NCBI GenBank assembly: GCA_020740775.1
Contig: JAHEWK010000035.1
Location: 124,001-188,000 of the forward strand
DNA length: 64,000 bases
Direction of reading: 5' to 3'
DNA from: Ilyonectria destructans
Taxonomy: Eukaryota; Ascomycota; Sordariomycetes; Hypocreales; Nectriaceae
Part shown: in pieces, positions 1 to 64,000 of the stretch
Numbering within the stretch: the first letter of the stretch is position 1
Layout of the letters: each line of letters opens with the position of its first letter
Notes under the pieces: model-generated
What the model was told of the DNA's origin: nothing
Databases searched by the model: none
Seen by the model: only the letters and a program-made list of their open reading frames with translations
Made by a program: the position numbers and the translations under genes

Positions 1-1385
1 TCTTCGTCCGAAGCGGGCGAGGCAACCCAAGCTATCTGTGGCCGCTCCTCGCGTACCAGTTCCTTATATCCTCGGCCATTATGCCAACCCCGCCACGGTA
101 CTCGTATCAGTCTGCATCGCTCAGGAGTTCGAGAAGCCGCCTACGATGCCGACCGTCATTTTCTCTCAACGTCAGACAGTCCCAATGAAGGGGAGGCGTC
201 GAGTTCGCCGAAGATGTAAACATTTGCGACGTCAAGAAAGGTTTGGAACATTGAAAGCAACAGTAGAGAGGCCAATGACATCCAACCCCTAGAAAAATCG
301 TCACTTTTCAACTGACAGTTCGTTACAACCTCGATCCACCGTGCCGACACCACAGTGTAATTCTCAGGCTATGTTGCAACCACTGGCACTGCCAGAGGAA
401 GGAGGGTTATCTGCAGAGCAGCTGGGTCGCCTCGTTAGCTCGCTCCACCATGCCCACGCCTCCACAATACTCACAGGGCTCGTTGTCATCGTTCTCAACG
501 GATTCTTGGGGAAGTAGCCCCAAGACATCTCAGTTAAGTCAAACCCAGATGGATTCATAGGCCCTTAATCCAAGATACTTCAAGAAAATCCCCTCATATA
601 TCCGGGATGCCACCAGGTGTCTTCGCTTGTGAATAGCTCTACACCACCTAGATCTACGTGTCCGACTCCGCCATACTTCCATAAGCCTATACAAAATGAT
701 GTGAATGGTCAAGCAGGTGTCTCTGGGTCACGAGCCATTGATAACATGCACGCTCTCCTTCGCTAATTGCCGAGAGGCGCCGAACCTGATCGGCTGCCAC
801 CAAGATGGAAAGGATTTGACGATAGTGATTATATGACGTCTATTAGTTTCTAGAATAAGAGTGCTAGAAGTCAATCTGCGGGCTACTCTTCAACATCGTC
901 ATTACAACACAGAGACACAACAAACTTGCACGATGCTGCATCGACGCCAATACGTGGCCGCGTTTACTGAACGTCTGGCCCTTCCTGAGCGAGCAGGCCT
1001 TACGGACCTGTTTGTTCAGGCCCACGTTTTGACCAGTCCTGTGTGGGTTCCTCTCACACAAACCCCGTGAGACACCCAAAAGTGGTCCAAGCTCCCGAGG
1101 CGAATGACGAAACGCTGAGTTCATCAAGTCGGCATATCCGCTTTCTTCTGATCCCTCCCCAAATTCCGAATCTTGGATATTTTGTCATCATTGCCGACGG
1201 AGCACCACCACGTTTCTAAAATCACTTCGTTGCCCTCCTGCCTCCATCGGTATGGTTTCCCTTCTATCTCGCCTTGGATATTGATTGAAGTAGAATCCAA
1301 CTGGCAATTGATTCTCTTTTCTTTGATTCCATTCGTTGATATAGAGCCGGGCTGACAAGTAACCCCCACGTCAGTAGTTTGGAAG
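1..1385. other. Stretch without a supportable gene, with degenerate motif repeats
   Basis: No reading frame here looks like a recognisable protein. On the plus strand a short motif of the type (R)ST-x-PTPP-x-YS can be read four times, near 88, 332, 448 and 653, in differing frames and interrupted by stops. It looks like a decayed internal repeat of a former low-complexity coding region. The last few hundred bases hold the MnSOD promoter; no clear TATA box is seen. Confidence 0.4.
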
Positions 1386-1415
1386 TTGACAAACTACACC
1401 CCCATCGCCATCACC

Positions 1416-2175
1416 ATGTCGCCCACCCTCCTGCGCGCCACGCCCGTCCTGCTCGCCGGCCTCCGCGCCCGCGCTGTCAAGCCCCTCGCCGCCATGGCCT
1501 CGACCAGCTTCGTCCGCGGCAAGGCCACCCTCCCCGACCTCCCCTGTAAGCTCTCTCCCCCTCTCCCCGGTTCTTCTCAAACCCAGAGTCACTGACCTGA
1601 GGTGTCCAGATGACTACGGCGCCCTCGAGCCCTACATCTCTGGTCAGATCATGGAGCTCCACCACTCCAAGCACCACCAGACGTACGTCAACGGCTTCAA
1701 CGCCGCCCTCGAGGCCCTCGCCGATGCCAGCGCCAAGGGCGACGTAAAGGCCGTCGTCGCCCAGGCACCCTTGATCAACTTCCACGACGGCGGCCACGTC
1801 AACCACTCGCTCTTCTGGGAGAACCTCGCCCCCAATGGCAAGGGTGGCGATGGCGAGCCCGAGGGCAAGCTCCTGACCGCCATCAACGGGGACTTTGGCT
1901 CCTTCGACGCCCTCCAGAAGCAGACCAACGCCGCCCTCGCCGGCATCCAGGGCTCCGGCTGGGCCTGGCTCGTCAAGGACAAGACATCCGGCACCCTCAG
2001 CGTTGTCACCCGCGCCAACCAGGACCCCGTCACCGGCAACCTGGAGCCCCTCCTCGGCATCGACGCCTGGGAGCACGCCTACTACCTTCAGTACCAGAAC
2101 CGCAAGGCCGAGTACTTTAGCGCCATCTGGGACGTCATCAACTGGGGCACCGTCTCCAAGCGCTTCGAGAAATAA
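1416..2175 (+). CDS. sod2: Mitochondrial manganese superoxide dismutase
   Basis: This encodes a Mn/Fe-family superoxide dismutase, which converts superoxide to hydrogen peroxide and oxygen in the mitochondrial matrix. Two exons (1416-1545 and 1610-2175) are joined across a 64-nt intron with a GTAAGC donor, a CTGAC branch site and a TCCAG acceptor, giving 231 residues. Residues 1 to about 35 are rich in Arg, Ala and Leu and lack acidic residues, a typical mitochondrial presequence. The mature part starts at LPDLPYDYGALEP. Metal ligands fit the family: His in ELHHSKHHQTY, His in NFHDGGHVNHSLFW, and Asp and His in LGIDAWEHAYYLQY. The start at 1416 is the first ATG; an in-frame extension to 1386 begins with TTG and is not needed. 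The length is normal for fungal SOD2 and nothing is broken. Confidence 0.96.
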
Positions 2176-2429
2176 GTGCAACGGAGAGGGAGAGTGAATG
2201 GCGACGCCATATAGATGTCATGTGCCATGTGTGGCCCGTGTGAGATTACCGTCAAAAGTAGTGTATAGTATTGGACGAGTATCTAAATGGAACAACCTTT
2301 GAGTCAAGGTACAATCAATGAATCAAAGCCCTCCCGTTCTGAACCCGCATAACCCAAGGTGGGCAGAGGCGAAACAAACCAATTCACTTCTACCCCTGCC
2401 CTCTCGCATTGAGCATCTCACAGCCGCTG

Positions 2430-2700
2430 GCACCTCACCAACCCCCCTGGTAAGCCGACAGCTCCGTGCGATACTCGTCCGCGAAGATCTCACCCACAAA
2501 GTCATACCAGTCATCGTTGGCCTCCTTGGCCCGGGCCTCACCATCGAAGTTCGACCAAACGGCGATTGGCTCCCGATTACTCTGCGCTGGAATGGCATGT
2601 CGGGGCTATTCGAAGGGCGGGAGGTGCTTGACGGCAAGAGACTTGACGTTGACGGTACAGTGATTATCAACATGGTGTGTAACGGCGTGGGCAGGCAGGG
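2430..2700 (-). pseudogene. Possible relic of an unknown fungal gene
   Basis: Read on the minus strand, this stretch gives a coding-like series, including VNVKSLAVKHLPPFE, a stop, then PRHAIPAQ and EARAKEANDDWYDFVGEIFADEYRTELSAYQGGW before a final stop. The amino-acid pattern (WYDFVGEIF, acidic and aromatic) resembles a conserved protein rather than random translation, but I do not recognise the family. The internal TAG and the lack of a start suggest a remnant. A further open frame of 95 codons at 2770-3057 on the same strand could belong to it but is weaker. No function is proposed. Confidence 0.3.
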
Positions 2701-3248
2701 TTGTGAGGTCGTTTGAGGTGACGTGGATGTTGATTTTGCAGTTGTCCCGGTGTGAGAATCATGAATAGCTTAGCAATGAAGTACTTTCAAGATGTTGTGA
2801 AGTGTGGAGATGTCTACAATATTGTTATCCAACCGTGGCATCTGTGAAGGTAGTGGAGATCGATGTGGAGAAGATGTCTTTGCGACGTGCAAAGTCCACA
2901 AGCCAAGTAATTCGGCTTGTGGCCCCTGCACGATGAAGCCATGGGGTGGACATTGGTCGTGCATTGTATTGGAGTGTCGCCGCCGGGGTAGCCGGCTCAC
3001 CAGGTCTTTCAAATCGGCAGGCGGGAGATGAACGTCGCCGGCAGGGTTGATAACCAACCTGCCGCGCCCTTTCTAAGTTTGTGGGCATGAGACAGGATCC
3101 TAACTTTGAACAAATCCTCCGTCTCGGACACCTACGATATTAACCTACTGTTGCCCACAAGTTCCTATGTGTGCGATTCTGTGATCTGTCTAACTATTAT
3201 CAACGTTCAAGTCAACTTCTTCGCCTCTTTGCACATGTTCGACAGAGT

Positions 3249-4632
3249 TCAATGCCGGATTTTCGAAGAACGATGGGAGGTAAAGTACAGGCTGCCATTC
3301 GTCGAGGCCATCACTCTGCGCACACCTTCCGCATACCTGATCTCCTTGCACGCGAATGCTTTGTGGCCAATGTTCCAGCACTTGTAGCACTGAACTGGTC
3401 CTTGGCGCCGCTCAAAGCCTTTGGTGCTGGCCGACTCCCCGGCCAGGTGAAAGTATCCCTCCTCGAGTCGTTTCGCGTCGTGTCCTTTCGTCAAGTAGAT
3501 CACCATTGACCCGTACGTCTTGCCGTTCTCCCTGTCGCTGAGCCAGTGGATCTTAGCAATCGTTACATCGTTCTCTTTGCCTACTGCCTCTGCAGCTCCC
3601 AGTAGTTCGTTACCGGAAGAGTCCAATACTGCGATGCGGTTTGCGCCGTCCACTTTGACCGGGTACAATTGGTCCCTGAACACCCTTGCTCCCTTGACTG
3701 CAGTCCTTTGTGCTGTCTCTCTCACCAACTGCATCTCCGCCTCGTCTAGGCAGATCACCTTGATGCGATCTGGATTCCTCGCCGCACCTCCAGCTCTGCC
3801 GTCCCTCCTTCGTTCGCATCTCTTCCTCAATGGCTTGTCGAACTTTTCCCACTTGTGCCTTGTCCTTGTCCTCCTCGCTGGCTCGTGACATGTCGATGGT
3901 ACAGTACAGAGTGTCGGTGAATGAGGACGGTGTTGTTCGCATAGATGAGAGAGATCGAACATTGCTGGGTTGGCTCATCGGCGGAGTACAGGCTACGTCT
4001 GCATACGATGGCTGTGGGCTTGTCTGGGCACTGTTGGCTGTGACGCTTTTGGCCATCACGTCCAGCTGCTCTCGTAGCTGTCTCATTTCTTCTACCGTTT
4101 GCTGCCGTACCTGCCCAAGCTGCTCGTTCATCTGCTCAGTTATCTGCTTGCGCAGTTGTTTCAGATCTTCCGCGTCCTGTTCCCGCATCTGTCTAAGCTG
4201 TTCGTGCATGCGTCTAAGCTCTTCTGTCTTCTTCCGGTCTTCGGCTGCCTCGGCACTGATCGTACGGATTTCCTGCTGGAGTTGTCGGATCATCTCCAGC
4301 TGGTCGCTCATCATCTTCGTCGCCGATCGCTGGTTCTCCAGCAACGCATCCCAGAGCCTCTGCAGCATCTTCTTCTGTTCGCTCATTATATGGGTCGACG
4401 TTTCCTGGTGCATCGTCCGGAGCATCATCTGGATTAGCGACTCGTTGCCGCTCACCGCGCTCTCCATGGCCTGCGATCCCTCGACCGCATTCCTACGATC
4501 GTTGTCAACTGCTGCCATTTGCTCTGTGCCAGCATTTTTTGACGTTCCGGCCTTGCTTGCGCCTGCCCGCACACTTTTCTGGGCTTTCGCGGTCGGTTTC
4601 ACGGCTCTCGAGGAGCGACGCGTCGCGGCCAC
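3249..4632 (-). pseudogene. Broken LINE ORF1 (gag-like) fragment
   Basis: Two overlapping minus-strand frames (4632-3610 and 3962-3249) together encode a gag-like ORF1 of the same family as the intact LINE at 57.7-63.2 kb. The first frame has a basic N-terminus, a long coiled coil (many EQLRQMREQ-type heptads) and a SYADVA motif matching TYADAA of the intact copy. The second frame carries RDQLYPVKVD-x-x-NR-x-AVLD and the first zinc knuckle CYKCWNIGHKAFAC, both nearly identical to the intact copy. A frameshift near 3790-3800 separates them. Knuckles two and three and all of ORF2 are missing, so this copy keeps its 5' part and has lost its 3' part, the opposite of normal LINE 5' truncation. Confidence 0.8.
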
Positions 4633-4639
4633 CGCTGCG

Positions 4640-5180
4640 GCGCGCGGCGGCGGCGGCTGCAGTCACCAGCCCGGCCTCATCTCCCTTGCTTCCCGGATCT
4701 TTCTCACCGCTCTTCACCCTTGTCCAGATCACCAAGTACGTGGACCGTACGGTTCCTCATTTAGATGACGACGACCATGATAAAGATAGCTACACTATCA
4801 AGTATTGGATCAATCTGCCGTGTCTCACGTAGAACAGCCCCGGTATGGATCGCACACAAGGGCAAAGTCCTCTTTGTGTCTTGTAGATTCATGTCTCGTA
4901 GCATCGTGCTTTATATCTGATACGTCACGCCATTTTCATTCTTATTGTAGTTCATATCATAATATCCAACACGCTTTTGCGCAAACCATTCTCCCGCAGC
5001 AAGATCCCAAGTGCTAAGCTATGCGAGCAAAAACAACTAAGCAGAGAATGGATTCAAAGGTGTCCCAGGCTGTGCATTGCGAACGCCACATGACAATCGC
5101 CAAAATAACATTCATCGTAGTCCCCCCTATCGCCCACCGTAGTCTCCTCCCGTCCGGGTCAACACCCTTGTCACCGCCTC
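4640..5180. other. No gene seen
   Basis: AT-rich sequence between the LINE fragment and the choline-sulfatase relic. The part next to 4632 may be the 5' leader of the LINE copy; otherwise nothing is recognised. Confidence 0.3.
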
Positions 5181-5182
5181 CC

Positions 5183-6143
5183 TTAACTGCGCGTCGAAGA
5201 AACTGCCTTGCTCTCGTACCCGTTGGCATCCACAAACGGGAACCGGGCACGGCGCTCAAGGTCACCAGAGGAATAGTGGAGCGGATATACCTGTGCCGGC
5301 ACATGTTAGCACGTCTTGCGCTTTGCCGGTGATGCAATTTCAATGTGGCTTGGTGAGGGTGGTATCAGGGGTGGGAAGGAAAGAGAATGAAGGGGTTTGG
5401 CTTACTTCCTTCTGCCGTCATCGACAGGGTCAAAGTCCCAGCTGGTGAATTCGCCACGACCCGGCGGGATCGCTGCGACGCAAACACCTTATCCATGATG
5501 GCTTCAAAGTCCCACTTCGCATTGGCCTCAGCCTCAAACTTCTCAAACGCCTGCTTAGCCTCCTCCTCTTCCGGGGTCTGAGGGGAATCTTCTTGAAGCG
5601 GGATAGGTTATCCAGCTCCTTGGGATCCCGCTCCAAGTTGTACAGCTGGGGCTCGTCGGCGGGGCAAGTGATGTACTTCCAGGGACCCCGGCGGATCATC
5701 ATCATGGGGCGAACGGTTCCCTCACCCGTGTACTCGGCAGAGACTTTGTCGTGGCCCTCGCGGCCCTCGAGATGGGGCAGCATGCTGATGCCGTCCATGG
5801 GCAAGTAGGGAGCCGGCTTGGTACCGATGAGGTCGCAGATAGTGGGGAGGTCGAGAGTCGACACACTCTGGGTGACGCGGTGGGGCTTGAACCGCTTGGG
5901 GTAGTTGACGAGCATGGGAACGCGGACCGACGACTCAAAGTGGCTCATCTTGTACCACAGGTTGCGCTCGCCCAGCGGGTCTCCGTCGTCGCCACTGAAG
6001 ATGACAATGGTGTTCTCCGCGAGGCCGGCATCCTCGAGGGTCTCCAGAAGACTACCAATGCAGTCGTCGACGTAGCTCACCGATCCGTAGTAGGTTTCTT
6101 CCGCGCTGGCTCCATATTTTCGGGCGACCGACGGCCTAATCAC
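5183..6143 (-). pseudogene. Choline-sulfatase pseudogene (C-terminal two thirds)
   Basis: The minus strand encodes the C-terminal portion of a choline sulfatase, an alkaline-phosphatase-superfamily enzyme that releases choline and sulfate from choline-O-sulfate. Recognisable blocks are YYGSVSYVDDCIGSLLETL, LGERNLWYKM, VRVPMLVNYPKRF, LPMDGISMLPHLEG, MMMIRRGPWKYITCPADEP, the frame-shifted PQTPEEEEAK and KWDFEAIMDKVFASQRSRR, then FTSWDFDPVDDG. An apparent intron lies at about 5301-5388, followed by YIRSTIPL and DLERRARFPFVDANG. At least three frame breaks are visible: after DNLSRF-x-KIP, after ASQRSRR, and at STIPL. The usual metal-binding DHGD is DDGD here. The N-terminal third, with the formylglycine cysteine motif, is not found upstream. 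The gene is very probably dead. Confidence 0.82.
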
Positions 6144-6729
6144 ATGTCAGGTTTTCCGCAGCACAAAACCCGAGGGGGCGCCAAAGGAGCGGTTCCCGCT
6201 GGACATCGACCACACAACTCCGGCGAGATTGATTTTGTGAAACCTTGGGAATGCCCAATGCCGTCATCAGTCGCTCATCACAATGGACCAGGTGAAAGAG
6301 TTGGTCCAATGCTCGGAGGCATGTGCGGCATGGGTTTCCGGCCCCGAGGCATGCTCAACACTCCAAGGGAAACCAGGACTGTGGTTGAGCAGAGATCGAA
6401 ACGTCAGGACAGTGTGCAGTGATTGATTCTGTAATTGACGCCTGGGACGAGTTCTGAGATGGTGATCATCGAACGCGACACCCAATTGAAGAGCCCATCA
6501 TTCCGTCAACGGATCGCCGTGCCTCATCGGAAATATACTTCTGTATTAGCACACAGTTGCAGTCGGTGCGCCGCAGAACGCTGGGTTTTGAGATAGAAGA
6601 TCTCGGTGGACAACACCTCAAAACACCTCGAAAGATACTGATTCTGCTCTTCCATCTCCGGGCCCCGCGGAATGCTCAATCGCCTTCCACGTTGCATCAC
6701 GGAACTGCCAAGACAACAGTCTCAATTCG

Positions 6730-7419
6730 ATGAACCATGGAGACCTTATCGATAATTGGACTGTCAACATGAGCACCGACACCACTGCTTCGGACGAGGG
6801 GGTCTCGCCTGCACAGCTGGAATTTGTTTCGCTGCTCATCTTGCTCGGCGCCGAGTTCATCATAGCCCTGACATTCTCCCTGCCTTGGTCCGTTTCTCCT
6901 CCCGCGCCAATGGCTCACCTTTTTGTTTTCCCCCCTTCGATAATTAACAGAGGCCACAGGTATTTGTTAAGGCGACTGGAACGCGAACGAGTGGGCGCCT
7001 ATCTAGATGATCTAGAGGCTGCTAGACGTCCCTTCTCAGTCGAAAACCTAGACCAAGCAGTTCCAACCTGGCCCTACAGCAAATGGAAAGCCGAAACGAA
7101 AGATGCCGGGGGGTCCGCTGAACGGTCCTGCATCTGGTACAAGCTTCCAAACAACCTGCCCAACATGTGCTTAGGCTCTAACTCCACACCTAGCATCATT
7201 TGCCTGGAGACGTTGCAGGACGGGGACATGGTCCGTCACTTACCGTGCGACCACATCTTCCATTCAAATTGCATCACGAAGTGGTTCCTAAAACAGCACG
7301 ACACCTGCCCGGTTTGCAAACTTTGCTACATGCCTCACATAGCCAGTAGCTCGAGGCAATCGTCTGTAGCCGAGAGACGCGATTCATCTAGGGTCAGAGA
7401 AACTCCCATAGTTCCATAA
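6730..7419 (+). CDS. Small RING-type zinc finger protein, membrane-anchored
   Basis: Predicted protein of 208 residues from exons 6730-6887 and 6951-7419; the 63-nt intron runs from GTCCGT to TTAACAG and keeps the frame. It has a hydrophobic segment (FVSLLILLGAEFIIALTFS, residues about 32-50) followed by basic residues, then a RING-H2-like domain near residues 155-190: IICLETLQDGDMV, LPCDHIFHSNC and DTCPVCK. RING-H2 proteins with one membrane span are usually E3 ubiquitin ligases acting with an E2 enzyme. The first zinc ligand of the C-x2-C pair is Ser (SIIC instead of CIIC), so zinc binding and ligase activity are uncertain. The intron is inferred from its borders and from the spurious proline-rich insert it would remove. 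Confidence 0.7.
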   Translation: MNHGDLIDNWTVNMSTDTTASDEGVSPAQLEFVSLLILLGAEFIIALTFSLPWSVSPPAPMAHLFVFPPSIINRGHRYLLRRLERERVGAYLDDLEAARRPFSVENLDQAVPTWPYSKWKAETKDAGGSAERSCIWYKLPNNLPNMCLGSNSTPSIICLETLQDGDMVRHLPCDHIFHSNCITKWFLKQHDTCPVCKLCYMPHIASSSRQSSVAERRDSSRVRETPIVP

Positions 7420-8111
7420 CGGGCTTCACCCTTCACCGGGGTTGCAAGAAAAACTACTAGCTAATTAACTATTAACTAAAACTACTAACTAGTTATAACA
7501 TGTGAAAGCCAAAAACTATTGGGTCAGAATTAAAATAAGGAAACGAAGAACATTATGACGCACGAATGACCAACTATCGGAGTCGCTAATTTTGCACCGG
7601 CGTTGCTTTCAACTGCTCTTCCTCTGGCCCTAAAGATGATGGGTCTCCCGAGAACGTGGTCTCGGTCGCGATAGGTTGAAGCCGCATAGCGTCGTTGTGG
7701 GCGAGAACTAAGCACAATATCATGTAGCCGTACTCTCACGCCTGAGTGCGGTTCAGTGGACGGTCCATGAATGAGGGAAGGCAACTGACAGGCTTGCATC
7801 CGCCAGAGCGATAGAAATCGTTTGCCGTGCGTCATCGGGAATCCCGTCTTATAGCGATTACATTGGCGGAGCTGGGATAGTCTGCCTCCTGTGCAAACTG
7901 GATGAGGCGATCAGGTTCGAACTAGGTCTTTATGTCTCCCATGGCCTGACTGACACCGAAGCCACAGTGACTAGTAAAGTAGATAGATATGCTTAAATAG
8001 CTGCTGGTTCCCTATCTATCTACTGCTAACCCACCAGTTGAGCAGAAGTCTGTCATGAACAAGGTCATCTCCATGACAAAGAAATCCTCACCCGTCGAGC
8101 CACACATCCAA
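7420..8111. other. Intergenic, no gene seen
   Basis: About 690 bases with no convincing coding frame on either strand. Directly after the RING gene is a run of AACTA/TAACTA-like repeats (about 7450-7500), probably its 3' region. Confidence 0.4.
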
Positions 8112-8573
8112 TCACTCATTCTTCGTAGCCGCAGTCTGTTTGAGGCCGACTCCTGCCACGAAAGCAAGCCGGACGGCCGCCTGTCCCCAAAGACTCACAA
8201 GGTTCACCCAATCTTCGGGCCTGCAGGTACGAGGATCCCAGAACACAGTTCCGCCCAGAGCTGCCCAACTCCCAAATAAATGTATAGCATCGCACACCAA
8301 GATACCGATCAGGATCCCTCTCCACACCCGCAGGTCATTCGTAGTGCGCAAGATAATGGCTTCATTAAACGCAAACAGGATATATGTCGCAGCAAGTTGG
8401 TCGTAGATAATCTGGTTATCGGGCGCGTATTTGGCGGCCGGGGCCATGGCGTTGAGGAAGCTCGCGGGGCGAAAGTGAAGCAACAGGGCGCCGACGAAGG
8501 CTCCAACAGGTTCGAAGTAGAGGAAGAGAGCGCGGTAGGCGAAGGGGAAGTTGAGGACTGGCTCGCTCGTCAT
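8112..8573 (-). CDS. Four-helix membrane protein (fungal DUF7704-like)
   Basis: An uninterrupted 153-residue protein starting at ATG 8573; the frame extends six bases further only through a TTG. Four hydrophobic segments are seen, at about residues 10-30 (YRALFLYFEPVGAFVGALLL), 58-75, 86-108 (ILIGILVCDAIHLFGSWAAL) and 125-148. The signature FEPVGAFVGALL, then YDQLAATYILFAFNEAIILRTT-x-DLRVWR, then WVNLVSLWG-x-A-x-RLAFVAGVGL fits the small fungal integral membrane family now called DUF7704. Some members lie in biosynthetic clusters, but no such cluster is present here. Function is unknown. The frame is clean and the length is normal for the family. Confidence 0.75.
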   Translation of the reverse strand: MTSEPVLNFPFAYRALFLYFEPVGAFVGALLLHFRPASFLNAMAPAAKYAPDNQIIYDQLAATYILFAFNEAIILRTTNDLRVWRGILIGILVCDAIHLFGSWAALGGTVFWDPRTCRPEDWVNLVSLWGQAAVRLAFVAGVGLKQTAATKNE

Positions 8574-9305
8574 TATCAAATGTCGGAGAGCGGTTTGTAC
8601 GACGCAGTGAAATAGATCCGTACGAATGGTCCCAAGAGAACCACCTCGAGCGCTGTGAATGTCGTGTTAGGCGGTATTGGGATGGCTTCTATGATGTTAA
8701 CTGGTATTGCCGGATCTACGAGAAAGAAAAGGTAGTAGCACCCACCAAGGCAACCGGGGAAATAACGGGCTGGGAGACGGAGATTTAAGACTTACCATAG
8801 GATTAAATTCTAGCTGCTACTCCAGGCCTAGCGCCCACAGTACCATCATGCAACCAAAAAGCGAATTTAATATGTTCCACATACCACATTAAATAAGCTT
8901 TACCCAACTGGAATGCGTTCTCGACTACGGAGGCAATTTTCCGGACTTTCCGACGTTTGGCACTAAGGGTTTGGTCTAAAATCGACCAAGGATATCCCCG
9001 CTGGCCAATCCAAAATCTAGCTAACAGATATGAAGAGATGCTTGTGGCGATTTGTGCTTTTTGGAGCATCCCGCGGACCCTTGAACGTTCTTGAACTGGG
9101 AGGGTTGTGTGTCCGATCTCCTGACAGTTGCATCATTTGACGGAAGGGGCACTTTTATCACATGCACAATATTGACATATCGTCATACCCCCCTCATTAC
9201 CTTGCTTAGTAGCGTTTTTACAGTCGACTATTTTAATTCGATTATGCCGAGCCCTTGCTGACAACTTTCGGCATCTTTAGTGGTCGACTCTTTTTTGTCC
9301 TCATT
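8574..9305. other. Intergenic, no gene seen
   Basis: No supportable coding frame. It contains the divergent upstream regions of the membrane protein (minus strand) and the AhpC/TSA-like gene (plus strand). Confidence 0.4.
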
Positions 9306-9911
9306 ATGTCGAAACCGTGCATTCCTACATCTCCTCATCCTATTCCCGATGAAGAGGTTATCTCTGACATTTATGACTTTCCCGTACTCTCTTTCGAGGG
9401 CAAATCTAGTCCATTTGGTAAACTAGTCGCTGCAAGAGATGGTGTTCTCAACGTTGTCGTGATATTCAGTAAGTCCTTTACGAGAGTCCTCGATGTTTGA
9501 GAAGAGCGATTAACAGTCAATAATCTAGTTCGCCACTTCTTCTGCTCCTGCGATCAAGATTATATCCGTTCCATAGCGCTATATCTTACACCAACCGCCC
9601 TCTCTAGTCTGGCCATTGGGCCGTCTAGACTCATTATCGTCGGTTGCGGCGACCCGTCCCGTATCCTTCCTTATGCTGCAGAAACATCCTGCGAGCTCCC
9701 AATATTCACGGATCCTACTGGCCGCATATATGAAAGGCTCCAGATGAAAAAATCCTTGACTATCTCCGGAAGACCGTCATATGTGAAACAGTCCTTACTC
9801 AGTCTTATCATAAGAAGCGTGAAACAAATGGTTAGGAGCGGATATGGTGCCTTCAAAGGTGGAGACTTTTGGCAGAATGGTGGGGAGTGTATTTTTTCAG
9901 CCGAAGGCTGA
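9306..9911 (+). CDS. AhpC/TSA-like thioredoxin-fold protein, C-terminus possibly frameshifted
   Basis: Two exons, 9306-9468 and 9529-9911, separated by a 60-nt intron (GTAAGT...ATCTAG), encode 181 residues. Splicing creates VVIFIRHFFCSCDQDYI, which matches the active-site region of the AhpC/TSA-2 (PRXL2/AAED1-like) family, usually F-x-RHF-x-C-x-x-C-Q-x-Y. Downstream blocks LIIVGCGDPSRI, ETSCELPIFTDPTGRIYERL and YGAFKGGDFWQNGGECIF also fit. The first cysteine is kept but the CxxC resolving position is Asp. The usual FEDG...WCHRM tail is absent: the frame stops at SAEG, while the next frame continues with LRVWCRQ. A frameshift near 9890 is therefore likely. It may be a recent pseudogene or a shortened protein. 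Confidence 0.65.
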
Positions 9912-10138
9912 CTCTACATTAAGGGTTTGGTGCAGACAGGGGTCAATAAGTTTCTCGGGTTCTGATTGGCCAGCAATTTGTATGGATGGCCGCAAAACGT
10001 GCAACAACTGGACAATGGCTGCTAAGAAGTGGGCCTAGCTTTCTGCGGCTCGCAGCACCCCTGGTTTGTTTACTTGCGCTTCGCTTGACATGGAAATTTC
10101 ATTGAAACAACGCGTCTTGATGCGTGCTTCATTAAGTA

Positions 10139-11740
10139 ATGAGTCCTAAGTCTACTCCTCAAGGGCTTCAAGATGACTTGATTTCCATCGTCTGTGCCCG
10201 CTGTAGCGAGGAGAAACCGGCGGGTGACTTCGTCAGCAAACGGAAATCTGCTGGGAAAACCAAAAACTGCCTCGGCTGTCGTAGTCAGTGCAATTCTCAT
10301 GTCAGCTCTGTCTCCCCACTCACTCCGTAAGACCATAAGAGCATTCAATACTAACTGAATAAAGAATTCCAGATCCAGAAGCGCGATCCAAACATTGAGG
10401 AAGCTCGCCGTCCGTTCTTCCTCAGCTGAAAGACCTGCCTGGAAGCGAACTAACGGAGAAGCTGGCTTATCCCCTGCTAAGGACAGGTCTGGAACCCAGC
10501 CCACGTCGCTAGAGAAGCTATAACAACTTCATGCAGCTAGGAGGTTATTCAGAGAGTCAATCAGCCAGCCTCACGTAGTGCTAGGGACGCCAATTCCACC
10601 AACCCAATAAAGCTCGCGGCTCTTCCGGGAAATGGCTCCCTCACCTCCCGCGCAGCCAACAACCCATCCAACCGCCTCACATTCTGATCCATCTACTGTC
10701 CGAAGCAGCACAACTAGTGTAGATTACTCTTACTTAGCTGCTAGGTTCCATAGGGCCGGGAAAGACTCGCAAGATAATCCTTCTAAGGCCGGGGCGAGGG
10801 CCAAGCTGGCCGCTATCCAGCGCGACCATCGTTCACGACGCCATGCAGGGGAGACTGTACCACTGACTCCCACAATATCTCAACTCGGCGTCTTTAATGG
10901 GTCTGAGGGTCCTAGAGAAGGTATCCTTGTGCTGTCGTCCTGGTAAATTATTCAGGCTAACCACGGAGCGTAGATGGGAGTCGAGATCGACTACAACCGA
11001 GTTGGTTTCAAGACGGGAATGGGATAACCAAGGGAGGCAACGACAGGGGACATTTCTCTAAATCTGATATTGACGCCGAGGACTATTTCAACTTACTCCT
11101 TTCGCCTGCTCGATCACAGAGGTACCTCAAACAATTAGGGGTGGAGTGTGATTCCGATCCAGGGGACGAAGACGAGAACGACAATAATAATTCCGTGGAT
11201 GGAAGCCCTCTTTGCCATCGCTTGCCGCAGCCTTCCGCACAGCCAAGGCGTGGTCGCCGTGGTCCTGCCCCTGGTACAGGAGGGCGGCCGAGACAATCTC
11301 GAAGGCAAACTCCATCGTCGAGGCCGCTACGACGGTATCGGAGCCCAGTGATGATTTCACCTGAAGAATCGGCGGTATTTCATGCACAAGACCCGGTGTG
11401 GAATGGAGACCTTGAGGCTTGCGCCTTGACTGGTCGCGACAAGGAAATCCTCCGCGAGTTCTGGACAGAGCTGGACAATGACCAAATGCAGTTTTGCAGT
11501 CGATGCCAAGAGAGTTGGTTCCAGATGAAGATCGATTGCGATGGCATTTGTGCGCGTTGTTATCGGAGGGATAAGAAGCGCCAGCCCGACGAGCCATATT
11601 TCTTCTCTGCGGACAATCAGCTCGACTTTGGCCCTATGCCGGGCCGGTTGCCCCAGCTTATGCCTACCGAAGAGTCGTTGATTGCTTGTGTTCACGTCTA
11701 CGTGAACATTATACTTATGCGAGGGCAGCAGTACAAATAT
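10139..11740 (+). pseudogene. Helitron N-terminal zinc-binding region, broken
   Basis: Three open pieces lead into the Helitron. The first (10139-10330) contains ICARCSEEKPAGDF and KTKNCLGCR, a CxxC-x-CxxC pattern. The second (10632-10946) is Ser/Pro-rich. The third (11141-11743) contains MQFCSRCQESWFQMKIDCDGICARCYR, the zinc-finger block commonly seen ahead of the Rep domain in fungal Helitron proteins. They are separated by stops and frame changes. I infer that they once formed the N-terminus of the transposase; the first piece could be an independent short gene. Confidence 0.6.
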
Positions 11741-11812
11741 TGAGGGCATGTAATTTACTTTCTCCGGGAGGTTGGCTTAGTGTACAACCAGCTCCCGCTT
11801 TTGCCGTAAGAG

Positions 11813-13560
11813 TTGAATACTGTGTTACTACGTCCTGCGAATACGTCGTCCCACGCAAATCTTAGCCGGCAATTCACCCGCCAGTTCCGCGTGCGCCGCC
11901 AGCCGGTTGTCATATGGCTCGACTACCTCCGCCGCCATCATCCCGGCTATCGATGCGTCGCCATCGACGAAGAGCGGCTGAATCAATTGCCCCAAGATGG
12001 TAATGTCCTGGATGCTATCCCCCAGAGTCAGGTGGAGGCTGCCGATATTGGACCCGACTCACCCGAGGAAGATCAGGAGGCAGAGCCTGACCTGGAGGAT
12101 GAGGCTGCGGTGCCGGACCTGTTGGCTAAGGACATAGAGCTCGATGCTCTGCGGTCTATTCTCTCCGGAGAATCAGGCGCTGATTCAGGGCTTTCCACAA
12201 GCTTCCAGGCGCAGGCACAACACGAGCTGCAGCTCCCGAATATACGATATACACCCATTAATGAGTTCAATCGCTCTTATGCCCTACTCTCCTTGGCATT
12301 TCCCTGCCTCTTTCCTGACGGTAGAGCCGACTTTGTTGAACCCCGATTGCGCTCCATTGATTACAAGGATTACGTCGAGCACGCGATGCGCTGGCACGAC
12401 GGGCATTTTGCACGCCACCCGACCTTCCGCTTCGTCGCCTTCAACACGCTAATGCGGTCACAAGCACATTCGCGGTCCAGATTCTTCGTGAAGCAACATG
12501 ATGGGAGACAGCAGCCGCTGACGCGAGAGCAACTTATTCAGGCGCTCGAACACAGCGAGGACCCCGAGGCGCAGGCGCTGATCAACTCGATCACAAGGCA
12601 TGCGGTGTCTATTTGCGGTATGCGTCCATTCTGGAACAAAAAGAGGCAGGACCTCAAGGCCTACGCCTATAACCTTGGTTGTCCTGGTGCATTCATTACA
12701 TTTAGCCCGGCAGATTTACACTAGCGGAGTCTCTACCAGTACATACCCCAGTATGACGACTGGCTAGCCGCCACCGAGCCGGAGAGGATGGCTCTATTGC
12801 GCCGCCTATTGCGGCAGAACCCTCATATTGCTGCTTTCTATTTCTACCGCTGATACTGCCTCTTTCGGGATATCGTGCTAAGCAAGAAGTTCAGCATCAC
12901 AGATTACTGGGATCGTTATAAATAGCAAGGGCGTGGGAGTCCATACAACCACGGCCTGTACTGGATGGAAAATTGCCCCGGAGCCGACATGGAGGACGAA
13001 GCCGCTCGTGATGTTTTTGCACGCACGTGGGGATTCCACGTCACTGCCATTAACCCCAAGCCGAGTAGGACTATACCTCAGGGTGAGGGTAATCCTCTGA
13101 GCGTGGATCCCCTGAGCATAGAGATGACATTCCTGCGGCTCTTACAAATCGTCAATTGTTGCCAGCGCCATAAGTGCAACACTACGTACTGCTTGCGTGT
13201 AAGGAAAAGAACCGGCGATCTGGCAAGGGATATGGAAGGCGCCGCAGCAGATATCGAGGCGGCCAATGTTGCCAATCCAGAGAGGGAGTGTCGTTTTGAC
13301 TTCCCTTGTGCCTTGCGGGAGCTGGCCGCAGTGATCAGGAAGGAAGGCCGGTCGTACTACATCTTTGAGGCGGCCCGGAATGACAGCCTTATGAACAACT
13401 TCAACCCTGCGATTATCCTAGGCTGGCTAGCCAATATCGACATATCTCCTTGCACCAGCTTACAGGCGGTCATTACCTACGCTGCGAAGTATTGCAGTAA
13501 AGCTGAGAAGAAGACCGAGTCTTTCTCCCGGCTTGCAGACCAGGTCTTGCCTCATACATC
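11813..13560 (+). pseudogene. Helitron Rep (HUH nuclease) domain, inactivated
   Basis: This segment begins in the frame 11813-12724 and continues past stops into the frame starting 12965. Blocks typical of the Helitron-like N domain are seen: YALLSLAFPCLFPDGRADF, HARHPTFRFVAFNTLMR-type sequence, and the Rep motif 1 GAFITFSPADLH. The HUH motif should read like GSPHxHGLYW but here is GSPYNHGLYW, so the first histidine is Tyr, a change a C-to-T mutation would produce. The tyrosine motif YAAKYCSK is present near 13480. In-frame stops occur at 12722, near 12851 and near 12923. Rep normally nicks and joins single-stranded DNA during rolling-circle transposition; this copy cannot be functional. Confidence 0.85.
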
Positions 13561-15856
13561 GCACGTTCAGCCCCTGTTGTCCTTCTCCTCTCGCCTCATG
13601 AACAAGCTGATCGCCGAGAGAGATTACTCGGCGCAGGAGATTTCCCATCTGCTGCTTAACATTCCGCTGCAAGAAGGCACCCGTATGGTTGTCACCGTGG
13701 ACTGCCGTCCGTTGGAGCGACAGGCGCGTTCGTATCGTGTGGATGGAGATGTCAACGAGGCCATCGGCAGCTACAGGAAATATCTAGAGAGAAAGGACCA
13801 GCATGAGGATGTAACGTATCTCGAATACCTGCAGTCGTACAATCTCAACACGTGGAGGAGACTCGCTGCTCACGCGAAAAAGAGGGTCCTGTCTTACTTC
13901 CCTCGATACAAATCCATGGAAGCCTCTTCCCAGTTTAACGACTTCTGTCGTGTTAAATTGGTGATGGTTCATCCACATCGCTTTCCAGAAGAGTTGCTCG
14001 TTGTGGGTGGCCAGCGGTTCGATTCTTTCACAGCCGGGTACATGCGCTGCAGACAGCTCCACGATACCCATACGGACGATCATTATGGAGAGCCGGATAC
14101 GGATGAATTGACGGCAGAGGACGATGAGTTTGAGCTTGAGGCCCATGAGGAGCCCATCGCGGAGGAGGATTGGCATGAACTCGCCCGCATGCTACCTGAC
14201 CGCCCGCTGGAGGAAGAGGACATCGACATCCTCGGCCGCCGAGATATTGACATTAATTACGATTGGACCCCTCATGTTGGGCGGTATACCGATGATGGCA
14301 TTCTCAACGGCGACTACTGGAAGCAACGCAAAGCGGAAAACACCCTTGACCTTGACGTGGATGATCAGCCATTGGAGGCTCGCGATTCCCTAAATCCAGA
14401 GCAGCGCCTGGTGTACGGCACGGTGATGGGCCACTTCCTGACCCGGGATCCCTCCCAGTTGTTACTCCATGTGGATGGCGGAGGCGGCACTGGCAAGTCA
14501 TACCTCATTAACCTGCTCTCCGCGCACCTTCAAGCCGCGACGGGCGGGAGAGGGACACCCGTCTGGCGTGCCGCGCCCACGGGCGTCGCGGGAAATCAGA
14601 TTTCGGGCACTACCTTGCATTCCCTGTTGCACCTGCCAATTAATAAGGACTTCAAGCCTCTCTCAGCCATTGATAAGGCCCAGCTCCAGAAGAAGCTTAA
14701 GGATATCAAGTATCTGATCATTGACGAGAAGAGCATGCTGGGACTGCGTCAGCTATCTTGGATCGATGACCGTCTCCGAGAGGCGTTCCCGAATAAGAAC
14801 GAAGAGTTCTTTGGCGGCCTGAACATCCTGTTGGTTGGTGACTTCTTTCAGCTTCCCCCTGTGCTGCAGAAGCCGCTTTATTACGATAAAGAGGTTCAGG
14901 GAGTAGAGATCAAGGGCAGAAACGCATATAGGCGATTCGATAAATCGGTCTTCTTGAAAGTTGTCCAGCGGCAGCGTGGCGACGATCAGGAGGCATTCCG
15001 CCTAGCTCTCGGGGAATTGCGGCTGCTTCAACTATCTGTGGAATCCTGGAAGCTCCTTTCCAGCCGCGTACAGGCAAAACTAGACGATCAAGAGGTCGCA
15101 AGGTTTGTCAACGCCTTACGAGTATACGCCACTAAAGATAGGGTGAACGAATATAACCACTATCACCTCGACCGCCTCAGCCGGCCAGTCATCCAGGTCA
15201 TGGCTAAGAACGTCGGCCCCGGCGCGGCTGCTGCGCCTGATGACAAGGCGGGAAACCTTGCGAAGCAGATCCCAATATGCATTGGCTCCCGTCTGATGCT
15301 GACGTCCAACCTTTGGCAGCCAGTTGACCTCTGCAACGGCGCTCGCGGCACAGTTTACGATATCGGCTGGGCACCTGGGGCCGACCCCATCTAAGACCCT
15401 CCCTATATTATTATAATGGAGTTTGACAAATACAGCGGACCGGTATTCCTAACCACCGCTAATGGCAGGAAGATTGTGCCGATTCTCCCAGTGGAGAGGG
15501 ACTTCCTCATCGGAGCCACTCTCTGCGCTCGCACCCAGTTTCCCCTGATCGTATGCTACGCAATTACCGTACACAAGTCACAAAGCATCACCGAAGACAT
15601 GATAGTTACAGATCTGTCCTGCCGGGACTTTCAGACTGGTTTAAGCTACATGGCTGTCTCTCGCGTGAAAACGCTCGAGGGTCTGATGTTGGATGCACCA
15701 TTTGATCGTAATCACCTGGCCTACGGGTCTCCCCCGGATGGCATGAAGATGAAGATGAGAGATCAGGAGCTTAGGAAACGACAGGTGCTCACACGGAATC
15801 CGTACATGTCACATAATACCAAGAATAGCCATGCCAATGGATCAGTACGTAGATAA
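12965..15856 (+). pseudogene. Helitron PIF1-like helicase domain, broken by one stop
   Basis: The long frame 12965-15394 encodes the end of Rep and a PIF1-family superfamily 1 helicase. Visible motifs are Walker A HVDGGGGTGKSYLINLL (about 14467-14517), Walker B YLIIDEKSML, motif III ILLVGDFFQLPPV and the Q-rich KVVQRQRGD. A TAA at 15392-15394 ends the frame, but the protein plainly continues in the same frame as DPPYIIIMEFDKYSGPVF and the C-terminal motif AITVHKSQSITEDMIVTDL, then YMAVSRVKTLEGL. The helicase would unwind donor DNA during transposition. Except for the stop it is nearly complete. Confidence 0.88.
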
Positions 15857-15911
15857 TGCAGTAGTAGGAATAGCTTCCCGGCCCGCGGACACACAGCCTT
15901 CGGCTGAGGCT

Positions 15912-15950
15912 ACCCCATGCACCCCATCGCCGCTCCAATGTGCATGGGGT
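15912..15950 (+). repeat. Hairpin, candidate Helitron 3' terminus
   Basis: Two 11-base arms, ACCCCATGCAC and GTGCATGGGGT, are perfect reverse complements around a 17-base loop. Helitrons typically carry a short GC-rich hairpin just before the 3' end. The expected CTRR does not follow within 15 bases here, so the assignment is tentative; it could equally be a transcription terminator hairpin of the element. Confidence 0.5.
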
Positions 15951-15986
15951 GACGTAGTATTTTACTTTTCCTACAGGACTATCTAG

Positions 15987-17040
15987 CTGGCCTGCGGCGC
16001 CATTTTGATCGCCGTCTTCGCTGCCGATACTGTTTCAATAGGCTGGGCCATAAGCAAGGGCAGCCTTACTGCTCCAGAAAACTTGGATGACAACAGCAGC
16101 GATGACGGCAGCAGCATAGATTCATCTAGGACATCTATCGGTCAAGAAGGACCTGGGAACCAGGAGACTGATGCGCTATTATACGAAAGGGGCGGTTCAG
16201 CACCCGTACCTTGGTCGCAGAGAGACAACCATAGGCGGTGCAGTTTAGGATACCATATTTTCTACTTAGTCCTTGGCTTCTTTGCCATCTGCCTAGCCGA
16301 CTATGTCTTGTCCCACGCCGCAACGAACATTACGGACGGGGTTGTAAAGTCCGAGATGTGGATTGGACTTGGGTTTGTGAGGCCTTTTAGGACTCAGGTC
16401 AAGAAAAGGGAAGATCAAACGCAGAAGCTAGGATTTCGCAAACATCTGAATACATAGAATTAATTTGTTCAAATCCCAACGAGATACGTTATCGCCTGCA
16501 CAAATCCAACTTTTAATCACTTCGTTGAAACATCGAGTCGCAAGGAAACCCGCTGCTCTATCCATTCCCCAAGGTGTTTTGCTGCACACACTCAACCCCT
16601 CAACACGCTCTACCACAACAACCCGTTTATTTTTTCGGCCGAGCCTTGAATTTCTTGAGAGGGTCTCGTTTCCTCGCGCCAACCTTGAATCCCTTGCCTC
16701 TCTTGTGTCAATCTGACGTTCTTTTTGGCGTCATAATCCTCGCCATTGCCACTACACTTCCCCAAGAAATTCGTAGCCATTATGAGCGGCCACCGAGGAC
16801 ATATTGGTATTCTTGTGGCTCATACTGTCCATAATCTACTGAATTCACCCCGTCGTGCGTTCGAGATACGTACCGCGTATCCAACAGAGTTGGACCACGC
16901 AGCACGCGGTGATCGCGTCTGGTTGCGGGACGCCAAGTGTACCAAGGCGGCCGACCGCGTTGAGCGATGTTGGCTGCTTACCTTGTCTCAATCTGGTTCC
17001 TAACGTCATTCCTCGTGGTACATCGCCAGTCACCCTTGTT
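15987..17040 (+). pseudogene. Relic of a sodium/calcium exchanger-family gene
   Basis: The first piece (about 15990-16335) reads GAILIAVFAADTVSIGWAISKGSLTAPENLD, an acidic/Ser-rich loop, then a hydrophobic span and HAATNITD. A second piece (about 16710-16840) reads SDVLFGVIILAIATTLP and, after a one-base frame change, FVAIMSGHRGHIGILVAHTV. These match the order of the second exchanger repeat of fungal Na+/Ca2+ exchanger-superfamily proteins. About 370 unrelated bases lie between them, and the following sequence is too decayed to read securely; AMLAAYLVSIWFL near 16970 may be the last helix. The 5' half of the gene is absent, cut off where the Helitron begins. The assignment is from motif recognition. 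Confidence 0.55.
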
Positions 17041-17798
17041 GGCCACTCTGGTCTCGGCGTTGGCCGTGCATGACTTTCTCTGGCAGCTGAATGCGCTACG
17101 CGCCGTGACGGTGGAGGAACCGGAAACACTTCTCGTCCCCGACCAAGCTGATTGCTGCTGATTGGGATCATTGACGCTCATGGAACGCGTATGTACAGGA
17201 AAGGATACAAAGTCGAACCCATCTGTCTGTGTATATCCTTTCAAGAGATGAAACTCAATATTAATAGGGAATTTGGCACAAAGAACGAATCAGTCGCAAA
17301 CAGCCCTCAACACGATCTCTCCCCAGCACAGTCTCGGCCCTCACGGGTCTCCTCTAAAGCAGTTCCCAACCCCAAGATGATGGTACAATACCATGTCACG
17401 CCCTGGCTCTCAACGACGGCAGCTTGCGCCAGGTGCCCATAACGACCGACGTCTTGTGTTCCGGCCTCGCCTTGATCTCTCCTTCAAATGTGTCCTTCCG
17501 CATCCTCCGAGGCCGCGCGCGGCCTTGGAAAGTCGATGTTGAAGCTGCCGCACAAGCATCATGATGAGTTTCAAGAAAACCATATGAAATGTGACTACCG
17601 CCCTATGATATAGACGGCCATGTCAATGCACCCGGCAAGTCTAACCAGTAGCCACTCTTCGCGCAATCTCTCAAGCTCCGTGCCTTTGATCAAATATTAA
17701 AACAGGCATTAATAATCCTTCACTAAGTGTCGACAATACCAGAATCATTATGGTACCACTTTTCATGGATGTTATTGCAGCCCAGAACTGGATCAAGA

Positions 17799-19088
17799 CT
17801 ACTTTGCATCCTTGGATTTCTGTCCACTCCAAAAATGCATTTTGCTGTAGGCATGGACACTGCAATCCTTCATTGCCTCTCGACACTCTGCCAAGAAGAC
17901 CTCCGTCTCGGCACTCGTCCAGCCCATTTTGGGAAAATGCCGGGCAGCGAGGGCGGGGAAGAACTCTTTGCAGGCTTCACGATAAAACTGACCGACGTAG
18001 CGCTTCTTTCTGTGATGCCATTCGGGTCAGCAATTCAGCATCCTGCTCTGCCGCTCTCATTTTCCTCCTATATTGTTGAGAGGTTGAGGGTTCAGGCCGT
18101 TTACTTATCGAGGGGCCACGGGCCGAAGGGCAGCTTGACGCAGTTGTGTTGAATGTTGATGAAGCCCGCGTTGGTGAGATACTCTCCGCCAAGATCGGCA
18201 GCGCGGGCGTTACCGCTGAAGCGCTGAAAGGCATCAACCAACGAGTCATTTAATCGCGTAACAGGCCAGTTGTCGGGTATGGTATCATCATCTGAGTGGC
18301 ATTGGTGGTCGATGTCTTGGAGCTCGATCCAGGCGCCAGGCTTCATGTGACTATTCAGTTATAAGTAAAGCAGCACTCAGTCAAGAGTCGACGAAGCGCT
18401 CTCTTGAGAAAGCAACGTAAAACGTACCAGAAAGCCTTCTTCAAGACTTTTTCGGGTGATTCGAGGTACGGCATCACGTGGCGGAGGTGGACAAGGTCAA
18501 AGTTGTCGCCGTTAAGCCATTCGTCTTCAATGTCGTCAACAATGAAGGTCACATTGGGCGGCACCACGTCGGGCTGTATGGGGCTGAGATCGAGGCCGAT
18601 GACCTGTGCACTGGGATACTCATCGGCAACTAAAACAATAACAGTCAGTCAAATCCAACAGATAGATGAGTTCATTAATCCTTACCTTCGATCGCCCATA
18701 TTCCCGTCCCTGTTCCCAAATCCACAATATTCTGCGGATCCTCGCCAATTGGCGCATATATTAACTTCCCTTTCGTTACTTGAAGCATCATCCCATGCAT
18801 CATATCCTCGCGATCTTGCTCCCTATCATCGTTAGGCAATGGGTAGCGGCCCGAGCGGAAATTGTGGTAGCGGCGGCCATTAATATATTCGTGCTCCCAG
18901 ATGCTAGGCGTGATGGAGGTAGTGCTACTTCTGGAGATGCTCACGGCCGAGTCGGCATCACTGGTTGAGAATTCGTCGTTTTCGTTGTTGATGCCGGCTT
19001 CGATATGGCCTTCCATCGTTGAAAGCATCGTCGATGGATCGCCATGAGTTTGCCACCCGCTGGTCATGGCTGTTGCTGCTGCTGCCAT
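17799..19088 (-). CDS. LaeA-like SAM-dependent methyltransferase
   Basis: Four exons on the minus strand (19088-18686, 18629-18428, 18350-18105, 18009-17799) join to an uninterrupted 353-residue protein, the usual size of fungal LaeA-like methyltransferases. The introns start GTAAGG, GTACGT and GTAAAC and end TTTTAG, AATAG and CACAG. Blocks in order are YINGRRYHNFRSGRYPLPND, IVDLGTGTGIWAIE (SAM motif I), VIGLDLSPIQPDVVPPNVTF, FDLVHLRHVMPYL, MKPGAWIELQDIDH, and the C-terminal FFPALAARHFPKMGW and HAYSKMHFWSGQK. Family members such as LaeA work with velvet proteins in the nucleus to control secondary metabolism and development, though most LaeA-like paralogues have unknown targets. The start is the ATG at 19088; the upstream in-frame codon at 19106 is TTG. 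Confidence 0.9.
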
Positions 19089-19699
19089 GTTCACGTGTTG
19101 TCGCAATCAGGGATTGATGGATCCGTGGCGGCAACAGGTCTAATTTTTTGACCGGAGAGAAATGAAAGAGAAGGGACGTTGGAAAGCCAGATGGGACCAG
19201 TGTCGTCTAAATGGGACCTAACTGGGGAGACAGTGATAGAATAGAACCACGCACCAATCCGCGGAAGAGACATCGAGGGACTCGTCGTGATTCAGGTTCC
19301 CCACAGGGGAAGGGTCTAATAAATGAACCGACCTTTTCCCCAGGCAGACCCCATTCCACATCCCGTCGAGCGACCCTGGCTGGCACCATGCTTCCACGCA
19401 GGCACATCCAAGCCGTCCCTTGCAAGGAATCGTCTCCGTGGCCAGTCTTTGATTAGTGGCGAACCGCTCCGTGGGTCAGGTGGAGCTCCCCATCGAGGAG
19501 ACAACATGAAAGCTTCTGACTTAACGTGACCAATCTTCACACAACATGGCCCATGTCCACGTCTGAACATTTTCTGAGTGGCGCGAGCCTCGATTGTCTT
19601 TGGGTCTCTCGGGATAAATGCGCGTTAGACAAGTCGTCCGGACGATCTTGATGTCGCCGGGGGAGGGTGCGACACAACGGTGCCCCCCCGGTGATCCAC

Positions 19700-19890
19700 G
19701 TGGGTTTTTATTACTGTCGCCAGGAAGTGGTGTTGGCTTATCCTCCACAAACTCATCTCGTGTTGTTCCTCACAAAGCTGCGCTGTGGAGTTGACGTCAA
19801 CTCCGTTGAAACCACCACTCATTTCAAAACCGCGCTAGTGATTGCATGGGGTCAACTCCATTGATACCACCATACGTCAATTCCGTTGAC
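19700..19890. promoter_or_regulatory. CRE-type palindrome and short direct repeats
   Basis: An 18-bp perfect palindrome, GGAGTTGACGTCAACTCC, lies at 19787-19804 and contains TGACGTCA, the site bound by ATF/CREB-type bZIP factors. A unit of the form GTCAACTCCGTTGA occurs at 19796, 19851 and 19876, the first two copies followed by similar ACCACCA sequence. These repeats lie between the methyltransferase and the BTB gene, 280-370 bases ahead of the latter. Regulatory function is inferred only from sequence. Confidence 0.4.
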
Positions 19891-20164
19891 ATTTTGGACA
19901 AGTAATTTAGTAAAAATGGTATGTATACTTGGTCGTATCAGTGGCGTTCAAAAAAGAAACGTTTAATAATAGGGATAAGAGGCGTAACCCATTTTCCATT
20001 TTCTACCCAAACTTCACCTGCGCTAGTGGAGATTTTGAGTTTCAAGTGGCTCTCCTAACTGGCGACGCGGCAGGGTTTGTGTTTCCCTGAGGCAGGGGAG
20101 TACAATTAGTTGCCCAATTGAAATCTATTTTGAGATTCACTCCCAGCAACCTCGAACAGAACCA

Positions 20165-20550
20165 ATGGCATCTCAAAGTTCTTCCGTTCTATCCAAGCTT
20201 TTACATTCTGAAGAATACAACGACTTTACTCTAGCTTGCCAGGGGCAGCAGTTTTACCTCCACAAAGCCATTGTTTGCTGGCAGTCCCCAGTTATTGCTA
20301 CAGCATCACGAGGAGACTTCCAGGCACTTTCATGGGAAAACGCAACACGCCTGAGTGTGGGGAGCTTACGCAGAGTATAGGAAGCAAGAACGAAGTTCCT
20401 AAATATGGAGGCATTCGACGTCGCCACCGTTCGGCGCATGATAGCTTTTTTATACACAGAGGATTACGAAGTCGAGACTCAGCTGAGTCCTCTGCTACAA
20501 CACCACCTGACTTTTCTCCCCCCTTCAGCCTCCTCCCTCTGTGCTTCTAG
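20165..20550 (+). CDS. BTB/POZ-domain protein, probable non-canonical intron; 3' end unclear
   Basis: Translation from ATG 20165 gives LHSEEYNDFTLACQGQQFYLHKAIVCWQSPVIATA-x-RGDFQ, the first half of a fungal BTB/POZ domain. The frame then meets a stop at 20378-20380. If bases 20324-20380 (57 nt, GC...TATAG) are removed, it continues as EARTKFLNMEAFDVATVRRMIAFLYTEDYEV, a perfect second half of the domain. This suggests a GC-AG intron, or an intron whose donor has mutated. After about 20475 the protein becomes uncertain; a stop occurs later and another intron is possible. BTB domains mediate dimerisation and often recruit cullin-3 ligases. The gene may be a recent pseudogene. Confidence 0.6.
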
Positions 20551-20899
20551 CCAATTACATACAACAGGAGATTGTGGTATTATAAGAACACAACGATCGA
20601 GCGAGAGAATGACTAGTCCCGGGTCCGTATCTAGAATGTACAAAAGAAGTTAAAAAAAAAACGAATGAGACAGATTAGGTCGAGACTGAGAGATGTCAAC
20701 GCCGAGTTATGCAGCGGTTATCAAGAGACTAGGAAAAAGAAATATCTCTTCTCCGGGGATCTAGGTCCCAGGGAGGGTGTGAGGGAGTGTTGTGTTTGTA
20801 TGTGAGCGTAGAGAGAATTTGTCGAAACTTCATCGTGAACCGTTTCATGCAGGTGATGCAGGTATACACGGCTCCACCAAGTTTGTGGCCGAAAGAACT

Positions 20900-23173
20900 T
20901 CACACTCGCGACCGGTCACCGAGATTCAGCCAGCTCATATCTGACGATGTCGAGGCCATTGCAAGCTGAGGCTGGCTGCTCACACCTGTAGGGGGATTCC
21001 GCGGGCTCGTGACGCTTGGGGAGAGCGGCGTTCCGAAGTAGAAGCTGGGGTTGTACGCGCTGCTGGGCGCGCGGTCAGCACCCCAGGGCTTCGAGCTGAA
21101 CGTAGAGTCCCAGGCTTCGTTGACGGTCTCCGGGATGCCGCTGGAGTAGCCCCACGACGACGTCCTCGAAGGGGGGCATTCGACCTTGCCCGCTACTCCA
21201 TCCTTGAAGGCGATCTTGCTGTACTCGGCCACAACAGGGTTGCCGAAATTGACCCGGTTGACCTCAGGGCGGAAGTCAAAGTTCAGCGGTGGAACAGTTG
21301 CTGAGTCCTGCCTGGCCCTCGTGTTACGATGGTGCGTGGACTCGGAGTAGCGGGAGCTCTGCTCACAGCCAACGGTTGTCCTCTTGGAACCACCGAAGCC
21401 GAGGATCTGCAATGCGCTGCTGCCGGACCAGTATCGGTTCCAGCCAGAGCTCCTCCGCATGCCGTCCTGGGCTTCCATGGGTCCCGCACGGGGTCGGGGC
21501 TCTGCGACGGTCGGGTCGAAAGCAATGCCCCTGGTGCCGTATCCCTGCAGAGCAGGGTGCTGCATCTCCTGCAAAATGGGCTTGCTGATGGTGGCCTTCA
21601 GCTGCTTGTGCAAAGAGCTGCCGGAGCTTCGAGTCGTATCATTGCTAGGCTTCCGCGTCAGGCTGGTCTTCTGCTTCCCGGCGCGACCCATCAAAATAGC
21701 CATGGATGAGTAGGATTCCTGAGACAGCGTGGCGTTATGGCCGCGGAAATGATCGGGCGAGAGCGGCTGGCGTGGGCCGTTGCCAAAGGCCATCGGGTCC
21801 TTCTCATCGGAGGGAAAGTCCCTGGCGCTGCTAGCCTTGCGTCGCCGCGCTAAGAGTAACAGCAGCAGACCAAGCAAGGCCAAGAATCCGAGGATCGATC
21901 CAAGTGTGATACCCAGGATGACATTGGAGCTGAGACCGGAATCATCGCCACTGCTGCCAGCGGCCGCACCTGTAGCATCCGTAGTGTCCCAGGCGCTGGC
22001 CTCGGATATTGTCAGAGAAGCGGTTGAGCTGCCTGGTGACAAGATAGTTGAGGTCGCAAAGGTCGACGAGACCTCTGAGGTCTCTGAGGTTGACGACCTC
22101 GTCTTGGTAGAAGTTGACTTGGTCGACTTGGCCGAGCTAGTTGTCTCGGTAGTTGAGAAAGCCGGAGAGGCCAATGTGCCCTCGGACAGAACCTTTTGCT
22201 TCTCGACCTCGAACACTTCGGTAGCATCGAGCCACGAGTTCTCGGTAGCATCGAAGATAGCAAGAGACTCTTCGGAATTACCACCAGAGAAGACAACCTT
22301 GCCGTCTGCGCCTTGGGCAACGGCAAAATTCTGCCGCGTAGCGGTTGGTGCAAGCGTCGAGTTGTACTCTGGCCAGTCGTCCAGGGACAGATCGCGCTTC
22401 TCATTGGTGACGGCGGCCGAGTTGGAAAGGGGCGCGCCGGAGGCGTCCTGCAGAACAAATCGGCGGACCAGGTTGGGGGATTGTGAGAGATCGAAGGTGT
22501 AGAGGCTCTTAGAACCATCATCCCCCGGCATCACAACCGCCTGAATGGAACTCGAGTCCTTCGACATGGGTTCCGCCAAGGTGGCTCCCGATTCCCTCCA
22601 GCCTGTAGTCGGATTGAACAAGGCAACGGCGATATTTCCAGTGTCGCCATAGACCAAGCAAGCATCGGCATCGGACCAGCTGAGGAGGATAGGCTTGACG
22701 CCGGGGCTAGACCTAGGGCCATGGGAGTTAACGCTGTAGGGCTCGCGTGCCTGGATGGTGAAGGTTTCGCCCGAGGGGGCCGGGACTCCGTCTCGGCTGC
22801 CGGCGTAGATGAGGATGGCATCGTTGGCCTTGATGTACGTCGAGCCATGCCACTGGCGATCTTTGGTAATCAACTCGGAGGGGGTGATGGTGGTCCACTT
22901 GCCGGTCGAGTAGGTGTACTTTTGCAGCCCGGTATAGCCATCCAAGCCGCCGGTTCCACCGACGACGAAGAGGCCGGCCTGAGCGGCATCACCGGGGGTC
23001 GCCCCAACACAGACGGCCCCCGAAACCTTCTCTCCCATCTCCAGCTGCTTCCATTTTGCGCCTTCCTCCAAAGACAGGGACAAGAAGGTCTCGGGCGTGA
23101 AAGAGTAAAGGATGTTCTCGTAGATGACGGAGCACGAACCGTCCAGCGACGTCGGCGGCTTAGGCAAACTCAT
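20900..23173 (-). CDS. Kelch-like single-pass membrane protein
   Basis: A 757-residue open frame read from ATG 23173; the frame extends to 23200 only through TTG. Residues about 1-330 are beta-propeller-like, with GLFVVGGTGGLDGYTGLQKYTY, WTTITPSELITKDRQWHGST and KVVFSGGNSEESLAIFD. A Ser/Thr-rich stalk (about 340-430) follows, then one membrane span (NVILGITLGSILGFLALLGL) and a basic cytoplasmic tail of some 290 residues rich in Ser, Pro and Arg. This layout is common in filamentous fungi; such proteins are often mislabelled in databases and their role is unknown. No signal peptide is visible in this frame, so a short upstream exon is likely (candidate region 23200-23300). No defect is seen. 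Confidence 0.8.
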   Translation of the reverse strand: MSLPKPPTSLDGSCSVIYENILYSFTPETFLSLSLEEGAKWKQLEMGEKVSGAVCVGATPGDAAQAGLFVVGGTGGLDGYTGLQKYTYSTGKWTTITPSELITKDRQWHGSTYIKANDAILIYAGSRDGVPAPSGETFTIQAREPYSVNSHGPRSSPGVKPILLSWSDADACLVYGDTGNIAVALFNPTTGWRESGATLAEPMSKDSSSIQAVVMPGDDGSKSLYTFDLSQSPNLVRRFVLQDASGAPLSNSAAVTNEKRDLSLDDWPEYNSTLAPTATRQNFAVAQGADGKVVFSGGNSEESLAIFDATENSWLDATEVFEVEKQKVLSEGTLASPAFSTTETTSSAKSTKSTSTKTRSSTSETSEVSSTFATSTILSPGSSTASLTISEASAWDTTDATGAAAGSSGDDSGLSSNVILGITLGSILGFLALLGLLLLLLARRRKASSARDFPSDEKDPMAFGNGPRQPLSPDHFRGHNATLSQESYSSMAILMGRAGKQKTSLTRKPSNDTTRSSGSSLHKQLKATISKPILQEMQHPALQGYGTRGIAFDPTVAEPRPRAGPMEAQDGMRRSSGWNRYWSGSSALQILGFGGSKRTTVGCEQSSRYSESTHHRNTRARQDSATVPPLNFDFRPEVNRVNFGNPVVAEYSKIAFKDGVAGKVECPPSRTSSWGYSSGIPETVNEAWDSTFSSKPWGADRAPSSAYNPSFYFGTPLSPSVTSPRNPPTGVSSQPQLAMASTSSDMSWLNLGDRSRV

Positions 23174-23450
23174 CGTAGCAGAATTTCCCAGAGCAACCAA
23201 AAGACGACCTCGAGAACTCTGTCAGCGGCTTACGATGGCATGGCGATGGCGGTTAGCGGTCGGGTGGAGTTCGCGTCGCGGATGATGTTGGGTCGTACGA
23301 CCGCGGGCCAGTAGCGCTGATGTTGTCGCGGTTCGGGGATCGAGAATCGAGGATCCAGAATCGAAAAGGGATACCAAGGCGCATTGAATGAAGGAGACGC
23401 ACGATCGAAGAGGACGCGTTCTGGACAGACACAAACAAGGAGCGGAAAAC

Positions 23451-23560
23451 ACAGCGCAAGCACACAATGCAGCTGGGCGAGTGTGGTGAGAGCTGGACGG
23501 ATGACCGACAGGCAGCTGGTGTCAAATGAGGAATCGTTCGCAGGAGGCGTTGAACTACAT
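23451..23560. repeat. Imperfect ~100-bp duplication (copy 1)
   Basis: This upstream region of the Kelch-like gene contains GCAGCTGGGCGAGTGTGGT, then GAGCTGGACGG and a GGCAGCTGG-x-GT segment ending in ATCGTTCGCAGG. The same series, with small insertions, recurs at about 31343-31450 in the same orientation. It may be a promoter or UTR segment copied to the second site. Confidence 0.6.
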
Positions 23561-24060
23561 ATGTATAGCTGTGCTGATGTAGGCTTTCTTGGACGTGCAC
23601 ACGCATCCTCCTCCTCTCGTATCTTTCGAGTCATCGGAGAGGGAAGTCATCCATGTAAGTTGGTACCTCAACCACAGATCAACCTGGATCGAGCGTACAA
23701 CAGGACCTGCACCTGATTACCCTTGGCAAAGGAGGATCTGCAAGGGGCCGGGTACTGAATCCTTCCCCCAAACGTCTGCCATTGGTGGCCCGCTGGTCCC
23801 CCCAAGGAGGGGGCGGTCTCACCATCTCGGGGGCTGAGGCCGCGGGGGAATCGGCATCAAAGGCACAAGGGATGACGCTAGGGTCCAGGGTCCTCAGCAC
23901 ATCCAAGTTCCAGACAAGAGGTGGCCCAAGCGCTCAGGCGCCAGGGCGCGAGCGGAGCCGTTTCTGGGCTGATATGGTCAACGCCACCAACGTGGGTGAC
24001 GAGATTATAGTGCTCCAGACCTCAGCCACTGCAGGCCGTTGCAAAATTAGTTCCGGCAAG

Positions 24061-24120
24061 TTCATAGGTTTGGGAGATGAGTGGCTTTATCGAAGGTCAC
24101 TCATCTCCCAAACTCATGAA
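24061..24120. repeat. Near-perfect 60-bp hairpin
   Basis: Arms 24061-24083 and 24098-24120 are reverse complements at 21 of 23 positions (core GTTTGGGAGATGAGTG), around a 14-base loop. Flanking AATTAGTTC upstream and GAACACTAATTAG downstream can pair with bulges, extending the stem. No gene lies nearby. It could be a small RNA precursor, a folded relic of a miniature element, or chance. Confidence 0.6.
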
Positions 24121-25100
24121 CCATCGACGATCAGAACACTAATTAGTTATATGTACACCTCGCCCGGCCGCTCTCGCTCTAGTGCCGGACTATGAAATTT
24201 CGTCGGTCAGTTTCAGCTGTAGAGAGCCCTGGCTAAGTCGATTAGGAGGCGTAGTCCAAGATGACCGAGCGCGCCCACGGCGATAACACAGACTCTCTGG
24301 ACGGCCAAGTCGCGGGCTAGTAGGCAATATATGTCGAGCATGGGCTGAAGGGCTTTACCTAGAACAACATGCTAAGCTGCCAGAACCCTTGACCTGAAGG
24401 ACGCCTCATCCGCCCGAGATGCAGCACATCAGCTCATGTTCCATTGAGGCTTAAATTCTCGACCTCTCCAATTCTCCATCGTAGCGGCAATGGTTCCGGG
24501 TGCTGCCGGGATCCGCCAGTATGTGTGTCTGCGGAGTGCAAGATCAAAGGATGGCGCAGCCTGATGAATCTAGAGTCATATTGATTTGGATTCATCATAA
24601 AGGGGAAAACTGTCTAGGGTGAGCTTCGCTAAATCAAGGTGGGGAGTGACGTAAGCCTACCTGAATAGAGGAGAGGACAAGAGCTGATGTCCCTTCATCT
24701 CTCTCATGTGTTGGCATGATCCGGGAAGCTACGCAATAAGAACCAGGGCTGTTACGGGACGTATTATGTAACGTAGGAGATCGTGAGTTCCAGAGATGGC
24801 CTAACTTACCGCATTAGACATTGCCGGCTTCTGAGATAGATGAAACTAGACAAGCTGGCTTGAGTATAGTCCACTTCAATTCTCAAGACAGTAGCCAGCA
24901 TGGTCTAAGATCCTACGCATTGCGGTGCTTGCCACATACAAATCCGTGTCATGCTTCTGTTTATGGCGTTTAGAATCGTTTGCGATCATGGGCAAGTAGC
25001 CCGATATGTCATCAGGCTGTTGATGCCGCACAGTTTGATAGTCTCTATCTAGAAGGTATTAAAGAGGCCGACTTTGCATCGTGCCTAGAACGTTACAAAG
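24121..25100. other. Gene-poor stretch, nothing recognised
   Basis: About 1 kb without a convincing coding frame, RNA gene or repeat that I can identify. Confidence 0.4.
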
Positions 25101-25592
25101 CTAGAGACAAAAGAACGCCGCTAATCTATCTAACATCCGCACCGTCAATCTTTCAGATCTCTCAGCCAGCTCCTCCAGGTAGGCAATTCGCTTCTCCTTA
25201 ATCAATGCCTCAAGCGTGGTTTTTATCTCATCTTTTTCTAAACAGTCCTCCTCAAGCGCCTCAAAGATAAGCTCGCGCTGACAGTTTTTCAACCTATGCC
25301 AGCGGGTAGCCACATCTCCCACGTGGCTTATTTGTGCTATTTCCTCCTCGAGGGCTTCCAAGTTCTCCCTGAAGTAGCTGGGACATAGTTTCATTACCAT
25401 ACACTTGCGCTTGAGCCTCGTGACCCTTTGTAGATTACGTTTGTTGTGCTTGTTTTCGCCATAGAAGAGCCCGTCGACAGTGATCTCAAGCAGTATAGCG
25501 ACCTTCGCGCGGACGAGAACCTCTCTTGGCTTTCCGGTAAATTCAACCTCAAGCCAGGAGTCCACAGGGTGAGGGAATGTTTCGAAAGCCAT
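25101..25592 (-). CDS. Hypothetical protein, 163 aa
   Basis: A clean ATG-to-stop frame. The sequence is rich in Glu, Lys, Arg and Leu and mostly helical in appearance: EALEEEIAQISHVGDVATRW, then FEALEEDCLEKDEIKTTLEALIKEKR, with likely coiled-coil content. The N-terminal part (WLEVEFTGKPREVLVRAKVAILLEI) looks like a folded domain. No family is recognised. Its isolated position among repeats leaves open that it is a remnant of a mobile element or a larger gene. Confidence 0.45.
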   Translation of the reverse strand: MAFETFPHPVDSWLEVEFTGKPREVLVRAKVAILLEITVDGLFYGENKHNKRNLQRVTRLKRKCMVMKLCPSYFRENLEALEEEIAQISHVGDVATRWHRLKNCQRELIFEALEEDCLEKDEIKTTLEALIKEKRIAYLEELAERSERLTVRMLDRLAAFFCL

Positions 25593-26410
25593 TTTGTTTG
25601 AGGTCCTTTAACTGGGGATCTTGGGGGAACTGGCGAAGATCAACGGCAACGACATAGCCCAAGGGACTGAGATTCCAATGGTACAGTTTGCTCGAGGCAT
25701 GCCCGTGGGAACCTGAAACGCAAGGTGGACGTTGACCACCGTCAAGTCGAGGTTGACGATGTCAAACCCTGGCGATGGCCTCGTATTGGAGTCCAGAGGC
25801 AAGGTATCGGTGAAAGCATTGAGCGAAACATGAAATCACAGTGGTGAGAGGGGGGAGTTGGCTGTTTGCTGGCCATACGTGGATGTTGGGTCTCAGGCCG
25901 TTTGCGCAGTCGGTGTGGCTGCTTCCAACGTCTAGAGGCCACTTCAACATGAATAGAGGGGAGCTGTACGTCCCGGTGCAGTTCCTCAGGGGATCAAGAA
26001 GTCACTGAGAAAACAAAATACTTGGAAAGGAATCGGAAGCGGGAGGGAGAAGACCTTGGCTAGTTCCGTCTCGGTAGGGTCCTGTCATGGTTCTGCAGGA
26101 TAAGGGAACGGAGTTGGGACAGCTCGTCGTCGCTCCCAGCTCTGCGGGCAGAAACCAGGTGTCAAAGCGTATTGCAGCATGAGCCAATTGGAGCGCTTCG
26201 ACCCCTCAACTTGGGAGCCGAATAGCGGCGATTGGAAGGAGGTAACCAGGACGTGGTCATTCGTCTGCCCCCAAGGCCGCTGCGCATCTCGAATCTTGAT
26301 CCGCGACAATGATGCAATCGCATATCACGGTTCGCACGCTGCTGCCAAGGTCCGGGCATCTTATCTCTGTCCCAGCGCGAAGGCGCTCATCACACCCCTA
26401 TCTGGGCAAC
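25593..26410. other. No gene seen
   Basis: Only short overlapping frames without recognisable protein character. Confidence 0.3.
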
Positions 26411-26414
26411 TCAC

Positions 26415-26940
26415 TGATGTCGCTGGCGTGTCTTCTCTTGCGCATCCCATGTGCGAGGGCCCCACTTCCACCCCCACTTCCATCGCCAGGTCCCCTGTGG
26501 CTCATCAACCTCTCATCGTCCGGCCGTTTGGGATGATCGTCCCCTGGTCGGAGCTGGTGGCACCGATGGGCAGGGTGAGCTGTGGCGGACCTGATTGATA
26601 GCCGTGACAGACGGACGGCCTTGTTTGATCTTCCTCTCGTCCAGTGTCTCGGTTGCCATCTCGATCCATACTCGGTTTCGCTGCCTCTCGCCACCGTTTA
26701 AACTAATGCACTCTAACGTCTGGTGATACAGACGGACAACCCACTAATCTCCAGCTCATACACTCACACACTCACACACCCTCGCCATCGACTGATGATA
26801 ATCAATTCTCCCTTTTGTCTCTGCGGCTCCGGCTTTCCCTCCCCGCTGCCTAAGTTCGTGGGCCAAAAAGCCTCCCGTGTCAATCGACGGATCGAGATTC
26901 CCTCCCAAACCTTCGATGGCCATCTCGCAAGGCATTTTTT
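26415..26940 (+). repeat. Dispersed repeat family A, copy 1
   Basis: This sequence recurs at 28515-28930 and 50011-50325 in the same orientation. Shared blocks include CTGTGGCTCATCAACCTCT, CTGCCTCTCGCCACCGTTTA, ACTAATGCA, and GATACAGACGGACAACCCAC. Copies 1 and 2 also share a further ~200 bases (TCAATT...CCCTTTTGTCTCT). No reading frame, terminal repeat or target duplication was found, so the class is unknown. Confidence 0.75.
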
Positions 26941-27615
26941 CAGAAGCCCCTTGCTAGGGCTTTGATAGTAGTCCGAGTTTGCCACTTAGTGTCCAGGCCG
27001 CGTCCTGTTTCATCACAACGATCCCGCAAACTAACTCTAGACTCCCACTAAGCCAATGGGCGAACTCCCTCAGGGACCCAACCATCAGTTATTAATGCCC
27101 GCTTCATCCATTGCTTCAGTGGATCGATATCACCCCCTATAATCATCGAAAACCCCTCAGGCACCGATCCTGCAGGTGCCCGGGGCCAGTAGGCTTGGCT
27201 CTGAGGTGCCGTGCCTTTGACGGAACAGACGGAACACACCGGGCGTTCGTTGCGCGGCCTCGTCATCTCAGCAACACTCACAAAGTTGCCAGCCGCCCTC
27301 AAGGTCTAGATCGTCAGCGGCCACGCCTTGGCAGGTCACCATAGACTCCATTGTCGGTCCTGTTCCCGGCCGGGGGTAGACCCCGAGAATGAGAAACCGA
27401 GCGGACTAATGTCTTATTTCTCTGAAATAGCAAGTAATACTCTCAAGCATAGAAACACAATACAACACACATGTTATCAGGCCCACCCATCCGTCCTCCC
27501 CCACGGATCACTCAACAAAGATACTTGCTTAAATCCACCACGTCCGTGAACCCGTCTGCCTCATCCTCGCTTGGGTCTGTGTCATCTTCATCGCCAATAG
27601 CAGACTCTGTTTGAC

Positions 27616-28034
27616 TCACATGTCCTCAGTCCCGCACCCCATGCTCCCGCCATTCGTAAGAAGCTGGTCGAGGGAGTCCTTGATACACTCTCCCTGTTCG
27701 TCAAGGCTCTTTTTCATGGTCTCCATTCTCTGTTCGATGCTAATGTATTTCTCGAGCAACTTGATTTGGTTGTCATAGATCCATTTGAGCATGGTCTCAA
27801 TCTTGATGAGGCGAGTGATTGTATCCTGTCTTTGCCTTGTCAATATATGGTCACGGACAAGCAATTCTAAACTCACTCGTCGCCTGCCTGGCCCCGCAGC
27901 GCCTGTCCTTGCCCTTGGTTGGACTCCAAGATCGTGGGTAGGGAGCTGCTGACCGCTCCAGCATTTGTCGTATTGTCGAAGCTAAGGAACCCGAGCCATG
28001 AGTCCTCGGCCACGTTGTTGAATTGCCTAGCCAT
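27616..28034 (-). CDS. Small hypothetical protein, 125 aa, two exons
   Basis: Exon 1 (28034-27877) starts MARQFNNVAEDSWLGFLSF and ends QGQALRGQAGDE; a GTGAGT donor overlaps the stop of the unspliced frame. Exon 2 (27835-27616) begins QRQDTITRLIKIETMLKWIYDNQIK and is a predicted coiled coil, ending GSMGCGTEDM. The intron would be 41 nt (27836-27876), short even for a fungus, so the acceptor could differ. I do not recognise the family. The continuity of protein-like sequence across the splice supports a real gene. Confidence 0.5.
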
Positions 28035-28514
28035 GATGTGGTAGGATGCTGGGAAAGAACGCCTTGATTTGCGGAAGAAGGAAAGTGTGATTTGCTGAGC
28101 GGGTTCAAGGAAGTTGTTTTTTATACTTGGTGCAACGTAAGCGTGGGTGCATCTTCCCGAAACTTGAATTTGTATTTCTAGATCACGGCAAGCTGTAGCA
28201 TCTTCAGTTTAACCATTTAAATCACACTCGACCCAGGGAAAATGGGCAACCACTTTCCTCCTCACACTGCCCAAGGTGTATTCCATCCGCTGCTTGTTTG
28301 TTATTCGCTGCTTTCTCCGCCGCATTTGAAGAATCCCCGACGACATGGGAGCCTTCGCTGGCTATAGATGCCGGTTCAGTTCTATCTGCAAAGGTAGAGA
28401 ATCCTTGGACTGGACGTTGTCAGGCTACACTCCGCTGTGCAAACTCGGCATTCCTTCCCATCACATGAATGTTTGAACCCATTAATTTCCTTGCCTTAGC
28501 GTGTGTTGGGTGGT

Positions 28515-28930
28515 AAAGCCGGGTCCCCTGTGGCTCATTGACCTCTGATCGTCCGGCCATCTGGGATGGGTCGTCCCCTGGCCTGAGCCGGTGTTACAGA
28601 TGGGTAGGGTGAACTGTGGGGTTTTCTAGGAACCTGATTGACAACCGTGAGAGACGGCCTTTGTTCGATCTTCGTCTCGTCTAGTGTGTCAGTTGCTGTC
28701 TCGATCTCTCCTCGATTTTGCTACCTCTCGCCACCGTTTAAACTAATGCACCCTAACGTCTAATAATACAGACGAATAACGCACTCATCTCTAACTCACA
28801 CACTCACACACACCCTCGCCATCCACTAATAATCAATTTTCCCCTTTTGTCTCTACGGATCCGGCTTTCCCTCGCGTTGCCCAAGTTTATAGGCTAAAAA
28901 GTCTCCCATGCCGAGCGAAGGGTCAAGTGC
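28515..28930 (+). repeat. Dispersed repeat family A, copy 2 (RIP-like changes)
   Basis: Same family as 26415-26940. Relative to copies 1 and 3 this copy shows clustered transitions, for example GGTGATACAGACGGACAAC in the others becomes AATAATACAGACGAATAAC here, all G-to-A or C-to-T. Confidence 0.72.
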
Positions 28931-29368
28931 AAGCGCATGCAAGCGCACACACCACAAACATGCCCAGCACCATGCTCGTTGGGCGGAGCGTCTCGAGAGC
29001 TGAGGGGAGTGGTCCCGGCATTTGGTGTTGTATCGTGTCAAACTCGTTGGCCTCGTCCATGGCGATGTCATGGACGCCAGAAAGGGGCTCTCCGAGGGCA
29101 TTTTGGCTTTGTAATGTGGCGGCAGCATGTATGCCGATCTGCGAGTCTGCGACTCTGTGCTGCATGTGTCTACCGCCGAGGGTCTCCGTGACAGCTACCT
29201 CTTTGGTGGTGTCAACAACGCCGCCCTCGCCGAGGCTGAGGGTGTCACTGCCCCCGCTATCCGACCTGCGCCAGCGGCAGTTGCCGCACTTGATGCTGCC
29301 ACCGCCGAGGATCTTGAATAATTCGGAAAAGGTATTCTTACGTGCCCTCTCGACCTAGGCCGCCTCGG

Positions 29369-30236
29369 TCACCTTCTCATCCGAGCCTCACCCTGAGGTC
29401 CTGGCTTATCAATCTCCGAAGACGCCCAAGTAGTCAGATTCCCAAAGAGGAGTTTGCATGGTGAACATGCAGTCGCCAAAAGGTTCTTCGGACAGGGAGT
29501 CGAGCTTGGCAAGGACATCATGAACGGCCAGCTTGGCAAGGTGGTAGGCACGATTGGGCGAGTTCTGGATTTCGTAGTAGAAGTCAGAGAAGTTCAGAGC
29601 CACGCCTAGGCGCAAAGGGTGGGTGGCGGCGAGCTCGATCTGAGCAATATCAGTGGCGATCTGAAGGTAATACGTAAGAATCTCTAACGGAGCTGATCAA
29701 CCCACATTAATGGATAGGGGGCCTACCTTGTAGGCCTCCTGGGCAGAACTGATGGCAATATTGCGCTGTTCACCCACGCGGATTCGGCAAGAAAACGACT
29801 ATAGTCACCCTTCCTATAACATGATAGGTTAGCTCAGGTGGGCGGAGGGACTGGGGTAAGAATATCAGTAAATAGACATACATCTTATAATAGAGGACCT
29901 TAGACTGGCCCGTAGTAGCAGTGGGGATTAATTAGTTTCTCGTCTAACACCTTCGAAATATCATGGCAGACCTCCTTAAGCTCATTAGCGATCTTGTGGC
30001 GATATTCGCGGATGGTAGCAACATGATTCTCACCACTCTGAGACTCCATTTTCTCGATCGAGGAGATGATTCGCAAGCTGACACGGCGAGTGCCGACCAC
30101 GTTCCTGAAGGCAGTACTGAGAAGGTTCTGTTCGTCCGAACTGAGCTCATCACCGAACTTCGCGATTTCATTCACGTGCGTGACCATGTCATCGTAGCGC
30201 TCAGCCCGCTCGCAGAGGCGAGCGAGGAAGGCCTGG
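29369..30236 (-). pseudogene. 14-3-3 protein pseudogene with three frameshifts
   Basis: 14-3-3 proteins are phosphoserine/threonine-binding adaptors. The exon from 30236 reads QAFLARLCERAERYDDMVTH, NEIAKFGDELSSDEQNLLS and FRNVVGTRRVSLRIISSIE, then CHDISKVLDEKLI. One extra base near 29935 shifts the frame to IPTATTGQSKVLYYKM. After a ~60-nt intron, KGDYSRFLAESAW meets a one-base loss before EQRNIAISSAQEAYK. After a second intron the sequence is [31 protein letters not shown], then CMFTMQ, where one extra A shifts to [17 protein letters not shown] and a stop. Intron positions are kept, so it is not a processed copy. Phosphopeptide-binding residues (the R in VVGTRR, RY) remain. Exon 1 was not found. 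The gene is dead unless the three indels are assembly errors. Confidence 0.85.
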
Positions 30237-32033
30237 CTGTAACCATAAAATCAGTCCTCGGGCTCTGGAGCGGTGGCCAGACATGTCCATCCATATTCAA
30301 GGCGAGATCCGGCTGGCAGACAAACTTCTCACGCTAATGGAATAAATGATGGTAGCATAAGTTATTTAATTAAGGAACGAACCAAACAAGCTTGGAGGGA
30401 TGTAACATGGTAAGAATCTGGGCAAGGGCGAAGAGGGGAGCTCTGAGAAAGAACTTGCTTGGGACCGCATTCTGATTTTGTGTCGCAAATCTGGATAGGG
30501 AATCAATGGAGAAAGTAGCGATAGGGTAGAGAGGCAATGGCATAGCGACGTATGTTGTTGTAAACTCGGAAGCGACCTACAACGAAATGAAATGATCCCT
30601 GGGGAGTTGTTATAAACCGGAAAAGGGCTCTAGCGCTGGACTGAGGGCGGACACTACCGGGTTGTTGTCGTAGGCGAGAAAAGGAAGGAGACGATCCCAA
30701 CAGATTGGGCAGCTGACATCGTGTATCTCATCATTTCCAAAGTTACCAGGCAAGGAGTCAGTAATGGTCCGTGTCGTTCGAGGTGGGCGAGAACAAAGGA
30801 GCAGCTGCATCGTGAAAAGTCAAGCGATGGAGTGACATCACAAATGGCACTTTCTGCGGGGTACAGGCTGGCGATCAATTCCACCTCCACCTCAACCATT
30901 TCAATATTGTTGAAGTGGAAGGCCCCTGTCCTGAGGGTCTCTGTCAGTCCCAAAGCATGATTGGTTGACCAGAACAAAGTGTGATATGGTCATTGCAGTG
31001 AAGTCGACACTCCAAGCGTCATGATCGTCTCGATTACGTAGCATATGTACCGGCTGGCGGTGCGGCTAGTTGATAAACGGGAAATTGAGGAGGAGGAAAG
31101 AGAGCTAAATAGCGGCTCATACGGTCTACACACGGCAATCGGCGCTTAGCGGTGAGGCTAAGCTCGGTGTACGAAGGTATCGCGAGTGGCAGGAAGGCGT
31201 TGGGGTACAGGTTTTTTATCCAGGGCCACGCCCACGGTTTCCCCCTGTATTTAGAACCTTAGATAGACTGGCATGCCCGCGGGCGAAGGCCATGTAATAT
31301 TAATATTACTACAACAACTACTACTGCTGCTGCTGCGGATAACACAGCGGCATGCACACAAAGCAGCTGGGCGAGTGTGGTAAGAGCTGGACGGCTGAAC
31401 GAGGAGCAGCAGGCAAGCAGCTGGCGTGAAAAGGAGGGATCGTTCGCAGGTAGCGAGTCTCAGCGGGCGGCGTGCAGTAAAAACCAGAGCGGCCCGATGC
31501 GACTGGCCTGTACTCTCGTTCAGCCGGTGTTTTATCCGAGGGCTATCAACCACCAGCCAAAAGCAAAGTAAAAAGGGGCAGCTCAGCCCTCCACCTCCCT
31601 GAGCATCCTTTACAATCTCGACAACAGGAGTCGGAAATGAGGGGTCGTCAGTGGAGTTGTGATCATCATGCCGATGATTTCGGCGCACTACAATGTAGAC
31701 GTCAGCATTGTGGCGGCCACTCGATTACTTCTTCGCATAAGGCGTTGGGTCGCCCTCGCGAAATTATCATTCGTGCTATCACGTTTCTTAGGCGAAGAGG
31801 TAAGCTCGATCATAGTTGCTCCGGGGTATGTAGCAAGTATTGAGCAGGCTAGACTCTGAGTCGGCGGCCTCGCTTGGTGGGAGATGTTGAGACTTCTGTC
31901 GTGCTGGCAAAGGTCGAATCTATAAGGCGGAGCTGTGTGCGCTTGCTGCCAAGGAGGCCGAGGAGGTCGTTGAGGCCCAGGTGCGCGCCGTTGAACCAAG
32001 AGACGAAACCACCAAGTGGCGAGAATGACCAAT
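30237..32033. other. Gene-poor stretch
   Basis: Several frames of 60-145 codons exist on both strands but start mostly at non-ATG codons and lack recognisable motifs. It contains the second copy of the ~100-bp duplication (31343-31450) and an ACT/TGC trinucleotide run near 31310-31335. The last bases, CCAAT at 32029-32033, are the left target duplication of the following transposon. Confidence 0.4.
31343..31450. repeat. Imperfect ~100-bp duplication (copy 2)
   Basis: Matches 23451-23560 in the same orientation; shared core AGCAGCTGGGCGAGTGTGGT and the end GATCGTTCGCAGG. Confidence 0.6.
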
Positions 32034-32068
32034 TACGGAAGTCCATAGGGGGCACAGTTCCAAAACCC
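32034..32068 (+). repeat. Left terminal inverted repeat, 35 bp
   Basis: Perfect reverse complement of 37140-37174. Preceded by the target duplication CCAAT. Confidence 0.95.
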
Positions 32069-32555
32069 AATTTGTGGTTGTTTTTGGGTAGGGGCACACC
32101 CACCGTGCGGCCCCGTTTGAAGCATAATCGCTCCCTCCAATCGCTTAGTCATCCAAAATCAACTTGCATTCATGGCCAGCTAGTCACGTGCGCACGCCTA
32201 ATTCTCCTCACAACAGGCTACGAGGGTCTCTTTCCTTTCTTCTTCCTTCTTCAACTACAATTTGAAGGTAAGAATAGCCTCCTTTTGCATCAAAATAACG
32301 CCACCGCCATGCGCTTTACGTGGGCGTTCAATCAGCTACGATATCGCATGGTTACGTGCTACATTTTGATATGCATTTTGCCCATATTGGCGGACCCACG
32401 CGCGCCTACGATTTTCCGCAGTACGTACTGACCCAGGCTAACCGTTACCCAGGCAGGAACCCCACAAGCCTTCCAGACGCGATGCATCTCCGTACGCGCC
32501 CGTACGTAAGCAGATTCGACACACTTCGGCTTCGTACGACTACGGATTGCCCATC

Positions 32556-33382
32556 ATGGCCGGCGCTCGCAAGAAGGGTGACAAGGACAAGGAGGCAGAG
32601 AAGGAGAGAGAGCGACTCGAAAAGGAAAAAGAGAAACAGGACAATCTGCTTCGTAAGGCTGCTATCGACCTCCTACGTGAGGATTTTGGAGAGGAAAAAT
32701 TCGGCCAGCTGCCTAAGGAAGTGCTGGAGATCGATACTTATACGTTCACATACAAGGGCGAACAGCCCACTGAGAACCCGGATCTTACCGTTTGGGCTCT
32801 GATGAATGCTCTGAAGGGTAGCAGCAAGAAGGGTTTTGCTGCCATTGACTCCACCAAGGTTTGTACCCGCAGATCAGCGTACTAGTTCGTACTAACTCGT
32901 ATCAGGAAGTACGTCCGCTTGAGCTCAACTACAAGACCGACAGCAAGTCTATGAAGAAGACCGCCCCTGTCCTCAACTTTCGCGGCAGTCAGAATTGTGA
33001 TACTATGCTCCGCCACCTGTACGGTGACGAACGTGAGGATACGGAGCGCTGCAACAAGTGTACGGGCCAAAACGGCTCCTTCAACAAGTGTATTGTCTCT
33101 GACACTCACCTGCATGCTTGTGCCAATTGCGACTGGAACCGTTCTAGCCAGGCATGTTCTCTCGGTGAGTACTTACACTTACGCACCTATATACAGTACT
33201 AATTAGTAGTAGGCAAGCAAAGCACCAAGCGCAAGGCCGATGACTTCGACTCTGATAGTGACAGTACGGACCCGATGGAGGACTTTGACCGCAAGACGCT
33301 CTTGAAGATGTCTAAGTTCTTTAAGGATGCTGCTGACAAGAAGAAGAGAAAGAAGGGGGCCACCCCTTTGAGGAAAGACTGA
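32556..33382 (+). CDS. DUF3716-like zinc-binding protein of the transposon
   Basis: Three exons (32556-32858, 32906-33164, 33213-33382) give 243 residues. The introns are 47 and 48 nt; the first has an ideal ACTAAC branch site, the second ends TAGTAG. The N-terminus is a charged helix (KKGDKDKEAEKERERLEKEKEK). The middle has CNKCTGQNGSFNKCI and CANCDWNRSSQACS, the Cys pattern of the fungal DUF3716 family, likely one or two zinc sites. The C-terminus is acidic then basic (DSDSDSTDPMED, KKKRKKG), a probable nuclear localisation signal. DUF3716 domains have no known function; DNA or protein binding in transposition is inferred from context. The start is the ATG at 32556; a TTG nine bases upstream is in frame but unnecessary. 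A 5'-leader intron starting at GTAAGAATAG (about 32268) is possible. Confidence 0.82.
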
Positions 33383-34087
33383 GGTATATCACCCTTTACA
33401 TGAGAATACGAGCTCGTACCGACCCTTTTCCTAGTCTACTTAGTCATTTCCTACCACCCCTGTTCTGAGATTCTAAGGCAAAATTTCTTTTTGTAATCTA
33501 AGCCAAAATATAAACGAAACTTTTGCGTACGACTGCAAGAGGCATACAGAGCATTATAATACCTAATTGCTAGCTAGGGCCTGAAATGAAATTTACTTTA
33601 GTCTTTAATTGTTTTTAATGTGAGGAAGATGTAATGTATTTGCCTTAAAATCTGGGGAGTATTGCTGGGTAGAGTCTGGTTGTATATTGTTGAATTGGAG
33701 GCATGGAACACCAGGGCTCCAGGATGTCACGTGTGGAATAGGGAGGCCTTCGGGCCCCACTTATAGGCCCGGGGTGTAGTCCAAAGCAGACAGCCCCTTA
33801 CAACAACAACAGATACAGAATACACACACAGGTTCAAGGTCATCAAATGGTCACATAAGCAATCCAACATATATTGTATGATTACTAACGACCACCAGTA
33901 GCTTTGCCCCTGAATTGCCTAATCAGGCTCTAGCTCAAAAATTAAGATTACGCTCTCGTACGGCCACGTACGCGGCCATGCGAAAAAGATTTCCAGCCCC
34001 CGATTGAATCCAAAGCTCGAATTTTCGATTTTTAGTACGAGCCCGTACTTCTCGTCACGGCCTCATACGAGCCCGCAAGTCAACGCA
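33383..34087. promoter_or_regulatory. Spacer with CGTACG sites upstream of the integrase gene
   Basis: No gene. CGTACG occurs at 33526, 33957 and 33967, with further GTACGAGCCCGTAC-type sequence at 34035-34047, just ahead of the integrase start. The rest is AT-rich. Confidence 0.45.
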
Positions 34088-35711
34088 ATGGGCCGCCCTT
34101 CGATTGACTTATCTTCATTTCGCATACAAATTCAACAATGGAAGAATGATGACCATCTCACATACGATCAAATCGTCACGCGCCTTAATGAGCATTTCCA
34201 CGTCATAGTGGGACGTACGACCGTGTATCGCAGCCTCAAAAGTTGGAATATCTCGGTCAAACAATACACCAAAGACTCAGAACACCTTCGTCAGCATATT
34301 AAAGATTTATTCTTTAATAAGGTCTTGAATGATCACTTTATGCTTCTGAAGCTTCATTCTGACGGCTTTATTATCACGAAGACTGGACTTGAACGCATAC
34401 GCCGGGACCTTGGGCTTTGGCGCCGTCAAGACCCCGAGCAGATATCAGAAAGCCTACGCGAATTGCGCCGTTTCTTTGAAAGCGAGTCCGAACAGAGCAC
34501 TAAGCTTAAAGACTTTGGCCGTACGTATCTCTACGCAAAGGTCCGTCGAGCTGGACTCGTACTCAGTCGCCGGGCGCTGTACGAAGGCTTTCGTGAGTTT
34601 TATCCTGGAAGTATTACCGAACGTTGGAATACGATGCGATATCGCCGAGGTGGATGGACAGCACCTGGCCCTGACTTCATGTGGTCTCTTGATGCCTATG
34701 ATAAATTGAAGGCTTGGGGCTTTGAGATTTACGCTTCAATTGACGTATACTCACGGTTTATTACGTGGTTTTATATTGGCATATCAGCCAATACGTCACG
34801 GAGTGTTGTTGCGCAATACCTTCACGTACTTTCAGAACGCCAAACAATGCCCAATATCATCCGTTCAGACCGCGGCCGAGAGACAATTCTAATGGCTGGA
34901 GCACATTTCTACCTTTCGAAAGAACGCGTGCGTGTACGGGATAGTATTCGGCAAGACGTGCGCTTCCAAGACTGTTGGGCCTACGGCAAGAGCACGAATA
35001 ATCAGAAGATTGAAAGCTGGTGGCTTCGGCTAAGTCGAGGCAGGGCTAAGTTCTGGCGGGTAAGTATAGACTGATATCTTTATTTATGATGGCGTATTGA
35101 TGTATTCTTAGGAGTATTTCTCTGAAATCACGGGACTTTCATATTTCTCGGATGATTCCGTACCCGACCGTATTGCGATGCTTTATATCTTTATGCCAAT
35201 TTTGAGAGAGGAATTCGCCGACTTCGTACACATGTGGAATGTGCATTACATTCGTAAACAGCGCAATAGGCCACATGTTGTTCCCGGGCAACCATGGAAC
35301 CTTTACTTTCAGCCCGAGGCCCGACAAGTCAGAAGCTGGGCAGAGGTCATCCCTCAGGGACGACTAGATACACTTCAGAATATCTTCGCAGAAGACCATA
35401 TTGACCTTGACGCTTACTTACCTGAGCATACGATAGCTATTTGCGATCGCATACTCCAAAGCCGTCAAGACTACCCGCAAGATCCAGTAGAACGGCCACA
35501 TCTTTCTACATATCTCTTCTTACGGCAGCATTTGCAGCAGTATATTATCAATCAAGAATCACCTGCTCTAGAGCTACTATCAACACCTACTGGTGGACTG
35601 GACCGCGTACGAGATCATTTGGCAGCGAATGATATTGATGCCACTACGCTTGATAGGCTCAAAAATGAGATTGGAGAGGAGATTGATGATGTTGACGAGC
35701 AGGAGGACTAA
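34088..35711 (+). CDS. DDE integrase-core transposase
   Basis: Two exons (34088-35059 and 35112-35711) around a 52-nt GTAAGT...TTCTTAG intron give 523 residues. The N-terminus carries a helix-turn-helix-like segment (YDQIVTRLNEHFHVIVGRTTVYRSLKSW). The catalytic core shows the first Asp in FMWSLDAYDKLKAWGFEIYA, further IDVYSRFITWFYIGIS, the second Asp in IIRSDRGRET, and the Glu in STNNQKIESWW, 48 residues after the second Asp. After the intron come PDRIAMLYIFMPILREEFADFV, MWNVHYIRKQRNRPHVVPGQPW and a short acidic tail. This is the eukaryotic integrase-core family found in many fungi and some animals (retroviral-integrase fold). It should cut the inverted-repeat ends and join them to target DNA. 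All three catalytic residues are present and the frame is clean, so activity is plausible. Confidence 0.9.
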
Positions 35712-35756
35712 CCATATAACCAAATACGTACATGATTGAAGCATTTCGCACTCAAA

Positions 35757-36893
35757 TTAATCTATATTCTTATTCTTCCCCCTCCCAGCTCGAAAAGGAA
35801 GCTTCTTCTCAGGTGAACCCCCCTGTGTTTCTGACTGTTCGATATCGCTCGTAAAAGGATCACTCAGTGCGGCATCGTTCGAAGCTGTATCTGTGACTGT
35901 AATACACCCCGCGATAACCTCATCCTTGACTTCAGTCTTGATGGGGCTTCGAGCTTCGAGCTTCATTGGTACCAGAGATAGCACTAGGGCTTTGAATTCG
36001 TCCTTACTGGTTGATACGCGCCCTGACTTTGCCGTACGTGGAACCTTGGGCTTGATAGGACTTGGCGTTGACATATCCGAGTCCATATCAGAAGGCCCGT
36101 GATCAATAGCCCTTTTGCGGCCACGTGCGGCTCTCAACGGCCTCTGACAGTCGTCATCAGGTCGGGGTCCCTCGTTGAAGAGCCAAAAAGTGAGATTGGC
36201 TGTATCACGTTGCTTTGTAACGGTGATATTCCCCTGGCTGAATAGATCTCCTAGCGTAACGGTATTGTACGCTCCACTAGGGAAGTATACGGGTCCAGAA
36301 GTAGCGCCAACTGTTGATACGGAATGAACGACTTGCCACTCTTTCTCCTTGAGGCGTTCATCGCATTGCTCGACGATGAATCTGATCATTGAGCTATGGG
36401 ATGAAAACTTACGCCCTAGTACGACTTCAACAGATCCAGTACGCTTTCCAGCGTGCCGAATTCCCTTGTACACTGGAATCGTGATGCCTGGGATGCTATC
36501 ATCGATATAGCCGTCACCAATCCAGAAGATTGCTGATAGTTCGACAACGACTGGGTCCTTTCGGATCCGTGTGGCTGCGATACTGCTCTGACGGTTCTGT
36601 ACGGCCATCATAGTCGAAGCCTGATAGGTGTCAGGCATTGGCACAGTTGTAGAGGAAGTAGTGATTATGCCCCGTGAGGCAATGTTCTTTGTCGTAGAGG
36701 TCCGTTGGGTTAAAGGTGAATCAACGGTCAGGTCGATCGAAATAGGGGCTGCATTGTGTAGAGCCGTAGGGAGTCGTTGAGCGCAATGCGGGCAATAAAC
36801 AGCCCCCGGAAATTTCGTACGGATATCCACATGACGAGTACGTTGTTGCGCTGATGGACAGTACTCTGTTTGAGGAGGTGAAGCGGGCTCCAT
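35757..36893 (-). CDS. Third protein of the transposon, unknown function, SUMO-related motifs
   Basis: A single-exon 378-residue protein from ATG 36893, convergent with the integrase gene and ending 46 bases from it. It has an N-terminal CPHC pair, then SIDLTVDSP, which fits a SUMO-interacting motif. The middle region (VVVELSAIFWIGDGYIDDSIPGITIPV to LFSQGNITVTKQRDTANLTFWLFNEG) looks like a folded beta-rich domain that I do not recognise. The tail is basic and Ser/Pro-rich with PIKTEVKDEV, containing two psi-K-x-E sumoylation consensus sites. Three CGTACG palindromes lie 44-69 bases upstream of the start. A longer frame to 37031 begins with GTG and crosses these sites, so the ATG is preferred. 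It may aid targeting, regulation or host interaction; this is inference. Confidence 0.8.
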   Translation of the reverse strand: MEPASPPQTEYCPSAQQRTRHVDIRTKFPGAVYCPHCAQRLPTALHNAAPISIDLTVDSPLTQRTSTTKNIASRGIITTSSTTVPMPDTYQASTMMAVQNRQSSIAATRIRKDPVVVELSAIFWIGDGYIDDSIPGITIPVYKGIRHAGKRTGSVEVVLGRKFSSHSSMIRFIVEQCDERLKEKEWQVVHSVSTVGATSGPVYFPSGAYNTVTLGDLFSQGNITVTKQRDTANLTFWLFNEGPRPDDDCQRPLRAARGRKRAIDHGPSDMDSDMSTPSPIKPKVPRTAKSGRVSTSKDEFKALVLSLVPMKLEARSPIKTEVKDEVIAGCITVTDTASNDAALSDPFTSDIEQSETQGGSPEKKLPFRAGRGKNKNID

Positions 36894-36936
36894 ACTGAAA
36901 GAAGGTGGAAAGTTGATAGAGAGCAGCGAAAGTGTG

Positions 36937-36962
36937 CGTACGAGTTCGTACGAACTCGTACG
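36937..36962. promoter_or_regulatory. Array of three CGTACG palindromes
   Basis: CGTACG at 36937, 36947 and 36957, at exact 10-bp spacing, about one helical turn; the middle one is the centre of the longer palindrome CGAGTTCGTACGAACTCG. The spacing suggests cooperative binding on one DNA face. The array lies just upstream of the third gene and about 180 bases from the right inverted repeat. Confidence 0.55.
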
Positions 36963-37139
36963 CAACCTTATACCCCTTTCACCATATACTAAATTGGCCC
37001 GGCAATGGGAAATGGATGGTCCCTTGTACACCGGTAAAGCAATTTTCTCATTGAAATTACGATACGGGCTCGTATGCGGCTAAACAGAAGGATAAATACA
37101 CATTGGGGTTAGTCTAGTGATGAAAAAAAAGAGGGCCGG

Positions 37140-37174
37140 GGGTTTTGGAACTGTGCCCCCTATGGACTTCCGTA
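37140..37174 (-). repeat. Right terminal inverted repeat, 35 bp
   Basis: Perfect reverse complement of the left repeat at 32034-32068; followed by the target duplication CCAAT. Confidence 0.95.
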
Positions 37175-37179
37175 CCAAT

Positions 37180-38046
37180 CAGCAAACTCGCAGCCTGTCC
37201 GTGCACGTTTCATAAAACAGCCACACCTGGGAGGCAAACGCCATCAAGCAAGTCCGCCTTCTTTTCGCCAAAACATGGGACAGCCGTAGAATTCGACTAT
37301 GTTCCGCCAGGTGCCACAGCATGACAAGCTGGATAGCAACAACGAGTTCATACGGAAGTATATTGGGCATATGACGAGACGGCAAAATCACGGCTCCGGC
37401 CTGCCGCAAGATGAACTGAATCCTTCATGAGTTGGTCGAGTGGCTTATGATACCCCTGTCGTCACAGCCTAAGAATGCTCCCCGCGTAAGCATGGGGAGG
37501 GAAGTTCCGTCGGCATTCCAAGCACAATTGCCATTCTTACATCTCATTCATCTATATGTCAGAGAGCCATCACAAGTGTTCCACTTTTTTCATCATCCAA
37601 GTTGATAAATGACAAGCAAAACCAATGCCGAGCACGGGCCAAGTGAACCTCTTGCCAACCGCTAGCCATGCCCCCCCGGTCTTCGCCAACAACCAGAAGT
37701 GATCGTCGTCGAGAGAGACTCGCAGATCTGCAGGGATACAGGGGGGAAGGGCATCCTGAGGGTATCCTGGCATGATTTGGCAGCGCCACCGGCGCATGGA
37801 ATGGAATTCATTCGCCCAGGGGTACAAGTCCCATAGAAACCCTTCCCACGCTGTTATAGTCCGGACGGGCAGGGCTCGCAGTCGAAAGAAAACTCGGCCG
37901 GTCTCCTTGTCACCAGCCTGATTTCTCATCCCCTCCCACCGCTTTGCTTCCTATAACTTATTTAAATCTTTCAGTTCATACATGTATAAAGTGTGGCCTT
38001 CCAAGTCCAAACGAACTCGCTTGCCCACACCACAGTCTTCCTGGCT
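37180..38046. other. Weak coding signals only
   Basis: A minus-strand ATG-initiated frame at 37570-37929 (119 codons) and another at 37179-37409 are open, but I recognise nothing in them and several competing frames overlap. Confidence 0.25.
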
Positions 38047-38484
38047 ATGTACGAGAAGAAGCTGCCACCCTTGCCTCCTCAGTCCGCCCGGGACCGGACG
38101 TCTCCCCGGACAGTAGTCGCCCCATCCCAACCGCCGTCTCAGAGGAACCCACTCGGCCATGTGAATCGGCAGGCCCAGCCAGGAGGTGACATCCTCGCGT
38201 CCCTCGAACAAGATATTCTCAAGCTGCGCAGGGAGAATGATGCACTGCGGCGCTCCATGGTTGAGAAAGAAACAAAAATCGAGATGCTCCAGAATCTGTA
38301 TTCTCAACTTCGTCAACGGATGGACGAGCAGACTCGTCAGACGGCTCAGCTCTTCCAGACTATACACTCCGCCATCAAGACTTACCGGGATAATAAAAAA
38401 AACCAGGCCGGGCACCTTTCAAAAAGATCCTCTGAGGAAATCGTGTCCAGAGCCTTCAGTGACCGTGATGAGGGCTGGCTCTAA
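38047..38484 (+). CDS. Hypothetical coiled-coil protein, 145 aa
   Basis: From ATG 38047 the protein has a proline-rich N-terminus (YEKKLPPLPPQSARDRTSP) and a clear heptad-type coiled coil (DILKLRRENDALRRSMVEKETKIEMLQNLYSQLRQRMDEQTRQ), ending SRAFSDRDEGWL. The strong helix periodicity makes this frame better than the overlapping minus-strand one. The family is not recognised. The frame extends upstream only through a TTG. Confidence 0.5.
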   Translation: MYEKKLPPLPPQSARDRTSPRTVVAPSQPPSQRNPLGHVNRQAQPGGDILASLEQDILKLRRENDALRRSMVEKETKIEMLQNLYSQLRQRMDEQTRQTAQLFQTIHSAIKTYRDNKKNQAGHLSKRSSEEIVSRAFSDRDEGWL

Positions 38485-38845
38485 GCGCCCCGGGGGCCGA
38501 GAGGACGAGAGCTGCGCGTCGCTCAGCTCTCGTCTCTAGCTTGCGCTTTTGGTGTCAGGAGTACGACCATCTCCCTGTACGTCTTCCCAGTCTAACCTAT
38601 GGACAGGATCATGTATAGTCCGAGAAAACTACCGAAGACCGTGTTCTGAGCAACCACACTGGCAACGGAATCGTGTAGAAGGAGACGGAGCAGCAGCAAG
38701 GAGTAATTACTCTATATTACAGAAGCGTCTATTAATTTCTAATTACATCGCATTCCTCATTTCATACTGCAGCTGTCCTTTACATATTCCCTCGTGACCT
38801 TGACTATAGAGTGAGGTACATTCGATTCAGTTTCGCAGTTAAACG

Positions 38846-40143
38846 ATGTTAAAATTGGTAGAATTTAGAAATATTTCGTTCCCTAAACATCAATCCTAGC
38901 TATTGTGAATATACTTTTCCCAAGTATAGGAGTTTAAAGTCTGGGTCCCCCTTTAGGGCCTCATAGGGGACCCTTACTGTCCGTCCTTACATTATTAGTT
39001 TACTAAAATACAGACATGGGGGTCATTCACTCCAACAGCTTGATAGCTGGGAAGGGAACAGCAGGGGAAAGTCGATTATATCTTAAAGGGGGCTAAGAGG
39101 GTCATCGCACAGGATAACTAAGAAGCAGTCGAGGAAGCTAAGAAAGCGGCAACAGGTATGTAGTGCTAAGCGGATGACCTATCATTCTCATCCCTTGAGG
39201 ACATGTTGGTCACCTGTAATGAGAAAGAGGTCGAGACAATTCATATCCGATGTGCAAGCTACTTGGAGTTCCTCTGAGCGACGCCTCCGTCCGCGGAGGC
39301 GGTACGGTGACCGGTCTGCGCCCACGCTGTAATGGAAAGGTGATTGCATGCTCGCCTAGTTTTTTCTTCACTTTGTTGTTTGTCATGCAAAACTTTATTC
39401 GACATATCGTGATTTATATAGCGCCAGTGAGAAAATTTCAACGGTTCTAACGGTACTGCTTTCGTTAAATGCCAGTAAAAGCTGCGTTGCCGAGAGAGTT
39501 CACGATGATTTGGTTCTAGGGTAGCTGTCGGCCAGAGTTAAGCTCGCACACTAACTTGGCGGGGAGCACTTAATTACTCCACGTCAAATCCACTCCATCC
39601 ACTCCATGAATGCTTCGAGTGGAAGGGATGGATTAATAATCCATTAGCCGACCAGCCTCGTGGAATGGACCGTGCATTCAGTGGATTGATTTGCAACCCT
39701 GGCCCTTTTAGGTTCGTACGCAGAGGAGTTGGTTGGCGGTGACCGTTCGTTGTCTGGAATAGAGTGCAACGTAATTTCAAAATCCTCTGGATTTGTCCTA
39801 GACCCATGGCCCATGCACGTCTGCGGTCACTCGAGCCGTTGTGCGATTCCCGATCCGGGTTGACGTTTGCCACGTGCTAGACTCGGTGACGCCCGGGTCA
39901 TAGCGTGATAGGCGGACGATAAAGCGTACCGGGCGATTGCGGCCGGCGGTACTGATCAGTTCTAACGAGCGGGCTCGCGAGGATGTCCAGCACTTCTGGG
40001 TGAATTGATACCTTCTACCTGCGACGACGGCGTCGTATTCAGCATGTGGGATTGATGGCCCTAGTGATCAAGACGGTTGGTTTTATTTGATTATGGACGA
40101 GTAGGACTGGGAATTTGCGGTGGCGGTTTGACCAGCCGGGATC
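38846..40143 (+). repeat. Long dispersed repeat B, copy 1, with a nested insertion
   Basis: Bases 38846-39276 and 39783-40143 match, in inverted orientation and roughly 85-90% identical by eye, the continuous block 54445-55240. Recognisable shared strings include TTCCCAAGTATAGGAGTTTAA, AGTGCTAAGCGGATGACCTA, and GTACTGATnAG. Between the two parts lies a 506-bp insert. The repeat has short decayed frames only, and its class is unknown. Confidence 0.8.
39277..39782. mobile_element. 506-bp nested insertion with 7-bp target duplication
   Basis: The insert interrupts repeat B and is flanked by TCCTCTG at 39270-39276 and 39783-39789; the other repeat copy has only one such site, with CCTCTGG and no insert. 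It starts with a hairpin (GCCTCCGTCCGCGGAGGC) and ends TTTCAAAA. There are no terminal inverted repeats and no long coding frame. The A-rich end and direct repeats suggest a short retroposed element, but the class is uncertain. Confidence 0.65.
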
Positions 40144-40548
40144 TGCGGCCCACTTGACAATCTCGTGCTGCAGTCGTCCCTGCATCTCCGTTGATACCTT
40201 CGTCCGTCCATCCACCAGGCCGACGCTCACGCCCTTGCTCGGGTTCCAGCCCTGCTCCCGCGGCATTCCGTTTGGCGTCGGCCCTAGAAGGTCGACGACG
40301 GCTACTCCACGAAGGGACCAGTCTCTGCAACTGTATCTTTCCCTGCAATTACTGCCCCCCCGGCGCGTTCCACCATGGCTCATCCTACTGGCTAATCTCC
40401 TGTAAATGTCGACGCAACTTTCAGATGCGCCCTGGTGTACTTACATAGTGCGATCACCACCACAATCACACAGCCATGTCTCCTTCCAACTCAGACCCCG
40501 AACGATATCACATCCTCCTCCCCCCTTTCACCTCAACTACGTATAGAC

Positions 40549-43500
40549 ATGATCTCGCTATCGGCCCAGTTGCCGACCTCTTACCCTGGCTGGGTTCCAA
40601 CGACCCTCTCACACATTCAGCCCTCGACGGTCCCGGTGTCGGCCATCAGCGCGTCCTCAGCAGCCTCCAACTCACAACAAGGATCGCCCATAATGTCGCC
40701 CGGTACCGTCGTTCTGACTACGAGTTCCTCAGTCCAGCCGTCGCCTGAACCCATGCACGACAGGGATGAGGACCCGTGCCCCTCCAACTTTCCGCTACCA
40801 GAGACTATCCTATCTCGCAAGACGAGAAACGACTCACTAGGTAAAAGCTTGGCAAGCAGCAACCCCAGCGCAATACCCGAGGCCTCGCCTAAGAACAGCA
40901 ACCTGATCCGCCGCTTCTCTAATCGCGCCCATCGGTTTGCCAGCAGGAGACAACAATCTTCGGCAGCCCCTGCCAGCCGGAACGGTAGTATCGGTCCCAG
41001 CATCTTGCGCCGTCGGAGTGACAGCAACGCCACTGCCCCACCACGGCCGCCAGAGTATAACGCCCTGACTGACACGGACGAGGAGGCTGACCCGGTTCCG
41101 GATGGCAACATCTCTCTCTTTGGCCTCGACGGAGCCATTCACTCATCAAGCAACAATAGCGCTGCCGGCTCAATTGATGGAAGTGCTAGTGCCAAGGCCG
41201 GACCTGTGTTGCCGGCCGAGCTTCGAAATGGTTGTGGAGTTCTCAAGGTGTCCAGGAGAAGTCGCACGAGACGGGTTAAGCTTGTGTACGAGATCGAATC
41301 CAACAAGCTCTCGTGGGACCCTGCCCGCCCACACAAGTCCTTGCACGTCGATGAGATCAAAGAGATCCGAACTGGTTCTGATATTCAACAATACTGCCTT
41401 GACTTTGGAATGTCCGAATCGTGTGCGGATACCAGGTTCACCATCATCTATACCGTCCCAGACAACTCGAGGACCAAGCTTCTGCACATTGTCACCGATA
41501 ATGAGGAGGGCTTGAACCGCTGGACTTCGTTCCTCGAGGCTACATTGACTTATCGGCAGGAATCGATGACTTCTCTCATGGCCTTCAACGATGGAGCCAT
41601 GGCCCAGTATTGGCAAACTGAGATGACCAGGGAGTTCGGTCACCAGCCCCGTGGTCCTGAGCAGGAGGAACTGGACATGGCCGGAGTCAAGCGTGTTTGC
41701 CAGAACCTTCATATTTATTGCTCCCAGTGGACCCTAGAAACCAACTTCTGCCTATCCGATGTTCGACGACGTGAGAAGCTCAACTTTACCGAGTTCAAGG
41801 GTTTCGTCCGCCTAATGAAGCAGAGGCAAGATGTTCAGCGAATCATTCGAAGCATTGCCGCTAAACCTGAGACTGGTATGACCTTTCCAGAGTTCCTAGC
41901 TTTCCTCCGCGATGTCCAAGGTGAGGACGTTGATTCTAACCTTTCTATGTGGGAGAAGCAATTTGCCTACCTCAGCCGCCGGTACCGACCTGATGAAGTC
42001 GAGACCTCCGATGCTGTTCATGACATGCAGGTCATGACCGAAGCCGCCTTTGTCAGGTACCTGACATCTGAGTCCAACTCACCGATTGTACCGGAGCCTC
42101 AAAACTACACTCTTGACCGCCCTATGAACGAATACATCATCTCTAGCTCCCACAACACCTACCTCCTTGGTCGACAGGTCGCCGGTCAGTCCAGCGTTGA
42201 GGGCTACATCTCGGTTCTTGTTCGAGGCTGTCGCTGTGTCGAGGTTGACTGCTGGGATGGCAACTCTGGACAGCCCGAGGTCAACCACGGCCGCACCCTT
42301 ACGACATCGATTAGTTTCCGTGAGGTCATGGCCACGATCAACAAGTATGCCTTTGTCAAGTCGAGGTTCCCTCTCTGGATCTCCCTCGAGGTTCACTGCA
42401 ACCCTAATCAGCAAGCCATCATGGTCAACATTATGAAGGAGACCTTCGGCTCTCGACCATACATGGGCACTTTCGTTCGTTCGTTCGTTCGTTCGTTCCG
42501 TTTAAAACGTTTATGGATGTTAAATCGTTTAACCGTTTAAGGGCATCCTAAAACCGTTTGAACGGTTAAACGATTTTCCAGCCCTGGCATTCGAAAAATC
42601 TTTTAAAATGTCAAGTTCCGGAGACCTTCGCTTAGGTTAAGGGCAAGGATTATGACTATCGTGAATAGCTTTACGGTCAGCATGAACGCTACACCATACC
42701 TAGCGTCAGGTAACAGCCTGCTGCCTATGAGATCGGCAGACTAAATACAGGTATAAGAGACCGACTCTCGTCGCTCCTTAGATAAAAGAGGTCCTCAATC
42801 TACACTGATCTTTTATTCAATGTCTGCATTCGTATATTGGTGCTAGGTTGATATAAAACCCATTGGTATCGGGTCTCAATCCATAATACCAAATTCAAAA
42901 TCTCGCCTTTTAACTACCAATATGTCATCTGATACATCGTCTATTATTAGTGCTATAGAAAACCCCTAAGATATTAATGGATTTCCCTCAAACTTCCTCT
43001 CAATTATGGACATTACGAAGGGCCGTTCAAATACACGCGGACGCAAGACTGGAGGTAAAACCATCTATACTTGCACTATGTGTCGAGATAAAGCAGGCGC
43101 AGTGGATATTTCTCACCGTCATAAACCGTTCATTCGTTCGTTTAAATCGTTTATTCGTTCGTTTAACCGTTTGCAATATTTTTGAACCGTTCAAACGTTT
43201 GAGGAAATATTCGACCGTTTAAACGGTTTGCCCATGTATGCTCTCGACTGGTCACCGAGACGTTAGAAGACTCCTATGACAAGCTGCCTTCACCCTCTGA
43301 GCTCATGGAACGCATTCTCATCAAGGTCAAGAAGCCGCAGATCAAGCAGGAGCCTCCTGCCAGCGATTTCTGGGGCCGCCGACGAGGCAACAGCCTCAAC
43401 TCAGCACTTACTCGTCCCTTGACTGATGGCGCCATGTTGATGCCCTCGCAGTCGCTTCCTCAGAGCCCCATGCTCAGCCCTAGCCCTTCTTCTCGTCGAC

Positions 43501-44648
43501 CGGTCAGCAAGACTCGTGTCAACACAATTACTGAGGGCTGGGTGCAAGATATGATGAGCAGCAGCACCAACGACAATGAGAGCGGCGGGGAGCGAAACTC
43601 ACGAAAGACGTCTGCTAAGACTGTTCAAGAGCTTGGTGATCTTGGCGTCTACTGTGCCGGTGTCAATTTTGCTGGCTTTGACGCTGCCGAGGCGAAGCAG
43701 TACAACCACATCTTCTCCTTCATGGAGTCGAGGTTTGCCAAGCACTTCCGGGCCAAGGAACAGAAGATGGCAGTCGATCTCCACAACCTGCGCTACATGA
43801 TGCGAGTTTACCCTGATCGTACCAGAATCACCTCCAACAACTTTGATCCCCTCCTGTACTGGCGCCGCGGAATTCAGATGGCTGCGCTCAACTGGCAGAC
43901 CTTTGACTTGGGTATGCAGATCAACCGCGCCATGTTTGACGGTGGCCGGGACTTCTCGGGCTACGTGCTCAAGCCTGCGGAGCTCCGGGACATCCAAGTT
44001 CTCCCGTATAACCCCGAACTTGCTAAGGGCAAGAAGGAGCGCAGTGTTGTTTCATTCACCATCGACGTCATCTCGGCACAACAGCTTATGCCACCGGCCA
44101 ACCTCCCCGCCAACAAGTCGATGGACCCGTACGTCGAGGTCGAGGTCTTCCATGCCAGTGATAAACATAAGAAGAATGAGTCAGACTTGCCTCGAGATTT
44201 TGATTCGCCCCAAAAGTTCCAGACGAATATCGTACGAGAGAACGGCTTCAACCCCATGTTTGATGGCCAGTTCAAGTTCAAAGCCACGATGAAACAACCC
44301 GATCTGGTCTTTGTCCGATGGTCTGTCAAACTCTCCAACGATGGCGAGAACTACGATAACGGACCGGCAGTGGCCACCTACACTGCCAAGCTCGGCAACC
44401 TCAAGCAAGGCTACCGCACCTTACCTCTTCTCAACCATGCTGGTGACCAGTACCTTTTCTCAAAGCTCTTCTGCAAGATCAAGGTTGATTCGATTGAGAA
44501 GATGATGATGGACGCACACAGCCGCGCCCTAGATAGTAGCAGGATCAAGGGCCTAGGCGGAATAGTCTTCAGCCGAATCAGCACCAGCCCCAGAAGCACG
44601 ATAGAAAGGTCCAGCACAGAGAAGACCAGCTTTGATAGCTATCCATGA
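40549..44648 (+). pseudogene. Phosphoinositide-specific phospholipase C gene, split by a transposon
   Basis: Two plus-strand segments (40549-42457 and 43249-44648) form one frame if the 783-bp element plus one copy of its target duplication is removed. Order: Ser-rich N-terminus, PH-like domain (CGVLKVSRRSRTRRVKLVYEI), EF-hand-like region, and PI-PLC X box with SSHNTYLLGRQV, EVDCWDG and NHGRTLTTSISF, ending near ETFGSR. Then come the Y box (NFDPLLYWRRGIQMAALNWQTFDLGMQIN) and a C2 domain (DVISAQQLMPP, SMDPYVEVEVF). The enzyme hydrolyses PIP2 to IP3 and diacylglycerol. The catalytic histidines are kept. Unless the insert is spliced or excised, translation stops 23 residues into it and the Y box is lost. 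The upstream ATG at 40476 (MSPSNSDP) is out of frame by one, so the true N-terminus may also carry a frameshift. Confidence 0.9.
42458..43240. mobile_element. hAT-type element, 783 bp, inside the phospholipase C gene
   Basis: Terminal inverted repeats CATACATGGGCA (42458-42469) and TGCCCATGTATG (43229-43240) are perfect, and both sides carry the 8-bp duplication CTCTCGAC (42450-42457 and 43241-43248). An 8-bp duplication is the hallmark of hAT elements. Both ends are packed with CGTTCGTT and CGTTTAAACG-like sequence. An internal stretch (42921-43120) reads RGRKTGGKTIYTCTMCRDKAG after a stop, resembling the zinc-finger N-terminus of a hAT transposase. It is thus probably an internally deleted, non-autonomous copy. 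Confidence 0.92.
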
Positions 44649-44739
44649 TCTATTTTTGCAGCTTCATCTGTACACTATATTTCTTCCCTGGACATATTTT
44701 TTCCGAACCGGCCGTCTTTTGACTTGTCTTTTCTATTTT

Positions 44740-47700
44740 GTCGAGGTCGTGCCCGGGGAGCAGACGCGCGGAAGCGCCTGGGCAGGGTCAGCCAAGGTGC
44801 GGCACGGGCGCGCGGCTGAGCCTTACATTGCTATTTCCCGCGGTCAAGACTTTGCAGATCCCTTTGATACGTGGTTTTGGCAAAAGCATTCCCTAGCTTG
44901 TTCCCACAGGGCAAGGGCGGTCCCCGGCAGGCCGAAGAATGCGCCATGGACGCGAGAGGGGAGGCTCCTCGCACTGTCGAGGCAGAATTCGCTGTGCAAA
45001 GGTTGGTGTCGTCCCGGAACATGACCCTGGAAGCTTGGGCGAAATTGGTACTCCATCGCCACGGTGGTCGCTTTGCAGCGCATCCCGTCTTCCCCTTTCT
45101 CGTTTTCAACATGGGGGTGCGGTCCAGGAACCGCCGCGTGAGCATGGCAAGCGTGCGGAAGAGTGATTTCTCAGATGTGGAGCGCACCGTCCAATACTTG
45201 ACCGCAGCGAGGCTTGAAAAGGCGAGGGTCGAACTGGAAGTTTTCGGGAAGACTACAGACCCAGCCGTCAATCGGCTGCTGAGGAGCCTGTCGCTGTACA
45301 GCTACCGTCAGCCGATGCCGAGGGAGAGCCGCTTGGCCATGCGGCGGACGATTAAGTCCCTCATCCCACCATCTGGTTCACGCTCAACCCGAACGATATC
45401 ACGAACCCGATAAAGCTCCAGCTGGCGGCATACCGCATCTGCGAGATGGATGAAGCTGAGGATTTTCTAAGAAGCCTTGATCAGGCATACAAGAGGGCCC
45501 GACTTGCGATATCGGACCCCCTCAGTTCGGCCATCTTCTTCCACCGGGAGGTCTCCATCTTCTTCGAACACTACGTGAGGGTCGGGGAGGACTCGGTGTT
45601 TGGCCGCGTCAGCCAGTACTACGGGGCGGTAGAGACGAATGGGAGGGGTGCGCTCCACCTCCACGGCCTCCTCTGGCTCCAGGGAAATATGCACCTAAGC
45701 TCCCTCCCGAGGGATGTTCGTGGGGAGGATCAAGCCGCATACCGGGACTGTGTGATCGAGTATGTGGATAGTGTCTTTTCGGAGGTTCGTTTGTCTGGTA
45801 ATTGGAGTAGAGATGCCGATAAATACGTGCTGACACGTCCAGTAGGACCTCGATGAAGGAGCATCGGCGGCAGTGCGAGCGGGCAGGTCAGTAACGGCTG
45901 AGATATCGTCGCTGTAGATAACACGGCTCAGTTCGCCGCATCGTTCGAGGAGGAAGTGGACTTCTGCGCCGGCGCCAGCCAGGTCCACACGCACAGCCCT
46001 ACGTGCGTGAAATACGCCATCGGCAGATGGGAGAAGCGGAATCCTTGCCGGTTCGGGGTGCCTTGGGAACCGGTGGAGAAGACCTGCTTTACCGAGGACG
46101 GGCTGCTGCGGATTCGACGTGGCCACAGCCTGGTCAATCGCTGGAACAAGGCGATGGCGGTGGGGTTGCGACATAACCACGACATAACCTTCATCGTGAC
46201 GAAATGCAAGGGTCTGTCACTCGTCTACTACGTGACCAACTATGCCACCAAGGTGGAGGATCCGGTGTGGAAGCGGGTCATGGCAGCCAAAGATCTGATT
46301 CGGCTCCTGGGCGACGAGACGACGAGAGACCAGCCGAATGATGGGCCGCGCTCGACCGGGAGTGACGGGCGGGAGAACCGAACGCGGCAGTTCCTGCTGC
46401 GGGTCGCCAACAGGATTTTACGGAGCTGGCGTTGTCGCAGGTCGAGGTGGTAGCCCATTTTCAGGGGCATGGTACGGAATTTACAACAGCAACGCCTGGA
46501 CGTTTCTGGACGTGTGCACCCTCTACTGGCACATCTTCCGGCGATGGTGCTTCCTAAGGCGATCAGCCGGCGGGGAGGACGTAGACGAGCCGGTCAGAGA
46601 GACGGTCATGCTGGGAGAAGCCGGACAGAGGATCTCCTTGTTGCAGGCGTACCCGCACCGCGGTCGGCTTCTCGACGGCCTAGCTCTTTACGACTACATG
46701 TCGGTGGTCAAGCTGAAGCGGAAGGGGCAAGGTGTCGCCTCGGGAGAGGTGGAACTGGACAGCTCCTGGCCGTTATCGAAGTCATGGATCCAGACGCTGC
46801 GGCAGCCAAATCAGCAGGCGGCCATCTGCTTCGACGGATATCTGGGCATGGATTTTGCTGAGGAGGATGATTCTTACCATAGGAGGTATGTCAGCCCCGC
46901 CAACAAGCGGCCCCGGAACAAGCGGCCCCGGTGAAGTCTGCAGATCAAGCATATAAAAATGAAACTGGGAGAAGATTGCAAAGAAGAGCGCTGATGAATG
47001 GCATAACCGGTTTCAGAGCAGCAGTGCAGCATCTTGCCCTCTTCGTCCCATGGCAGGTGTTCCTGTGCGAGACGTCTGGCGACATTAACAGCATTTTGGG
47101 AAAGACAGAAGGCGTGCCTTCCCAAGCGCATCGCGTGGTTTGCGGAACATCCAACTGCTGCGGCGATCGGCCGAGGACGTGGCGCAAGATGCCAGGCAAT
47201 GGGCGGCCCTGTCCGGCGAAAGCGATCCCATTGCTGATGCGGTCGAATCGGGCAGCACGGAAAGGGACGACGCACAGAGTGTAGGGTACCGGCCGGACAG
47301 TGTCGGTACGGCGACCCGCCTGATAGACGTATTGAGGAATGCGATAATGGGGAAAGAGATCCCGGCTCAAAAGAGATCTCCGCAATGGTGGAGCAAATGT
47401 ACCGGTTCCAGGCGACCGCTCTTGGCTCCGTCGACGACCTACGCGCTGCGGTCATCCCCGACCATGGGACGAGCATCCTAGGAGGGCCGGTCTCAGGAGC
47501 GCGGATGCCGGGGCAGGAGCAGCTAAGGTCTATTAAGTCGCAGCAAACCGGTCTCTCCCGCGAGTGGGAGAAGACGATTCAGGGAATGCAAAGCCGGTCG
47601 GGCGATGCGACAGCCGTCAACGGAGTGGCGGCGCCCAGCGGGTCCGACAGCCCCGGCCAGCAGAACGACCCTGTCGCGGATGCAGACAGGACGGCTCCAT

Positions 47701-47790
47701 CCCAGGGCACGGCCCCGTCGACAAGCATCATGTTCGGCCCGTCCACATCGTTTCGCGAGGTCGGGAGGCAGGTTGCACCCTTTCGTTCCT
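44740..47790 (+). pseudogene. Second Helitron relic (Rep domain; helicase lost)
   Basis: This begins within 100 bases of the phospholipase C stop codon. Decayed blocks in order: RGQDFADPFDTWFWQK and AFPSLFPQGKGGPRQAEE (44840-44940), HRHGGRFAAHPVFPFLVFNMGVRSRNRR, WFTLNPNDITNPIKLQLAAYR with a frame change near 45360, and the intact HUH motif GRGALHLHGLLWL (45648-45686). Then come CRFGVPWEPVEKTCFTEDG, LVNRWNKAMAVGLRHNHDITF and YYVTNYATKVEDPVWKRV, and AFGPSTSF-like FGPSTSFREVGRQV at 47738-47780. Stops occur near 45856 and 46453. The PIF1 helicase that should follow is missing. The protein differs from the 10-15 kb Helitron, so it is a separate family. Confidence 0.85.
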
Positions 47791-48533
47791 CAAGGCATTC
47801 ATGGAGTTCTTTCCTGCCATTTGGAATGGGAACACGTGACCCCCTACCTCTCGCCAGACTACCACCAAGTCGTCGCCGTCGACGCGACGGCCATTCCAAC
47901 TCTTCACACATCCTCCTCGTCCTTATCCCGGCATCAACGGACCGCGTCGCCGATCTAATCAGGCGCCATGCCCATGGGGGGAAGGCTCATGTCGTCAGGT
48001 TGAGCATGGGCGGGTTTATTCGTTACCCAGAGCTCGTGCATAGCGTCTTCGCAACCGGCGCGCATCTATTTGGAGGCATTTACAAGTGGCTATCTTCGCG
48101 GCCAGTCACCATTTGGCTACTGTTGTGTTTACTGCACTCAATGCCAGACCGGCTTTACTGGTGACTGGCTTCGAGGTACGGCATGGCGAGACACGAGGCG
48201 CTGAAAGCCGAGATGGGCAAGAACAGGACGTGGGCAACGGTGCGCGACAACTATACGAGCATCTTGGACTTTGGCTGGGATAAGGTGCGGGAAATCAATG
48301 TCCGGATAGCAGTCATTGCTGCTAGTCTTCGTGACGACATTGAAGCGACGCGGAAGATGGGTCCTTTATTGCGAGAGGGCGGGAGTGAAGAGAGTGGGGT
48401 TTTTGTGGTGAGAAATGCCGTTCATGCATGGAATCTGCGGTTCCCAGAGCTATTTGCCCTTGGGATCAGGGCGTGGATTGAGGGGAAGGAGTTCCCAAAG
48501 GAGTTCGAAGAGCTGCATATGACTAGCGAGTAA
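47790..48533 (+). pseudogene. Alpha/beta-hydrolase pseudogene, 5' end replaced by the Helitron
   Basis: Blocks: TPYLSPDYHQVVAVDAT (one frame), then RVADLIRRHAHGGKAHVVRLSMGGF with the nucleophile elbow LSMGGF, PELVHSVFATGAHLFGGIYKW, and after a TGA stop at 48162-48164 LASRYGMARHEAL, WATVRDNYTSILDFGWDKV, then FVVRNAVHAWNLRFPELFALGIRAWIEG. The His in NAVHAW is the likely catalytic histidine. The stop replaces a Trp codon (TGG to TGA), a RIP-type change. The N-terminal third is missing at the Helitron junction and there is a frameshift near 47920. Substrate unknown. Confidence 0.72.
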
Positions 48534-48912
48534 ACATCACCTCAGGGTCCATTTCCGACCGCAGGTGTCCCGAAACTATTCCCTATCACGGCCGTCCGGG
48601 AAAGTTATGTTTCTTCCCCCCCCCCGGAAACCTCCTGCAGAGCACAGCCAGCTTGCCTGACCCATTGCTGGTGGCTTTCCCGAGCAGTACCTGAGTAGCG
48701 CCAGAATACAGTGGCGAGGAGGGATGGTGTGGACGACGGCGGTCTCGGAGGGCAACTCTGGTCGAACCCAAAGGCGAAGCTGGATAATGACCGTCTTGAA
48801 TCGAAATCGTCGGGGATAGCTGAGATTTCCGGGAAGGGCTCGGCGCGGCTCATACGTCTTGAGAAGGCGTGGGTCTCGTCAACTTCAAGGGGGGCCCATC
48901 GGAGCCACCTCT

Positions 48913-49203
48913 TTATTTGTATCCCACCATCTTGGCGCAGCGCTTGCAGTAGTAGAGGTTGTGGGCGATGCGGACCATGCCCATGGCGCTGATGTCGTCG
49001 GTGGATGTGACCTCGACGGAGCGGGCGCATCGCATGCAGCGAAGCGCCTCGACGGAGGCGATGGGGAGTTGTACTGAGTCCATGCTGTGTCTATAGCCGG
49101 CGGCAGAGGCGGAGTCGGATGCGATGTTTGAGTCGGAGGAGACGGAAGACGAAGACGAAGAAGAGCCGTAGTACTGGCTAGAAGGTCGGCTGGAGGAGGG
49201 CAT
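48913..49203 (-). CDS. Small zinc-binding protein, 96 aa
   Basis: A complete ATG-to-stop frame. The N-terminus is a Ser-rich tail (SSSRPSSQYYGSSSSSSSVSS). The C-terminal half is a compact domain with EALRCMRCARSVE and LYYCKRCAKMVGYK, two CxxC pairs that should bind one zinc ion. Small proteins of this layout are common in sordariomycetes and have no assigned function. The clear domain structure supports a real gene. Confidence 0.7.
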   Translation of the reverse strand: MPSSSRPSSQYYGSSSSSSSVSSDSNIASDSASAAGYRHSMDSVQLPIASVEALRCMRCARSVEVTSTDDISAMGMVRIAHNLYYCKRCAKMVGYK

Positions 49204-50010
49204 GGCGATGTAATATAGATATTAGATATCCTCCACGTCAGGGGATGGGAGGTGCGCTGGCTGGCGGGTTGTGTCAGTACGGATATTTCCGGGCGAGTCA
49301 CCCCTGGGCGTCCCTTTCGTCCTCCTCAATGGTTCCCGTCCATCTTGCGAGGCTTTGGGACATCCGGCTCAGCGGGTCTCCCTCACTCTCTAGGGGCGTG
49401 CCCGCTGGCGCAACATCTACTGGAGGCGCCCGGTTGTTTCGGAGACGTCTTGTAAGTCCTGATGACCCCCAATTTCCGATCCTCAGCTCCCCGGAATAGC
49501 TGCTCGTTTCTCCAGTCTCAACTCTCAAGGGGATCTGGATCTGGCCCTAGGCTTCTTACCGTGGAGGCTTGTTGCTTGACAACTCACTGTCGATGCGTTG
49601 TTGATTATCCACGGTTTCCCCTGCGAAGAGGAAGAGGCTGTGTGTGTTTATTACGGAATGCCCCTTTGATCGGGTTTGGTGCGATGCTGCGACGTTGGTG
49701 GATCCCGAAATAACCACCATGGAAAGCTGGAACCTGGAATTTCACCCATGTGGTCTTGAGCAACTTTGGCTCCCTCGATATTCCTCGTGGATTCCAATTC
49801 TCGTAGATGGCATGACACGAATTAAAATGACATGACATGATAGCTAGATCCCATCCGAAGGGAATCCTGTTGCTGCAGAAGCCGGTTTTGGTTTGACGTG
49901 GACGCACGACATCTCTTGGCTCCGTCCCATCAGAGAGGAGCGCGATCTCGATCAGCAAAGCATGGCCATCAATGAGTGACGCTGTTCTAACTTGTCGCGG
50001 ATTCCGTTCC
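49204..50010. other. No gene seen
   Basis: A minus-strand frame of 202 codons (49605-50213) runs into repeat family A and starts outside any recognised gene, so I regard it as spurious. Confidence 0.3.
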
Positions 50011-50325
50011 GCTGGCGTGTCTCCTCTTGCGCATCCCACCTGCGAGCATCGCCGGGTCCACTGTGGCTCATCAACCTCTGATCGTCCGGCCGTCTGGGAT
50101 GGGTCATCCTCTGGCCTGAGCTGGTGGTACCGATGGGCAGGGTGAGCTGTGGGGTTTTCCAGGGACCTGATTGACAACCATGACAGGACGGCCTTGTTTG
50201 ATCGTCTCGTCAAGTGTCTCGGTTGCTATCTCGATCCATCTTCGATTTTGCTGCCTCTCGCCACCGTTTAAGCTAATGCACCCTAACGCCTGGTGATACA
50301 GACGGACAACCCACTCATCTCCAGC
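50011..50325 (+). repeat. Dispersed repeat family A, copy 3
   Basis: Matches 26415-26760 and 28515-28790 in the same orientation; it stops after CAACCCACTCATCTCCAGC, shorter than the other two copies. Confidence 0.75.
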
Positions 50326-51371
50326 GTAAAAGGGGTGGGAACACAGCCCCTAACATTTCTTCACGAGCAGATAGTCTCTCCATTATCACGCGCAGGCAAA
50401 CATTGGGTCACGCAACCGGTTAGCCGTGGAAGGCATCAGACCACCGTGTGCTACCCATCTCGATCATCCCCATCTCGTGAGTTCCCCGCGTAAGAGCATC
50501 TCTTGGCTTTAGGGGGCCCCGGAGTTTGGTTTGCGGGGAGTAGAGCAGGTGCATTGGGCCAACCCTGTGGCAATACCAGATGATAGTGGCAGGACATGCG
50601 GATGATATGTGGTCTCGAGGTAAAATAAACGAGGTTGAGCAAATAAATGCCTGGAAATGAATGGGTGAGCATGAGCTGAAAAGCAAGCGAGGCCATCACA
50701 TCGTCAGCGTCATCCGGTCATCGGAATCGATAAAAATGAAGCCGTCGTGGCATGTGAAAGCCGCTCCATCTGCCACGGATAGGTGGATTCAGATTGAATT
50801 TTTAGTGGCTGCGGTCCCTAAGGGACCCGCTACCTACCAGGAGATTACGAAGTCGGCAAAGCGGGCACCCCAAACAAACCCATGTTTCCCATGTCACCAA
50901 TATCGAATCCGTCATCACCCGTGAAGCCGACCGTGACACGCAACCGTCTCCGTCAGGGTTTCTTTGCTGCCCGACGGCGCAGCATCAAGGAATAAAACAC
51001 ATTTCCTACGAGCCTTGTGCTTCTATGATGTTTTACGACTAGGCCAGTCACCGTGGTATTGGTGTTTAGGGTCTTTAGCATTAGGTCAAACGGGTTAACT
51101 ATACATAACTATTGTTGGATTGTGACCTCGGGTGGCGGCATAAATATCGCCATCAAAGATAAAAGTTGCCACCTATTGCCACTGGCTTAGCAAGCAGCTT
51201 CTAGTTGATTCCATATAGCTTAGAAAAGGCATAAAAAGCTTGCCCTGAACCCCTTAAGAACAGGAGGGAGAACTTTCTGAATAGACATCATTTGATCAAT
51301 AACTTATGCTATTGCATATAGCAAATTACGTATCTGACAACTATTTATAATCAGACGGGGAAAAACAAAAT
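50326..51371. other. Gene-poor, nothing recognised
   Basis: AT-rich toward the right, without a supportable coding frame. Confidence 0.35.
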
Positions 51372-51373
51372 TA

Positions 51374-54203
51374 CCCGTTGGCATTGTGGGGCTTGCAAGC
51401 ATGCCAACCTCTCCGAGGTTGGTCACAAAAACCTGGTCCAGTCACATTAATGTGGTCCACCTCTTTTCGTTCGACCTCCACCGACCACACCGCAAAAACG
51501 CACCTTATTTACTAAATTTCAGGTAGACCTTCATCAACGTCAAGATGCTCCGCGTACGCCGTGATTCTAGGCAATCTCCGCCGGCCAAGAACGCTGCGGA
51601 TAAAAGAAAGGCCGAAATCCGCACCAACATACTCGCTGCGGTCCACCCCAATGTGCGGTATCACACACGGAGGCATACGAAGGCTATGAGCACGCCGCCT
51701 TCTCACCGCAAGCTTATGGAGGCCAATAGCACTTCCAAGGGCACTGTACAGCGTATTCTTGCTACCAGTTCCTCTTCCTATATTCCACTGGGCCTACGAG
51801 GCCGGCCGGCGACTCTGACTCCTAGCGAAGATGCGGCTGTGGCAGCATATGTTGTGTGGATGGAGAAATCCGGCTTTCCAGCAGATAAGTTACAGGTTGA
51901 AGAAGCTGCTTTGGGTTTCCTGACTGCTAGGAACATCCCTAACGCCAAGATCGGCAGGATGTGGTATCCCCGGTTCCGTGAGCGTCATCCTGAGCTGCGG
52001 AAGTCGTTCCTGAAGGCTGTGGACTGAGTACGTAAGTTATTTGAAGTATCTGATGTTAAGGATATCACTAAGTTCTTCTCTGGCCTACAGGATATTATCT
52101 ATCAGTACAGGATCGGTCCTTCAGAGTGCTGGAATGAAGATGAGTGTGGTCTTTGTATTGGGTGCCTTTGAGAATGTATCCAGGTCCTAGTTGTACGCAC
52201 CACACGATCCCAACGCCCAGAAGTCAGTGATCCGGCAAATCGAGAGTCCTGTACCCAGGTTGGAGCCGCAAATGCTATTGGAGATACAATTCCTCCCTGG
52301 CTGATCTTTAAGGCGCCTCCTACAACAGATTGGTCTGATATTGACGATATCCCAGGCATGAGGGTTGTACAGTTAGAGACCGGCTTCAGCAACTAAGAGA
52401 TTACATTGGAATGGCTTTATGACTTCAATGCTTATTCCTGGAGAGCCTCTGCGAAGGTCAAGCAAAGAGATATCTCTTTCCAGGATTGGTTTGGCTGTGA
52501 TGAGTGGCTCTGTGATCCCTTCAACTTGGACTTCCGTCACATAGCCCCCCCAGTGGTCCATGAAGAGGAAGAGAAGATTTATCGCCTTCTAGTTATTGAC
52601 GGCTTCTTAGGGCATCTCTCCTTCCAGTGCATCAACTACTGCATCCAATTTGATATCGTCATCTGCATTCTGCCTTCACATTTAATACACCTTATGCAGC
52701 CACTAGATGTGGGAGTTTTTCAGTTTCTAAAGAACGCACATCAGAAGGAACTTCGCAAATCTATCCGGGAAGGAAACCTAGCCTTTAACCGCAAGCAATT
52801 CGCAACAACATTCTCAGAGATCTACAAAGCTGGCTTCTCTACCCACTACATTATGTCAGGGTTCGAAAAATCCGGTATCTGGCCGCCTAATGCAACGCCT
52901 GTGATCAACCGCATCCTCGATAAGCAGCGGCAACAGCGGAAGGCGATACATCCCTCTATTCAGAAGCATCTACCTCTCGATTCTCGCTTCCAAGATGCCT
53001 AGGATCAGATCAACCGGCTCTATGAGAGATACCACGCCGTGATGAGCTTACCTACTCTAGAAGCCGTCAGCAACATCAGCAAAGTTCTCTCTGAGGCGGC
53101 TCTTATGCACAGAGAGCGTGAGTCTTTCTCAGTTGACCGGCTTCAGCGGCTTGAGAAATGGGGCAAGAGAAGGAAAACCGGCCAACGCGTGAGACCTGCT
53201 GGTGACTTCATCACTAGTGTCAGCTTTCCTGATATACGGGCTCAACACCAAGCATCCCTAGCCGCAGCAGAAGTCAAGGAACAGCGCTCGCAACTGCGAT
53301 TTACTCGATCTCTCATTATCCAGCAGATCAACGATCTCAAGCATCAGTGGAGAGAGGCAAAAGTGGCACGAGATATTCCTCATCTTCCCCGGCTAACCTT
53401 CAACATGTGGCTCGCAGAGAACAACTACACCGACCAATATAACGCACTCGAAGCACAGAGAAAGGAGCATAACGATACCCTCAAGCAAGAAACCCAAATC
53501 CCATTTTCTCAAGCCCAAGAAGAAGCCCGCCGCGCCTACAGACCGACCCTAGCAATGAACCCCAACGCCTGGCCTTTAAGTGACGAAGTGGTCCAGTTCA
53601 CGGGCATCACAACCTTCGAAGACGATGACGATGACGATATCGAGCTCATAGGGCTCCAAGACCAGCAGGAGGAGGATATTCCTGACCTAGCAACCCCCCC
53701 AGAGATAACCTCATTGCCTCCGATGTCACCGGTTGACCTGCCCTCGAGTCAACACCATGATTTCGCAACAACGCTGCCGCCGCCGGCTCCAATTCGAAGG
53801 CAAACCCGTTATCAAGGCATCATGAGGATATTACGAGAGCCACAGGGTCAATAGGGCACCTAATGCGGCCACAAGGAACACATAGTCAACAGGGTCATAA
53901 GCAACAGCCGCGGCGAGACCCTCGCAGCAGGCAGCCCAATTGAGGCCACAGATGCAATTTCTGCTATTTTCATATACATCATCAATTTCTGCTATTTCGT
54001 AGCTTTCCAACGAGCCCGCTTACGGCCCTAGTCTTCAATAAATGAAGGTGTCATGCCGACTGAAACTCCGTAAACAGAAAATGGGTCATTTCACAGCTTG
54101 AGGGTCATCAATGTGGGTGGACCACATTAATGTGACTGGACCAGGTTTTTGTGACCAACCTCGGAGAGGTTGGCATGCTTGCAAGCCCCACAATGCCAAC
54201 GGG
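51374..54203 (+). mobile_element. Pogo/Fot-like transposon, 2830 bp, perfect 88-bp inverted repeats
   Basis: Ends 51374-51461 and 54116-54203 are identical as reverse complements over 88 bases (starting CCCGTTGGCATTGTGGGG), flanked by TA (51372-51373 and 54204-54205), the Tc1/mariner target duplication. The repeat itself contains short palindromes (GCTTGCAAGC, CCAACCTCTCCGAGGTTGG). Inside is one former transposase on the plus strand. Confidence 0.95.
51545..53854 (+). pseudogene. DDE_1 (CENP-B/Tc5-type) transposase, broken by stops
   Basis: Four frames in order (51545-52027, about 52033-52395, 52406-53002, 53039-53854) are nearly continuous. The N-terminal part has a CENP-B/Tc5-like helix-turn-helix region (GTVQRILATSSSSY, LRGRPATLTPSEDAAVAAYV, GRMWYPRFRERHPELRKS). 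The DDE core has WNEDECGLCIG (first Asp), LLVIDGFLGHLS (second Asp) and LIHLMQPLDVGVFQFLKNAHQ (third Asp). The tail is long and acidic (DDDDDDIEL). Stops at 52025-52027, 52395 and 52999-53002 fit CGA-to-TGA, CAA-to-TAA and CAG-to-TAG changes; there is a further stop or frame change near 52170. The catalytic triad is still readable but the protein cannot be made. Confidence 0.9.
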
Positions 54204-54205
54204 TA

Positions 54206-54444
54206 GTATTTTTGAGCGGCAGCGTGGGCAATCTCACCGAAATCCACCACCGCCGTCTCGACCTTGGTTCAGACAAAAAAAATCATTTAATGACCATATC
54301 ATCATCAATTTCCCACCTTCATCAACCCTAATGATATCCACATTTCACTGCAACAATTCCCACCTCTTCATCATACCCCAGTGAGCACAGACCACGCCCA
54401 AGCTCCCAGCCGCAGCCGCAGCCGCAGCCACACCAAGCACGCAA
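54206..54444. other. No gene seen
   Basis: Includes a short GCAGCC (Ala-Ala-like) tandem run near 54405-54430. Confidence 0.3.
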
Positions 54445-55240
54445 GATTGAGATCCCGGCTGGTCAAACCGCCACCGCGAATTCCCAGTCCTCCTCATCCA
54501 TAATCAAATAAAACCAACCATCTTGGTCACTAGGGCCATCAATCCCGCACTGAATACGACGCCGTCGTCGCAGGTAGAAGGTATCAATTCGCCCAGACGT
54601 GCTGGACACCCTCGCGAGCCGGCTCGTTGGGGCTCATCAGTACCGCCGTCCGCAATCACCAGGTGCCCTTCATCGTCCGCCTATCATGCCATGGCCCGGG
54701 CGTCACCGAGTCTGGCAAGCGGCGAACGTCAACCCGGATCGGGACTCGCACAATGGCTCGAGTGAACGCGAGTGCGCATGGGCCATTGGCCTTGGACAAC
54801 CCTCCAGAGGCAGTCCAAGAAGCTTGCATATCGGATATGAATTGTCTCGACCTCTTTCTCATTACAGGTGACCAACATGTCCTCAAAAGATTAGAATGGT
54901 AGGTCATCCGCTTAGCACTACGCACCTGTTCCCGCTTTCTTGGCTTCCTCGTCTGCTTCTTGGTTATCCTGTGCGACGACCCTCTTGGCCCCCTTGAAGA
55001 TCTAATCGAGTTTCTCTCACTCTTCCCTTCCCGGCTATGAAGCTTTTGGAGTGAATGGCCTCCACACCTGTATGTCAGTAAACCAATAATGTGAAGGACG
55101 GACAGCAAGGGTCCATATGAGGCCTGAAGGCGGACCCTGACGTTAAACTCCTATACTTGGGAAAAGTATGTTCACAATAGCCAGGATTCACATTCAGGGA
55201 GCGAAATATTTCTAAATTCTACCAATTTACATTGCTAGGC
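54445..55240 (-). repeat. Long dispersed repeat B, copy 2
   Basis: Inverted relative to copy 1 at 38846-40143, and without the 506-bp insert. A minus-strand frame of about 150 codons (54656-55108) lies within it but has no recognisable motif. Confidence 0.8.
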
Positions 55241-56639
55241 TGAAACGGTCAGATCTCGCAGGCAAAGATTGGTCAATGAACCTTCGTCCAACCTCTGCCT
55301 AGTATTTTTGCCGTATCGCAACCATTTCTCAAAGACCGGATTAGCACACACAAACGAGCTATATTAAAGAGAATTTTTTTTTGTCAGCTTGAAATGTTAC
55401 TTCATTCTAGTATTCTTACCAATAATCCATCGACTCTCGATTCTAGCGGCGTCGCTGGAATGCTGGCACCAAATGCTAGGATATGAACCATAAGATGGAA
55501 AAGGAGCTGGGTTTTCTTTTGTGAGGCGTCTGAAACAACCCTCGCCCATTCCCAAACCATCCACAATCGATAGCAGATGGCCGATGATGAGGTAAGTATA
55601 CTCCCAACAACCGGGAACCAACCTCCAAGTATAGTACTAGTGAGAAAAGCTAGCCCTGCCACAGCAAAGATGCACGCCAAAGTGTACGGAGAGATTGACC
55701 CTTGGCGAGCAGGGCGGATAAGTGGGAAAGGGCAAGCGACGGAAAGCGGAGGCTAGAGTTACACCCTCGAATCAACAAAAGATGCTTTATTGCGGGGAAT
55801 GGAATATGAGGTCCTCAGATGTCACATGCCAATGGCCGGACAGCTAATATGGCGCATACTGGTGGCGAGGTTTGCCTCAGGAGCAAGGGTCATTCTGCCC
55901 TGAGCGACCAGGTGGAGTTTCCGGCTCCCTGGCTTCGTGCACACGATCTGAAACCCATTTCTTAGCCCCTAGCCCAAGAATAGCGATTGCTCAAGATAGG
56001 CTACTGAATTGAATGTGCCTGAGCAGATGGATGACTCTTTTTACTCGCTTTTGGCTTTTTTCCATACATGGTCACGGCTCCACCTAATATGTCACCTGTG
56101 CGCTAGGATCTCTTCTCACTCAGGGACAGAACTCCCTGAGCGAACCTGCTTCTTCGTATACGCCCTTGCTAGCTGTCAGACCCTTGGCCACGTGACAGTA
56201 GGTTTGCTCTATCCATTTGCTGCTATTTTCCATCGGTGGCAGCGACAACAGAAAATGAAACGCTGACAAGGACTAAATTGACCCGATCCTTTCCGTCTGC
56301 CTAGCTGCGGACTGGTTCTGTCATCCCACGGCAAAGTCAACCCAGCATCCGTTCGTACTGGTTCGCTACTCTGCCCATTCCGGACTTGTTCTATTTGAGG
56401 CAGCTTGATGGAAGCTACGGTTGGGAGCCCAAACAAAATATTCTTCTGCATCTGCCGAAGCATTCGATAGTAAGAAGAAGAGTGCCGAAAATAAATGTGC
56501 CCGGGTCGTCTTTGAGGGATTCCGGGAGGCAATTTTTGAGATGGAATCAATCGTCTTGCGGACTATCTGAATGGCTGTGAGCGGAATCTATGAAATCAGA
56601 AGTTGGAGAACTTACTGGATGGCTCTTTGTGGGATTTAG
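55241..56639. other. Weak coding signals only
   Basis: A minus-strand frame at 55402-55680 is hydrophobic (ACIFAVAGLAFLTSTILGGWFPVVGSIL) and could be an exon or relic of a membrane protein; it has no ATG start of its own. Nothing else is recognised. Confidence 0.25.
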
Positions 56640-57152
56640 CTAGCTCAAAAAGGGTCGACAAAAGATTGTTCGTCTCCTTCCAATGTTCTTCTGTTTTTTA
56701 ACCCGGTCATAATAATCCGCCATCAACTGGTCCGTATATCTCTTCGATTGCTCCAAAGCTCTAACCCGAGCAATTAGAGATTGATTAAGCGCGACGAGAA
56801 GCTCTGGCGTGGATTTTGTGAAGGGGTCGGCGCTCGCACGGGGCTGGTTGGTGATAGCCATCCAGTCACAGGGATCCGTCATCGGAGCAGCGTGCCAATC
56901 AATGGGTGCGGAGGATGGAGGATTGTAAGAATCCTGGCCACCATTAAAGGCTTGAATCAAAGAGGAATCGAGAAGTGCGTCCAAGTCAATGCCAAGAAGA
57001 ACTACCATTGTTTCATTTTCAGTGGTGGGCTGAGTTGGGACAACGCTCGGCTCTCTGCTAGTCGAGACTGTAGGACGCTCAGGTAGATCCAGTTGGAGTT
57101 CGATAAACTCCTCGAGCTGGCGGTCGAGTGAATCTTTGTCCTTAGGAGACAT
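56640..57152 (-). CDS. Hypothetical protein, 170 aa
   Basis: Read from ATG 57152 (MSPKDKDSLDRQLEEFIELQLDLPERP); a longer frame begins with TTG. The N-terminus is acidic, the middle Pro/Ser/Asp-rich, and the C-terminus is helical and basic (LNQSLIARVRALEQSKRYTDQLMADYYDRVKKQK), perhaps a short coiled coil with a nuclear signal. The layout resembles small fungal regulatory proteins but no family is recognised. It lies about 0.5 kb upstream of the LINE insertion site. Confidence 0.45.
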   Translation of the reverse strand: MSPKDKDSLDRQLEEFIELQLDLPERPTVSTSREPSVVPTQPTTENETMVVLLGIDLDALLDSSLIQAFNGGQDSYNPPSSAPIDWHAAPMTDPCDWMAITNQPRASADPFTKSTPELLVALNQSLIARVRALEQSKRYTDQLMADYYDRVKKQKNIGRRRTIFCRPFLS

Positions 57153-57657
57153 AATGAGTCCGAGAAGTGTTTGGGTGTCTATGAGACAATTAAGAAGACA
57201 AATTCTTGCTGGGTGAAGGGAGGGCTGTTGGATCGTATTCAAATCAACGGAAAAGTCGGATAATCCCGGGCTTAGAGGCTACTCTGATAAAAATAGACAT
57301 AAAGGGCTAGGCTGGTTTCAAGATCCTTGTGACCGTGACTTGTTGGCTGTGTCATCGGTCCTTTTGATTATGCCATATCTCAACCAAACTCTGTAAAATA
57401 CATAGGGATGCTTGCGGCTCCGTCCACAACGGTCTCAGCTCCGATGCCTAGATGTTGCACTATATGTAGGTGTCGCACTGAGCGTGCTAAAAGGATCAAA
57501 GATCAGGTAAATCGGTAATGAGCAGCAGCAGTCAAGTCAAGTCATTGTTGTCTAAGGTGCGGGGTACTCCATCCCGCAGATTTACTTGATGCACACAGCT
57601 AGATGACTAATATGGTGTTTACTGAGGTCGTCGAGAACATGCGACAGTAGGGGAAGG
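57153..57657. other. Intergenic, no gene seen
   Basis: No coding frame or repeat recognised; the LINE target duplication begins at 57658. Confidence 0.35.
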
Positions 57658-57670
57658 ATCCGGTGCTGGG
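57658..57670 (+). repeat. LINE target-site duplication, 5' copy
   Basis: ATCCGGTGCTGGG, repeated exactly at 63164-63176. Confidence 0.9.
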
Positions 57671-57819
57671 GGAACCGAGTGATGCGCCGGAGACCTAACC
57701 GAGTGGATTGAGGATTTCGCCCTTTGGGAGTCAACACTTCTCGAAATCTCATTATTTATCTTCTTTATAACTTTTGAAATACCCGGTAACCGCTTGGCGG
57801 AGATTCAGGCCTTTGGCGG

Positions 57820-59130
57820 ATGTCTGGTGTTGCGAACCCCGCTTCAGACGTCATTGTCGTCATGGAAGGCGAACCGGATGTTCCGGGCGGGGGATATCAT
57901 CGTCCCCTGCGTAAAAGGACCAGAACGACGAGGGCATTGGAATCCGAACAGCAAAATGGTGATATGGAATGGCAGGAGGAGGAGAGCAGTGAGGAAGCTC
58001 TGAGTCACACCAGAACTAAGAAAAGGACCACGCCTAAGGCAGCTGGCAGCATGACGGAGGCAATCCAGGGTCTGGAACGACTCCTAGAACAAGACTTCAA
58101 TAAGAGAATGGCAACGATGAAGGCAGAGTTTCAGCTCGAGTTTACAAAACTTAGCGACCGCATGGCTGAAGAAGTCACTAGGACCACGGCCCAGATGGCA
58201 CAAGAATTATCTCAAGTCCGAGAGCAGCTTACCCAGGTTTGCAGCGAGTTGGAGCAGACCCGGCTACAACTGGACACCTTAAACAATGCTCATGCAGCAA
58301 GGTCGCCTGGTCAGACATATGCAGATGCTGCTAGAATGACGCCTGCTAGTATCACCACTCAAAGCCCATCCACGGTCCGATCAGCAACCCCGGAACCGAT
58401 GTTCTGCACAGTAGACACATCTAGGGTGCCCGAGGATCATATTGGAGATACTGCACCAGCAGTCATTCGCAGGACCATTGAACAGGAAATGCGAGCATCC
58501 AGCGACCAACCTAGCTGGCGATGTGTTGCGGTAACCAGAGATGGACGAAATACCAAGCGCCTGAGGATCATCGGTAGGAATGAGGAAGAATTGAAGAGGA
58601 TCAAGATGATCATCGAGGCCAAGAAGGCCCCAGGCACGAGGGTGCTCCGAGACCAACTGTACCCCGTCAAAGTTGACAATGTGAACCGTACCGCCGTCCT
58701 TGACCAGGAAGGCAAGGTCCTCCCTGGAGCAATGGAAGCCTTGAGCCAAGAGAACGAAATCCAAATTGCAAAGATCGCCTGGTTGAGCCGAAAGGACAGC
58801 GCAAAGGCGTATGGATCCATGGTGGCATACCTTACCAAAAACAGCGATGCTAGGAGACTCCTACAGGAACGCTACTTCCTTGCAGCCGGTGAATCGGCAT
58901 ACACCAACGCGTTCGAGCGGAGAACCGGACCGATACAATGCTACAACTGCCAGGAGCTTGGCCATAAGGCCTTCTCGTGCAGCAAGAATCGGGTATGTGC
59001 GAGATGCGCCGCCGAAGGCCATCATCATAGTGAGTGCCAGACGCAGGTACCCAAGTGTGTGCCCTGTGGTGGACCGCACGAGTCGTTCAGCAGAAGCTGC
59101 CCGAAACTCTATCCTACCCGGCATGAGTAG
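57820..59130 (+). CDS. LINE ORF1, gag-like nucleic-acid-binding protein
   Basis: 436 residues. The N-terminal third is charged with a basic KKRTTPKAAG stretch, followed by a coiled coil (RMAEEVTRTTAQMAQELSQVREQLTQV, residues about 110-160), a TYADAARMTP linker and a folded region with RDQLYPVKVDNVNRTAVLD. The C-terminus has three CCHC-type knuckles from residue 374: CYNCQELGHKAFSC, CARCAAEGHHHSEC and CVPCGGPHESFSRSC. ORF1 proteins coat the RNA and act as chaperones in the ribonucleoprotein particle. The stop overlaps the ORF2 start in ATGAGTAG. The same protein, broken, occurs at 3249-4632. Confidence 0.9.
   Translation: MSGVANPASDVIVVMEGEPDVPGGGYHRPLRKRTRTTRALESEQQNGDMEWQEEESSEEALSHTRTKKRTTPKAAGSMTEAIQGLERLLEQDFNKRMATMKAEFQLEFTKLSDRMAEEVTRTTAQMAQELSQVREQLTQVCSELEQTRLQLDTLNNAHAARSPGQTYADAARMTPASITTQSPSTVRSATPEPMFCTVDTSRVPEDHIGDTAPAVIRRTIEQEMRASSDQPSWRCVAVTRDGRNTKRLRIIGRNEEELKRIKMIIEAKKAPGTRVLRDQLYPVKVDNVNRTAVLDQEGKVLPGAMEALSQENEIQIAKIAWLSRKDSAKAYGSMVAYLTKNSDARRLLQERYFLAAGESAYTNAFERRTGPIQCYNCQELGHKAFSCSKNRVCARCAAEGHHHSECQTQVPKCVPCGGPHESFSRSCPKLYPTRHE
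59123..59130 (+). promoter_or_regulatory. ORF1-ORF2 overlap (ATGAGTAG)
   Basis: The ORF2 start ATG begins five bases before the ORF1 stop TAG. Such overlap points to termination-reinitiation as the way ORF2 is translated from the same RNA. Confidence 0.7.
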
Positions 59131-62100
59131 GATGTTTCAGGTAATCCAACTGAATGTGAGAAAACAGGATATGGTACATGAAAGCCTAATGAACGATAAG
59201 CGACTCCAAGATTTTGCAGTTATAGCGATCCAAGAACCACAGGCACGGAAAATTGACGGCAAACTTCTCACAGTCCCCATGGGACACCCCAAATGGATCA
59301 AAATGGTTCCCACAATTTGGAGAGATGGCAGATGGCCAATCCGGAGCATGTTGTGGGTGAATAGGGATTTGGAGGCCGAGCAAGTACCAATACAGTCCCC
59401 GGACTTGACAGCAGCAACCATACGACTTCCGGACCGAATAGTGTTGGTCGTGTCAGTGTACGTGCCGGGGGGCAAGCCTCAGACTCTTCGACACACATGC
59501 CATACCCTGCACCAGGTGATCCTCGACCTCAGGAGCAGGACAGGGATGGTGGTGGACGTCTTACTGGCAGGAGATTTTAACCAGCACGACCGGCTATGGG
59601 GAGGAGACGACGTGCCATTGGCAAGGCAAAGCGAGGCCGAATCGATCATCGACCTCATGAACGAACACGGTCTTTGCAGCCTTCTCCCGAGAGGCACAAA
59701 GACATGGCAAGGCCCCGACAAGGAAAGCACAATCGACCTGGTGCTGGCGACGGCGGAAGTGGCAGACGAAATGGTGACGTGCTCCATACACCCGACAGAA
59801 CACGGATCGGACCACCGGGCGATCCAAACGACGTTCGATCTCGCGAGGCCTGATCGGATTGCCGCGGAAAGACTGTTGTTCAAGAATGCACCATGGACAA
59901 CAATCAGAACCAGGGTGGAGGACAATCTCCGAGAGCTTCCCTGGACTGTCGGCGTGCAGGAACAGACAGACCAGTTAATGAGGGTTATCCTCGAGGCGAT
60001 CCACGAGCTGACGCCCCGAGCACAACCAGTACCGTACGCGAAGCGCTGGTGGACGAAGGATTTGACAAGACTTCGGCAGGTGTATACGTTCTGGCGGAAT
60101 CAGGCCAGGGTACAGCGGCGAGCAGGTCAGACGAGGCACGACCTGGAAAGACGGGCCAAGGAAGCATCCAAGGAGTACCATGATGCCATCCGGAAACAGA
60201 AGAAACTGCACTGGGACGATTTCCTGGCAGAAGATGTCAACATATGGAAGGCGGCCAAATACTTGAAACCTGGAAAAGACATCATGAACAACAGGGTACC
60301 CCCTTTGAAGAGGCAAGACGGTTCCACCACGAAAGATAGGGTGGAGCAGGCAGAGGAGCTGTTTAGCACGTTCTTCCCGCCGTTGCCGGCCAGGATTGAA
60401 GATGAAGGTGACCGACCGCAACGGAGGGAAGTGCACATGCCAGACCTCACCATGGAGGAAGTTGAAGGAAAAGTGCTAGCAGCGAAACCTTGGAAAGCGC
60501 CTGGAGAGGATGGTCTGCCAGCAATGGTGTGGAAACAGCTTTGGCCAGTGGTTAGATACCGCGTCTTGCACCTCTTCGACTCATCCCTCAGGGATGGTGT
60601 GGTACCCCACCAATGGAGGAGTGCGAAGATCATCCCGCTAAAGAAAGCAGACAAGGGAGACTACACAGTGGCCAAGGCATGGAGACCGATATCGCTGCTG
60701 TCAACACTGGGCAAGATACTCGAGGCAGTCGTTGCAGAGCGGATATCCTATGTTGTGGAGAGCTATGGACTGCTGCCCGCAAACCACTTCGGGGCAAGGA
60801 AGCGAAGGTCAGCCGAACAAGCACTGATACTGCTGCAGGAGCAGATCTATAAGGCATGGAGGGCCGGCAGGGTGTTCAGTCTAATCAGTTTCGACGTCAA
60901 AGGCGCTTACAATGGAGTGTTCAAAGAACGACTACTGGAGAGGCTGAAGGCGAGAGGCATACCTGGTGGACTGGTGAGATGGATTGACGCCTTTTGCTCT
61001 GAACGAATGGCCACCGTGGTGGTAAATGGGCACACGTCACAGCTACGGGAGTTGCCACAGGCAGGTCTCCCGCAAGGATCACCGCTGTCGTCGGTGTTGT
61101 TCTTGTTCTTCAATGCAGATTTAGTGCAGAGAAGAATCAACGCAAAAGGTGGTTCGATGGCATTCGTAGACGACTACTCAGCCTGGGTAGTGGGACCAAC
61201 AGCGGAGGAGAATCGAGCCGGCATCCAATCAATTATAGACGAAGCACTGGGCTGGGAAAGACGGAGCGGTGCGACGTTCAACGGAGACAAAACGGCCATC
61301 GTGCATTTCACGCGAAACGCCGCGCGTACCAGCGACAAACCGTTCATGATCAAAGGAAAAGTAGTCAAACCAAAAGCGAGCGCCAAGATCCTGGGAGTGG
61401 TCATGGACGCGAAACTGCGGTACAAGGAACACATAGCTAGAGCCGCCGCAAAGGGGCTCTCGGCTGCTATGTGTTTGAGAAGACTGAAAATGCTGTCACC
61501 GCGGACGGCGAGACAACTGTTCGTAGCAACAGTAGCTCCCACCATGGACTATGCGTCCAGCGTGTGGACGCACTCATGTGGCATTAGAGAAGCTGCTTGG
61601 CTGGACAAGGCACAGATGGTCGGAGCACAGGCGATCACGGGAGCTTTCCGGACCGTCGCAACGGCGGTGGCAGAGGCCGAAGCTAGCATCCAATCGGTGC
61701 AAGAACGGCATGCGCAAGCGGCAACAAGGTTTTGGATCAACCTCCGGACCCTTCCCAGGACACACCCGTTGGCGACACTGAAAGTGAAAGTGTGTCGCCG
61801 ATTCGTATCGCCGATGCAGAGGATTGCTCAAGTACAAGGGGAAACAGCCACTGAACGAATGGAGATCATTCGGGAGTACGCGTTACCACCATGGCGAGAC
61901 CGTATCCCGGTGTCGTGCGACCCTGACCGGGAGAGAGCGGCGGAAGAAGCAAAGAGGGTGGATGGCATAGTCATTGCCACCTGCTCCTCGCAGAGAAGGG
62001 GCATGGTAGGCATGGGAGGTGTCGTACGAGACACGGCGATCAATAACGATGACGAGGTAGTGGCCAGCTACTCCATCACTCTCGGATTGACGGAGGAGCT

Positions 62101-62902
62101 GAACCTATACATCGCCGAGCTAGGAGCTATAGAGATGGTATTGAGATGTATGCCGTCTGGACTCTGCCGGCGGGATATGACTGTCATGACGAGCAGCCGC
62201 TCCGCACTAGAAGTCATACGGCGGCCACGACAACAATCCGGCCAACAGATCATACGGCAAATATACGACCATATCAAGCGTCTCGAAGACGAGGGCCACT
62301 CTCTCCGGATGTTGTGGGTTCCAGCAGGAGAAGAGGATTTCGCGCTGGGAACAAAAGCCAAAGCAGCAGCGCGGAAGGCCACAGAAGGAGAATGCAGACC
62401 AGACGTGCCACCACATCTAGCAAGATCCACAAGGATAAGACTAGCGATAACCAAGCAGCGGCAAACAAGAACACTACCAGAAAGAGTCGGGAAATACTCG
62501 AAGCAGATAGACACGGCACTGCCAAGCAAGCATACCCGTACTCTATATGACCCGCTGAAGAGGAAGGAAGCAGACGTACTGTCGCAGCTCCGCACCGGAA
62601 TGGCGAGACTTAACAGCTTTCTGTGCAAGATAGGAGCAATGGAATCGGACACTTGCGAATGCGGGCAAGCATCAGAGACAGTGGAACACTTCCTATTCCG
62701 CTGCACAAAATGGACCGCGCAACGAGAAGGCATGCTGCGATGCTCACAGACAAAGATGGGAAACCTATCATACTTCCTGGGAGGAAAGGCGGCGTCTGAC
62801 GGTGACAAATGGGCGCCAGACATGCGGGCAGTACGGGCGACGATCAAATTTGCCATTGCAACGGGGAGGCTTGACATGGACCAGAAGCCTCAGGCACACT
62901 AA
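59123..62902 (+). CDS. LINE ORF2: endonuclease, reverse transcriptase, RNase H-like
   Basis: 1259 residues from ATG 59123; the same frame is open further upstream, but that part overlaps ORF1. Domains: an apurinic-type endonuclease (about 1-230) with FQVIQLNVRKQD, IAIQEPQ, VLLAGDFNQHDRLWGG and GSDHRAI; reverse transcriptase (about 480-760) with WRPISLLSTLGKILEAVV, ISFDVKGAYNGV, GLPQGSPLSSVLF and the active site AFVDDYSAW; an RNase H-like domain (about 945-1090); and a final CECGQASETVEHFLFRC knuckle near residue 1177. It nicks target DNA and primes reverse transcription there. In the RNase H part Asp (VDGIV) and Glu (IAELGAIEM) are present, but the expected third and fourth acidic residues are Ser and Gly. 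Confidence 0.93.
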   Translation: MSRMFQVIQLNVRKQDMVHESLMNDKRLQDFAVIAIQEPQARKIDGKLLTVPMGHPKWIKMVPTIWRDGRWPIRSMLWVNRDLEAEQVPIQSPDLTAATIRLPDRIVLVVSVYVPGGKPQTLRHTCHTLHQVILDLRSRTGMVVDVLLAGDFNQHDRLWGGDDVPLARQSEAESIIDLMNEHGLCSLLPRGTKTWQGPDKESTIDLVLATAEVADEMVTCSIHPTEHGSDHRAIQTTFDLARPDRIAAERLLFKNAPWTTIRTRVEDNLRELPWTVGVQEQTDQLMRVILEAIHELTPRAQPVPYAKRWWTKDLTRLRQVYTFWRNQARVQRRAGQTRHDLERRAKEASKEYHDAIRKQKKLHWDDFLAEDVNIWKAAKYLKPGKDIMNNRVPPLKRQDGSTTKDRVEQAEELFSTFFPPLPARIEDEGDRPQRREVHMPDLTMEEVEGKVLAAKPWKAPGEDGLPAMVWKQLWPVVRYRVLHLFDSSLRDGVVPHQWRSAKIIPLKKADKGDYTVAKAWRPISLLSTLGKILEAVVAERISYVVESYGLLPANHFGARKRRSAEQALILLQEQIYKAWRAGRVFSLISFDVKGAYNGVFKERLLERLKARGIPGGLVRWIDAFCSERMATVVVNGHTSQLRELPQAGLPQGSPLSSVLFLFFNADLVQRRINAKGGSMAFVDDYSAWVVGPTAEENRAGIQSIIDEALGWERRSGATFNGDKTAIVHFTRNAARTSDKPFMIKGKVVKPKASAKILGVVMDAKLRYKEHIARAAAKGLSAAMCLRRLKMLSPRTARQLFVATVAPTMDYASSVWTHSCGIREAAWLDKAQMVGAQAITGAFRTVATAVAEAEASIQSVQERHAQAATRFWINLRTLPRTHPLATLKVKVCRRFVSPMQRIAQVQGETATERMEIIREYALPPWRDRIPVSCDPDRERAAEEAKRVDGIVIATCSSQRRGMVGMGGVVRDTAINNDDEVVASYSITLGLTEELNLYIAELGAIEMVLRCMPSGLCRRDMTVMTSSRSALEVIRRPRQQSGQQIIRQIYDHIKRLEDEGHSLRMLWVPAGEEDFALGTKAKAAARKATEGECRPDVPPHLARSTRIRLAITKQRQTRTLPERVGKYSKQIDTALPSKHTRTLYDPLKRKEADVLSQLRTGMARLNSFLCKIGAMESDTCECGQASETVEHFLFRCTKWTAQREGMLRCSQTKMGNLSYFLGGKAASDGDKWAPDMRAVRATIKFAIATGRLDMDQKPQAH

Positions 62903-63163
62903 CTATTCAGATTGAATCCTACTAACATCATACAGTCTCATTTTGGCAGACCGTGCTTCAGCTGCTGAGGATAGGATGCTGAACACTTGGAGAAATTGGC
63001 CTTCAAGCAGGCCTGTCACTGCATATACATCAGATTGGAACAGTCAGTAAAGTGAAATTGTGGGGCTTCGGGTGATTATGGAAGAACCGTACGAAACGAA
63101 AATAGCTTAGCGCAAAGGCCCTCTGGGGTGTGTCCCCCCGGGCGAAATAAAATCCATCCATCC

Positions 63164-63176
63164 ATCCGGTGCTGGG
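63164..63176 (+). repeat. LINE target-site duplication, 3' copy
   Basis: ATCCGGTGCTGGG directly after the ATCC-repeat tail; matches 57658-57670. Confidence 0.9.
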
Positions 63177-64000
63177 CAGGGGCGCGTGTGATAGCGCTAA
63201 CAAACCTCATTCATTGGGTACCGATCTGATGGGTTGATCCACTCGAATTTGCTAGGGGTCGTTCAGTCCCCGCCCCGTGCTGACCAGATAGATGCTCATG
63301 TTCGTCTGTGGTACAGAGTCCGGGTTTCTGTTCCTGAACTCAGTACAATCCTTGAGCTCGGCACAGTTCCGCCCAAGACACCTCTGGACCCTGATACACT
63401 TCTGGACCCCAGGACACTTCTGGACCCCTGGCCATTTCAAGACGCTTGACCATAGTTGTAGGTATAAAAACAGTTTCAGAATTGCTGGCTGATGCAATAA
63501 GCAACCGTATTTTCTCCATAGCTTGTCTGAGAATCAATTTCAACATCACTAAAAGCCATGGAAAGAACCCACCCCCCGCAAACCTACCCCAAAGGGCCCG
63601 TGCAGCTCTGCTCCGAAACAGTCCGGCGATTACCGAAGGTGAGATCCTCCGCAGTCAGAAGAGCGGCACAGACCCCATCCTCGCCCCATAATGTGGCCCC
63701 CCACTGCTGCAGCCACAGAAGGAGCTTAGCACATCAATTCCCGGAGCCTGCATGATCTCGACCTCTCCAGGAACCACCCTCCTATCTCAGTTGCAGAGCC
63801 AGCAAACTGACTCGCACGCGAACAGGCCGACGCACACAACGCCAAACGGCAGTCTTCGGAGCCTTCTGTTCCACATTCGACGAAACCGCCAAATAGTTCA
63901 CCCCCGGCCCCGCATTCTACGCAGGAATTCTCCCGCAGCTTCCTCCAATACTCGGACCAGGCCCTGTCCGGCAACCCTCCCTTGCCCGCCTCAAACAGAC
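63177..64000. other. No supportable gene; short tandem repeat
   Basis: Contains an 18-bp unit repeated three times (63379-63432; CACTTCTGGACCCCAGGA-like). Ser/Pro-rich frames start near 63558 and after 63800, but none has a recognised motif; a gene might continue beyond the window. Confidence 0.35.

Follow-up and report, generated by a model that had tools for sequence, protein, structure and literature searches.

The locus examined here raises the question of whether a compact three-gene DNA element in Ilyonectria destructans represents an undescribed transposon system and, if not, what its additional genes contribute. The element occupies positions 32034-37174 of the window, that is, the whole stretch of 64,000 nt analyzed (GCA_020740775.1, JAHEWK010000035.1:124,001-188,000, forward strand), and its features are collected in Table 1. 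Comparison of its ends, proteins, and copies suggests, with a probability of about 0.85, a complete and recently mobile cut-and-paste transposon of the IS3EU type, in which protein B would move the element and proteins A and C would be accessory.

Table 1. Features of the element and its immediate flanks (window positions).
Feature	Position	Strand	Remarks
Left target-site duplication	32029..32033	.	CCAAT; present once at each of three related empty sites
Left 35-bp terminal inverted repeat (TIR)	32034..32068	+	TACGGAAG-N20-AAAACCC
CGTAC/GTACG, 37 distinct places	32421..36962	.	51 matches, as the 14 CGTACG palindromes are each counted twice, once per strand
Gene A, 243-aa DUF3716 zinc-type protein	32556..33382	+	exons 32556-32858, 32906-33164, 33213-33382; two introns predicted from frame and splice signals
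Nested 182-bp TG..CA insert	33688..33869	.	TATAT duplications; separates genes A and B; excluded from the element proper
Gene B, 523-aa transposase	34088..35711	+	exons 34088-35059, 35112-35711; one predicted intron
Gene C, 378-aa protein	35757..36893	-	intronless; opposite orientation to transposase
Right 35-bp TIR	37140..37174	-	complementary to left repeat
Right target-site duplication	37175..37179	.	CCAAT; directly outside right end

The inverted repeats are 100% complementary over 35 nt, and the claimed 5-bp duplication, CCAAT, is present at both ends. Moreover, a search for empty sites recovered three related loci in this genome, namely C19:305123-305278 (a 99% match to the joined flanks, 155/194 bases, junction included), C22:410871-411045 (86%), and C11:1139790-1139924 (87%). 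All three carry one CCAAT without the insert, which establishes the exact ends and shows that the element was inserted. A genome search with the generalized bipartite end pattern gave 122 places, whereas the reversed control gave 5. Among 19 two-ended elements examined, eight have their own duplication; of the 11 that lack one, six have flanks that pair with those of another copy (on one side only for C13 and C18), and in five this pairing is also absent. Counting exchanged flanks, the matched duplications comprise nine pairs of 5 bp and four of 6 bp.

The predicted DDE integrase-type transposase is confirmed in protein B, which carries the integrase core PF24764 rva_4 (E 5.1e-21) with D202, D261, and E309 in conserved columns, together with weak N-terminal helix-turn-helix matches and no Cys in its first 200 aa. 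Its best NCBIfam match is an IS3 transposase model (E 1.1e-5, below the cut-off of that model), and a PDB sequence search with exon 1 gave nothing convincing, the best hit being TnsB at 0.032. Protein A is indeed DUF3716-like (Pfam PF12511, E 1.2e-10). For protein C, no Pfam match was obtained, and a PDB sequence search returned nothing up to E 10. A single-sequence search with protein C gave three hits and a profile search five, three being from Ilyonectria robusta; as the search needs shared 5-residue words, absence outside Ilyonectria is weak evidence.

The original prediction held that this combination matched no superfamily that could be named, and this view does not stand. Two reports (PMC10045372, PMC12730594) describe IS3EU elements, including GingerRoot, with TA..TA ends, usually 6-bp duplications, and an IS3/integrase-like DDE transposase without the N-terminal HHCC finger, the rust families having TAYGG..CCRTA ends and TIRs of >30 bp. 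The window element shares the TACGG..CCGTA termini, the long TIR, and the finger-less transposase, but its 5-bp duplications outnumber those of 6 bp. By its ends, TIR length, and transposase, and less clearly by its duplications of 5 or 6 bp, it would fit the IS3EU superfamily, a placement made on these features. The transposase tree covers only the families of this genome and database hits, and in it Fusarium transposases nest among these families.

That protein B belongs instead to another integrase-type superfamily (Ginger1, Ginger2, or Polinton), or to a wholly new one, appears highly improbable, although the predominance of 5-bp duplications and a gene set unmatched in the literature searched would be compatible with it. 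Polintons are large elements encoding a protein-primed DNA polymerase and capsid proteins; here, the element spans 5.1 kb and none of its three proteins has a Pfam match of that kind. Ginger1 and Ginger2 are likewise integrase-type cut-and-paste DNA transposons and, according to PMC2836005, 5-bp duplications are also made by TDD-4/5 of the Ginger2 group, the others being of 4 bp. However, the same source gives them TGTNR ends and an H2C2 zinc finger, in contrast to the TACGG ends and Cys-free N-terminal region seen here, and a single protein for Ginger1 rather than three.

Gene content also sets this element apart from the IS3EU elements described. The rust TET+ families carry TET/JBP and alpha-kinase genes, where the window element has the DUF3716 protein and protein C instead; the alpha-kinase gene lies opposite to the transposase, as gene C does here. 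Styx of Zymoseptoria, proposed to stem from IS3EU (PMC10853768), is longer, at 7,927 bp, and has four genes, DUF3577 among them, as well as 6-bp duplications; its GATA and CCHC genes are at most candidate counterparts of A and C. DUF3716 was not mentioned in the literature searched, and neither was the pairing of a DUF3716 protein and protein C with a transposase, a search with limited coverage of IS3EU papers. Hence, of the possibility that a described superfamily already has this gene set, the superfamily is known and the gene set was not found; the accessory gene pair and the repeated motif discussed below would be the new components.

The element is also young. It belongs to a family (family 1) with 11 two-ended copies in the genome, and one of these, C29:369619-374759, shows no difference from the window copy across 5,141 bp and has its own duplication (GTTAG). 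Both hold the nested 182-bp insert, which is missing from nine of the 11 copies, is related to stretches elsewhere in the genome, and is probably a solo LTR. Since these identical copies share the insert and have separate duplications, the insert-loaded copy itself moved. Accordingly, the description of a complete and young element was accurate, and that of an intact one holds for the ends and the three open genes but not for the region between A and B. As for the claim that RIP has left no trace, it is right for the window copy, which departs from the 11-copy column majority nine times, three of these being C>T/G>A, and not for the family: C13, C16a, C16c, C20, and C38a are RIP-like, with 23-40 C>T/G>A changes per copy, of which 17-27 are at CpA/TpG, so an escape of the family from RIP is unsupported. 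The most divergent copies, C9 and C15, show no C>T/G>A bias. Near-identical copies appear to be places of chromosome-segment exchange, unless the assembly is at fault, as misassembly may be the source of the exchanged flanks; rearrangements reported for Styx are in line with such exchange. Also, copy C16b contains a crossover between alignment sites 3832 and 3946.

Are the three genes a stable association? Genes A, B, and C were found together within matching ends, in the same order and orientation, in all five families read end to end (1, 2, 4, 5, and 8), which answers the search suggested originally and dispels the concern that they might never co-occur elsewhere. Identity of the transposase to B is 62% for family 4 and reaches its lowest value, 42%, for family 8. 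Genes A and C are under purifying selection between copies and families: dN/dS is 0.33-0.34 for A against C15 and C9, about 0.3 for C against these two copies, and 0.32 for C between families 1 and 2, where exon 1 of B gives 0.19. For C, values near 1 come from the least diverged pairs, with few changes (0.996 for C13, 0.777 for C16a), and comparisons between more distant families are limited by saturation at synonymous sites.

Protein C has a C-H-C-C arrangement (C12-H21-C34-C37), a SUMO-interacting-like motif (IDLTVDSP at 53-60), and a Lys/Glu-rich tail with MKLE, IKTE, and VKDE. The SUMO-interacting-like motif occurs in protein C of four of the five families; nonetheless, family 8 keeps the C-H-C-C residues without the DLT motif, and the family 5 tail has no psi-K-x-E excess (1 site, p 0.31), so the SUMO reading is not general. 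Nothing joining a SUMO-interacting motif with a transposase and a DNA transposon was found in the literature searched. Some Ginger1 transposases carry an Ulp1 protease domain, according to PMC2836005, which may be another connection between elements of this kind and the SUMO pathway.

Based on the protein family, ends, and duplications, protein B would bind the 35-bp ends, excise the element, and insert it through cuts staggered by 5 or 6 bp. Proteins A and C would most likely bind element DNA or chromatin, aiding movement or expression, and would act in trans; as accessory proteins, they may help movement or resist silencing. That they are simply cargo, with no role in the life cycle of the element, seems unlikely. 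Extra genes of other kinds do occur in IS3EU-type elements, with TET/JBP and alpha-kinase found in those of rusts and GATA, CCHC, and DUF3577 in Styx (PMC10853768), and a 1-bp frameshift in C is common to five of the 11 copies. C16a and C20, both frameshifted, are identical although they lie at separate loci, so the element can do without an intact C tail in cis. On the other hand, retention of the trio in one order down to 42% transposase identity, and dN/dS of about 0.3 for both genes against C9 and C15, argue for an accessory function over cargo.

A further feature is the abundance of CGTAC. Its places number 37 in family 1 (shuffle mean 6.6, maximum 14), 26 in family 2 (6.2, 17), and 44 in family 8 (10.8, 19), with 300 shuffles each, and the z-scores of this 5-mer are 16.1, 11.5, and 13.6, whereas no 5-mer exceeds 5.0 across 40 shuffles or 4.7 in four 5.2-kb control stretches of the window. 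No enrichment is seen in family 4 (2 places; shuffle mean 3.8, maximum 10) or family 5 (7 places; 3.3, 8). Family 8 has the enrichment despite a transposase more divergent than that of family 4.

These sites could be ordinary internal cis elements, extra transposase-binding or transcription-factor sites with no silencing role, a reading that we hold as plausible, somewhat short of even odds. Repeated subterminal binding sites are common in many DNA transposons, the ends begin with TACGG, which overlaps CGTAC, and matches are denser in non-coding than in coding DNA (15.3 vs 7.3 per kb); however, the sites span the middle of the element and its coding sequence without clustering near the ends. 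Alternatively, and by analogy, they might be docking sites through which A and/or C coat the element and block or reverse silencing, as VANC proteins do for the VANDAL transposons of Arabidopsis, which we regard as possible but rather unlikely. The enrichment in three families, the absence of sites from the 1.94-kb left flank of family 8 (its right flank was read over 154 bp), the excess over codon-order expectation in family 1 (genes B and C) and family 2 (gene C), and the conservation in family 2 of 14/30 family 1 places in gap-free columns (5-mer baseline 0.217) are consistent with docking. Against it, families 4 and 5 carry all three genes without enrichment, the motif does not follow transposase divergence in family 8, which is also rich in CGAACG (29 vs 4.9), and exon 1 of B in family 2 has no more sites than its codon shuffles predict (2 vs 2.05). 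VANDALs are Mutator-like, a superfamily other than that of the window element. Like it, they have a short, family-specific internal motif and accessory proteins (PMC5735166); yet their motifs favor non-coding tandem repeats, whereas 20 of the 37 places here are coding, and VANC binding and methylation loss were demonstrated experimentally, whereas the observation here is motif enrichment.

A broader proposal, drawn by the same analogy and doubtful at present, is a self-recognition system in which zinc protein A or C would read the element-wide motif, coding sequence included, and C would join the host SUMO machinery by way of its SUMO-interacting-like motif and sumoylation-type sites, resisting silencing or RIP, with motif and reader changing together between families. 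Such a system, if real, would amount to an independently evolved equivalent of VANC in fungi. Finally, an element that looked undescribed now has a superfamily name, and in five families of one fungus two accessory genes have stayed with a single transposase lineage. The CGTAC array offers a concrete way to test whether DNA transposons of fungi, like VANDALs in plants, label themselves against silencing.

The window element is delimited by terminal repeats with CCAAT immediately outside both ends, and its flanks, when joined with a single CCAAT, match C19:305123-305278 at 99% (155/194 bases) with the junction unbroken. C22:410871-411045 (86%) and C11:1139790-1139924 (87%) also match the joined flanks with one CCAAT. 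All three loci are relatives of the target without the insertion, which makes the two boundaries exact, and the 5-bp duplication with them. The target sequence has relatives at three or more places in the genome (C19:305100-305300, C22:410850-411060, C11:1139770-1139940), at 86-99% identity. Between genes A (DUF3716) and B (transposase) lies a short nested TG..CA sequence, probably a solo LTR; its relatives occur at many genome places with 76-98% identity, some closely spaced.

Features of the window element (window coordinates), related families and flank-pairing loci (handles C, contigs; L, fetched stretches)
Feature	Location	Strand	Details
Transposon, whole	32034-37174		5,141 bp; perfect 35-bp inverted repeat at ends
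Gene A	32556-33382	+	Three exons; DUF3716 domain PF12511, E 1.2e-10
TG..CA sequence	33688-33869		182 bp; between A and B; TATAT duplications
Gene B	34088-35711	+	Two exons; integrase core PF24764 rva_4, E 5.1e-21
Gene C	36893-35757	-	No Pfam match
Family 2	C25, C30, C33, C37 (twice)		Five two-ended elements; 4,522-4,726 bp
Family 4	L059		One element; 5,195 bp
Family 5	L060 (C35:23200-29200)		One element; 5,288 bp
Family 8	C24:346244-351646		One element; 5,403 bp
Flank-pairing loci	C16:552723 (L042); C16:702417 (L043); C16:888425 (L044)		Left/right flanks of different copies
Flank-pairing loci	C13:853685 (L040); C18:176106 (L045); C38:51876 (L048)		Left/right flanks of different copies

Judging by its protein family, B carries out the cutting and joining reactions; A and C would act in trans as accessory DNA- or chromatin-binding proteins. 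In Pfam, B also matches rve with an E-value of 7.2e-5, below the rve cut-off, and its helix-turn-helix matches are weak; the nearest NCBIfam model to its first exon, an IS3 transposase (E 1.1e-5), falls far below the model cut-off, and A and C have no match in NCBIfam. Intron positions are inferred, on the basis of splice signals and reading frame. When B is aligned with 24 relatives from databases plus one more family of the same genome, D202 never varies, and at least 90% of the sequences retain D261 and E309; 58 residues separate D202 from D261 and 47 separate D261 from E309. Also, no Cys is present among the first 200 residues of B, so a retroviral-type HHCC finger is absent.

The original prediction matched this gene set to no named superfamily; the element is filed here, provisionally, as a new IS3EU family on the basis of published descriptions. 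By those descriptions, IS3EU elements have TA..TA ends, duplications usually of 6 bp and no HHCC, and the rust families have TAYGG..CCRTA ends with inverted repeats longer than 30 bp (PMC10045372, PMC12730594). The combination of DUF3716 and C was not found in the part of the IS3EU literature searched. Among the relatives compared, Styx (PMC10853768) is the nearest by gene content. The ends and the zinc finger of Ginger elements (PMC2836005) rule that group out.

The best named match to protein C is from Ilyonectria robusta, with 97% identity, which makes an Ilyonectria or something close to it the probable host. Seven C sequences were aligned, two of them nearly identical and one truncated; all keep C12, H21, C34, C37 and the DLT letters, and DLTxDSP is found in six. 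The C of family 8 has C-H-C-C without DLT. With its acidic neighbours, the (I/V)DLT stretch is similar to a SUMO-interacting motif, and psi-K-x-E sites occur in the Lys/Glu tail. These sites exceed composition shuffles in the tails of families 1, 2 and 4 (3, 4 and 4 sites; p 0.0001, <0.0001 and 0.0003); the family 5 tail shows no such excess (1 site, p 0.31). Between families 1 and 2, C has a dN/dS of 0.32, and against the family-1 copies C9 and C15 one of 0.30; the corresponding figures for B are 0.19 (exon 1) and 0.13 (whole B); synonymous sites are saturated beyond family 2, and among the closest copies the value for C reaches 1 on few changes. C is thus a genuine protein, and one under selection.

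Throughout the 71.7 Mb searched (74 contigs), many places match part of the element when a partial element is used, and its 20-base end, with up to 3 mismatches, occurs at 46 sites versus 6 for the reversed control. Among the 20 stretches fetched for copy analysis, two carry one family-1 end only and L058 carries neither; the two-ended family-1 elements are 11, the window copy included. This copy shows zero differences at aligned positions from C29:369619-374759, which shares the nested 182-bp insert, absent from the other nine; these differ from it at 9 to 177 positions. The two duplications are different (CCAAT in the window, GTTAG in C29), indicating that the insert-carrying copy moved after gaining the insert.

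Measured against the column majority of family-1 copies, the window copy has 9 differences, with C>T/G>A in 3. The totals for C13, C16a, C16c, C20 and C38a run from 29 to 50; C>T/G>A changes make up 23-40 of these, with 17-27 at CpA/TpG. No RIP-like bias is detected in C9 (172 differences, 55 C>T/G>A, 18 at CpA/TpG) or C15 (116, 48 and 11, respectively). Moreover, at the 57 sites separating the C18 and C16a sequence types, C9 and C15 both agree with C18, and 36 of the sites are C>T or G>A in C16a. The marks are therefore derived, and family 1 was touched by light RIP-like mutation. C16a, C16c and C20 have the same RIP-like changes, and all three carry the 1-bp frameshift in C that C16b and C38a also have; they differ among themselves by at most one position, so a RIP-marked copy spread later. 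B of C16a is stop-free.

In 19 two-ended elements (11 of family 1, five of family 2 and one each of families 4, 5 and 8), eight have their own duplication, of 5 bp in six and 6 bp in two. Within family 1, the left flanks of five copies correspond to another copy's right flank (over 5 bp in three, 6 bp in two), compared with a mean of 0.15 and a maximum of 3 in 20,000 shuffles; pairing is reciprocal in one case (C16:888425 and C38:51876) and one-sided for C13 and C18. Five of the 19 fit neither pattern: C9, with only GTA in common beside a GTA repeat, C15, two family-2 elements and the family-5 element. Three of the bodies are mosaic, in line with this pairing. In C13 one sequence type extends to alignment site 2408 and the other is in place from 2660; C16b changes type in the interval 3832-3946 (two single sites excepted); and C38a changes type in the interval 3249-3330 and reverts in 3832-3946. 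Paired flanks and mosaic bodies imply either that copies swapped flanks by crossing over inside the element or that they were misjoined in the assembly; such copies seem to mark places of chromosome exchange, or of assembly error.

The motif CGTAC has 51, 38 and 62 matches on both strands of families 1, 2 and 8, versus dinucleotide expectations of 7.3, 7.1 and 12.9 (z of 16.1, 11.5 and 13.6; top z of any 5-mer in 40 shuffles, 4.5-5.0). These counts score the palindrome CGTACG twice; counted separately, the distinct places are 37, 26 and 44, with means of 6.6, 6.2 and 10.8 and maxima of 14, 17 and 19 in 300 shuffles. Families 4 (2 places) and 5 (7) and the L063 stretch of a further family (8) are within the shuffle range, and four 5.2-kb control stretches of the window have no comparably enriched 5-mer. 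The left flank of family 8 has zero sites in 1.94 kb, the right flank read being 154 bp only. CGAACG is a further abundant motif in family 8 (29 vs 4.9), and in family 5 CCTGTA is weakly enriched (z 6.7 vs 5.6).

Against synonymous-codon shuffles, excess is observed in family 1 for B (12 vs 5.3) and C (9 vs 2.8), marginally for A (4 vs 1.4, 0.027), and in family 2 for C (9 vs 2.2); none is seen in B exon 1 of family 2 (2 vs 2.05) or, for family 4, in either B exon 1 or C. Of the family-1 places, 30 fall in gap-free columns, and family 2 retains 14 of these (5-mer baseline, 0.217). Hence the motif is favoured by something in three of the five families, whereas families 4 and 5 have an equal gene set without it. 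The array would be a platform bound by one protein of the element or the host. That it consists of plain cis elements is a tentative reading, somewhat short of even odds, and still likelier than an unlikely one drawn by analogy with VANC, the anti-silencing proteins of VANDAL transposons, in which the array would be part of such a system.

A, B and C are all present in families 2, 4, 5 and 8, DUF3716 being Pfam-scored in families 1, 5 and 8 and A assigned in families 2 and 4 by similarity to the window A. In family 8, DUF3716 gives E 9.4e-12 and rva_4 E 3.9e-12, and C was found via tblastn (best E 1e-9). Family 5 carries a second DUF3716 gene; its transposase and C pair lies between the two. 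At eleven loci (C33:118400-120000, L061, plus ten), the first parts of A-like and C-like genes face each other; L061, the one read, has no transposase between them and no matching ends in the fetched stretch. These are possibly internally deleted, non-autonomous relatives.

One more family, on C11 and C61, is degenerate. The L063 family (C29:351900-355400 and 17 like places) has 18 frames of 548 codons with nearly equal scores on many contigs and may be a recent burst; its transposase, encoded in a single frame, is at 36% to B, and in the 3.5 kb read, a stretch that does not span the two ends, the transposase alone was seen. Ends of the form TACGGTCG..ATAACCC were found near its places. The ends of the five families have TACGG and A(A/T)AACCC in common with equal spacing, and the genome contains 122 instances of TACGGNNG-N20-AWAACCC versus 5 of the reversed pattern. 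Finally, in a transposase-core tree, Fusarium proteins are nested among the families of this genome, so the transposase lineage extends beyond this fungus.
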